Shown: positions 1-39,308 of the stretch, one piece after another
How the letters are laid out: each line of letters starts with the position of its first letter
How positions within the stretch are numbered: position 1 is the first letter of the stretch
Origin: Candidatus Poseidoniaceae archaeon
GTDB taxonomy: Archaea > Thermoplasmatota > Poseidoniia > Poseidoniales > Poseidoniaceae
Assembly: GCA_949372655.1 (NCBI GenBank)
Contig: CASIAI010000004.1
Coordinates: 1 to 39,308 of the forward strand
DNA length: 39,308 nt
Direction: 5' to 3'
Made by a program: the position numbers and the translations under genes
The notes under the pieces: model-generated
Database searches by the model: none
Told to the model about the DNA's origin: nothing
Seen by the model: the letters and a program-made list of their open reading frames with translations, nothing else

Positions 1-258
1 GACTATCTTTCTCATGCTAGCGTAAATGAAAAGCGCGATCGTTCAGATGATTATGCTCGCTGGGGCGCGGCATTGACTTCCCTGTCGATTTTTGCATTGG
101 TTGTTTTCAGCAAATTCCCCCCGGCTCAAGACACGGGTCAACTATTATCGATCAGTATTCTACTTTCAGCATTATTGGCGACATTCGCCTCTTTTTTACC
201 AGTTGAAAAATCAGACCTAAACATAAACATAGACCAAATCCCAACCGAAGCTGAATAA
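1..258 (+). CDS. C-terminal part of a membrane protein (5' end outside window)
   Basis: The frame is open from base 1 to the TAA ending at 258, giving at least 85 residues. A short-ORF reading could begin at the TTG at 73, but open codons upstream (reading DYLSHASVNEKR and on) show that the gene enters from outside the window. Two hydrophobic stretches are visible, about residues 21-39 (WGAALTSLSIFALVVF) and 49-66 (LLSISILLSALLATFASF), followed by a short acidic tail. The visible part therefore looks like the last two membrane helices of a larger protein. I do not recognise the family and assign no function. It ends 45 bases before the next gene on the same strand. Confidence 0.6.
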   Translation, partial: DYLSHASVNEKRDRSDDYARWGAALTSLSIFALVVFSKFPPAQDTGQLLSISILLSALLATFASFLPVEKSDLNINIDQIPTEAE

Positions 259-303
259 ATCCACATCAGTTAATTATATCAATTTCCACTCTACCCTAGA
301 GTC

Positions 304-876
304 ATGTCACAACTCTTTCAGATGGACCAATACCTAATTCAAACTAAATTTTGGAGACTTTTTGGTGGGGCATTTTGGTTCAAAGATCTAGAAGGTAATG
401 TAATCGCATATTCAAAACAAAAGCGCTTCAAATTAAAAGAAGACATAGTTCTATTCACTGACGAATCGTGTACTCAGCCGTTATTACAAATTAAGGCTCG
501 TTCGATAATCGACCTTTTTGCTACGTATGACATTACTGATCCAAACACCAGTGAACACCTTGGCTCTTTAAGACGTAAGGGATTGAAATCAATATTTAGA
601 GATTCATGGAAACTTCTCGATGTTCAAGGAAATCAATATGGGGAATTATTGGAAGATAGTAATGCCTTACTGCGCAGATTCATCCCCTTCGGCGGTTTGA
701 TTCCAGCAAAGTATCACTTCGAGATTCCAGGCAATAATGGAATTACATTACATCAACAATTCAATCCTTTCATTAAAAAGTCTATAATCACGGTCCCCCA
801 AGGTCACCCGATGGATAGAAGAATAATTGTCGCAACTGCATTGCTTAATTCAGCGATTGAAGGAAGACAAGGATGA
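304..876 (+). CDS. LURP-one-related (LOR/YxjI-like) protein
   Basis: This 190-residue protein resembles the LURP-one-related family, a tubby-C-terminal/scramblase-like beta barrel. Features that fit are an N-terminal MDQYLIQTKFWRLFGG strand pair, a second pattern with F.D..G..I.YSKQK...LKEDI.LF.DE, and the repeated LLDVQGNQYGELLEDS motif. Family length is usually 160-200 residues, so it looks complete. It has no signal peptide or clear membrane helix. The biochemical role of this family in prokaryotes is not established, so none is claimed. ATG start at 304. It lies 42 bases upstream of the oxidoreductase start on the same strand and could be co-transcribed with it. Confidence 0.6.
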   Translation: MSQLFQMDQYLIQTKFWRLFGGAFWFKDLEGNVIAYSKQKRFKLKEDIVLFTDESCTQPLLQIKARSIIDLFATYDITDPNTSEHLGSLRRKGLKSIFRDSWKLLDVQGNQYGELLEDSNALLRRFIPFGGLIPAKYHFEIPGNNGITLHQQFNPFIKKSIITVPQGHPMDRRIIVATALLNSAIEGRQG

Positions 877-918
877 GCCATCAATGGTTTGATTGCTCAA
901 AACATTCTGCACCTAATC

Positions 919-2052
919 ATGGCGCGAGTTCTAATTGTTGGAGCTGGGCTTGCAGGTTTGAGTGCTGCTATTGACGCATCTGCAAACGGCCATCACGTCG
1001 TTGTAGTTGAAAGAAGTAGCACAATTGGAGGGAGAGGTACTTCCCAAAATAAAGAAGGATTCTCTCTAACCTTTGGCCCACATCTATTACAAAACAAAGG
1101 ACCAATGTGGGAACTTTGTCGCAGATTGAGTAAACGTAAGTTTTCTAGTGCGGCTATCAGGTTGGACAAAGTCGAAGTATTAGGTCATGGAATGATTAGA
1201 CCCAAGGGTAATATCTCTAGAGTTGTCGAAAATCGAAGAGCGCTGAAATCGAAAGACCAATCACATCCGATAGTCAGAGCAGCCTCTTTCCTAACGAGCT
1301 GGAGCCCGGATTACCTAGGTAGAATAGAGACCTTATCTAAATCAAAATTACTCGTTTCCAATGAAGGATGGATTGGTCTGGCGGGCAGACTTGCAGCCGC
1401 CCTTGATGAGATTGGAGTATTGATTGAATGTAATGTAAAAGTAGAATCTTTACATAATTACGGAGTTAAATTAAATAACGGTAAAAAGATTGAGGCCGAC
1501 GTAGTTATTCTTGCTTGTGGACTTAGTAAATCACGACAATTATTGGCAGAGGTAGACCAACAGAGGACCGAACAAACGTTCTCAGGTCTATCAAAAATCA
1601 CTGCCAGCATCATAGAGGTAGGATTAGATTCCAAACCACTACGAGAAAGACAGGTAATAATCGATACAGATAACCATACCACAATAGTAGATTATACCGC
1701 AATCCAGTCAAGATTATCAACCCATGGCTCTCATCTTTCTGCAATTACAGTTGGTGGTTTGAAAATCGATAAGGGGGAAACCCGCTTCGAATCTCAAGAG
1801 GATAGAATGGAATATCTCGAATCTTTTTTAGATGCTCAAGCAAGCGGATGGAGGGAGCATATTATCACAGACTTACGCCAAGAAAAGATAACGATCCATG
1901 AGAATCTTGGAAATGAAATTGATGGCTTTGCCTTTAGCGATAAAGGAATTATAATGGCAGGCTCCTGGGTTCAATCCGATTTTATTTTAGCAGATGCAGC
2001 GGTTCATTCTGGAAGAATAGCGGGTAAAAATATTGGTAAAGCTCAACATTGA
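919..2052 (+). CDS. FAD-dependent amine-oxidase/phytoene-desaturase-like oxidoreductase
   Basis: The N-terminus is a classic Rossmann dinucleotide-binding fold: VLIVGAGLAGLSAA with GAGLAG at residues 8-13, an acidic residue ending strand 2 (VVVVERSS), and the IGGRG motif typical of CrtI, protoporphyrinogen oxidase and amine-oxidase relatives. The C-terminus carries the second FAD-contacting motif, GIIMAGSWVQSDFILADAAVHSGRIAGKNI. About 377 residues, somewhat shorter than true CrtI (about 490), so carotenoid desaturation should not be assumed; the substrate is unknown. The frame also has a TTG at 889, but the ATG at 919 directly precedes the Rossmann strand and is preferred. It ends 32 bases before exonuclease III. 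Confidence 0.75.
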   Translation: MARVLIVGAGLAGLSAAIDASANGHHVVVVERSSTIGGRGTSQNKEGFSLTFGPHLLQNKGPMWELCRRLSKRKFSSAAIRLDKVEVLGHGMIRPKGNISRVVENRRALKSKDQSHPIVRAASFLTSWSPDYLGRIETLSKSKLLVSNEGWIGLAGRLAAALDEIGVLIECNVKVESLHNYGVKLNNGKKIEADVVILACGLSKSRQLLAEVDQQRTEQTFSGLSKITASIIEVGLDSKPLRERQVIIDTDNHTTIVDYTAIQSRLSTHGSHLSAITVGGLKIDKGETRFESQEDRMEYLESFLDAQASGWREHIITDLRQEKITIHENLGNEIDGFAFSDKGIIMAGSWVQSDFILADAAVHSGRIAGKNIGKAQH

Positions 2053-2084
2053 AACTTATCCACTACCAACTTTTGGGACGAACT

Positions 2085-2864
2085 ATGCGAATAGTTTCTT
2101 GGAACGTGAATGGAATAAGAGCCGCCATACGGAAAGGTATTGATGGCTATTTTGATTCTTTGGATGCGGATATTTGGATGTTACAAGAGGTTAGGGCTCT
2201 ACCAGAGCAATTACCTAAAGATTGGAATTGGCCAGAAGGCTACTCAGTCCATCTTCACCCCGCTGAGAAAAAAGGCTATTCAGGCGTTACAACAATTTCT
2301 AAAGACCCAATGGAAATCGTACAAGTTGGGAAGAATGGCGAACATGACCCAAATGATAGTGAAGGTAGAGTTATTGTCTCCAAGCATGGTGAAATGATCT
2401 GTATCAACACCTATCTGCCAAGCGGCTCCAATAAGGTAGAACGACAAGAATTCAAGGAAGCCTGGATGGAGGAATGGCGTCAATTTATTCACCCCTATCT
2501 CCAACTAGATACGCCAGTAATTGTTTGTGGAGATTTGAATATCGCCCATACAGAAGATGATATTTGGAACCCTAAGGGGAACGCTAGGCAGAGCGGCTTT
2601 TTACCTCATGAAAGGCAATGGTTTAGCGACTTATTAGACGATGGTTGGCATGACGTTTTTAGAGAACATGTCGGCGAAGGTGTCAAGACATATTCATGGT
2701 GGTCAAATAGAGGTCAAGCCCGAGCAAAAGATAGAGGCTGGAGGATAGATTATTTCTTACTAAATCCAGCCGCTAAAAAAGCAGTTAAATCTGTCTCAAT
2801 TAAGCGCGAAGGTGGCTTAGAGATCTCAGACCATGCACCAGTAATTTTAGACTTGGAATATTAA
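2085..2864 (+). CDS. xth: Exodeoxyribonuclease III (AP endonuclease, EEP family)
   Basis: A 259-residue member of the exonuclease III/AP endonuclease family. The family motifs appear in order: SWNVNGIRAA (N-terminal Asn), LQEVRA (metal-binding Glu), KKGYSGV, YLPSG, GDLNIAH (catalytic Asp/Asn), ARQSGF, YSWW, RGWRIDYFL and the terminal SDHAPV with the catalytic Asp-His. It should cleave DNA 5' to abasic sites and trim 3' blocked ends in base excision repair. The open frame extends up to a TTG at 2049 that overlaps the previous stop, but every family member starts with MRIVSWN, so ATG 2085 is chosen. Its stop overlaps the convergent small gene by four bases (2861-2864). Confidence 0.95.
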   Translation: MRIVSWNVNGIRAAIRKGIDGYFDSLDADIWMLQEVRALPEQLPKDWNWPEGYSVHLHPAEKKGYSGVTTISKDPMEIVQVGKNGEHDPNDSEGRVIVSKHGEMICINTYLPSGSNKVERQEFKEAWMEEWRQFIHPYLQLDTPVIVCGDLNIAHTEDDIWNPKGNARQSGFLPHERQWFSDLLDDGWHDVFREHVGEGVKTYSWWSNRGQARAKDRGWRIDYFLLNPAAKKAVKSVSIKREGGLEISDHAPVILDLEY

Positions 2865-3085
2865 TCAGAGTTTTCTTCAATATCTGCTAATGCGATGAGT
2901 AAATCATCAACTTTGTCTCTAAGAGATTGGATAGAAGAATCTTCAACAACCACTACTAATGTTGCTTGGCCACCAGTTTCATTGAGTTTAGCCGAACACC
3001 CAGGCCTCGAAGCAGCAGCAAGAAACGTGGTAGCCAGTGACACTGGCCCTGACCACTCAATGGTTGCTTGATAGGATTCGACCAT
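2861..3085 (-). CDS. pcc1: Probable KEOPS complex subunit Pcc1
   Basis: A 74-residue protein beginning MVESYQATIEWSG. Its beta-alpha-beta-beta-alpha pattern resembles the Pcc1/CTAG family: an N-terminal strand, a helix (SLATTFLAAASRPG), two strands including ATLVVVVEDSS, and a final helix (LRDKVDDLLIALADIEE). The D-S-S-x-x-x-L-R-x-x-V string matches the family's late motif. Pcc1 dimerises and holds together KEOPS, which makes t6A37 on ANN-decoding tRNAs. The open frame extends to 3211, but that extension runs into the hflX gene and does not look like Pcc1; the ATG at 3083-3085 gives a normal Pcc1 length. It is convergent with exonuclease III (4-base overlap) and divergent from hflX (48-base gap). 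No other KEOPS gene is nearby, so the name remains tentative. Confidence 0.55.
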   Translation of the reverse strand: MVESYQATIEWSGPVSLATTFLAAASRPGCSAKLNETGGQATLVVVVEDSSIQSLRDKVDDLLIALADIEENSD

Positions 3086-3133
3086 GAACAATCCAAGGGG
3101 TGGGCTGATATGAGGATGACTCTTGGATAAAAC

Positions 3134-4519
3134 ATGGCGAAGCAAGAGCAGAACTATGAGGTTCTTGCCGGGGCAGGTGGTGTCGCTCTTGGAGAGGCCA
3201 GGACTAACCACGAAGGTAGGAAGGCGATCTTACTGGTTAGAGGCGATGAAGATATATCGGAATTCTGTGGCCTTGTAAGCACGATGGGTATTGATATTGT
3301 AGAAACCTTAAGTCAACCCGGACAAATCGACCCAAGGGGTTATTTTGGTCGAGGAAGGCTCCAAGATGTTGGAGACGAAATCAAAACAAAAACCACAAAT
3401 CATCCTTGGCATAAAGTCGATTTGGTATTAATTCATACAAATGCAACACCGCGTCAAATTGTTACTATCAGCGATACAGTTCAGGTAGAAGTTTGGGATA
3501 GAGTCAGACTATTATTATCATTATTCACCTCTCATGCTAATTCCCTTGAAGCCAGAACCCAGGTTAGAATTGCTCGCTTGCTTTCAGATAGAACGGTACT
3601 CAGAGAAGTAGCAAATCAATCAACAACAGGTGAAAGAGCAGGTTTTGGTGGAGGTGGAGTTACCGCATTACAAGCGATATTAGCCAATGTAAATCGGGAA
3701 TTAGTATCGTTACGTAAGCGACAAAAAAAGCATGCTAATGCGCAAGCAGAACGTCGTAAACAAAGAACTCGAAGTGGGGCTATGACCGTTGGATTAGCAG
3801 GTTATACAAATGCCGGCAAGTCCAGTCTTTTTTTGAAATTATCAGGCAAGGATGTACTGGTAGAAGATAAATTATTCTCCACATTAGAAACTACCGTTGG
3901 AAGAATGGAGGCGAGTCCAAGAGTTCTTCTTGCAGACACGATTGGATTTATTGACCAACTACCTAATTCAACACTAGATGCCTTTAGAGCAACACTGGCA
4001 GAAGCATTAGAATGTGACCTGCTATTATTACTTGTAGATGCAAACGATGAGTTATCTGAATTAGAAAGGAAATTAGCGACCTCTCAAAGTGAAATATTTT
4101 CTCGCTATCTTAGCAATGAAGATGAGATAACAAATAATACTTTAACTGAAAAATCACTTCTAGTAGTATTGACAAAAGTGGAACTGGTTGAACAAGATTC
4201 CTTGGAAGAAAAGTCACAATTGATAGAAGATTTAGGATTCTCGCGACCGATGAAAGTATCTTCTTTTTCAGAATATGGGTTATCAAAGTTACAAGATACG
4301 ATACTGATGCGATTGTTTGGCCCACCTGTAGAACTGATATTACACCCAAGCTTGACAGGTAGGGCGATTGAAGGCTATGTTTCAGATGTCTATGAGGCAG
4401 GCCTAGTTACTTCAAGCAAGGAGAATAATGATGGAACATTTAGTGTCCATGTTTGGATACAATCACAATCTTTGGCCAAATTATTATCACATTCTAAAGG
4501 CCGCATTGAAGTCAAGTAG
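3134..4519 (+). CDS. hflX: HflX-family GTPase
   Basis: A 461-residue protein with the HflX layout. The N-terminal subdomain (about residues 25-200) carries the diagnostic PRGYFGRGRLQD string, RLLLSLFTSHANSLEARTQVRIARL, and a glycine-rich loop (GFGGGG near 173). A basic helical linker follows, then the G domain. G1 is GYTNAGKSS (residues 223-231), the switch has STLETT, G3 is DTIGF (268 on), and G4 reads TKVE instead of the usual NKxD. An RAxLxEAL string follows G3 as in the family. HflX binds the ribosomal 50S E-site region and helps rescue or split stalled ribosomes. The G4 Asn-to-Thr change occurs in other HflX-like GTPases and need not abolish activity. It ends 14 bases before the next gene. 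Confidence 0.93.
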   Translation: MAKQEQNYEVLAGAGGVALGEARTNHEGRKAILLVRGDEDISEFCGLVSTMGIDIVETLSQPGQIDPRGYFGRGRLQDVGDEIKTKTTNHPWHKVDLVLIHTNATPRQIVTISDTVQVEVWDRVRLLLSLFTSHANSLEARTQVRIARLLSDRTVLREVANQSTTGERAGFGGGGVTALQAILANVNRELVSLRKRQKKHANAQAERRKQRTRSGAMTVGLAGYTNAGKSSLFLKLSGKDVLVEDKLFSTLETTVGRMEASPRVLLADTIGFIDQLPNSTLDAFRATLAEALECDLLLLLVDANDELSELERKLATSQSEIFSRYLSNEDEITNNTLTEKSLLVVLTKVELVEQDSLEEKSQLIEDLGFSRPMKVSSFSEYGLSKLQDTILMRLFGPPVELILHPSLTGRAIEGYVSDVYEAGLVTSSKENNDGTFSVHVWIQSQSLAKLLSHSKGRIEVK

Positions 4520-4533
4520 GATGGTGTTTAACA

Positions 4534-5436
4534 ATGGTCATGGGCGCAGATACCGATGAGCAAGCCCAAGAGATAGATTATATTGATGAAATGACTTCTC
4601 AAAATAATCCTAAACAGAATATTATGTTCGCATCCTCGGATACGAAACTAACCATCGAACAAAAAAACATGCCTCCAATCGGTAATGCTACTGCTATTTT
4701 CGTCATTATTACCGCATTATTGGGGCTTCTAAACGGCCTTGACTACACTACGCCACAATCAGGACTGGTTAGGCCGGATGAGTTTATCTTTAGCATGGCA
4801 CAAAACGCTCCCGAAGATAGTGCCAATTTCAAGGGGCACGTTTACGACCATGATGGAAATGGCTTGAATAACTCAATTGTATATATTTCCTGGTTAGAAT
4901 ATGATGTTTGGAATTCGACTGAAGTTGAAACTGATAAAGAGGGCTATTTCGAATTTGAAAACCTAGACCCGGGCATGATTAGAGTTGACATTATCACTAG
5001 TAGAGACGGACATACAGATGTTTTTTCTAACCGAGTTTTACTTTCTCCACCAGCATTATTTGAACCGATTGGATTTACTACAATAGATTTTGATGTACCT
5101 TCACAAGAAGAATTTTCTAAACAAGAATGTTCGAATGGCGCTGATGAATGTGAAATAAGAGAGATAGATAGAACTCCGCTACAAATGGATCATCCCTTGA
5201 TGGACCCAGGAGCTTCCAGCCTGTATACTACAGTTGGAATCGCTTTTATTTCCTTAGCATTAATCTCTGCAGGTTTCGCTGCTTGGTCGATGAAGTCAGG
5301 CTCTATCGCTTTACTTAGAACAAGTGCAGCGCTTTCGTTTTTCACTATGGGGCATTATTATTCAGCTTGTATTTTTGGATTGTTGGCCTTTGCCTTGACC
5401 TATTCTATCAAGAAACCATTGGAGATACTGGAATAA
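4534..5436 (+). CDS. Membrane protein with carboxypeptidase-regulatory-like (CNA-B/transthyretin-type) domain
   Basis: A 300-residue protein of three parts. An acidic N-terminal stretch of about 45 residues precedes a membrane helix (ATAIFVIITALLGLLNGL). The middle (about residues 95-170) is a beta-sandwich of the CarbopepD_reg type, recognised from FKGHVYDHDGNGLNNSIVYIS, the TDKEGYFEFENLDPG turn and IRVDIIT. The C-terminus has two or three further hydrophobic segments (LYTTVGIAFISLALISAGFAAW; LRTSAALSFFTMGHYYSACIFGLLAFALTY). The sandwich is probably extracellular. Such domains are structural or binding modules and carry no catalytic residues. ATG 4534 lies just after hflX, suggesting co-transcription. 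I do not recognise a specific family. Confidence 0.6.
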   Translation: MVMGADTDEQAQEIDYIDEMTSQNNPKQNIMFASSDTKLTIEQKNMPPIGNATAIFVIITALLGLLNGLDYTTPQSGLVRPDEFIFSMAQNAPEDSANFKGHVYDHDGNGLNNSIVYISWLEYDVWNSTEVETDKEGYFEFENLDPGMIRVDIITSRDGHTDVFSNRVLLSPPALFEPIGFTTIDFDVPSQEEFSKQECSNGADECEIREIDRTPLQMDHPLMDPGASSLYTTVGIAFISLALISAGFAAWSMKSGSIALLRTSAALSFFTMGHYYSACIFGLLAFALTYSIKKPLEILE

Positions 5437-5487
5437 TCTTTTCAGGTAAATAATTGATTGATTTGATGCAAAACAAGCGTCTCTATT

Positions 5488-6588
5488 ATGACGGAGAGCC
5501 AGACATGGTACAATATGGACTTGTTGGGGGCATGTTGGATGATTCGCTCCTTAGAGCAATCTGTTGCTTCAGTTTCTTTCGACCAGCATAACAATCTTAT
5601 CGCTGGTGGGTGGGATGGACAAATTAGGAAATGGAACTCTGATGGCGATCTACTATGGTCTGAAGATTTACCAGATAGAATAAGCGAAATCGTGTTTCAT
5701 GATAACCAAATAATTATTACATCTGGGTTGCATATAGTTAACTTAAATGCTGAAACTGGAGAAATAAATTGGCAACATCCTCTGGAAGGAAGTGCAGATT
5801 CAGTTGTAGTTGAGAATGATGAAATATATGTGACATCATCTGTCTATGACATCGAACATAATGACTTTCTAGAATCAGCAATTTGGAAATTCTCTCTTAA
5901 AGGGGAACAGAAATGGGTCCTTAGAATGGACGAACGCCCATGGTTTATTTTATCTCATGAAGCAAAGGTCATTGTAGGTTTAGGCAGGCCTATATCTGGA
6001 TGGGGTGAAATTCAGCCGGAAGGAGAAATTATCAATCATCAGTTAGAAACATCTTCACCTATCATGTGCGGTACTAAATCCCCTGAAGGAGTCATATTTG
6101 GCCATGCAGATGGAACCATCAGTAATTCAAAAACAACACAAAATAAATTTACTGAATCGATTGAAACCCTGACAACCTTCGAAAATATATGTATAGCATC
6201 GTTAGAAGGTGGAAATTTAGTCGCCACAGATAAATTAAACCAGGATATTTGGGGATTTAAAGGAGACTCGATAAGTGTTCAAGCGATTGGTTTCCAGTCA
6301 TCAGAAGTCAGAACTCATTGGTCGGTCAGATGGAGTGGTATTAAGGGTGTTTTAGAAGTAAGAAACATTACTGATGGCGATTTAGTTGCTGAAGCAGAAA
6401 TATCCCAAACCAGAACTATTTCCAGCAATGACTCTAGAGTGGTAATAGGTTCAGATGATGGTAAAATACATGTTTGGGAGAAAGACATGTTTAACCGTAG
6501 AATTCAATCTAAAAGTGAAAAAGGTTCAGAATCTTCTTCTCAAAGAGATGTCCTTAAGGAAAAACTTAGGGCTCTTAGGAATAGATAA
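5488..6588 (+). CDS. WD40/PQQ-like beta-propeller protein
   Basis: A 366-residue protein built largely of beta-propeller blades. WD40-like blades are clearest at the ends: IAGGWDGQIRKWNSDG near residues 37-52, and VVIGSDDGKIHVWEKD near 318-333. PQQ-type turns (TGEINWQHPL, GEQKWVLRM, NQDIWGFKG) are seen between. No signal peptide or membrane helix is visible, so it is probably cytoplasmic. The C-terminus is a basic, charged tail (SQRDVLKEKLRALRNR). Propellers of this kind are usually scaffolds for protein assemblies; the partner is unknown. Its TAA ends exactly where the stop codon of convergent mptE begins, so the two genes abut with no spacer. Confidence 0.7.
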   Translation: MTESQTWYNMDLLGACWMIRSLEQSVASVSFDQHNNLIAGGWDGQIRKWNSDGDLLWSEDLPDRISEIVFHDNQIIITSGLHIVNLNAETGEINWQHPLEGSADSVVVENDEIYVTSSVYDIEHNDFLESAIWKFSLKGEQKWVLRMDERPWFILSHEAKVIVGLGRPISGWGEIQPEGEIINHQLETSSPIMCGTKSPEGVIFGHADGTISNSKTTQNKFTESIETLTTFENICIASLEGGNLVATDKLNQDIWGFKGDSISVQAIGFQSSEVRTHWSVRWSGIKGVLEVRNITDGDLVAEAEISQTRTISSNDSRVVIGSDDGKIHVWEKDMFNRRIQSKSEKGSESSSQRDVLKEKLRALRNR

Positions 6589-7320
6589 CTAATGTTTAAT
6601 GTTTTTTTCTAAATTTAGAAAAGTCAATATTTTCTTCATCCAACTTAATTTTTTCATTTTCCTGTCTTGATTAGTTGTTCCAGACCAAGCGCCGACTTTT
6701 TTTGTTGAGAAACCGATCAGTTCGATTTGCTTGACTTTCACTCCAGCCCATAGGGCAAAACATACGGCTCTGTCTCCATCGGTAAAACCGCCGAAGTTAT
6801 ACATTCCATTCATATTTTCATTTGTTTGGTGTGAGAGAATAATTTCTGGTGGTGTTTTTAATTGACTCCAGTTTTCGACAATATTTTGCCACTTGGTAAG
6901 ATTATCCCCATGAGCATGCAAGACGAAGCGCTGACTTTTTTCTGCTGCTAAATCGATATGTTGTCCACCGTCAAGGTCGCTAATGACACAAGTTAAGAAT
7001 TCATAATCAATCATTGCCCCGACTGAACCATCAGCTGCAATAACTGCAGTATTTTCTAGGTTGAGTTCAGCAATCTCCTGTTTTTCTACCGCAGCACCAA
7101 TAATAACGACTCTTTCGCAATGCTGTAATTCTTCACATATTTTTTGTAGACAAAGATTTCTTGACTTTTCGCTCCAACTTTCTATTCCATATGGAGATGC
7201 TTGAGAAAAAATAGATTCCATCGATTTAGCACTATCTAAGTCGTCCGAATAATCCCACTCAAAAGCCAACCGAACTTCATCTTGAAATCCAATAAGGCGT
7301 TGCAAACGACCATCTGGCAT
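6589..7320 (-). CDS. mptE: 6-hydroxymethyl-7,8-dihydropterin pyrophosphokinase, MptE type (DUF115)
   Basis: About 243 residues. The DUF115/MptE motifs are present in order: IIGAA (nucleotide-binding turn), ADGS (residues 96-99), SDLDGG (114-119), HAHGDN (135-140) and NFGGFTDGDRAV (175 on). The Asp and His residues in these motifs bind metal and ATP in characterised archaeal enzymes. The enzyme transfers pyrophosphate from ATP to 6-hydroxymethyl-dihydropterin, a step toward archaeal folate or methanopterin-type cofactors; in a non-methanogen a folate-type product is the likelier inference. A GTG at 7338 would add six residues; ATG 7320 is used here, and the choice is uncertain. Divergent from priL and convergent with the propeller gene. 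Confidence 0.88.
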   Translation of the reverse strand: MPDGRLQRLIGFQDEVRLAFEWDYSDDLDSAKSMESIFSQASPYGIESWSEKSRNLCLQKICEELQHCERVVIIGAAVEKQEIAELNLENTAVIAADGSVGAMIDYEFLTCVISDLDGGQHIDLAAEKSQRFVLHAHGDNLTKWQNIVENWSQLKTPPEIILSHQTNENMNGMYNFGGFTDGDRAVCFALWAGVKVKQIELIGFSTKKVGAWSGTTNQDRKMKKLSWMKKILTFLNLEKNIKH

Positions 7321-7397
7321 GATGCTCCCAACCCGCACTACATCATCAACACATCCACATGAAGGAGTTCATATGCTGTTGACTATGTGGATATTAC

Positions 7398-8633
7398 ATG
7401 CCCGTTCCTCGTGACCCACCATCGTTAAGCGATGAAGTCACGCTATCGCGTTATCCTTTCTTACCCCAAGCAGCGGTATGGATTCGTAATATGGCTCAGA
7501 AACACGATATTAATCTAGAAGAATTACTTGATGGAGAATGGATGGAAAAAGCCAGACAAAGAGCTAGAATAAGACTTGTAGATTCAGTCCAATCCAAAGA
7601 AGGAGTAGAGATAGTTGGAGGAGATATACATACCGAAGAAGGCCGTTTAATCGAAGCCTTTTCATTTTATTATGCTAGATTGGTAGTTTGTGCTTCTGAA
7701 GATGAACGATTAATCGCTAGATGGGCTCAAGCCGAAGCAGCACGAGCAGAACAGGTTCTATCCAAGGATATCGCAAACCTCGAGGCGATTGCTAAGACCT
7801 ATATTACTGGAATAAAGCGCGAAGAGAAGCACGATGAAAGATATGAATTTTCCTCCAATGCTATGGCGATTCAAAACTCTAAACAAAAGAAGAATGGACA
7901 AGTTTGGAAAATTAATATTGTTGATTTCATAGAAATTTGTCCTAAAATAACTGGAAGTAGATGGCGCCTTGCCAATAATGATATTCAAAATGGATGGATA
8001 ACTTTGTTTGAAGAGCAGCAGTATACCTCATCAGGAAAATTATCCCGTCTGCTTAGAGAGAGAATAAAAGCATCGATAGAAGCAGAAGCCCTAGAAAAGA
8101 TGGCTGAAGTAACAACAGACCTTGCCATTAGGTTAGCAGAACCTGTAGGAATGGTTCGAAATCTGATGGCCAATAAAGCCAGTGAAGCGATTGCGCTTGT
8201 TGGTGCCCATGAATCTGACTGGCCCCCTTGCATGGTAACAGTTGTTTCAGATTTGGACAAAGGAGTAAACGTAAACCATTTCGGAAGAGTATTTCTTGGA
8301 GCCATGTCCGCAACTCTGGCAATTCCCCGAGAATCTTGTGTTAATTTCTTTAGCGGGGCTCCAGATTTTAGCGAAGGAACTACAACCTATCAAGTCAATC
8401 ATCTCTATGAAAACGCCTACACACCAGCCAAATGTAGTAGTTTGAAAGTAAACCATAATTGTCCTGTACTTCCTGGTGACGACCGTTTATGTGACCAGCC
8501 ATGGCTTGACCACCCACTGAAATACATCAGAGCCACACAACGCTGGAAAGCAAAAAACAAGGCCGCTGAAGAAAAGTTCGAAGCTGAGGTTTCTAAAAAA
8601 GAAGCCACACCAGCGATAGAAGAAAACGATTGA
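7398..8633 (+). CDS. priL: DNA primase large subunit PriL
   Basis: A 411-residue archaeal/eukaryotic primase large subunit. The N-terminal helical domain begins LSRYPFLPQAAVWI. The C-terminal Fe-S domain carries the four expected cysteines: C278 in WPPCM, C346 in PAKC, C355 in NHNC and C365 in RLC, followed by the characteristic DHPLKYI. The YQVNHLYE and APDF strings between them also fit the family. PriL binds PriS, the catalytic subunit, and its 4Fe-4S domain contacts template and initiating nucleotide during RNA primer synthesis. An additional Cys (C314) is probably not a ligand. PriS is not in this window. ATG at 7398; the next gene begins 84 bases downstream. Confidence 0.92.
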   Translation: MPVPRDPPSLSDEVTLSRYPFLPQAAVWIRNMAQKHDINLEELLDGEWMEKARQRARIRLVDSVQSKEGVEIVGGDIHTEEGRLIEAFSFYYARLVVCASEDERLIARWAQAEAARAEQVLSKDIANLEAIAKTYITGIKREEKHDERYEFSSNAMAIQNSKQKKNGQVWKINIVDFIEICPKITGSRWRLANNDIQNGWITLFEEQQYTSSGKLSRLLRERIKASIEAEALEKMAEVTTDLAIRLAEPVGMVRNLMANKASEAIALVGAHESDWPPCMVTVVSDLDKGVNVNHFGRVFLGAMSATLAIPRESCVNFFSGAPDFSEGTTTYQVNHLYENAYTPAKCSSLKVNHNCPVLPGDDRLCDQPWLDHPLKYIRATQRWKAKNKAAEEKFEAEVSKKEATPAIEEND

Positions 8634-8706
8634 CAAAAATCAGCCAATCGAAGGGTTTTCGCGCGAAGCCTTTGAAATGTAGGACGATTTAGCATCAACA
8701 TAAAAC

Positions 8707-8711
8707 GGTGA
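8707..8711 (+). promoter_or_regulatory. Shine-Dalgarno site of the DUF373 gene
   Basis: GGTGA lies six bases before the ATG at 8718 and matches the archaeal 16S 3' tail. It supports that start and indicates a transcript with a leader. Confidence 0.5.
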
Positions 8712-8717
8712 ATCCAC

Positions 8718-9836
8718 ATGACACGAACCCTTGTTTTGACTGTTGACCGAGATAATGACCTCGGAATTAAGACAGCCATCAGAGGACCTGTTGTTGGACG
8801 ACGCCAAGTGCTTACTGCTGCACTAAAATTAGGTATTGCAGATCCCGAAGAAAGCGATACCAATGCTATACTTGGAGCATTATCTCAACACGATAATCTC
8901 AGCGAGATTTCTGCTGAAGAAGACGAAGTTGAAATTGCAATTTTGACTGGCGATGAGAAAGTAGGAATTCGCTCCGATAGGGCTATTGCAGCCCAATTAG
9001 AGGAAGTAGTTGCAGCATTTCAACCAGATAAAGCGATACTCGTAACAGATGGCGCTGAAGATGAATCGGTACTTCCTATAATTCAGTCTCAAGTTAGAAT
9101 TGACCATGTTGAAAAGATAATAGTGAAGCAGTCAAAAGGTATTGAAGGTACATACTACTACATCGTAAAAGCCCTAGAAGACCCAAAATGGCGCGCAAAA
9201 ATCATGATTCCTTTTGGACTTGTTTTAGCGATCCTAGGATTAGGAATCATGCTCCCTCAAGAGATTGGAGGAATCGTAATTGGGGCTCTTCCTCTAGTTT
9301 CGGGGTTGTATATATTTAGCAAGGGTGCTGGAATTGAAACTACAGTCAATAGAGTGATACAAGAAATGAGAGATAACGCAGATGCGGCAATGTTTTCTTC
9401 CTTACTTTGGACCGCAACACTGTTTAGTGCAATTTTCGCAGTTGCGGAAGGTTATCGGGCTTATGGTGACTTCGTTACAACAGAGGAAACATCTATCTTG
9501 TGGCTTCAAGCAGTTCACTCCGCACTTGCTTGGATGGTTATTGCCTTCCTGACCTCAACCGCCGGTTTTATGTTTTTGAGATTGAGGAGAGGTTCTTTTT
9601 CAGGTCGTTTGATTGTACTTGGGATTTTTGGAATGGTTGTTTATTCCTTCGTTAATGCCGCCCTAACGATATCAATCGATGTTCTCAAGGGTAATTCATA
9701 TGAATTTAGTGTTTCACAAATCATCACAGACCTAGGATACCCATTGATTTGGGTAGTAGTATTATGGATGGCTACTACAATAAAGAGCACTCTACAAGCA
9801 AAACAAGCCCAGTCGGACCGTTATTGGGGAATCTGA
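8718..9836 (+). CDS. DUF373 family membrane protein
   Basis: A 372-residue protein matching the archaeal DUF373 family. The soluble N-terminal half opens TLVLTVDRDNDLG and includes GPVVGRRQVLTAALKLGIADPEESDTNA, AILTGDEKVG and AILVTDGAEDE, strings typical of the family. From about residue 158 there are around six membrane helices (IMIPFGLVLAILGLGIML; IVIGALPLVSGLYIF; SLLWTATLFSAIFAVAEG; AVHSALAWMVIAFLTSTAGFMFL; RLIVLGIFGMVVYSFVNAAL; LGYPLIWVVVLWMAT). The family is almost confined to archaea and has no established function. The Asp-rich N-terminal domain presumably faces the cytoplasm. It ends one base before the stop codon of the convergent CBS gene. Confidence 0.85.
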   Translation: MTRTLVLTVDRDNDLGIKTAIRGPVVGRRQVLTAALKLGIADPEESDTNAILGALSQHDNLSEISAEEDEVEIAILTGDEKVGIRSDRAIAAQLEEVVAAFQPDKAILVTDGAEDESVLPIIQSQVRIDHVEKIIVKQSKGIEGTYYYIVKALEDPKWRAKIMIPFGLVLAILGLGIMLPQEIGGIVIGALPLVSGLYIFSKGAGIETTVNRVIQEMRDNADAAMFSSLLWTATLFSAIFAVAEGYRAYGDFVTTEETSILWLQAVHSALAWMVIAFLTSTAGFMFLRLRRGSFSGRLIVLGIFGMVVYSFVNAALTISIDVLKGNSYEFSVSQIITDLGYPLIWVVVLWMATTIKSTLQAKQAQSDRYWGI

Positions 9837-9837
9837 T

Positions 9838-10320
9838 TCAAATTATGAATTTAGGAATATGTTTAGCCATAGTTTTGTGTTCTACTACGCCAATTAGTGA
9901 TCCTTGGTCATTAATTACGCCAATTTGATTCAAATCGTGGGCAAGCATTAGCGCTCCAGCTTTCAGTAGTGGAGTATCGCTTCTTACAGTTAGAGGCGGT
10001 AAATTGACTAATTGCTGTGCAGGTACACTATGCATCCAAGCAACAGAACGCTCTACATTTTTCTTAGCGATTAATTTGAGAACATCTACAGCATGAATTC
10101 TCCCAGTCGGAACACCTTCGCTATTCACGACAAATACATGGTCCCAATCATTATGTGTCAAATCTTCAATGACATCTGCGACCGAGTCTCTAGAAAATAC
10201 CCAATGAGCCTTCGACATAGTTTCCCTGCATGTAAGCTTTCTAACTACATTAGAACGCTCTTGTGAATTCATTCTCTGAAGCTTTTCACGCGTAAATTTT
10301 TTGACCCGAGATTTACTCAT
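9838..10320 (-). CDS. CBS-domain pair protein
   Basis: A 160-residue protein. A basic N-terminal tail of about 30 residues (MSKSRVKKFTREKLQR) precedes two CBS domains. The first, about residues 33-88, has FSRDSVADVIEDLTHNDWDHVFVVNSEGVPTGRIHAVDVLKL. The second, about 105-157, has LTVRSDTPLLKAGALMLAHDLNQIGVINDQGSLIGVVEHKTM. CBS pairs bind adenosine nucleotides and act as energy or SAM sensors; no effector domain is fused here, so it probably acts on a partner protein. Convergent with the DUF373 gene and divergent from the zinc-ribbon gene, with the two 5' ends very close. Confidence 0.85.
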   Translation of the reverse strand: MSKSRVKKFTREKLQRMNSQERSNVVRKLTCRETMSKAHWVFSRDSVADVIEDLTHNDWDHVFVVNSEGVPTGRIHAVDVLKLIAKKNVERSVAWMHSVPAQQLVNLPPLTVRSDTPLLKAGALMLAHDLNQIGVINDQGSLIGVVEHKTMAKHIPKFII

Positions 10321-10360
10321 TGACGACCCTCCTCATTTCCCCTCCCGACGCCAACCTCTT

Positions 10361-10888
10361 TTGAACTCTTTGCCGTCAAATCCAATCAATATCGAAGATT
10401 TACCCTTTCTTTTAATTACTGAACATCAAAGGTCAACGCTCAAAACCTATACACCCTTAGCGCGCTTCATGATGACATTAGCGGCGGTCGATATGAACCT
10501 ATTACGCTCTTTATCAGGAAATGAATTATCTCTTGAAGTAGCTAAGATGGCTACAAAATATGGGATTTCGGAATCTAATATAATGGCGATGTTGGCTCCC
10601 CCTTCAGCATCTCCTCAATTTGGAGAATATGACCCGTCGCCCCAAGCGATATCTAATGCACCAGTAGTGGATAATAATTACAAGGATTACACTTCTTCAG
10701 CACAGGTAATGGATAAATCAAATTTTCGATTTGAATATGACCCAACACCTGGAGTTTCACAAAGACGACAGAATATAGACCAAGCAATTCTATGCCCTGG
10801 TTGTGGAGTTGCTTTAGGTATTCCAGCTATTAGACCGATTAAAGTGACATGTCCTCAATGTATGCAAGAAACAACTTTTTCTTCTTAA
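10361..10888 (+). CDS. Uncharacterised protein with C-terminal zinc ribbon
   Basis: I do not recognise a named family. The C-terminal 35 residues contain CPGCGVALGI...KVTCPQC, two CxxC knuckles about 18 residues apart, which form a typical treble-clef or rubredoxin-like zinc ribbon. The middle is a helical segment (FMMTLAAVDMNLLRSLSG...VAKMATKYGISESNIMAML) followed by a Pro/Ser/Asp-rich linker. The start is uncertain: the open frame reaches a TTG at 10301 inside the divergent CBS gene; TTGs at 10361 and 10370 avoid that overlap; the first ATG is at 10469 and would give 139 residues. The 10361 start used here is a compromise. Ends 37 bases before the next gene on the same strand. Confidence 0.6.
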   Translation: MNSLPSNPINIEDLPFLLITEHQRSTLKTYTPLARFMMTLAAVDMNLLRSLSGNELSLEVAKMATKYGISESNIMAMLAPPSASPQFGEYDPSPQAISNAPVVDNNYKDYTSSAQVMDKSNFRFEYDPTPGVSQRRQNIDQAILCPGCGVALGIPAIRPIKVTCPQCMQETTFSS

Positions 10889-10925
10889 CTGTCGTTTTAA
10901 GAAGTACAACTTTCTGGCAATAATT

Positions 10926-11747
10926 ATGCAGGCTAAGACTCCTAATTTGTGGCAGTATGCGCCTGCCAATTCCCCTCTTCCATTGCCGGACGGGCCAATT
11001 TTGGTTACCAGTAAAACTATCCATTATTTGACAAAAGATAGCGAGGAAGAAGCCTCTACTAATGTACTAAACCTTCAACAGATCCAACAATATTGCTCTA
11101 ACTTCACAAGTGAAGGCGAGTCAATAGATTCAATTTTATCTCAAGAAAAATCATCATTGTTGGAAGACAGAAAACCATTTCTGCTTCTCGGAGAATTAGC
11201 AAATCCATTTCAATTAAATAGATTAAATATTGGTCCTATGCCCATATTTATCATCAGGCTTGAGAACCTCTGCCGCACTTATGCAGATAGTTTGGATAGT
11301 AGAATGATAAATCCCGGGATCCATCATATCACATTAGCTAGAAGTGAAGGTTGGTGGGAAAAAGCATACCTCGGAATGGCAACAATCAAACAGATGAAGA
11401 GTATGATTTCTTGGCTAAATAATGGACGTCAGACAGGAGATTGGAAGCCGGTTAAGCCGGCGGAGGGAAGTATCCGATTTGAGGAAGATTACCAACTACA
11501 ATCCCCCTCGATGGAAATGCTACACTGGGACGGCACTACTGAAACAGTCGAGCATAAACCCCCAGAACCTACAGGACCATCCATCGAATTGAAACAAATT
11601 ATGACTCCAATTCATACGAAGTGGGGATGCTATGACAGCAGAGGCAAAATAATCAGATGTTCACTTGTCGGCCAGCGCGATTTTCATACCAATTATTTCC
11701 GCCGCGGCTCCTCGAAGAAGTGGCAGGATATTCTGAAAATCGAATAA
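10926..11747 (+). CDS. Uncharacterised protein
   Basis: A 273-residue soluble protein with no signal peptide or membrane helix. I do not recognise the family. Recognisable features are a Pro-rich N-terminus (PANSPLPLPDGP), a central hydrophobic stretch (PFLLLGELANPF; MPIFIIRLENLC), a Trp-rich segment (SEGWWEKAYLGMATIKQMKSMISWLNNG) and a basic C-terminus (HTNYFRRGSSKKWQDILKIE). Codon use and composition match the neighbours. It starts at ATG 10926, 37 bases after the zinc-ribbon gene, and could share its transcript. It may be a lineage-specific protein. Confidence 0.55.
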   Translation: MQAKTPNLWQYAPANSPLPLPDGPILVTSKTIHYLTKDSEEEASTNVLNLQQIQQYCSNFTSEGESIDSILSQEKSSLLEDRKPFLLLGELANPFQLNRLNIGPMPIFIIRLENLCRTYADSLDSRMINPGIHHITLARSEGWWEKAYLGMATIKQMKSMISWLNNGRQTGDWKPVKPAEGSIRFEEDYQLQSPSMEMLHWDGTTETVEHKPPEPTGPSIELKQIMTPIHTKWGCYDSRGKIIRCSLVGQRDFHTNYFRRGSSKKWQDILKIE

Positions 11748-11807
11748 TTTCTGGGTTCCCATGGACCTCCCATCGTCTTTTGATATAGTTTGGAAGACAA
11801 ATATAAC

Positions 11808-12068
11808 ATGATAGATATGAGAGGAAAAGGCTCACAAAAGCAAGCGAGATTAGAACGACTGAAAGAAGAGATCATCGAATACGTTTCGATATTTCCGGAC
11901 TGCTCAGCAGCGGATATAGTGAATCACCTTTCTAATGAAAGAAGAATGAGAAATCATGGCCTTACTACAAGAAAGGTCGGACTTTTCATACCAAGGTATC
12001 TTTCTGAGATGGTTGGTTTTCGACTTGACAACTCAACAGGAAAGAGACTTTACCGTATAGCTTGCTAA
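11808..12068 (+). CDS. Small winged-helix-like putative DNA-binding protein
   Basis: An 86-residue basic protein. After a charged N-terminus there is a helical pattern consistent with a winged helix: LKEEIIEYVSIFPDCSAADIVNHLSN (helices 1 and 2), then a possible recognition segment TRKVGLFIPRYLSEMVGF and a terminal wing ending GKRLYRIAC. The open frame reaches a TTG at 11790; the ATG at 11808 is preferred, and an ATG at 11817 is also possible. It ends 43 bases before the acetyltransferase gene, so it may belong to the same transcript. Its DNA target is unknown; regulation of the amino-sugar genes is only a positional suggestion. Confidence 0.5.
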   Translation: MIDMRGKGSQKQARLERLKEEIIEYVSIFPDCSAADIVNHLSNERRMRNHGLTTRKVGLFIPRYLSEMVGFRLDNSTGKRLYRIAC

Positions 12069-12111
12069 ATATAACGGCAACTTCATTCGATATTGCCTCT
12101 TGGCACTAGGT

Positions 12112-12807
12112 ATGGAGTGGCCAGATTATACCCTTATATCTTCACTATTCCCCAGTTTTCAAAATGAAAACAGTGGCCCTACACCCTTTTTCGAAATGGA
12201 TGAACCAGTTTGGAATATTCTTGACCCTAATTCTAAGAACTCATTAAAATCACAACTATTAGAATTATTAAATTCAATGGACACATCAATTAAATTTGAA
12301 CAAGTGGGTACAATGATTGATGAATCAAAAGGTTCTGTGGTGATAGACCCTTCAGCAACTATCGAGTCTTCGACGCATTTCATCGGCCCTTGCTATATTG
12401 GTGCAAATGCACAAATACGTCACGGTGCATACATTAGAGAAAACTCTTGGATATGCTCAGATGCTGTAGTTGGACACTGTAGTGAAGTAAAACATTCAAT
12501 TCTTTTACCAGGTGCGAAAGCACCACATTTCAACTATGTCGGAGATTCAATACTTGGAAAAGGTGTGAACCTTGGTGCTGGAGTCAAATTAAGCAATCTC
12601 AGAAATGATGGAACAGAAGTTTTCCTAAGAGTTGAAGGAAAAAGATTAGCAAGCGGTCTTCGTAAGTTTGGCGCAATACTTGGAGAAGATTGTCAATTAG
12701 GATGTAATAGCGTTACTAACCCCGGAACAGTATTAGGTAGTAATAGTGTAGTTTGGCCAAATATAACCGTGACAGGAGTACATCCTTCACAATCAAGTCA
12801 TAGGTGA
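12112..12807 (+). CDS. Stand-alone GlmU-like left-handed beta-helix acetyltransferase
   Basis: A 231-residue protein. The first 70 residues are helical and unrecognised; from about residue 75 a hexapeptide-repeat left-handed beta helix begins (VVIDPSATIESSTHFIGPCYIGANAQIRHGAYI). The segment SEVKHSILLPGAKAPHFNYVGDS followed by VNLGAGVKLSNLRNDG closely follows the acetyltransferase domain of GlmU, where the His of KAGHLTYLGD is catalytic; the equivalent here is H139. The nucleotidyltransferase domain of GlmU is absent. The likely reaction is acetyl-CoA-dependent N-acetylation of glucosamine-1-phosphate. It overlaps or abuts the glmM-like gene, which makes that substrate. ATG 12112 is chosen over the TTG at 12100. 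Confidence 0.65.
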   Translation: MEWPDYTLISSLFPSFQNENSGPTPFFEMDEPVWNILDPNSKNSLKSQLLELLNSMDTSIKFEQVGTMIDESKGSVVIDPSATIESSTHFIGPCYIGANAQIRHGAYIRENSWICSDAVVGHCSEVKHSILLPGAKAPHFNYVGDSILGKGVNLGAGVKLSNLRNDGTEVFLRVEGKRLASGLRKFGAILGEDCQLGCNSVTNPGTVLGSNSVVWPNITVTGVHPSQSSHR

Positions 12808-12812
12808 ATTTG

Positions 12813-14465
12813 ATGACTCCAAATTTATTTGGTACAGATGGAATTCGCGGATTGGTAAATGTCGATATTCTAAGTGAAGAAAAAGCGATTGAAAATCTAC
12901 ACCATAAGAGGGAAGTTTCACCATCATTGATGCGTTTAATTGGCGAAGTATTGGGTAGAATTCATGACACTTTGCCCGGTAATAGTAGTAGCGTAGTAAT
13001 CGGCTGGGACCAAAGACCAGACAATCAATTACTAGCTGAGTACCTCACATTAGGTCTTCAAATCTCGGGATGTAAAGTAATACATATCGGAGTATGTGCA
13101 ACCCCCACACTTCACTATGCAACACTTCAACAGGCAGCTAGAATCGGTTGTATGATTACTGCAAGCCATAACCCAGTTAGTGACTCGGGGCTCAAGGTAT
13201 TCGACGCACATGGTTTCAAAACGACTCCCGAATTAGAGGAGCAAATTTCGCAAATCGCCGAGCAACTATCTCAAGAGGAAAGAGAAATAGATATTGTTGA
13301 ACATAAGAGGTTAGCCAAGCCAAGTATAGACCATTCTCATACCAAATGGGCGCAAAACCTCCACGTTAATTGGCTGACTGAGAGGCTAGAAAGTTTCACA
13401 AACTTATTTGGGAAATTAAACCAATCTGAGAATTTCAGCATTGCTCAACCCTTACTCATCGATTCTTCCAAAGGTTCTGCAGCAAACTGGTTTTCTGAGT
13501 GGCTTGATACAAATCTAGGAATTTCGAGTATCGAGGTTAGCCAGAAGGCTCAATTCATGAATCATAATTGTGGAGCAGGGGACATGTCGCCAACTCAGAC
13601 ATGGACATTTGAGCAAGCAAAACAAGACTCTCACCTTCTACTTACTCAATTAGAGCCTGCTAAAGCGGGTACAATAGTTGCAGCAGCCTTAGATGGTGAT
13701 GGGGACAGGTGTTTGATTATACAGGCGACTGAAGAAGGTTTCAAAGTGATCGATGGTGATGCAATTGCAGATACTGTAGTAAATGCTGGAACTAATAATG
13801 GCGGCAATTGGACGCTTGCAGCAAGTATAGAATCTGATCTATCCTTATTATCAGGCTTAGGCAGGTTCCCTCAGACAGTATCTTCGATTGAAACAGCAGT
13901 AGGAGATAGATGGCTTTCCTTTTCTTTGAGTTCAACCGATGGAAAACAAGGGCTAATCTCTTCGACTAATTCACCTAAAATCCTTGGAGTAGAGGACTCG
14001 GGGCATCTAGTAATGCCTTCCCTTCATCCCTTGATAAATAGTAAATGGAGTTTAGTCGGAGACGGAACCGCAACATTGACATCTTTCTTACTAGCCTTAT
14101 CTAATCACAATCCTGGTAACTTAATGGAAAGAGGTTGGAAGAAGCGTAAGTCAGCGACTGAAGTAAATCGGGAACTATGGGATGGAGTAAATCCCCTTTC
14201 TGATAACATTGAACAGATGGCTAGACGAGGCCTAGAGAGTCTGGGTGAGGTTGAAAACTGGAAAAGAAGCAGGCTGAAAGGAGAACAAAATTTGATGTTA
14301 ATTCATGCCAAATTTAATGATAATGACTTATCTTTAGGAATTAGAAATAGCGGCACTCAAGCCAAAATAAGTGTGTCTTTGAGATTATCTTCTAGTGATA
14401 AAACCGTCGGCCTTGATGAATTGGTAGATTCTCTTGTTCATCATCTAAATTCAAATATGAGTTAG
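12813..14465 (+). CDS. glmM: Phosphoglucosamine/phosphohexose mutase (GlmM-like, alpha-D-phosphohexomutase family)
   Basis: A 550-residue alpha-D-phosphohexomutase. It starts MTPNLFGTDGIRG, the usual N-terminal motif. The phosphoserine loop is TASHNP with S118, the metal-binding loop is DGDGD (D294, D296, D298), the sugar-binding loop reads GVEDSGH, and the phosphate-binding loop RNSGTQAKISV is near the C-terminus. It should interconvert 6- and 1-phosphates of glucosamine or a related hexose. At 550 residues it is about 100 longer than most GlmM proteins; extra sequence lies between the active-site Ser and the metal loop. GTG 12804 is possible, but ATG 12813 fits the family. It ends four bases before the convergent giant membrane protein gene. 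Confidence 0.85.
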   Translation: MTPNLFGTDGIRGLVNVDILSEEKAIENLHHKREVSPSLMRLIGEVLGRIHDTLPGNSSSVVIGWDQRPDNQLLAEYLTLGLQISGCKVIHIGVCATPTLHYATLQQAARIGCMITASHNPVSDSGLKVFDAHGFKTTPELEEQISQIAEQLSQEEREIDIVEHKRLAKPSIDHSHTKWAQNLHVNWLTERLESFTNLFGKLNQSENFSIAQPLLIDSSKGSAANWFSEWLDTNLGISSIEVSQKAQFMNHNCGAGDMSPTQTWTFEQAKQDSHLLLTQLEPAKAGTIVAAALDGDGDRCLIIQATEEGFKVIDGDAIADTVVNAGTNNGGNWTLAASIESDLSLLSGLGRFPQTVSSIETAVGDRWLSFSLSSTDGKQGLISSTNSPKILGVEDSGHLVMPSLHPLINSKWSLVGDGTATLTSFLLALSNHNPGNLMERGWKKRKSATEVNRELWDGVNPLSDNIEQMARRGLESLGEVENWKRSRLKGEQNLMLIHAKFNDNDLSLGIRNSGTQAKISVSLRLSSSDKTVGLDELVDSLVHHLNSNMS

Positions 14466-14468
14466 AGA

Positions 14469-17400
14469 TTATTCTCTTTCCATTTCTGCTTCATAGGTTT
14501 GAGTTAGGTAAGTTACAAGTCCAAGTAATCCGGCTGAAGCGATTAATATTATCAATATACTTTCGACATCTCCACCCTGACTTAGCATTACGAATGAAAC
14601 AATCCATGCGATGACCAGGTCGATCGCTCCAAATACTCTCCAACTTTTTCTCAATGTTAGAATTCCACTTACCCAAGCGGTTGTTGAACAAACCATCACA
14701 AAGACGGATAGAATTGCTAAATCACTCCAACCAATTCCAGCAGAGAACAGTAGTATGTGTACTGACCAAAGAGCAGAAGCCAACCAGATACCCTTGTTTT
14801 CTATAATGCTCCATGCCACGAATATTATTGAGCCAATTCCAAGTACTGCAGCTGTAATACTCATTTCAAATTCAGGTAATCCAAGGTAATCATTTGCCCA
14901 AAATAATGTTCCATGAATCGGCAGTGGAAGCATAATCCACGCAATCATAACCACTGCAGGTTGTTGCCATTTCCAACCTCTTTTGATACTGAAGAAAATC
15001 GCTAATAATGCCGCAGGTCCAAAGGAAATTATACTGGCGAAAACCAACCATGCCGACCGACCTCCAGAGCCTCTATGGTCTGCAAGCCCCCGCTTAATTC
15101 GTTCACTCTCGACCCAATCAAAGGCCATCAAGAATCCAAGAATAAGTAACTCAATGAATACCAATGGAATAATCCAATCGATTAGTTCACCATTCAAAGG
15201 GTCAAATTGGAATGGTAGAGGAACTTCTCCTCCAACAATAGCGCAAATAATCCTATCAAGCGCTAATAGGTATACGATGCCTTCCAAAGTATTCGGGATT
15301 CTTAATCCTAAATCATTCCGACCAATTAGACCCACACTCGATAGTATTGTCAACCCTATCGCAATTACAGCCAGATGTTTTGCATCTTCTAACTCGATTA
15401 CAGAATTTGAAATTCTACCCACAATATGCACCAGAACTAGGCCAACCATAGAAATAGCAATTGGCAATTCTATCCCTAAGACGTCGGGCAGTCGCAAACC
15501 AATTTGATTTGCTCTTAATCTAGCCAAGGTAATGAATAATATTGAAACTATTACACAAAAAGATAGAATGATAAATGCAGAACCGGTTGTAAAAGATAGG
15601 AACATGGATGCTAAAATCACAGTAATTAGGAAAGAAATTACAATCACTGGGCGGTGGTGAATATCGCCAACTTCAAGGTCAAACTCACCAATACTACCTG
15701 CTCTCTTAGAACGCTTCCTTTGCTTTTCAGCGAGGTCTAATAATTCGACATCGACCAATTGTAGGTTAGAAGTTTTCTTCAAAACACCAACTCCATCATT
15801 GGTTGAACCTTCTTCAAAACTTTCAGAATGTTGCACTATGAACTCCTCCATATTTTTTCGCTTCTCTTCTATTCTTGACAATCGCTCTTCCTTTTTGGCC
15901 ATAGCTCGCATTCCTGAGCGGAAATCTCCCTGAAGCGATAAATAGGCACCTGAAACGACAAATGCAGTTACTGTTAGCAAGATCACAATACCAGCATCTT
16001 GGACTTGACCCGCAATAATCATCACGACCATCAGCCCGACCGCAGTTAGCGCAGGCGGCAATAACTTCTCTAATTTAGAAGCGCGAATCAAATATAATGT
16101 AATTGCAGCTAAGGTTATAATAGTCAAAATCAGTAAATTATATTGATCGGATAACAAGTTCTCACTTCCCGTAAGAACAGTCATATTCAACGGGTCTAAC
16201 GCAATGATTACGAAAAACCCAGACAGCAAACCCATCATTAAAGTCAATAATTGACCAGGTAACGCTTCAGCCTTTTTCAATTCAAATTCATTGGCTCCAT
16301 CCGCTTTCATTTTATCTGATACATGTAGTAATACTGCGCATGCAGCGACAAGCGTGAGCGCCCATATTGCGGCTTGCCCATAAGTCCAAGAGAGAGCCAC
16401 TACAGAAATACCCCATATAGTCATCAAAGATCTCGGCTTTCCTTTGTGCTTTCCAAGATATACCATTGCAACGTGTCCAGCTAAAAGAGCACATAGAACC
16501 CCATATAGCCCATAGGCAGGTAAAGCGCCAGGTCTTGTTATTGCCCATGTGACAAATAACGTTAGTAGGAAACTTAAATTCCACAGTTGCAGTACTGCTG
16601 AATCTCTCAATCTGGCACTGAACTCTGAAAGGCCAGCAAGCCTAGAGGCGATATTCAACCCTGTTTCACCATGCTCTAAGTTCACCCATACTTGCTGTAC
16701 CAATAGTAAACCCATCCATACTGCTAAGTCATACTCAGCAATTACAATAGGTATGAAGTCAGCGGAAATAAGCCGATTATCTGCATCCGTGGCGAAAAAC
16801 AACAACCAAATCCACGGTGCAATGACAGCAGTTCCAGCAATAGATGGCGAATCTCTTCTTATTGCAAGGTAAGATAATCCTACCCACACTATGCCTTGAG
16901 AAATTAACAGAGTTCTAGACCCAGTACTTTTATCATCCGCAGGAATCAGTAGAGTTAACAAAGTTACAATAATCAGACCACCTGCCCAAAGAACATGGTC
17001 AGAAACAGCCGTTTGATGACGTAGTAAAGCACTAGTGGTGAATAGAGCAGTCATTGCTGCATAGAAACTATAAGGTTCGATATTGAAACTTTCTAGTTCG
17101 GCATCAAATGAGCCCGAAACCATCAATGACAAAGCGCCAAGTAAGAATGGTGCAGGGACTATTATCCATGGTGCAAGACTAGTCCAAGAAACACCCCTTA
17201 CGACAAGATATGAAGCGCTGAACGCTGTTAATAATAAGACTAATTGGGCTAAAGCATATCCAGTTTCTAACCTATTGGCTGCGATGGAGAGTAATGCTCC
17301 TACCATCCCCAATCCAACAGATACCGACCAAAGCCCTGGTCTACCTAGTCCTAATGACTTAAAGGCCGAAGAAAACCAATTATCTGCATCAACAAACTTA

Positions 17401-18374
17401 GCCGCCATAGTAGCATTTGCTGCAGTGATAAATACCATCAATAGGAATAGAATTAAACCATCTTCGAATGGAATTATTTCCAATCCAAAAAAGTTCCAAT
17501 TATCCGAAATTGCATGGGCTCCAATCCACAAATAGGAGACAGCAATACCAAGACTTGCCAGGTTGCCAGAATTTCTTAAAACCGCCAGACTATGAAGCAT
17601 TACAGTCCCTAAAGCAATCATTACTGCTATTCCTAATTCGCCATAAAGAGCGCCAGTTGCACTCCCAATTACTAAGAGGATAAGAGTCGCCTGTGCAGCG
17701 ATTGCATCTTCATCATGCCTTTGTGCTAAGAATATATTCAATCCTACGGCTGATAGAAGAAAAATACCGAGCGCTTGACCTTCTCCAACTGGGAGATTGG
17801 CAAGCCAATCCCATCTCCACATGTCTATAGCAAGGCCATAAAATAATTTCATCGATATTATTACCCAAGTGACTCCTAAAATCCTCATATTCGGATTTGG
17901 GATCCATTTCTCCCCCAGCCACAGACCGACAATTACCATCAATATTAGGCCAGTAGCACTGACAGCAGGAGCCAAGACCGTTCCTACAATAGTTCCAATT
18001 GCAGACCAAATGAATACCATGGCTACTAAAAGGCCAAACCCAAGCCTTTTTTCACCATGAATCGACATATCGGTTACACTATCATTTTCTGGAGCTTTGA
18101 TAACGGAACCATCTTTCTGGATTGCTCCAGCTGTTTTATGTTCATCTCCCCCTCTAGAAAAAATCTCTACGACCTCGCCCATCGCAATATCAATATCCTC
18201 TGGGCTCTCCTCTTCCTCATCTATGGGTGGAGTTTCTTGTCCAGTTTCTTCATTGATTATGAATGAGGAAATATCAAGACCTCTTGCCCTCGAGAAGTCT
18301 TTTTGTCTAAGAATACCATCTCTACTTTTATCACCTGAATCACCCTCATCTTTTCGATTGAGGTCTTCAGACAT
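14469..18374 (-). CDS. Giant polytopic membrane protein, about 35 membrane segments
   Basis: A 1301-residue protein of unknown function. An acidic, hydrophilic N-terminus of about 100 residues is followed by a nearly continuous run of hydrophobic segments; by eye about 23-26 before residue 830 and 12-14 after 920. The two blocks are separated by a soluble, charged region (about residues 835-920) including a probable coiled coil rich in Lys/Glu/Arg (KKEERLSRIEEKRKNMEEF). No catalytic motif, ATPase or glycosyltransferase signature is evident. Large polytopic proteins such as DUF2339 have a superficially similar look, but I cannot show homology. The frame extends to a GTG at 18380; ATG 18374 is preferred. 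Divergent from pckA. Confidence 0.75.
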   Translation of the reverse strand: MSEDLNRKDEGDSGDKSRDGILRQKDFSRARGLDISSFIINEETGQETPPIDEEEESPEDIDIAMGEVVEIFSRGGDEHKTAGAIQKDGSVIKAPENDSVTDMSIHGEKRLGFGLLVAMVFIWSAIGTIVGTVLAPAVSATGLILMVIVGLWLGEKWIPNPNMRILGVTWVIISMKLFYGLAIDMWRWDWLANLPVGEGQALGIFLLSAVGLNIFLAQRHDEDAIAAQATLILLVIGSATGALYGELGIAVMIALGTVMLHSLAVLRNSGNLASLGIAVSYLWIGAHAISDNWNFFGLEIIPFEDGLILFLLMVFITAANATMAAKFVDADNWFSSAFKSLGLGRPGLWSVSVGLGMVGALLSIAANRLETGYALAQLVLLLTAFSASYLVVRGVSWTSLAPWIIVPAPFLLGALSLMVSGSFDAELESFNIEPYSFYAAMTALFTTSALLRHQTAVSDHVLWAGGLIIVTLLTLLIPADDKSTGSRTLLISQGIVWVGLSYLAIRRDSPSIAGTAVIAPWIWLLFFATDADNRLISADFIPIVIAEYDLAVWMGLLLVQQVWVNLEHGETGLNIASRLAGLSEFSARLRDSAVLQLWNLSFLLTLFVTWAITRPGALPAYGLYGVLCALLAGHVAMVYLGKHKGKPRSLMTIWGISVVALSWTYGQAAIWALTLVAACAVLLHVSDKMKADGANEFELKKAEALPGQLLTLMMGLLSGFFVIIALDPLNMTVLTGSENLLSDQYNLLILTIITLAAITLYLIRASKLEKLLPPALTAVGLMVVMIIAGQVQDAGIVILLTVTAFVVSGAYLSLQGDFRSGMRAMAKKEERLSRIEEKRKNMEEFIVQHSESFEEGSTNDGVGVLKKTSNLQLVDVELLDLAEKQRKRSKRAGSIGEFDLEVGDIHHRPVIVISFLITVILASMFLSFTTGSAFIILSFCVIVSILFITLARLRANQIGLRLPDVLGIELPIAISMVGLVLVHIVGRISNSVIELEDAKHLAVIAIGLTILSSVGLIGRNDLGLRIPNTLEGIVYLLALDRIICAIVGGEVPLPFQFDPLNGELIDWIIPLVFIELLILGFLMAFDWVESERIKRGLADHRGSGGRSAWLVFASIISFGPAALLAIFFSIKRGWKWQQPAVVMIAWIMLPLPIHGTLFWANDYLGLPEFEMSITAAVLGIGSIIFVAWSIIENKGIWLASALWSVHILLFSAGIGWSDLAILSVFVMVCSTTAWVSGILTLRKSWRVFGAIDLVIAWIVSFVMLSQGGDVESILIILIASAGLLGLVTYLTQTYEAEMERE

Positions 18375-18535
18375 AGCCACTCTCCCCCAATTACAGAACT
18401 TGAACCCTCTCCTATTTTGTTAAAGAAACAGTTCAATTGAATCAATTTTCAATTTAGCCGAATAGGTGATAATTTGTTATATTTTATACTTAGGGTATAC
18501 GAAAATGACAAAAACGGCCGGCTAAACGAGTTGAC
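18375..18535. promoter_or_regulatory. Divergent intergenic region between the giant membrane protein gene and pckA
   Basis: This 161-base AT-rich spacer must serve both genes. A strong archaeal TATA-like run, TTATATTTTATA, lies at 18477-18488 on the pckA side, 48 bases before its ATG. This would place transcription start near 18510 and give a leader of about 25 bases. GCCGGC at 18517-18522 sits inside that leader. I see no clear TATA box for the leftward gene. Confidence 0.45.
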
Positions 18536-20134
18536 ATGGCCGAGACCTATGGGGAGCCGTCGGGCGACCTCGAGAACCATGGATTGAAGTATTCTGGTAA
18601 CATTTACTGGAATCTTTCTGCACAAGATCTGATAGACTTAGCAGTACAACGAAAGGAAGGTACTTTCAGCGCTCATAAAGCTCTGGTCACAGAGACTGGA
18701 GAAAGAACGGGGCGCTCTCCAAATGACAAGTTTATCGTCGACGAACCGACCACATCTTCAGATGTTAATTGGGGTGACGTCAATATTTCTACAGATGTAA
18801 CCACATTTGATAGAATGAGAGCGAAAGTAGTCGATTACTTATCCGAGCAAGATGACTTATTTGTACAAGACTTATATTGCGGCGCAGACTTTTCAGAAGC
18901 ACTCCCTATACGAGTCATTACTCAGAATGCTTGGCATAGTGCATTTGCCCGTAATATGTTTATCAGGCCGGACCAAAAAAGGTTAGAATCACACAATTCC
19001 CAGTTCACAGTTTTCCATGCGCCTCATTTCGAGGCAGACGCAGAAGTGGATGGACTAAATTCTCAGTGTTTTGTCATCGTGAATTATCAAGCGAAAGAAG
19101 TAATTATTGGAGGTACACGCTATGCTGGGGAAATAAAGAAGTCCATTTTCTCAGTTATGAACTTAATATTGCCCAAAAAAGGAATACTTCCTATGCATTG
19201 TTCTGCAAATACAACCGGTGAAAATACTGCGATATTTTTCGGTCTCTCCGGTACAGGTAAAACCACCCTTTCAGCAGACGCTAACCGTGCACTAATCGGA
19301 GACGATGAGCATGGATGGGGTGCAAATGGGGTTTTCAACTTCGAAGGAGGTTGTTATGCTAAACTAATCGACCTTTCAGAGGAAGATGAGCCAGAGATTT
19401 TCGCTACGACCAAAAAATATGGAACGGTACTTGAGAATATAGTGATGAATAACGACGGCATACCTGATTTCCATGACACCAGTAAGACACAAAACACCCG
19501 AGGCTCGTACCCTATTGAATTTATTGAAAACCGAACTTTAGATTCCAAAGGTGGGCACCCACAAAACGTGATATTCCTAACGTGCGATGCCTTTGGAGTA
19601 TTACCTCCGATTTCACGCTTGACACCAGAACAAGCAGCATACCACTTCATCTCCGGATATACTGCTAAAGTTGCAGGTACCGAGATTGGTGTAAAAGAAC
19701 CACAAGCCACATTTTCAGCATGCTTTGGAGAACCATTCATGCCTATGCACCCAGGGGTTTATGCCGATTTACTTTCAGAGAAGATGAGCCATCATGGAGC
19801 TACTGCTTGGCTGATAAATACAGGCTGGTCTGGCGGCCCATATGGCGTTGGTAATCGAATGAAGATACGTTATACTAGGGCTATGCTAAACGCAGCCTTA
19901 GATGGGGAACTGGATGGCGTTGAATATTCTACAGATGAAAGATTTGGATTTGAGATACCTCTAGAGTGCCCAGGCGTGCCTTCAGATGTCCTTCAACCAA
20001 TCAAGACATGGGATGATAGTGAACAATACAATTTACTTGCAGATAACCTAGCAAAGATGTTTGTTGAAAACTTCTCAAGATATCAGGGTGGAGTGTCAGA
20101 TGCGGTTAATTCTGCAAGCCCTAAGGTAGTCTAA
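18536..20134 (+). CDS. pckA: Phosphoenolpyruvate carboxykinase (ATP)
   Basis: A 532-residue ATP-dependent PEP carboxykinase. Diagnostic strings are RTGRSPNDKFIVDEP near the N-terminus, VIIGGTRYAGEIKKSIF (the kinase-1a type region with the catalytic Lys), the P-loop GLSGTGKTTLS (residues 236-246), the metal-binding GDDEHGW, and the ENRTLDSKGGHPQNVIFLTCDAFGVLPPISRL stretch typical of the ATP class. It interconverts oxaloacetate plus ATP with PEP, CO2 and ADP, normally the entry step of gluconeogenesis from TCA-cycle acids. The ATP class is predominantly bacterial, whereas many archaea use the unrelated-length GTP class, so an ancestral transfer is plausible. Length is normal. ATG 18536. Confidence 0.96.
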   Translation: MAETYGEPSGDLENHGLKYSGNIYWNLSAQDLIDLAVQRKEGTFSAHKALVTETGERTGRSPNDKFIVDEPTTSSDVNWGDVNISTDVTTFDRMRAKVVDYLSEQDDLFVQDLYCGADFSEALPIRVITQNAWHSAFARNMFIRPDQKRLESHNSQFTVFHAPHFEADAEVDGLNSQCFVIVNYQAKEVIIGGTRYAGEIKKSIFSVMNLILPKKGILPMHCSANTTGENTAIFFGLSGTGKTTLSADANRALIGDDEHGWGANGVFNFEGGCYAKLIDLSEEDEPEIFATTKKYGTVLENIVMNNDGIPDFHDTSKTQNTRGSYPIEFIENRTLDSKGGHPQNVIFLTCDAFGVLPPISRLTPEQAAYHFISGYTAKVAGTEIGVKEPQATFSACFGEPFMPMHPGVYADLLSEKMSHHGATAWLINTGWSGGPYGVGNRMKIRYTRAMLNAALDGELDGVEYSTDERFGFEIPLECPGVPSDVLQPIKTWDDSEQYNLLADNLAKMFVENFSRYQGGVSDAVNSASPKVV

Positions 20135-20195
20135 TATTAGGCTTTAAGACCGTACTTTGATAACTTAGCGGCGCGCACAAGAAATTGTGAGGCCT

Positions 20196-23100
20196 ATGCG
20201 TAATTTACGAATTTTGGTTAGTTTGATGTTTATTTTCACTGTACTTTCTCCAGTGATTAATTCCATTGATACCCCTGTTAGCGAATATTTATTCTCTGAA
20301 GACACCTCTTCTGAGAACGACCAATATCAAACCCTTGACGAGGTTAGAAAGCAACCTATGGCGGCTGGAGCCAAAGCACCGTGCTCCGTTTTACAGAATG
20401 ATGGGGGCTCGCAAGGCGACACAGGAAACGCAACTGCACAAACAGCCAAATCCATCGGCTCTGACCCTACGACCACGTTTTCTGGCTGTGTCGACAGTGC
20501 AGACAATGAAGATTGGTATGAGTTTTCAATGTCAGCAAATAATAATATCGATGTAACGCTAGATAATTTCGGCGATGGTACAACTGTTGATTATGATTTA
20601 TACCTCGTATTCGAGGATAATGCTTCATATTATATTGTTGATTCATCTTTGACATATGACCCTGAGGAATTGGTGACAAGTGCCGGTTCTACTAAGGACG
20701 GTGTAGCAGACACATATTGGATTGTAATTTTCCAATATGCTGGCGATGGTGATTATGATATAGAGACTTGGACCAATTATACCGAGGCTTGTTTGGACTG
20801 GCAAAATCCACAAAATGATGCGGGCCAAGGAGATGACGCAGTATCTAATTGGACTGATTCCCCAGATAATCTAGGAAGTAACGTCACAGCAGTTTACACT
20901 GGCTGCGTCGATACAACCGATTCCGGAGATGTATTTGCATTCGACGTCCCATTGAACCATACCATAGATGCGGTATTAACATTCGACTCAGGTGATGATT
21001 TAGATTTGAGATTACACCAACCTAATGGGACGCTTATAGACTTCGCACTAATCTCTAATCCTGAAAAAGTTACTTCAATAGATAGCGACTTTGAAAATCA
21101 ACCAGGGACTTATTTCGTCAATATAACCCAGTGGTCTGGTAATTCTAATTGGACTCTAGAAGTTTGGACTAACTGGAGTGCACCGATACCAAATCTAGCC
21201 ATTGAAAATATTACATTCAATACTGCGGCTAAGAATCCAGGGGACGTTGTAACCATCGATGTAGAAGTTATCAATGATGGAACACAAGATCTTACAGATT
21301 CCTTCAAGGCCGAAGCGGTATTGAGTGTTGATGCTGCTGATACATGGGTTGACCACTATTTAGGAAACGTCACTTGGTCTAGTGGATTAGTAATCAATGG
21401 AACTCAAACTCTTAGTATCACTGGAACAATTCCATCTAACATTGTTCAAGGAAATTACAATGTCTTTGTCACTCTAGACAAAGAAGAACTGGTTATAGAA
21501 AAGTCTGATTTGGATAACGGCGCAGCTTCTGATAATCCAATGACTATCGGAACTCCTAACACTGCGTGCCAAACAATTCAAAATGATGCATCGTCAGGAG
21601 CAGATATTAGCGATGAAATGTCCAGTGCATTTGATTTAGGGACAGACCCTGTTGTAGAACACAGGGGTTGTGTAGATGAAAATGACGAAAAGGATGTTTA
21701 CAAAGTAACCGTAACAGCTGGCCAAGAACTCAACGTAACATTGGTTACAGCACCTATTGATGGGGCGGATTTCGATTTGAGGTTAGTTGCTGCTAATGGG
21801 ACAAGTATTGACTCAAGTCTGTCATCAACCAGTGATGAGTTCGTCTCTCTTTTTGATACAGATCTTGCGGGAGTTGCAGGTGACTATTACCTAAATATCA
21901 CATATTTTGGCGGCTTTGGAACCCCTGCTAGCCCTGGAGGGACTTACCGTCTTTTGATTGGCCAGCCAGACCAGTCTACATATGTTCCACCGTTTGACTG
22001 TGGATCTCAGAATGATTTAGGACAAGGTGTAGGCGATGCAGATGCCTCAGGAATCGATATTGGGACTAATGACGACGTTAGTGGAAAAGGTTGTTTGAGT
22101 ATATCTGATACTGAAGATGCTTATTTATTTACAATAAATGATTACTACAACACTGAAGTTCACTTCAATGCAAGTACAGATTTGCCATTTACCGCTACAT
22201 TGACCGATAGTCAAGGAAATCTTGTAGCAAGTGCAGATAATACAAGCTATGGTCTTATGTTTGAATCACTCAATATCTCAGATTATGAAGGACAGGATGA
22301 AACATTCACAGTTGTAATCTCTGGACAAGGTGGCGAAGGAACCTATGACTTAGAAATTGTTTCAACACAACCTGCACAACCAGACTTGACTGTAGAATCA
22401 CTGACCTGCCCTACAATTTCAGAAACATTCACTGGGGAAGAAATTCAGATCTCTTGGGTCTTCAACAATCATAGAGGCCCTGGATATGGACAAGCAGTTT
22501 CAGTAACCATTGAACTGATAGACTCTGATGGAGTAACTCAACAAGAGATATTCACTACCTCGGTTGGAGTTTCAACTCCAGCTTCATACAACCAAACCGT
22601 AGTTAGCGACAGTTATGTATTCTTTACAATTCCTAATGAAGTATTATCCGGCGATTATACCTGTAGGCTTTCATTAGACACTAATGAGCAATTAGTAGAA
22701 ACAGATGAAACGAACAATATTTTTGATAGTGAACCATTCTATGTCCAGAATGAGGATGAACTTTGGGCTAACGACGTAGATAGAGACGGATTTAACACTA
22801 CTGATAATGGAGATGGGATAATAGATGATTGTCCGGCAAGCGCTGGAACATCTACTATCGATAGGTCAGGTTGTAAAGACCTAGACGGCGATGGAGTCTC
22901 AAATACCAATGATATTCTTCCTAATGATTCAAGTCAATGGTATGATACAGACGGCGATGGCTTTGGTGACAATGCCAGCGGTACGAACGGCGATGATTGC
23001 CCTGCAGACTTTGGTGTTCTAAACGGCGACAATGGTCAAGGATGTCCAATTTTAGATGTTGATGAAGATGGCGTATTGAATGAGAATGATGCTTGTAATA

Positions 23101-23237
23101 ACACAATGGCTGGCGAGATAGTTGGGCCAGACGGATGTCCACTTGATGATGGCAACGGTGATGGCGGACGACCAGACCGGTGGCGGCGACGATACGAATA
23201 CAACCGACTCCAGGTGATGACACAGGGGACGACCTAA
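20196..23237 (+). CDS. Secreted surface protein with PPC, CARDB and thrombospondin-3-like repeats (frame broken near C-terminus)
   Basis: An N-terminal signal peptide (MRNLRILVSLMFIFTVLSPVINS) precedes repeated modules. Four beta-sandwich units resemble bacterial pre-peptidase C-terminal (PPC) domains, each beginning with a C...QND-type segment and a GCVD turn (C-x-QND...GCVD..D..D.Y.F). Two CARDB-like domains are inserted: PNLAIENITF...GDVVTIDVEVINDG and PDLTVESLTC...ISWVFNNHRG. From about residue 870 there are Ca-binding DxDxDG repeats like thrombospondin type 3 (DLDGDGVSNTNDILPNDS; DTDGDGFGDN; DVDEDGVLNENDAC). The last in-frame 25 or so codons turn into Arg/Trp-rich nonsense because the frame is lost near 23166; the rest of the protein lies in other frames to 23620. 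GTG 20187 could also be the start. Likely an adhesin or substrate-binding surface protein. Confidence 0.8.
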   Translation: MRNLRILVSLMFIFTVLSPVINSIDTPVSEYLFSEDTSSENDQYQTLDEVRKQPMAAGAKAPCSVLQNDGGSQGDTGNATAQTAKSIGSDPTTTFSGCVDSADNEDWYEFSMSANNNIDVTLDNFGDGTTVDYDLYLVFEDNASYYIVDSSLTYDPEELVTSAGSTKDGVADTYWIVIFQYAGDGDYDIETWTNYTEACLDWQNPQNDAGQGDDAVSNWTDSPDNLGSNVTAVYTGCVDTTDSGDVFAFDVPLNHTIDAVLTFDSGDDLDLRLHQPNGTLIDFALISNPEKVTSIDSDFENQPGTYFVNITQWSGNSNWTLEVWTNWSAPIPNLAIENITFNTAAKNPGDVVTIDVEVINDGTQDLTDSFKAEAVLSVDAADTWVDHYLGNVTWSSGLVINGTQTLSITGTIPSNIVQGNYNVFVTLDKEELVIEKSDLDNGAASDNPMTIGTPNTACQTIQNDASSGADISDEMSSAFDLGTDPVVEHRGCVDENDEKDVYKVTVTAGQELNVTLVTAPIDGADFDLRLVAANGTSIDSSLSSTSDEFVSLFDTDLAGVAGDYYLNITYFGGFGTPASPGGTYRLLIGQPDQSTYVPPFDCGSQNDLGQGVGDADASGIDIGTNDDVSGKGCLSISDTEDAYLFTINDYYNTEVHFNASTDLPFTATLTDSQGNLVASADNTSYGLMFESLNISDYEGQDETFTVVISGQGGEGTYDLEIVSTQPAQPDLTVESLTCPTISETFTGEEIQISWVFNNHRGPGYGQAVSVTIELIDSDGVTQQEIFTTSVGVSTPASYNQTVVSDSYVFFTIPNEVLSGDYTCRLSLDTNEQLVETDETNNIFDSEPFYVQNEDELWANDVDRDGFNTTDNGDGIIDDCPASAGTSTIDRSGCKDLDGDGVSNTNDILPNDSSQWYDTDGDGFGDNASGTNGDDCPADFGVLNGDNGQGCPILDVDEDGVLNENDACNNTMAGEIVGPDGCPLDDGNGDGGRPDRWRRRYEYNRLQVMTQGTT

Positions 23238-23620
23238 CAGGCAATGTTACCGATGGAGGAGATAATACTGGTAGCGGCGATGGAAATAATGCTAATACAG
23301 ATTCAACAGATGATGCAGAATCAGAATCTAATATTCTAGGGATGTCTCCTCTAACTCTTGGACTCATCGGTGGAATTGTGATATTGGTACTGATGACTTT
23401 ATTATTCGTTCGTGGAAGAAGTTCTAGAAGCGATACCTTCTCAATGCAAGAAAAGGCTTACTCAGAGGCAGGATTTGCCGCTGTAGCGGGACTTGGTGCA
23501 GACCAAAACATAACTCCTGAACAACATGCATATGAGCAGCAATTGATCGCTGGTGGCTATCCTGCAGATTATGCTCGTGCCTATGCAGACCAACATTTCA
23601 GGCCTTGGCTAAAACAGTGA
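23180..23620 (+). pseudogene. Displaced C-terminal anchor of the preceding surface protein gene
   Basis: This frame continues the surface protein after two single-base shifts. It begins in the Gly/Asp/Thr-rich linker (PGDDTGDDLTGNVTDGGDNTGSGDG), then has a membrane helix (PLTLGLIGGIVILVLMTLLFV), a basic stop-transfer RGRSSR, and a cytoplasmic tail of about 60 residues ending AGGYPADYARAYADQHFRPWLKQ. It has no credible start codon of its own. The two missing junctions are in the intermediate frame 23167-23211, which encodes DDQTGGGDDTNTTDS, the same kind of linker. It is therefore the third part of one gene, broken either by assembly or sequencing indels or by real mutation, not an independent gene. 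Confidence 0.75.
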
Positions 23621-23675
23621 ATAGGTCGCTATAGGGCATGACAATGCTCATGACCTGCCTAATGTTGGCAGTATC

Positions 23676-24161
23676 ATGCAAGTATTAATGGAGACATCAG
23701 CAGGAAATATTACGATTGATTTGTTTGACCAAGAAGCGCCAGACACGGTAGCTAACTTTGTCAAATTAGTCAATATGGGACATTACAATGGATTACACTT
23801 TCACAGAGTAATTGAAGACTTTATGATACAAGGGGGTTGCCCTCATTCCAAAGACCCAACGTCGAGAAGAGCCGGCACTGGTGGCCCAGGGTGGAACATA
23901 CCTTGTGAGCCTTCAGCGCTCAAATTAAAGCATGACAAGCCGGGTGTTCTCTCTATGGCTAATGCAGGACGTAATACAGGTGGATCACAATTTTTCCTCA
24001 CTACAGTGGCTACTCCTTGGCTAAATGGCAACCATGCGGTATTTGGTGCCGTCTCAGACGGCATGGATGTTGTCAAATCCATTGAAGGATGCAAGAAGCT
24101 ACCTGGGGACAAACCTTCTACTCCTCAACAAATCATTCAATGCTCAGTAGTAAACTTCTAG
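23676..24161 (+). CDS. ppiA: Peptidyl-prolyl cis-trans isomerase, cyclophilin type
   Basis: A 161-residue single-domain cyclophilin. Catalytic and cyclosporin-site motifs are visible: FHRVIEDFMIQGG (with the active-site Arg and the F-M-Q trio), GGPGWNIPCE, LSMANAGRNTGGSQFFLTTVATPWLNGNHAVFG. The usual Trp or His of the drug-binding loop corresponds to WLNGNH. It accelerates proline isomerisation during protein folding. No signal peptide is visible, so it should be cytoplasmic. ATG 23676. Compared with eukaryotic cyclophilins it is the shorter prokaryotic form. It precedes a 122-base AT-rich spacer. Confidence 0.95.
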   Translation: MQVLMETSAGNITIDLFDQEAPDTVANFVKLVNMGHYNGLHFHRVIEDFMIQGGCPHSKDPTSRRAGTGGPGWNIPCEPSALKLKHDKPGVLSMANAGRNTGGSQFFLTTVATPWLNGNHAVFGAVSDGMDVVKSIEGCKKLPGDKPSTPQQIIQCSVVNF

Positions 24162-24205
24162 TCTAAAGATTAATTATTAGAAGCTGTATAAGCATCCATT
24201 CAATG

Positions 24206-24276
24206 TTATTTAATAATTAATTATTATAAATCTCTTGAACTTTCTTTCGATATTATTTAATAATTAATTAATATCG
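24206..24276. repeat. Exact 18-base direct repeat with palindromes upstream of the fumarase fusion gene
   Basis: TTATTTAATAATTAATTA occurs at 24206-24223 and again at 24253-24270, 47 bases apart. The first copy overlaps a perfect 16-base palindrome, TAATAATTAATTATTA (24211-24226). The second lies inside an inverted repeat with 8-base arms, CGATATTA (24248-24255) and TAATATCG (24269-24276). A further TTAATTATTA, the inverted form of the core, is at 24170-24179. The second copy ends 13 bases before the ATG at 24284. Palindromic AT-rich repeats are typical ribbon-helix-helix operator sites, and the gene downstream encodes such a domain; TATA-box function is equally possible. Operator function is inference. 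Confidence 0.5.
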
Positions 24277-24283
24277 CAGGTAT

Positions 24284-25879
24284 ATGTCAAAGCATAGAGC
24301 AGGAGACCGCCGAATAATTAGTATCAGCATACCCGAAGATATCGCTCTGCGATTGGACAAGAAAGTCGGCAAAGGTAAACATGGACGTAGCGCCACAATT
24401 AGTCGAATGATTGAAGAGTCACTCAGCCCGACTATTACTACAACTTCAGTGCGTGACAACCCCTCTAGTAACTTGGAACCTTTATCTGGCAAAATCCGAG
24501 TTGAATCTGATACTATGGGCGAACTAGAAGTCCCAGCAGATATGTATTATGGTTGTCAAACCGCTCGTTCCTTGATTAACTTCGATATTGGGGAAGATAA
24601 AATGCCAAGAGGAGTCATACGTGCTTTTGGAGTTCTAAAACAAGCTGCTGCAAAGACAAATGTGGCTCTTAAGCAATTAGAGCCAGAGGTTGGCGACTTG
24701 ATTATTGCCGCATCCCAAGAAGTTATTCGAGGAGATTTAGACGAACACTTTCCTCTAAGAATATGGCAAACTGGGAGCGGTACCCAATCTAATATGAATA
24801 CCAACGAAGTAATTGCCAATAGAGGGATTGAGATCGCTGGAGGAGTACTCGGGTCAAAGTCTCCAGTACATCCTAACGACCACGTAAATAGGGCGCAATC
24901 CTCCAATGATACATTTCCAACCGCCATGCATATTGCAGGCGCAGAAGCCCTAACTCATGAATTACTACCCAGTCTACGCGAATTACGAAATGCCCTTTCA
25001 GATAAATCGAAGGAATGGTCTGATATTGTCAAAATTGGTAGAACACATCTTATGGACGCAGTACCCCTGACACTTGGCCAAGAGGTATCAGGTTGGGTAT
25101 CTCAATTAGATGCAGACTTAAGGAGAATTGATTTCTCATTAGATGATTTATTTGAGTTAGCATTGGGTGGAACTGCTGTTGGCACAGGGCTTAACACACA
25201 TCCCTTATTTGCTCAAATGGTTGCAGATGAGATAGCCAATATCACCGGTTTAACATTTATCAGTGCTGAAAATAAATTTGCTCAATTAGCCGCTCATGAT
25301 GCAATAGTTGCAGCAAGTGGTGCGTTAAACACCCTCGCAGTTAGTTTGATGAAAATTGCCAATGATATACGCTGGTTAGGTTCAGGTCCACGTTGTGGTT
25401 TAGGGGAATTAGCATTACCAGCAAATGAGCCCGGGTCCTCAATAATGCCAGGTAAAGTGAATCCAACACAAGCCGAAGCGATGACGATGGTTTGTTGTCA
25501 AGTTATGGGCAATAACACTGCTATAACCGTTGGAGGTTCACAAGGGAATTTCGAATTGAATGTATACAAGCCAATGATGATTCATAATCTTCTCCACTCA
25601 ATCCGTTTACTAACCGATGCTTGCCGTTCAATGCGTGAAAACTGTGTCGAAGGTCTTGAGCCAGTAAAGGAAAACATCGCATCACATCTTGAGAATTCAT
25701 TGATGTTAGTCACGGCGTTGAACAATCATATTGGGTATGACAAAGCAGCTAAGATTGCTAAGAATGCACACCAAAAAGGATTGACATTAAGAGAATCTGC
25801 ACTTGAATTGAAGTACTTGACCAATGAAGAATTTGACCAGTGGGTAAGGCCAGAAGAAATGATTGGGCCATCAAATTAA
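24284..25879 (+). CDS. fumC: Class II fumarate hydratase fused to an N-terminal ribbon-helix-helix domain
   Basis: A 531-residue protein of two parts. Residues 9-48 read as a CopG/MetJ-type ribbon-helix-helix: a strand ([11 protein letters not shown]), helix A (IALRLDKKV), a basic turn (GKGKHGRS) and helix B ([11 protein letters not shown]). A Ser/Thr/Pro linker of about 20 residues follows. From about residue 69 a full class II fumarase runs to the end: [68 protein letters not shown] and the signature [11 protein letters not shown] from residue 384. It should hydrate fumarate to malate in the TCA cycle. Ordinary FumC is about 460 residues and lacks this N-terminal domain. No stop or good internal start separates the parts. 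It ends one base before convergent polC. Confidence 0.9.
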
Positions 25880-25880
25880 T

Positions 25881-28800
25881 TCAAAGGAAATCCGATAGAG
25901 ACATTTGCTTAGCACGGTCATTCATGAATAGTGAATCAGTACTATTTGCTAACCATTCAACATTCTGTCTCGTATACACGTCAACACCATATTTCTGCAT
26001 AACGTGTTGAGTTACCTTGATGTATTTTCTAACCGCTCCTTCTGAAACAGTCAACGCCAGATTACCTGAGCATAAATCCCCTTCTGATTTTGATACACCA
26101 ACCGAACTAAGACCTTTACCAGAGGCTTTCTTAGTTTGAATACACTTACCAGAAAGAGGCATTCTTCGATATGAATGCCCACATTTTAAACATCTAACTT
26201 TTTGTCTTGCGAAAGCATTCAAGTTTCCACGTAAGTCAGGTAAAAAGTGAGATCTAATCACACTTGAAGCAACCTTTCTTACATCTACGCCCCTCAATCT
26301 TAGGCCTAATTCTAACTGCCCTTCCATTTTGTCGACCATCGTGTCTAGAGTCTTGTAAGCAGATAGTGGTGGGCCTGTTGAGATTGAATGACAGTTATGA
26401 GTAAATCCATAGCCCCTTACTGCTGCTACACTACCCAATCTCCTTTCAACAAAGTCCATTCTCTCGGAACATGTTTTAGGATGAGGTTGATTCAAAGTCA
26501 TTTCATAGAAGTCTCTTTCATAGAACCAGGCAGAGTCTACATTCAGTGCTTCTTTGTCGACTTCAGTAGGATTGAGCCTCGTGGTTAAAACCAATGGAGC
26601 ATCCATTTGGCCACCGCGATTTGCTGGCAATATATTTCTACTAAAATTCAGTAATCCATCCATAAGCATCATAATTGCATCTTCATCACCATCACAATTC
26701 CTTCTTTTAGAGGCATGGAATAATGGATGTGCATATCCGCCAGAGCAATCGGTCCAACCAATAATTCTAGATAATACTCCACCCGATGTATGCGGTGCTA
26801 ATGCGCATATTAGATGGCCAATTAGGTCATTTGGAGTGGATACATTGTAGTATGGTTCCATTCCATAAAACCTAACTAATAATTCATCTATGAACTTGGC
26901 AGTTCTAACAAAGTAATCAGCTGCATTTTTAGCCACAATGAAATCTTGTGGAAATAACTCTAGCATTTGGTCATCATTTGTTAATTCCTCTCCTTCATAG
27001 TCGTGAGTATAACCTAGATTGACTAAGGTTTGCCAAGATACTTCGACTTCTTTTGGTGTAAAATGGGTCACAGGGACATCACTCATATCGAATCTAATAG
27101 TACCATCTCTAAACACGGGTAAGTCATATTTTGCCCGTAAGATCCCCTTTTCTAGAGGTTCAGGAGTTTGGTCTTTACTGGCAATCTTTTTCATACATTT
27201 TATCACCTTGGGAAGTCGGTCAATACCCAGTTTAATTCTGGCATCTTCAAGAGCAGACTCTATTGGTACAGTCATCAACTCACCTCTTCTTCTACGATTT
27301 TGGGCTAACTCGGTATTGAATTCGGTTCTACCGCCGCATACTTCTCCAGCAATACCTTGGCCTGAATCGTCTTTTTTCCGATGGTGGCAGGTAATGAAAG
27401 GAGACTTTTTCTCACACTTAGTACAGGTTCTAGGTCCCAGCTGAGTACGAATATCTTTCTTTTGAGATGCTACACTCATCAATCTCTGATTACCTCCATT
27501 TAATTCAATTGGGAATAAAATATGAGCCATCGGATTCATTACTCGAGGTGCCGATTTCTCAGGCCTACCCATTCGACTTCCAACTCTTATTGGCGCAGAA
27601 TGCTCCCATCTTAGCGACGATATCTTTCTGATTTGAGCAATGATACCGTCTACAATATAATCATCTTCATGTATTTGAGCCGCTAGATATTTTTCTTTAT
27701 CTCTTGGTCCATCATCAGGAATACTTTCAGCAGCATCCTTGCCAATTTTATCAGTTTCCGCAATATTCATGCCCCTTTGTCTAGCATCAGTTTCTGCAGC
27801 GATTCGATTGGTTGCTCTAACCTTTTCTAACTCCCCCTTGCGTAGATTCTCTTCATCGAGAATAACCTTTGCTTCTCTGAGCTGCTTTATTTTTAGGTTA
27901 AATATTTCATCAGCATTTACTATCTTGATTATTTTTTCACCATCGATAGAAAATCCAAATGCTTCCAGTATAGCAGGCCAACCAGAAGTGATGATAATAT
28001 CATCACCATCATGATGATGAGCTAGACCTAGAATCAATGCTGAACCTTTAGCCAGTCCATGCTGTGATAATGTCCATGCTTCGTCAACAACATCTGAAAA
28101 TATAGGGGCAACAACTTCATTATCAATACCAGGGCAATTATCTAACATTTCCTTTATGATTTTTTCAGGGGGTATTTCATCCATTACCTTGCTCGACCAA
28201 TTTTTGGCACCATCAACAATTCTTAATTGCCTAGTCTCGGGAATTGGAAATGCTTGTAATGAATCATCATAGTTTTTCATTGAATGATTATGAGTGCCCA
28301 GTTTTTCAATTGTGGAACCTTCAATAGTTTTCAAAAAAGAAGGAACCCACTCTATTGGTAGGTCTAAGAACCATGGGTTATGGGGCGGGGGTAGAGATGT
28401 TTTGAATCGCTGAGAAATTTGCTTGGCTTGATTCCAGTTAGGGGTTTGCTTAGTTAAGAATTGATGCCATTTTCTACGGTGTTTAAACTGCTCGTCACCA
28501 TTCTTAATTTCCGATTTATCCAGCCCAGGGACGCCAGGGGGGCAATCCGAAATATTAGTTTCCATGATACTACAGAAGTCTGATACCGCCTCATTAGAGT
28601 CTATTTCTTCAATTAGATCACTCGCCCACCAATCAAATCCATAACCTGCAGGAACCAATGATTTGTTGTTTTCCATGAACTCGCCATATCCAATTACCAA
28701 CTCCCCATTATCCCATACACATCGAACATCAGAAGCGATGGTTGAGAAACTTTTGATATCATCAAGGCGAAGGAAGCGCCCATCTTCTAGCACAACCCAA

Positions 28801-30023
28801 GGCCCTTCCGAATCATCACATGGAGTAATAGCACAGGCCTTCCCTGGGCGTTCAATCTTCATCTGGGTACCAATTGTAATGAAGTCATCCATCGCTGACA
28901 TACAAGCAGGGTTTACCGAAGCCGCTGCAAGTCCAGATGGCCGGCTACGTCCATACCTTAATCGGAAACCACCAGCAGCTTGAGGACTCCCAAATACAGG
29001 TCTTCCAGCGATAATATCATTCATAAATTTAGTAATAGGCTTAACCCTTCTAGTTTTGAATGGATTTTTTTCCGATTCAGTATCTTTTTCTTTTCCTTTA
29101 TTGGCAAACTTTGAGATAAAATCCCATCCAGCTACCTCAAGTCGTTCAGTATGCTTTTGTATTTTTGGGGCTTTGAGGCACAAACCTTCTCCGATGACAA
29201 GTAATACACCGCCCCTTATTCTTGCTTCGTCAATGTTTCTCACTCGCCCATATCCTGCGCATTCAATCCGTTCAGTAGATTCACCATTTACCATCACAGG
29301 GCAAGCACGAACGATTTCTTCTATCTCAGTTGGAGACGGCCGATACTGTAGATTTCCCCGATATAGTCCGAATTCCTCTTTCACCCGTTCAACCTCAGGG
29401 TCTGTAGGTTGATATCTTCCAACATTCAATTCACGTCTAATCATATCAGCGATTAGCACTGCTAATGCCTGAGCAGTACCACCAGCAGCACGAATAGGGC
29501 CGGCGAAATGAACCGAAACAAATTGAGAGCCGTCTAAATTATTCAATAGCCGTACTTCACTGATTCCTTCTAATGGCGCTACCAATACGGCTTCTGTAAG
29601 TATTGCTAATCCAACACGGAGCCCAGCATCTATTGCAGTTACTAAGTCAAATCCTTGTTCTCGAAATCCCTTTGCAACAGATTGACCCATCATAATTGAA
29701 GTAGTTTCTCTGTCGTGGAGTTCTAACATATCTCGTATATCATCTGCTACTTTGTAGTCTCCAAGGTATTCAACAAGTAGTTTTTCAGTTCTACTCGCTA
29801 AGTCAGAAGCTCTGGGTATCTCGACAAATGGCTGATGGTCTAGGTTTAGCGAACGCGCTTGTTCGGCGACCTTATAGGCGTCATCTGCTCTTTCATCCAT
29901 CCATGACTGATAGTTCTCCATCTCTTTTTCTAATCTTGGAATATCTAGTCCAATAAGCGGATTATGAGCGCCCAAACCAGTCGAATTATTATCAGATGAC
30001 ATACCAATAAAACTCCTGTTCAT
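25881..30023 (-). CDS. polC: DNA polymerase II (PolD) large subunit DP2
   Basis: A 1380-residue DP2, the catalytic subunit of the archaeal replicative polymerase PolD. Family strings include FAGPIRAAGGTAQA, QYRPSPTEIEEIVRACPVMVNGE, RYGRSRPSGLAAASVNP and the catalytic double-psi barrel region with NCDGDED (acidic D1111 and D1113). One zinc motif starts at CTKC (C867/C870, followed by CHH and a later Cys), and another at CLKC (C1278/C1281). The final eight residues, QMSLSDFL, form a PCNA-interacting motif. It is about 120 residues longer than Pyrococcus DP2 (about 1260) but no intein motifs are apparent; extra sequence is mainly between residues 470 and 620. GTG 30026, ATG 30023 and ATG 30002 are possible starts. 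The small subunit DP1 is not here. Confidence 0.96.
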   Translation of the reverse strand: MNRSFIGMSSDNNSTGLGAHNPLIGLDIPRLEKEMENYQSWMDERADDAYKVAEQARSLNLDHQPFVEIPRASDLASRTEKLLVEYLGDYKVADDIRDMLELHDRETTSIMMGQSVAKGFREQGFDLVTAIDAGLRVGLAILTEAVLVAPLEGISEVRLLNNLDGSQFVSVHFAGPIRAAGGTAQALAVLIADMIRRELNVGRYQPTDPEVERVKEEFGLYRGNLQYRPSPTEIEEIVRACPVMVNGESTERIECAGYGRVRNIDEARIRGGVLLVIGEGLCLKAPKIQKHTERLEVAGWDFISKFANKGKEKDTESEKNPFKTRRVKPITKFMNDIIAGRPVFGSPQAAGGFRLRYGRSRPSGLAAASVNPACMSAMDDFITIGTQMKIERPGKACAITPCDDSEGPWVVLEDGRFLRLDDIKSFSTIASDVRCVWDNGELVIGYGEFMENNKSLVPAGYGFDWWASDLIEEIDSNEAVSDFCSIMETNISDCPPGVPGLDKSEIKNGDEQFKHRRKWHQFLTKQTPNWNQAKQISQRFKTSLPPPHNPWFLDLPIEWVPSFLKTIEGSTIEKLGTHNHSMKNYDDSLQAFPIPETRQLRIVDGAKNWSSKVMDEIPPEKIIKEMLDNCPGIDNEVVAPIFSDVVDEAWTLSQHGLAKGSALILGLAHHHDGDDIIITSGWPAILEAFGFSIDGEKIIKIVNADEIFNLKIKQLREAKVILDEENLRKGELEKVRATNRIAAETDARQRGMNIAETDKIGKDAAESIPDDGPRDKEKYLAAQIHEDDYIVDGIIAQIRKISSLRWEHSAPIRVGSRMGRPEKSAPRVMNPMAHILFPIELNGGNQRLMSVASQKKDIRTQLGPRTCTKCEKKSPFITCHHRKKDDSGQGIAGEVCGGRTEFNTELAQNRRRRGELMTVPIESALEDARIKLGIDRLPKVIKCMKKIASKDQTPEPLEKGILRAKYDLPVFRDGTIRFDMSDVPVTHFTPKEVEVSWQTLVNLGYTHDYEGEELTNDDQMLELFPQDFIVAKNAADYFVRTAKFIDELLVRFYGMEPYYNVSTPNDLIGHLICALAPHTSGGVLSRIIGWTDCSGGYAHPLFHASKRRNCDGDEDAIMMLMDGLLNFSRNILPANRGGQMDAPLVLTTRLNPTEVDKEALNVDSAWFYERDFYEMTLNQPHPKTCSERMDFVERRLGSVAAVRGYGFTHNCHSISTGPPLSAYKTLDTMVDKMEGQLELGLRLRGVDVRKVASSVIRSHFLPDLRGNLNAFARQKVRCLKCGHSYRRMPLSGKCIQTKKASGKGLSSVGVSKSEGDLCSGNLALTVSEGAVRKYIKVTQHVMQKYGVDVYTRQNVEWLANSTDSLFMNDRAKQMSLSDFL

Positions 30024-30141
30024 CACTCGCTTACCAAGAGCGCCCTATTGTATCGCTCAGTCTACACAACAAAGAGTTATTGTTTGACAAATCAGCAATA
30101 AATAAGGAAAGTTCATTTCATTAGAGCCGAACCATTAGCCG

Positions 30142-30738
30142 ATGAGCGTCCATACTTCTCTTCGCGAGCACCCCAGTTGGCCTCGACTTGTGTCGTTGGT
30201 TAGAGAACTAGCATTTATTGACGGAGGCAGCGATGATGCCTTCACTTTAGCAAGCGGACGTAATTCGCGCTGGTTTTTTGATACTAAACCAGTAATGATG
30301 AACCCAGAGGCCAGCCACCTGCTTGGCGAGTTATTCAATTTGAGAATGGATGAGATGAATGCCGACTATGTTGGAGGCTTAGAATTAGGCGCAGTTCCTT
30401 TAACAGCAATTGCCATTGCAACTTCTCACAAGGATTCACCACGTAGAGGATTCATGGTTCGCAAGGAACCGAAAGGCAGAGGTGGTAGGAAAACGAATAA
30501 TCCTCCAGGTATTGAAGGAACAGCTCTGGGGGATGGCGGCACGATTGTAATTGTTGAAGACGTCACCACTACGGGCGGATCTGCCATTAAGGCGGTTGAA
30601 AGAATTCATAACGATACCACTTGTAAGGTAATTGCAGTAATTAGTATAGTTGATCGCGAAGAAGGCGCTATTGAAGCTTTTGAGGCAGCAGGGATTCACT
30701 TTGAAAGTATCATGACTCGAAGTGATGTGGCAAACTAA
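30142..30738 (+). CDS. pyrE: Orotate phosphoribosyltransferase
   Basis: A 198-residue type I phosphoribosyltransferase. The N-terminal LASGRNSRWFFDTKPVMMNPE is typical of orotate PRTases, followed by YVGGLELGAVPLTAIAIA and the MVRKEPKGRG loop with the catalytic Lys. The PRPP-binding motif VIVEDVTTTGGSA is at about residues 136-148. It joins orotate and PRPP to make OMP in pyrimidine biosynthesis. ATG 30142 is 118 bases from the divergent polC start. It is followed after 12 bases by the methyltransferase gene on the same strand, so the two are probably co-transcribed. Confidence 0.94.
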   Translation: MSVHTSLREHPSWPRLVSLVRELAFIDGGSDDAFTLASGRNSRWFFDTKPVMMNPEASHLLGELFNLRMDEMNADYVGGLELGAVPLTAIAIATSHKDSPRRGFMVRKEPKGRGGRKTNNPPGIEGTALGDGGTIVIVEDVTTTGGSAIKAVERIHNDTTCKVIAVISIVDREEGAIEAFEAAGIHFESIMTRSDVAN

Positions 30739-30750
30739 TGAGGGCTAAAA

Positions 30751-32043
30751 ATGAATGATATTATACGTCCATTGGATGCTAAATCCGACGGCTTGATAGA
30801 ATCTATGAAAGACCCGACATCGGCCGAAGGAATGATATTTTTTCATGCTGATGAAGGCAAACCATTGGCAACCCCTTGGCAGGTAGCGCTATCTAGGGCG
30901 ATTTTGCTAAGTAAAGTCCAACTTCCAGAGGGCCACATCCTTGATTGTGCCTGTGGCAGTGGAATTCAAATTGCAGCATATTCTGCAATTTTCAAAAGAC
31001 CAGCATTGGGAATAGAACTCAACCCACAAAGAGCGAGAGCAAGCGCTGTTAATTTTAGGAATATTTTCAAAACTAGGGGTGGAGGCTCAGTAGAGATATT
31101 ACAAAATAGTCTTTTTTTGGCTGCAGACGGTAGAGATGGAAAGGGGGCAATTGAAAAACTGGCTATTGCTAATGGCCAAGAAGATGTAAAAATCGCCCTT
31201 TTACACCTAGATCCAGCAAGGCCAAGAAATAGTCGTTCCCATTCTCTTGATGAAATGAAGCCTAGATTGGGCGAGATATTTGATGGATGGAAAGACCATC
31301 TTGTAGAAACCACTGCAGGCCCATCAATACTACTCGACCTATCTCCAAGGCTTTCTCACTTGCAAAGATTAGAAGTTGAGGAAATAGTAGACCAATATTG
31401 GCCTGAAATTGACAAAACTTGGACTTGGACTTCACGTGGAAAAGGACGTGTTGACCGGCTTGCATTATGGATTGGTGCAATAGCCGATAAAGGCATAGCA
31501 AGGCGATTTGTTAGAATTTCCCCTGATTTGAAGCAGCAACCTTTCATCTTTGAAGGGGGTTTAAGTCTTGGACAAGGAGAAGATATCCCTGAGTCCAGCC
31601 ATAGGATGCCTAAGCGTGGAGAATATGTCACTATCTTAGATTCTGCTTTTGTCGAATGTGGGCTAGCCAAATATTGGCTCAACGAGCAAATTGGGGAAGA
31701 AAATACTCATTGGGTTGAGTCGATAGGCAGGAGGCCGCAAATACACCATGAAGTGAAATTGAATCTCGAACCTGAATCGGACAAAACCCTAATTCAAACA
31801 TCGGGTAGAATTGTCGAAATTTTCCATCAACAACTAACGGCGGAAACAGTTGACAGTTTTGTAGAGCAAGCGATTGCCAATGATATTAGGAAAATCACAA
31901 TTCGTACCCCCCTAGAGCCATCATCCCATCCTAAAATCCAAGGCTCTTTTGACCGTCAACTGAGCCGCCGTAGCGGTAAGAGGGATGGATTCATAATCCA
32001 ACATCCTAACTCTGAAATGAGTATGCTTTGTGTTGTTGAATAA
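30751..32043 (+). CDS. Class I SAM-dependent methyltransferase with THUMP-like C-terminal domain
   Basis: A 430-residue protein. The SAM-binding motif I is LDCACGSGIQ (residues 64-73), followed by an acidic motif II (ALGIELNPQRA). LLHLDPARPRNSRSH takes the place of the motif IV DPPR of RNA and DNA methyltransferases. The C-terminal part (about residues 300-430) contains PKRGEYVTILDSAFVECGLAKYW and ends SRRSGKRDGFIIQHP, as in THUMP-like domains of uncharacterised bacterial and archaeal methyltransferases. RNA modification is the likeliest role, but the target is unknown. ATG 30751, 12 bases after pyrE. It is followed by a 138-base gap with the promoter of the ribosomal operon. Confidence 0.75.
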   Translation: MNDIIRPLDAKSDGLIESMKDPTSAEGMIFFHADEGKPLATPWQVALSRAILLSKVQLPEGHILDCACGSGIQIAAYSAIFKRPALGIELNPQRARASAVNFRNIFKTRGGGSVEILQNSLFLAADGRDGKGAIEKLAIANGQEDVKIALLHLDPARPRNSRSHSLDEMKPRLGEIFDGWKDHLVETTAGPSILLDLSPRLSHLQRLEVEEIVDQYWPEIDKTWTWTSRGKGRVDRLALWIGAIADKGIARRFVRISPDLKQQPFIFEGGLSLGQGEDIPESSHRMPKRGEYVTILDSAFVECGLAKYWLNEQIGEENTHWVESIGRRPQIHHEVKLNLEPESDKTLIQTSGRIVEIFHQQLTAETVDSFVEQAIANDIRKITIRTPLEPSSHPKIQGSFDRQLSRRSGKRDGFIIQHPNSEMSMLCVVE

Positions 32044-32116
32044 GGTAAATTTAGGGCAAAACCTCCAATTTCCATCATTATTTGAGTTGTCAATTATTGT
32101 CTGCAGCATCGCGGTA

Positions 32117-32175
32117 TTGATATATGGGAGGTTGGTCGGAAACCTGCTCCACACTCTGTGTAAGCATGATGGTGA
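32117..32175 (+). promoter_or_regulatory. Promoter and Shine-Dalgarno site of the uS13 operon
   Basis: TTGATATAT (32117-32125) fits an archaeal TATA box. Transcription would begin about 25 bases downstream, giving a leader of about 35 bases. GGTGA at 32171-32175 lies six bases before the ATG at 32182. No purine-rich BRE is obvious, so the promoter call is tentative; the Shine-Dalgarno call is firmer. Confidence 0.5.
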
Positions 32176-32181
32176 AACAAT

Positions 32182-32649
32182 ATGGCACAACCTAAAGACC
32201 AAGAACTCGGTGAAGATTTCTCATATATTCTGCGTATGGCAGATACAGATATGGACGGGCTAAAAACGCTGTCTACCGCACTAACTGCGGTAAGAGGTAT
32301 TGGTGCTAGAACTGCAATTCAAATTTGTAAGAATACAGGATTCGATGCTTTTTCTCTTGCTGGACACCTTTCAGTTGAAGACCAAGAGACTCTTCGCCAA
32401 TCCATTGAAGGTTACAATGAAACAGTACCTCTGTGGATGTTGAACCGTCAAAGAGATTTGGAAACCGGTGAAGAGATTCATTTGACTGGTCAACAAGTTA
32501 AATTTACTCTCAAGGACGACATAGATCGTCTTCGTACAATGAAATGTTACCGTGGTGTAAGACACGCTACTGGTAACAAAGTCCGTGGACAGCGTGGACG
32601 TTCTAACGGCCGTGGTGGCCTAACACTCGGTGTTAACCGAAAGAAGTGA
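32182..32649 (+). CDS. rps13: Small ribosomal subunit protein uS13
   Basis: A 155-residue archaeal uS13. It begins with an archaeal N-terminal extension (MAQPKDQELGEDFSYILRMADTDMDG) and continues into the helix-two-turns-helix motif AVRGIGARTAIQICKNTG. The C-terminus is the basic RGVRHATGNKVRGQRGRSNGRGG region that reaches to the P-site tRNAs in the 30S head. Length is normal for archaea. It opens the conserved archaeal operon uS13-uS4-uS11-Rpo3. Arg and Gly codons include many CGT and GGT, a pattern of high expression also seen in the following genes. Ten bases separate it from uS4. Confidence 0.97.
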   Translation: MAQPKDQELGEDFSYILRMADTDMDGLKTLSTALTAVRGIGARTAIQICKNTGFDAFSLAGHLSVEDQETLRQSIEGYNETVPLWMLNRQRDLETGEEIHLTGQQVKFTLKDDIDRLRTMKCYRGVRHATGNKVRGQRGRSNGRGGLTLGVNRKK

Positions 32650-32659
32650 GGGATTATAG

Positions 32660-33313
32660 ATGGGAGAGCCAAAATTTTCAAGACCAAAATTCGATACACC
32701 TTCCCACCCGTGGAAGGCATCCAGAATAGAAGAAGAGCATGGTATTCAAGCTCAGCATGGGCTAAAGAACATGCGTGAAATCTGGAAGGCTAAGTCTCAA
32801 CTTCGTAGATACCGAAGACAATCTATGCGTTTGATTGGTGCTGCTAATACAAATGAAGGTCACAGCAAGAGAGAGATAGAAGGACTTCTTGCATCTCTTA
32901 ACAACAAGGGACTAATCGCATCCGATGCAATTCTTGATGATATTCTATCTCTAGGGACAGAAGACATTCTTAACAGAAGGCTTCAAGCCCAAGTTTACTA
33001 CAAAGGACTTGCAACCACAATGAAGCAAGCAAGACAACTTGTTAACCATGGATTAATCTGTATTGGTGACCAAAAAGTTACAATTCCATCATACCCGGTT
33101 TCCCGTGATGAAGAGGAATTGATCAAGTACCACCCAAGTAGTGACCTAAATGATTCAGAACATCCAATTCGTAAGGCTATTGAAGGCCGAAGAGAAATGG
33201 CAGAATATGCTTCAGAAGAAGTAGACCCTGAGGCAACTCCAGAGTTTGCAGAAGAAGTCAAGAGTGCTGCAGAAGAAGCACCTTCAGTAGAAGCAGACGG
33301 AGGTGACCAATGA
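32660..33313 (+). CDS. rps4: Small ribosomal subunit protein uS4
   Basis: A 217-residue archaeal uS4. The N-terminal [55 protein letters not shown] is diagnostic, and the S4 RNA-binding motif follows ([49 protein letters not shown]). The last 40 residues are an acidic tail rich in Glu and Ala ([22 protein letters not shown]), common in archaeal uS4. It binds 16S rRNA early in 30S assembly. GTGAGG, overlapping the uS13 stop codon, serves as its Shine-Dalgarno site before ATG 32660. Its stop codon overlaps or abuts the uS11 start. Confidence 0.97.
33299..33306 (+). promoter_or_regulatory. Full-length Shine-Dalgarno site of uS11
   Basis: GGAGGTGA is complementary to the whole archaeal anti-Shine-Dalgarno core. 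Two tandem ATGs follow, at 33310 (three bases away) and 33313 (six bases away). Spacing favours 33313. It lies inside the uS4 coding region, coupling the two genes. Confidence 0.75.
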
Positions 33314-33696
33314 TGTCAAGACGTGCAATCGTAAACATATTTAGTTCATACAATAATATTTTGATGACCGCTACTGATTTGACAGGCGCTGAAACAATCA
33401 CCACCTGTTCAGGTGGGCAAGTAGTCAAGTCTTCCAAAGACAGTGGCGGCCAATTTGCAGCAACAAGAGCAGCAGAGAAGATGGCTGACACACTAAAAGA
33501 TAAAGAATTTACACAACTAATTGTCAAGTACCGTGCACCGGGTGGTAACCTTTCCAACAACACTGGACCAGGTGCTCAAGCAGCAATTCGTGCATTAACA
33601 CGTGCTGGTATGACAATTACTAGAATTGAAGATGTAACCCCTATAGCACACGATGGAACCAAGAAAAAGGGCGGACGTCGTGGCCGTAGAGTTTGA
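33313..33696 (+). CDS. rps11: Small ribosomal subunit protein uS11
   Basis: A 127-residue uS11 beginning [29 protein letters not shown]. Further motifs are CSGGQVVKSSKDSGGQFAATRAAEKMAD, IVKYRAPGGN, and the C-terminal RIEDVTPIAHDGTKKKGGRRGRRV, which is nearly universal in archaea and eukaryotes. It sits on the 30S platform near the Shine-Dalgarno helix. ATG 33313 is used because of its spacing from GGAGGTGA; ATG 33310 would add one Met and overlap the uS4 stop codon. Fifteen bases separate its stop from rpo3. Confidence 0.97.
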   Translation: MSRRAIVNIFSSYNNILMTATDLTGAETITTCSGGQVVKSSKDSGGQFAATRAAEKMADTLKDKEFTQLIVKYRAPGGNLSNNTGPGAQAAIRALTRAGMTITRIEDVTPIAHDGTKKKGGRRGRRV

Positions 33697-33699
33697 TTA

Positions 33700-33707
33700 G
33701 GAGGAGA
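33700..33707 (+). promoter_or_regulatory. Shine-Dalgarno site of rpo3
   Basis: GGAGGAGA lies four bases before the ATG at 33712, between the uS11 stop codon and rpo3. It supports the chosen start and internal translation initiation within the operon. Confidence 0.6.
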
Positions 33708-33711
33708 TATA

Positions 33712-34641
33712 ATGAAAGCAGAAGTAGTAGATGGCTGGCCTCGTGGAAATGCAATAAGAATATTATTGTCCGAAACCGATGCTTCCCAAGTAAACGCCAT
33801 TAGAAGAGCATTGATTTCCGATGTCCCTAAACTAGCAATTTCCAGAGTTAACTTTACTCAAGGAGTAGTTGAACAAGATGGTCAAATTATTGAATCTGTT
33901 AACGTTTTACCAGACGAAGTACTTGCTCATAGATTGGCTATGATTCCAATTCCAACATTCACAGATGATAATATCTCATTTGTTGAAGATTGTGAAGAAT
34001 GTATGTACAAACCAGAATCAGAAAAAGGATGCCAACAATGTCAAATCATTTACAGTTTGAATGTCCAAGGTCCAGCAAAAGATTCTGAAGAAGATCATGT
34101 AACAGTATATGCTAGTCACTTAACTACTGTATCGGACCAAAAGTACGATATTCTTGAAGAGCATAAGAGAATCCCATTGACTATCCTTTCAAAGGGTCAA
34201 TATCTCGAACTATATGCCCTTGCTCGTTTAGGTAGAGGCTCATCTCACCAAAAGTGGGCTCCAGTCTCCGGAGTTGGATTTAAGCCTCTTCAAAAAATAA
34301 CTCTAAATAAGCCTAAGAAAGCAGATGTTCTGTTTAATCTTGGATTAAAGACATCAGACGGTAAAGATATCAATGCTAAGTTATTTGGAAGCAAAAAGAC
34401 TGTTGAGGATATCAACCACATATTAGATGTTGAAAAGGCATTGCACCAAGTTGGTCCAGGAACCGGAAGAGATCTAGATTTTGATGATGCAATCACCATG
34501 GAAACCATTGAAGGTTCTTACGTATTTTCCTTTGAAACTGATGGAAGCTATGACCCGAAAACTGCATTCAATCTAGCAATGAAAGAATTGTCTGCACGCT
34601 TCGATAATCTTACAGAAGATATCAAAAAGGCATTCGCTTGA
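33712..34641 (+). CDS. rpo3: DNA-directed RNA polymerase subunit D (Rpo3)
   Basis: A 309-residue archaeal Rpo3, the equivalent of eukaryotic RPB3 and bacterial alpha. The dimerisation domain contains INAIRRALISDVPKLAI-type sequence (NAIRRALISDVPKLAISRV) and EVLAHRLAMIPIPT. The inserted domain carries a CxxC-x9-CxxC motif (CEEC...CQQC) near residues 97-112, a metal or Fe-S binding site in this family. SFETDGS and TAFNLAMKEL close the C-terminal half. It pairs with Rpo11 to nucleate polymerase assembly. It is the last gene of the operon here; the usual following genes (eL18, uL13, uS9, Rpo10) are absent from this window. Confidence 0.96.
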   Translation: MKAEVVDGWPRGNAIRILLSETDASQVNAIRRALISDVPKLAISRVNFTQGVVEQDGQIIESVNVLPDEVLAHRLAMIPIPTFTDDNISFVEDCEECMYKPESEKGCQQCQIIYSLNVQGPAKDSEEDHVTVYASHLTTVSDQKYDILEEHKRIPLTILSKGQYLELYALARLGRGSSHQKWAPVSGVGFKPLQKITLNKPKKADVLFNLGLKTSDGKDINAKLFGSKKTVEDINHILDVEKALHQVGPGTGRDLDFDDAITMETIEGSYVFSFETDGSYDPKTAFNLAMKELSARFDNLTEDIKKAFA

Positions 34642-34755
34642 TTGTAAACTTATTCAGTTGCCCTTAGGTCAAACCAATTTCTTGGCGTCAGTCCTATACT
34701 AGTTTAATCAAGAATTATTTTTATTACCAAACGACCAGTTTAAAAATTACGAGAA

Positions 34756-36312
34756 ATGGCGAACAGTATGGCGGCTAAAGATGCTATTACTCCAGAGATA
34801 GCGGAGGATTTAGCCAATGTTGATGAAGTTGGTCAATTTTCTAATTTACAAGACCTTATAATTGCAAAATTTATAACTTTTATAGATTATTTGCGTGATA
34901 ATAAGGCATGGGTGCTACTTATTTCAACCACAATGATTATTCTCTATCGTAATAATTTACAATCGATAAACTTCTTGATAGTATTAATTGGGCTATCTTG
35001 GCTTTCAATTGAACTAACTTCTAAGACTTCAATTTTTTCTAAGAATGAATTACCATTAAACCGACCTAGTCTGAAACGCAAAGTGAAAATATTTTCTTTT
35101 CTAATCGCTATATTCATGTCCCTCATAATTGTCTCAGCTACTATATTCCTCAATTTCTCTCCTCAAGTGGGTGGGGAGTCTTCAGTCTATGATTCCCCTA
35201 ATTACAAAGATGGTACTTTCCAAAACTTAAATCCAACCGGAGTATCCTCTGGTAATGTTTCTTTCTTGGAATTACTATCTCAGTATATGGTGGATGATGC
35301 CTACAGGTCTCCAAAGGTGCCTTTACCGACTAAAGAGTTTGAAATGTTAAATTTGGAACAGGGTGAAATAAGTATTACATGGTTTGGCCATTCTACACTT
35401 CTTATTCATACTGATAATGTTACAATAATTACTGACCCAGTATTTGGCGAAGATAACACAGATCCATTATTTTTTGGCCCTATGCCTTTCATTTATCAAC
35501 ACTCATATGAGTTAGAAGATCTCCCTGAGATAGATTATGTCTTTATCTCACATGACCACTATGATCATCTAGATATGAACACAATTAAGCAATTGAAAGA
35601 TTCTAAATTTTTTGTACCCTTAGGTGTTAAAGCACACCTGTTGCGCTGGCAAATAAGCGAAGATAAAATCGAAGAATTAGATTGGTATGATGAAAGAACG
35701 ATTTCAAGCGAATTTAATGTAGCATTAACCCCTTCACAACATTTTAGTGGTCGGGGGTTGTTTAATGGAGACTCCACATTATGGGCCTCATGGGTGTTTA
35801 ATCTAAATGATAAATCCATATTCTTTAGCGGAGATAGCGGATATATGGAAGAATATGTTACTATTGGTGAAAAGTATGGACCTTTCGATATTGCTTTTTT
35901 AGAATCAGGACAATATAATGAAGCATGGAGCGAAATTCATATGTTTCCCGAGGAAGTAGTTCAAGCAGGGATAGACCTGAATGCCAATATAATTCTACCA
36001 ATTCATAATTCTAAATACGAATTATCTTTACATCACTGGGACGAACCCCTTGAAAGAGTAACAAGTGAGGGGGAAAGAAGAAATTTAAGCGTAGCAACCC
36101 CAATGATTGGAGAAAGTTTTGTTCTCGGCAAGACGATACCAAATAGGGCATGGTGGGCGAATGTATCGGACGGCCCAGATTTATTTTTGAAAGATAATTT
36201 AATTTTAGGAATGATAATAATTCCATTAAACTTATTTTCGATAATTTGGATAATATCTTCATCTGAAAAGGTGCAAAAATCAAAATCTAAGTTAAACTCC
36301 GAACAAGAATAA
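34756..36312 (+). CDS. Membrane-anchored metallo-beta-lactamase-fold hydrolase (NAPE-PLD/UlaG-like)
   Basis: A 518-residue protein. Three membrane helices are near the N-terminus (about residues 50-65, 70-85 and 112-135), and one is near the C-terminus (LILGMIIIPLNLFSIIWII). Between them is a lactamase_B_2 domain: ITWFGHSTLLIHTDNVTIITDPVFG, the metal-binding HDHYDH (H266, H268, D270, H271), a later His in SQHFSGRG, an Asp in FSGDSGY, and PIHN. This arrangement matches NAPE-phospholipase D and UlaG relatives, which hydrolyse phosphodiester or lactone bonds. The substrate is unknown; a membrane lipid is an inference from topology. The domain probably lies outside the membrane on one side. ATG 34756; AT-rich leader. 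Confidence 0.8.
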   Translation: MANSMAAKDAITPEIAEDLANVDEVGQFSNLQDLIIAKFITFIDYLRDNKAWVLLISTTMIILYRNNLQSINFLIVLIGLSWLSIELTSKTSIFSKNELPLNRPSLKRKVKIFSFLIAIFMSLIIVSATIFLNFSPQVGGESSVYDSPNYKDGTFQNLNPTGVSSGNVSFLELLSQYMVDDAYRSPKVPLPTKEFEMLNLEQGEISITWFGHSTLLIHTDNVTIITDPVFGEDNTDPLFFGPMPFIYQHSYELEDLPEIDYVFISHDHYDHLDMNTIKQLKDSKFFVPLGVKAHLLRWQISEDKIEELDWYDERTISSEFNVALTPSQHFSGRGLFNGDSTLWASWVFNLNDKSIFFSGDSGYMEEYVTIGEKYGPFDIAFLESGQYNEAWSEIHMFPEEVVQAGIDLNANIILPIHNSKYELSLHHWDEPLERVTSEGERRNLSVATPMIGESFVLGKTIPNRAWWANVSDGPDLFLKDNLILGMIIIPLNLFSIIWIISSSEKVQKSKSKLNSEQE

Positions 36313-36393
36313 AAACCTTTTAGATAGTAAAATTTTGATTTTGTACTTTCTTTTATAAGCACATTACTGTAATAGTGTTATTTTTGCCGAGGG

Positions 36394-36401
36394 CTTTAAA
36401 T
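36394..36401 (+). promoter_or_regulatory. TATA box of the TPR protein gene, probably giving a leaderless transcript
   Basis: CTTTAAAT is centred about 27 bases before the ATG at 36425, the usual distance from TATA box to transcription start. Transcription would therefore begin at or very close to the start codon, and no Shine-Dalgarno site is visible. The preceding gene ends 112 bases upstream, consistent with its own promoter. Confidence 0.5.
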
Positions 36402-36424
36402 CACATTACTTTTGGAATCACATC

Positions 36425-38182
36425 ATGACTTTAGCCCCTAATGATTATGACTTCGGTGACGCCTCGAATTATCTATTTGCAACAACCATTACCTGCGCCA
36501 ACGAAGAAGCCCGTAAAATGTATGTCCGTGGATTTGGACATATGCTGAACTACAACCACGAACAAGCAATAGCTTGTTTTAGCCAATGTGCTGAATTAGA
36601 CCCTAACTGTGCAATGGCATATTGGGGAATCGCATATTGCGTATCATCCAATTATAATTGGAGCCCAGGATTGGGTTCAGGTCACGATTATATTCAAATT
36701 GCAATTACTCTGAAAGATGGATGTACTGAATTAGAAAAAGACCTTATCGACGCTCTTGCACAACGCCACTCTGCAGAAGCACGTGATGCAGCAGACCCAA
36801 CAGTACTCAACATGGGTAACAGCCCTGAACTAAACGTAGCCTTTGCTGAAGCAATGGCACCTCTTTATGAGAAGTACCGTGGAAACCTAGATGTTACTGC
36901 AGTTTATGTTGAGGCTTTGATGAATCTAAAGGCTTGGCAACTATGGGATAAGAATACAGCAACAGGTGAAATATCTCCTGCTGACGATAATACATTACTA
37001 TTAGTCAAGGTTATGGAAGATGCCTTTGAAACAGTCGAAGACGCCAAAGAACATATCGCATTATGCCACTTATACTGCCACGCTTTGGAATTATCACCAT
37101 TCCCAGAGCGCGCATTACCAGCTGCTGATGTTCTACGTACCGCAATGCCTGGACTAGGGCATTTGGTTCATATGCCATCTCACATCGATGCTTGGGTCGG
37201 TCAATGGAAAGAAGCAGTAGAGTGTAATATTGCTGCTGTTGAGGCCGACGATCGCTATGTTGAATTAAGCGGTAATGAATCACAATTCTACAAGTTTTAC
37301 CGAATGCATAACCACCACTTCGTTGTTTGGTGTGCTATGTTTGAAGGTCAATATGAAGTAGCGTTAAAGTATGCTCGTAAGGCAGTAGATACCCTTCCAG
37401 CAGGAGACGCAGAGTCTGGTGTACAGTTTATGTTAGCAGGAATTATCCCAATGGGCGCTATTTTCCTAGAATCATATGTTACTATGCCTTGGCACGTAAT
37501 GATTAGATTTGGTAAGTGGGACGAAATAATCGCTGAACCAATGTATTCTGATAGAGATGTATTCCCTGCAACAATCGCAACCCAACACTATGCACGTGGT
37601 GTGGCTTATGCATCCAAGGGCATGGTAGCAGAGGCTGAGGCTGAACAAGTTCTGTTCAATGAAGCATTGAACAACCCTGCTCTTGCAGGCAGAGTCTTGC
37701 ACAACAATTTGATGTATCAAGATCCTAGTGATGGACCATGTATCTTATTGGTAAACGAAGCAGTCTTGTCTGGTGAAATTGAATATCGTAGACAGTTCTT
37801 AGCAAAAGCTAGAGGAGAAGCATCAGACTTTACTGAAGCCTTCGACCATCTACGCCGTGGTGTAGACCTATCCCTCAATCTTGCCTACAACGAGCCTTGG
37901 GGGCAAATGCAACCAGTTCGCCATATTCTTGGTGCACTACTTCATGAGCAAGGGGAAATCGAAGAAGCTGAAGCAGTTTATCGTGCCGACATCGATCTTT
38001 GGAAAGATAATATGTGGGGCTTACTAGGTCTCAAACTATGTCTAGAAGCGCGTGGAGATGCACCAGAAGAACTTGCAGCGGTCACCGCTCTATTCAATGA
38101 ACGCAGTTCTCGTGCAGATATTGTTCCAGCAAAGACTTGTTTCTGTGCCCAAGACAGTATCGAAAAGAGCTGCTGTGACTGA
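36425..38182 (+). CDS. TPR-repeat protein with conserved His motifs and Cys-rich C-terminus
   Basis: A 585-residue soluble protein with tetratricopeptide-type helix pairs: EQAIACFSQCAELDPNCAMAYWGIAY near the N-terminus, a central set (WKEAVECNIAAVEADD; YEVALKYARKAVDTLP), and IEEAEAVYRADIDLWKDNMWGLLGLKLCLEARG near the end. The strings HLYCHALELS, HLVHMPSHIDAWVGQW and HNHHF resemble a widespread family of TPR proteins with a conserved H-x-P-S-H motif whose function is not established. The last 15 residues, CFCAQDSIEKSCCD, contain four Cys and could bind metal. Codon use (frequent CGT, GGT, TAC) resembles the ribosomal genes more than its neighbours, suggesting high expression. ATG 36425. Confidence 0.75.
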   Translation: MTLAPNDYDFGDASNYLFATTITCANEEARKMYVRGFGHMLNYNHEQAIACFSQCAELDPNCAMAYWGIAYCVSSNYNWSPGLGSGHDYIQIAITLKDGCTELEKDLIDALAQRHSAEARDAADPTVLNMGNSPELNVAFAEAMAPLYEKYRGNLDVTAVYVEALMNLKAWQLWDKNTATGEISPADDNTLLLVKVMEDAFETVEDAKEHIALCHLYCHALELSPFPERALPAADVLRTAMPGLGHLVHMPSHIDAWVGQWKEAVECNIAAVEADDRYVELSGNESQFYKFYRMHNHHFVVWCAMFEGQYEVALKYARKAVDTLPAGDAESGVQFMLAGIIPMGAIFLESYVTMPWHVMIRFGKWDEIIAEPMYSDRDVFPATIATQHYARGVAYASKGMVAEAEAEQVLFNEALNNPALAGRVLHNNLMYQDPSDGPCILLVNEAVLSGEIEYRRQFLAKARGEASDFTEAFDHLRRGVDLSLNLAYNEPWGQMQPVRHILGALLHEQGEIEEAEAVYRADIDLWKDNMWGLLGLKLCLEARGDAPEELAAVTALFNERSSRADIVPAKTCFCAQDSIEKSCCD

Positions 38183-38264
38183 GATTCAGCGTTTTACAGT
38201 GTAAGATTACTCCCTCGGGAGAATTGTATTACTAACGAAAGTAGGTTTAAATTGATTTAAATTA

Positions 38265-39161
38265 TCATATCCATTCTGCTATTTTTGTTAAGCACTGTTT
38301 TGTTTCTGGTATGAAATTTCCAAATAGCCACCAATCATGAAACATTGTTGGCCATATCTGAACTTCAATATCAACACCTTGATTCATTGCTTTTTGTCCA
38401 ATAACTCTTGTATCATCAAGTAAAATCTCATTTTCTCCAGTCATGATTAAGGTGCGGGGAAGGCCACTAAAATCACCATAAGCAGGTGAAACATAAGGGT
38501 CTTTTTTATCGATAGATTCTGGTACATAATATTCAGAACAATCTCTGGTCATCTGAGGGACAAACATCGGGTCAACCTTGGCTTTACTTTGATAGGTTTC
38601 AGACTCACAATTTAAGTCAGTCCAAGGTGAAAATAATACTGTTGAATCAGGCAATCTTTCGCCATTATCCCGCAAATACATCATGAGAGCAAGGCTAAGA
38701 CCCCCACCTGCCGAATCTCCGGCTAAGATGAGTTTTGAATCCGGGTTTGTTTCGGCGATATAGCGCCATGAGGCTAATGCGTCATCCAATGCTGCAGGAT
38801 ATGGGTTCTCAGGCGCTAACCGATAATCGATTGAATGACAAATAGTGTTAGTAATCTTAGACAGCGTAGTCAAACCCACCCTATGGGTTGTCAGTGATGA
38901 GCCGAAACAGAACCCTCCTCCATGGAAATAAACAATCACTATATTTTTCCGAGGACTTTTCTTAGGAGTGAAAGTAACGCCTGGAACGCCACCGAACTTT
39001 TCACGTCTAATACCTATGCCAAATGGGCCAAATAGTATCGAGCCTAGCCAAGCTTGTGGATGAACATAAAAACGAACGAATTTCGCTGATGGTCTAAAAA
39101 CACGGTAAAGAAACTTATTCGGGCGAATTAATGCTGAAACTATGCGACCTCGGAGACTCAA
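38265..39161 (-). CDS. Alpha/beta hydrolase of the hormone-sensitive-lipase (HSL) family
   Basis: A 298-residue esterase or lipase. The oxyanion-hole motif HGGGF, the following DYRLAPENPYPAALDDALASW, and the nucleophile elbow GDSAGG (S150) are the hallmarks of the HSL family. The acid and base of the triad are probably an Asp in ENEILLDDTR and the His of MFHDWW. Its natural ester substrate is unknown. The start is a TTG at 39161: an in-frame stop lies at 39171-39173, there is no ATG before the catalytic region, and AAGGTGA lies five bases upstream. The N-terminus is basic and hydrophobic (RGRIVSALIRPNKFLYRVFRP) and may touch the membrane. Confidence 0.9.
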   Translation of the reverse strand: MSLRGRIVSALIRPNKFLYRVFRPSAKFVRFYVHPQAWLGSILFGPFGIGIRREKFGGVPGVTFTPKKSPRKNIVIVYFHGGGFCFGSSLTTHRVGLTTLSKITNTICHSIDYRLAPENPYPAALDDALASWRYIAETNPDSKLILAGDSAGGGLSLALMMYLRDNGERLPDSTVLFSPWTDLNCESETYQSKAKVDPMFVPQMTRDCSEYYVPESIDKKDPYVSPAYGDFSGLPRTLIMTGENEILLDDTRVIGQKAMNQGVDIEVQIWPTMFHDWWLFGNFIPETKQCLTKIAEWI

Positions 39162-39308
39162 AAAATCACCTTAAATATTGCATTGATAATGCCGCCATCA
39201 AATTGCTTACCGGGTTCTCATTTGTATTCTTTGCGAATCTAAAATTTAAACCTTAAAAAGTCATATTTTTGCAATTACCCTCTGTACACCCTCTAGTGAG
39301 TATTTCAC
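39162..39308. other. Upstream region of the hydrolase gene, no gene seen
   Basis: This AT-rich stretch holds the Shine-Dalgarno site of the leftward hydrolase (AAGGTGA on the minus strand, about 39166-39172) and presumably its promoter. I see no open frame, tRNA or repeat before the window ends. Confidence 0.5.

Follow-up and report, generated by a model that had tools for sequence, protein, structure and literature searches.

A ribbon-helix-helix domain fused to the class II fumarase of Marine Group II archaea and a candidate operator at its own promoter

Architecture of the fusion gene

The window analysed here, a stretch of 39,308 nucleotides from a Poseidoniales (Marine Group II) archaeon, carries on its forward strand an open frame of 531 codons (24284-25879), which runs without interruption from the ATG at 24284 to the TAA that ends at 25879. 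The encoded protein joins a ribbon-helix-helix (RHH) domain, through a variable linker, to a class II fumarase that follows it. A basic N-terminal arm (residues 1-8, MSKHRAGD; 24284-24307), in which G7 is invariant and K3, H4 and R5 are each present in at least 50 of 53 sequences, leads into the RHH domain (residues 9-48; 24308-24427), supported by profile matches, predicted fold and selection. The Ser/Thr/Pro linker (residues 49-71; 24428-24496) varies strongly, with a mean identity of 14.5% over residues 49-69, and is followed by the fumarase FumC (residues 72-531 and the stop codon; 24497-25879).

The NCBIfam model fumC_II (TIGR00979) matched residues 72-528 with 768.7 bits, above its equivalog cut-off of 664.75, and residues 72-531 represent a complete FumC, which can be aligned over its whole length with the best-matching solved class II fumarase. 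Fumarases are marked by the superfamily signature GSSxMPxKxNP and by the conserved stretch HPNDHVN...SSNDTFP; both are intact in the translation as stretches of 11 and 17 letters aligned with the solved sequence 6n1m. Pfam recognised Lyase_1, FumaraseC_C and, weakly, RHH_1 and DUF1153 in the full protein and nothing else, and in none of the 46 solved sequences matched at E<=1e-50 did the matched stretch start before query residue 54. The fusion of an RHH domain and a fumarase in one frame, as claimed in the preliminary description of this DNA, holds. Directly downstream lies the convergent gene of the DNA polymerase II large subunit DP2 (25881-30026, reverse strand; 1381 residues). Elsewhere in the window, an open frame of 1303 codons (14469-18380, reverse strand) has no Pfam match at E<=0.001.

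Measured on the full protein, the Pfam RHH_1 match to residues 12-45 is weak (E 0.12; 12.8 bits against a cut-off of 20.5), and the same stretch scored as an isolated domain reaches 18.0 bits against that cut-off. The assignment is nevertheless secure, since the N-termini of the relatives match the model: among 52 distinct N-termini found, 51 were aligned (one with a GTG start was omitted), and 49 of these 51 matched RHH_1 at E<=1, the best at 3e-5. The RHH reading given earlier gains support from this comparison. The PDB profile search at E<=10 returned eight sequences, seven of them nickel regulators (NikR) or EndoAI and one an RNase PH; EndoAI was the best match (E 0.18) and NikR proteins were also among the best. 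A model predicted by AF2 (mean pLDDT 65) contains strands at residues 4-6 (short) and 9-11 and helices at 18-28 and 35-47, that is, the strand-helix-helix order of RHH proteins. Foldseek matches were weak; at their head stood chains from the MazEF-mt1 complex at E 2.2, followed by VapB12, an antitoxin, at E 3.9.

Pairwise dN/dS within three clades was 0.05-0.11 across RHH residues 9-48 and about 0.03 in the fumarase core, against 0.48-0.86 in the linker; these ratios are rough because synonymous sites are near saturation. As judged from these codon comparisons, the RHH part is under purifying selection. The low ratio relative to the linker, together with the invariance of 15 of the 40 domain positions in 53 sequences, argues that the stretch is not a chance frame. 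Among the 53 codon-aligned genes, the strand positions I11 (53/53), S13 (50/53) and S15 (53/53) are nearly fixed, positions 12, 14 and 16 vary among hydrophobic residues, and at the second helix no sequence departs from G34, R35, S36 and A37. Positions 11, 13 and 15 of the strand are presumably the equivalents of the DNA-facing residues of RHH proteins. The same genome also encodes a stand-alone RHH protein of 129 residues, above the Pfam cut-off (L131:1465-1854; G000:C1 near 37822).

Distribution and history of the fusion

The fusion was found in 35 of 59 genomes searched, the genome of the window included; three of the 35 are fragments, one of which begins at residue 15 beside masked bases. 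In the remaining genomes, 17 fumarases begin at residue 68-72 (two of them partial), one fragment is undecidable, and six genomes have no fumarase or, at best, a weak match to the superfamily. A class-wide search detected fumarase at E<=1e-60 in 291 of 339 genomes. The RHH domain profile, run against 389 sampled genomes of the phylum, matched 84 at E<=0.001, and 78 of these belong to Poseidoniales, where the matches lie on fumarases or fumarase fragments, in frames of 357-660 codons bar two fragments. The six matches outside Poseidoniales are weak and fall in frames of 81-245 codons. Among 77 other Thermoplasmatota genomes, 26 had a fumarase match at E<=1e-60, and none of the 25 readable N-termini carried the RHH domain.

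A tree of fumarase cores with the RHH columns excluded (128 of 200 distinct cores, after near-copies at 95% identity were dropped) implies nine changes between presence and absence of the domain within Poseidoniales. The tree is a quick one in which outgroup branches are long and some forks stay open; the ancestor was read from it rather than reconstructed by a tool. Because the basal Poseidoniales forks carry the RHH domain, the tree reads as an ancestral fusion that was repeatedly lost. The preliminary description would have given up the fusion if relatives lacked the N-terminal domain; the 17 domain-less fumarases among the 59 genomes do lack it, and on this tree they are read as secondary losses.

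The possibility that RHH-less relatives encode the domain in a gene of its own was rejected, as RHH-less Poseidoniales are absent among the 84 profile-matching genomes of the 389 sampled, with the exception of G193, which holds both kinds of fumarase. A decayed RHH sequence upstream of an RHH-less gene of genus g9 (one gene, L255) was likewise dismissed, the stretch reading as other sequence. Relocation as the general route of domain loss was rejected on account of a shared neighbour: in loci of at least 5 kb, a cyclophilin gene stands within the first two upstream frames of 37 of 59 RHH-bearing and 32 of 53 RHH-less loci.

Two fumarase genes occur in some assemblies, namely G193 (contigs 9 and 13), G205 (9 and 33) and G145 (6 and 41); G193 has one with and one without the domain, and such assemblies may mix strains. 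In the mostly RHH-less genus g12, one gene (L254 of G107) has a divergent RHH-like N-terminus with 39% identity to that of genus g14 over 49 residues; it has no Pfam match and could reflect regain, transfer or a retained fast-evolving copy.

A near-unique palindrome before the fumarase gene

Comparison of the DNA upstream of all fumarase types revealed a conserved AT-rich palindrome, TTAATWA-N-TWATTAA, before the RHH-bearing genes. In the window, the promoter-proximal candidate operator (24253-24271, forward strand) contains TTAATAA-T-TAATTAA (24257-24271), an exact instance of the palindrome that lies 12 bp ahead of the ATG, and an upstream candidate copy (TTATTTAATAATTAATTA; 24206-24223, forward strand) is an exact match of the extended pattern TTWWTTAATAANTWATTA. 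The copies at 24206 and 24253 are the only exact matches in their own genome of 1.58 Mb. A scan of the window allowing one mismatch gave four matches, all at 24206-24271, where 0.17 were expected from shuffled sequence. In the 23 loci where the palindrome is exact, 10-13 bp separate it from the start codon, so that the site would overlap the expected TATA box if the mRNA is leaderless. The scan for sigma-type promoters was uninformative, sigma models being unsuited to archaea.

Among the members of the 128-core tree with at least 60 bp upstream, 32 of 56 RHH-bearing promoters hold the palindrome with at most one mismatch in the last 60 bp (1% in shuffles), and all 39 RHH-less promoters differ from it by five or more mismatches. 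Whole genomes were searched in a hand-picked set of known RHH state (41 with and 39 without the domain), which leaves out genera g5, g7 and g14, whose sites had already been seen degraded. The extended pattern occurred exactly in 34 of the 41 RHH-bearing genomes, at 35 sites that are all at the fumarase promoter (31 checked on fetched loci and 4 against gene coordinates; one stands before an assembly gap and one at the end of a contig on which the gene is cut off after 46 codons), and in none of the 39 RHH-less genomes; seven of the 41 have no exact extended site. The backwards pattern, used as control, matched exactly in 13 of the 80 genomes, all of them RHH-bearing members of genus g1, and every match was one of the same sites, one base off.

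With one mismatch allowed, a search of 22 genomes chosen in the same manner (15 RHH-bearing, 7 RHH-less) gave 27 match rows, of which 20 fall at the fumarase promoter and cover all 15 RHH-bearing genomes. The other seven rows, at six places, are scattered, one of them in an RHH-less genome, and as these six places differ in site sequence, no recurring second target was found at this threshold in the 22 genomes. The backwards control gave 32 matches, five at the fumarase site; at this threshold it is the position of the matches and not their number that constitutes evidence, because chance matches in AT-rich DNA are as frequent as true ones. The presence of the pattern at RHH-bearing promoters is moreover partly by construction, since it was derived from them, which leaves its uniqueness and its absence elsewhere unaffected.

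Instead of the palindrome, twelve RHH-less genes (L012, L013, L015, L016, L018, L019, L020, L023, L025, L059, L077 and L133) carry, about 45-15 bp before the ATG, the leader element GTRCGAACNGTGAAGAAGTWC, which is conserved among them apart from single-base differences in a few. In two of its versions the arms seem complementary, which may allow a hairpin to form.

Domain and site do not always go together. The palindrome is degraded, with three or more mismatches, in 18 of the 56 RHH-bearing promoters; those of g5 and g14 belong here, as do some of g7 and g18. The RHH domain of g5 and g18 is canonical despite this, and TTTATTAA/TTTAATAA alone is retained in several RHH-bearing lineages. The RHH sequence of g14 has diverged, several of its promoters (L236-L238, L245) contain an inverted repeat of greater width, TTAATAAC-N11-GTTATTAA, and in another g14 subclade the inverted repeat is a different one. 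The diverged domain and altered repeats would fit co-evolution of domain and site, a pattern noticed after the fact. Joint loss is weak evidence of coupling, because domain and site lie within about 30 bp and one 5' replacement removes both. Across six independent, supported phylogenetic contrasts, the sign test gave 5.3 concordant and no discordant changes at two mismatches or fewer (median p 0.0625) and 3.1 concordant and no discordant changes at one mismatch or fewer (median p 0.25), and is thus not significant at the median p at either threshold.

Among the matches listed by the class-wide search, a single family outside Poseidoniales appeared (f3); it represents the class's other order, which we take from the GTDB taxonomy to be probably Marine Group III. 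Each of the ten f3 fumarases that were read carries another kind of N-terminal extension, some 95 residues long, whose start (YTSIRVTKEV...DLSINSML) has an RHH-like look; searches of PDB, Pfam, PHROG and phage sequences, a low-confidence model and Foldseek gave no RHH support for it, and a profile comparison of the Poseidoniales and f3 N-terminal domains found no link. In the 389-genome sample this domain occurred on the fumarases of seven f3 genomes, with three marginal matches elsewhere. Conserved tandem half-sites TATGCA/TGCATA precede the f3 fumarases (nine loci aligned); in ten loci 30-31 bp separate the end of the tandem from the ATG. The exact pattern TATGCA-N3-TGCATA was found in 14 of 16 genomes at the fumarase promoter only, and with one mismatch at that promoter in the other two. 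Allowing one mismatch, 61 sites were obtained, 27 at the fumarase promoter and 34 elsewhere, against 10 for the backwards control; a few of the 34 have identical sequence in two genomes, and since these 34 fall outside the fumarase promoter, a wider f3 regulon is possible. The fumarase tree separates f3 from Marine Group II and joins it to other Thermoplasmatota (support 86, long branches). The comparison suggests a second, independent enzyme-operator pairing. It is a doubtful though conceivable extension that fumarase turned on two occasions into a repressor of itself with one operator, once in Marine Group II and once in the other order, probably Marine Group III, through different domains and 15-bp palindromes and gated by fumarate or malate at the fumarase site, one gene then being sensor, enzyme and regulator.

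Proposed autoregulation and relation to known enzyme-repressors

Our preferred reading, which we consider probable, is that the RHH-fumarase acts as a negative autoregulator of its own gene through the promoter palindrome, working in the manner of PutA without being a PutA. Computation showed that the two parts are fused, that the RHH domain is under selection, and that a conserved site, nearly unique in the genomes searched, is missing from those of them that lack the domain. As RHH domains dimerize, a fumarase tetramer with four of them could present two DNA-binding dimers; these dimers would bind TTAATWA-N-TWATTAA at the fumarase promoter, and the bound fusion would block transcription initiation. 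Binding should repress, because the palindrome, 10-13 bp from the start codon, shares sequence with the probable TATA box. The outcome would be negative feedback on a single target, in which the level of fumarase limits fumarase synthesis. Gating of DNA binding by a metabolite is possible. DNA binding, repression and the geometry of the tetramer are what we infer. An autoregulatory repressor had already been proposed in the preliminary description, and its proposal gains comparative support from the near-unique palindrome inside the region it had named (24206-24276).

The domain might instead serve dimerization, scaffolding or localisation, for instance as a nucleoid tether, without being a specific regulator. 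RHH domains do dimerize, the RHH domain of PutA mediates PutA dimerization (PMC5293562), the domain is kept in lineages whose palindrome is degraded, and AF2 and Foldseek support for an RHH fold is weak. Class II fumarases are generally known to be tetrameric without any RHH domain, though, and orthologs at the same locus do without it; the near-fixed strand face beside variable core positions and the absence of the exact promoter palindrome elsewhere in the genomes searched also speak against a purely structural module, which we regard as improbable. A frame translated from near residue 70, with the RHH part never made, would agree with the usual fumarase start near that residue and with the RHH-less relatives, which begin there. 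Residues 2-48 are under strong selection at the amino-acid level, however, and the 73-78 codons of domain and linker are open and in frame with the fumarase in 51 of 51 aligned sequences; on these grounds the start-codon artefact was rejected and is almost certainly wrong.

The palindrome could also belong to the core promoter or be recognised by some other regulator, with the RHH domain having a different target or having lost its own. It does sit at the expected TATA-box position of a leaderless gene, TTTATTAA/TTTAATAA persists by itself in several RHH-bearing lineages, and the adjacency of domain and site would permit co-loss without a functional link. Against this, a general promoter element would be expected at other places in the genome as well, while the exact extended palindrome occurs only at fumarase, as do 20 of 27 match rows at one mismatch or fewer, and by parsimony the fused RHH domain is itself the nearest regulator. 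We hold this explanation to be unlikely and retain negative autoregulation by the fusion.

Marine Group II are abundant ocean archaea without cultures, and little is known of their gene regulation. A defined protein with a near-unique site makes in vitro testing possible without culture, and natural orthologs at the same locus that lack both domain and site are ready-made controls. In the literature searched, mostly outside subscription papers and largely by title or abstract opening, no fusion of an RHH or CopG domain with fumarase was found, archaea, Poseidoniales and Marine Group II included. A survey of archaeal fusions (PMC11237513) mentions class 1 fumarate hydratase, and its main text contains neither "fumarase" nor "ribbon".

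Relative to FumC, the protein has a complete enzyme in residues 72-531 and differs by the N-terminal RHH extension, which lies beyond the matched stretches of the 46 solved sequences. With CopG and other RHH_1 regulators, NikR and EndoAI it has in common the domain sequence pattern and the strand-helix-helix order; those proteins are small regulators or antitoxins, whereas here the RHH domain sits on a metabolic enzyme. Enzyme-repressors are few, and PutA is the standard example with an RHH domain. The trifunctional PutA is described as an autogenous repressor with an N-terminal RHH domain (PMC5293562). The fusion shares with it this domain on an enzyme of central metabolism, and the promoter site suggests that autogenous repression may be shared as well. 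The fusion is not a PutA, because the PRODH and P5CDH catalytic domains are absent in Pfam; its enzyme belongs to the fumarate lyase superfamily. It is archaeal, has one promoter site in contrast to the put regulon of PutA, and has no known membrane switch. If our reading is true, the enzyme-repressor principle exemplified by PutA would reach, through a fumarase that has an operator of its own, into the TCA cycle and into an abundant group of ocean archaea.
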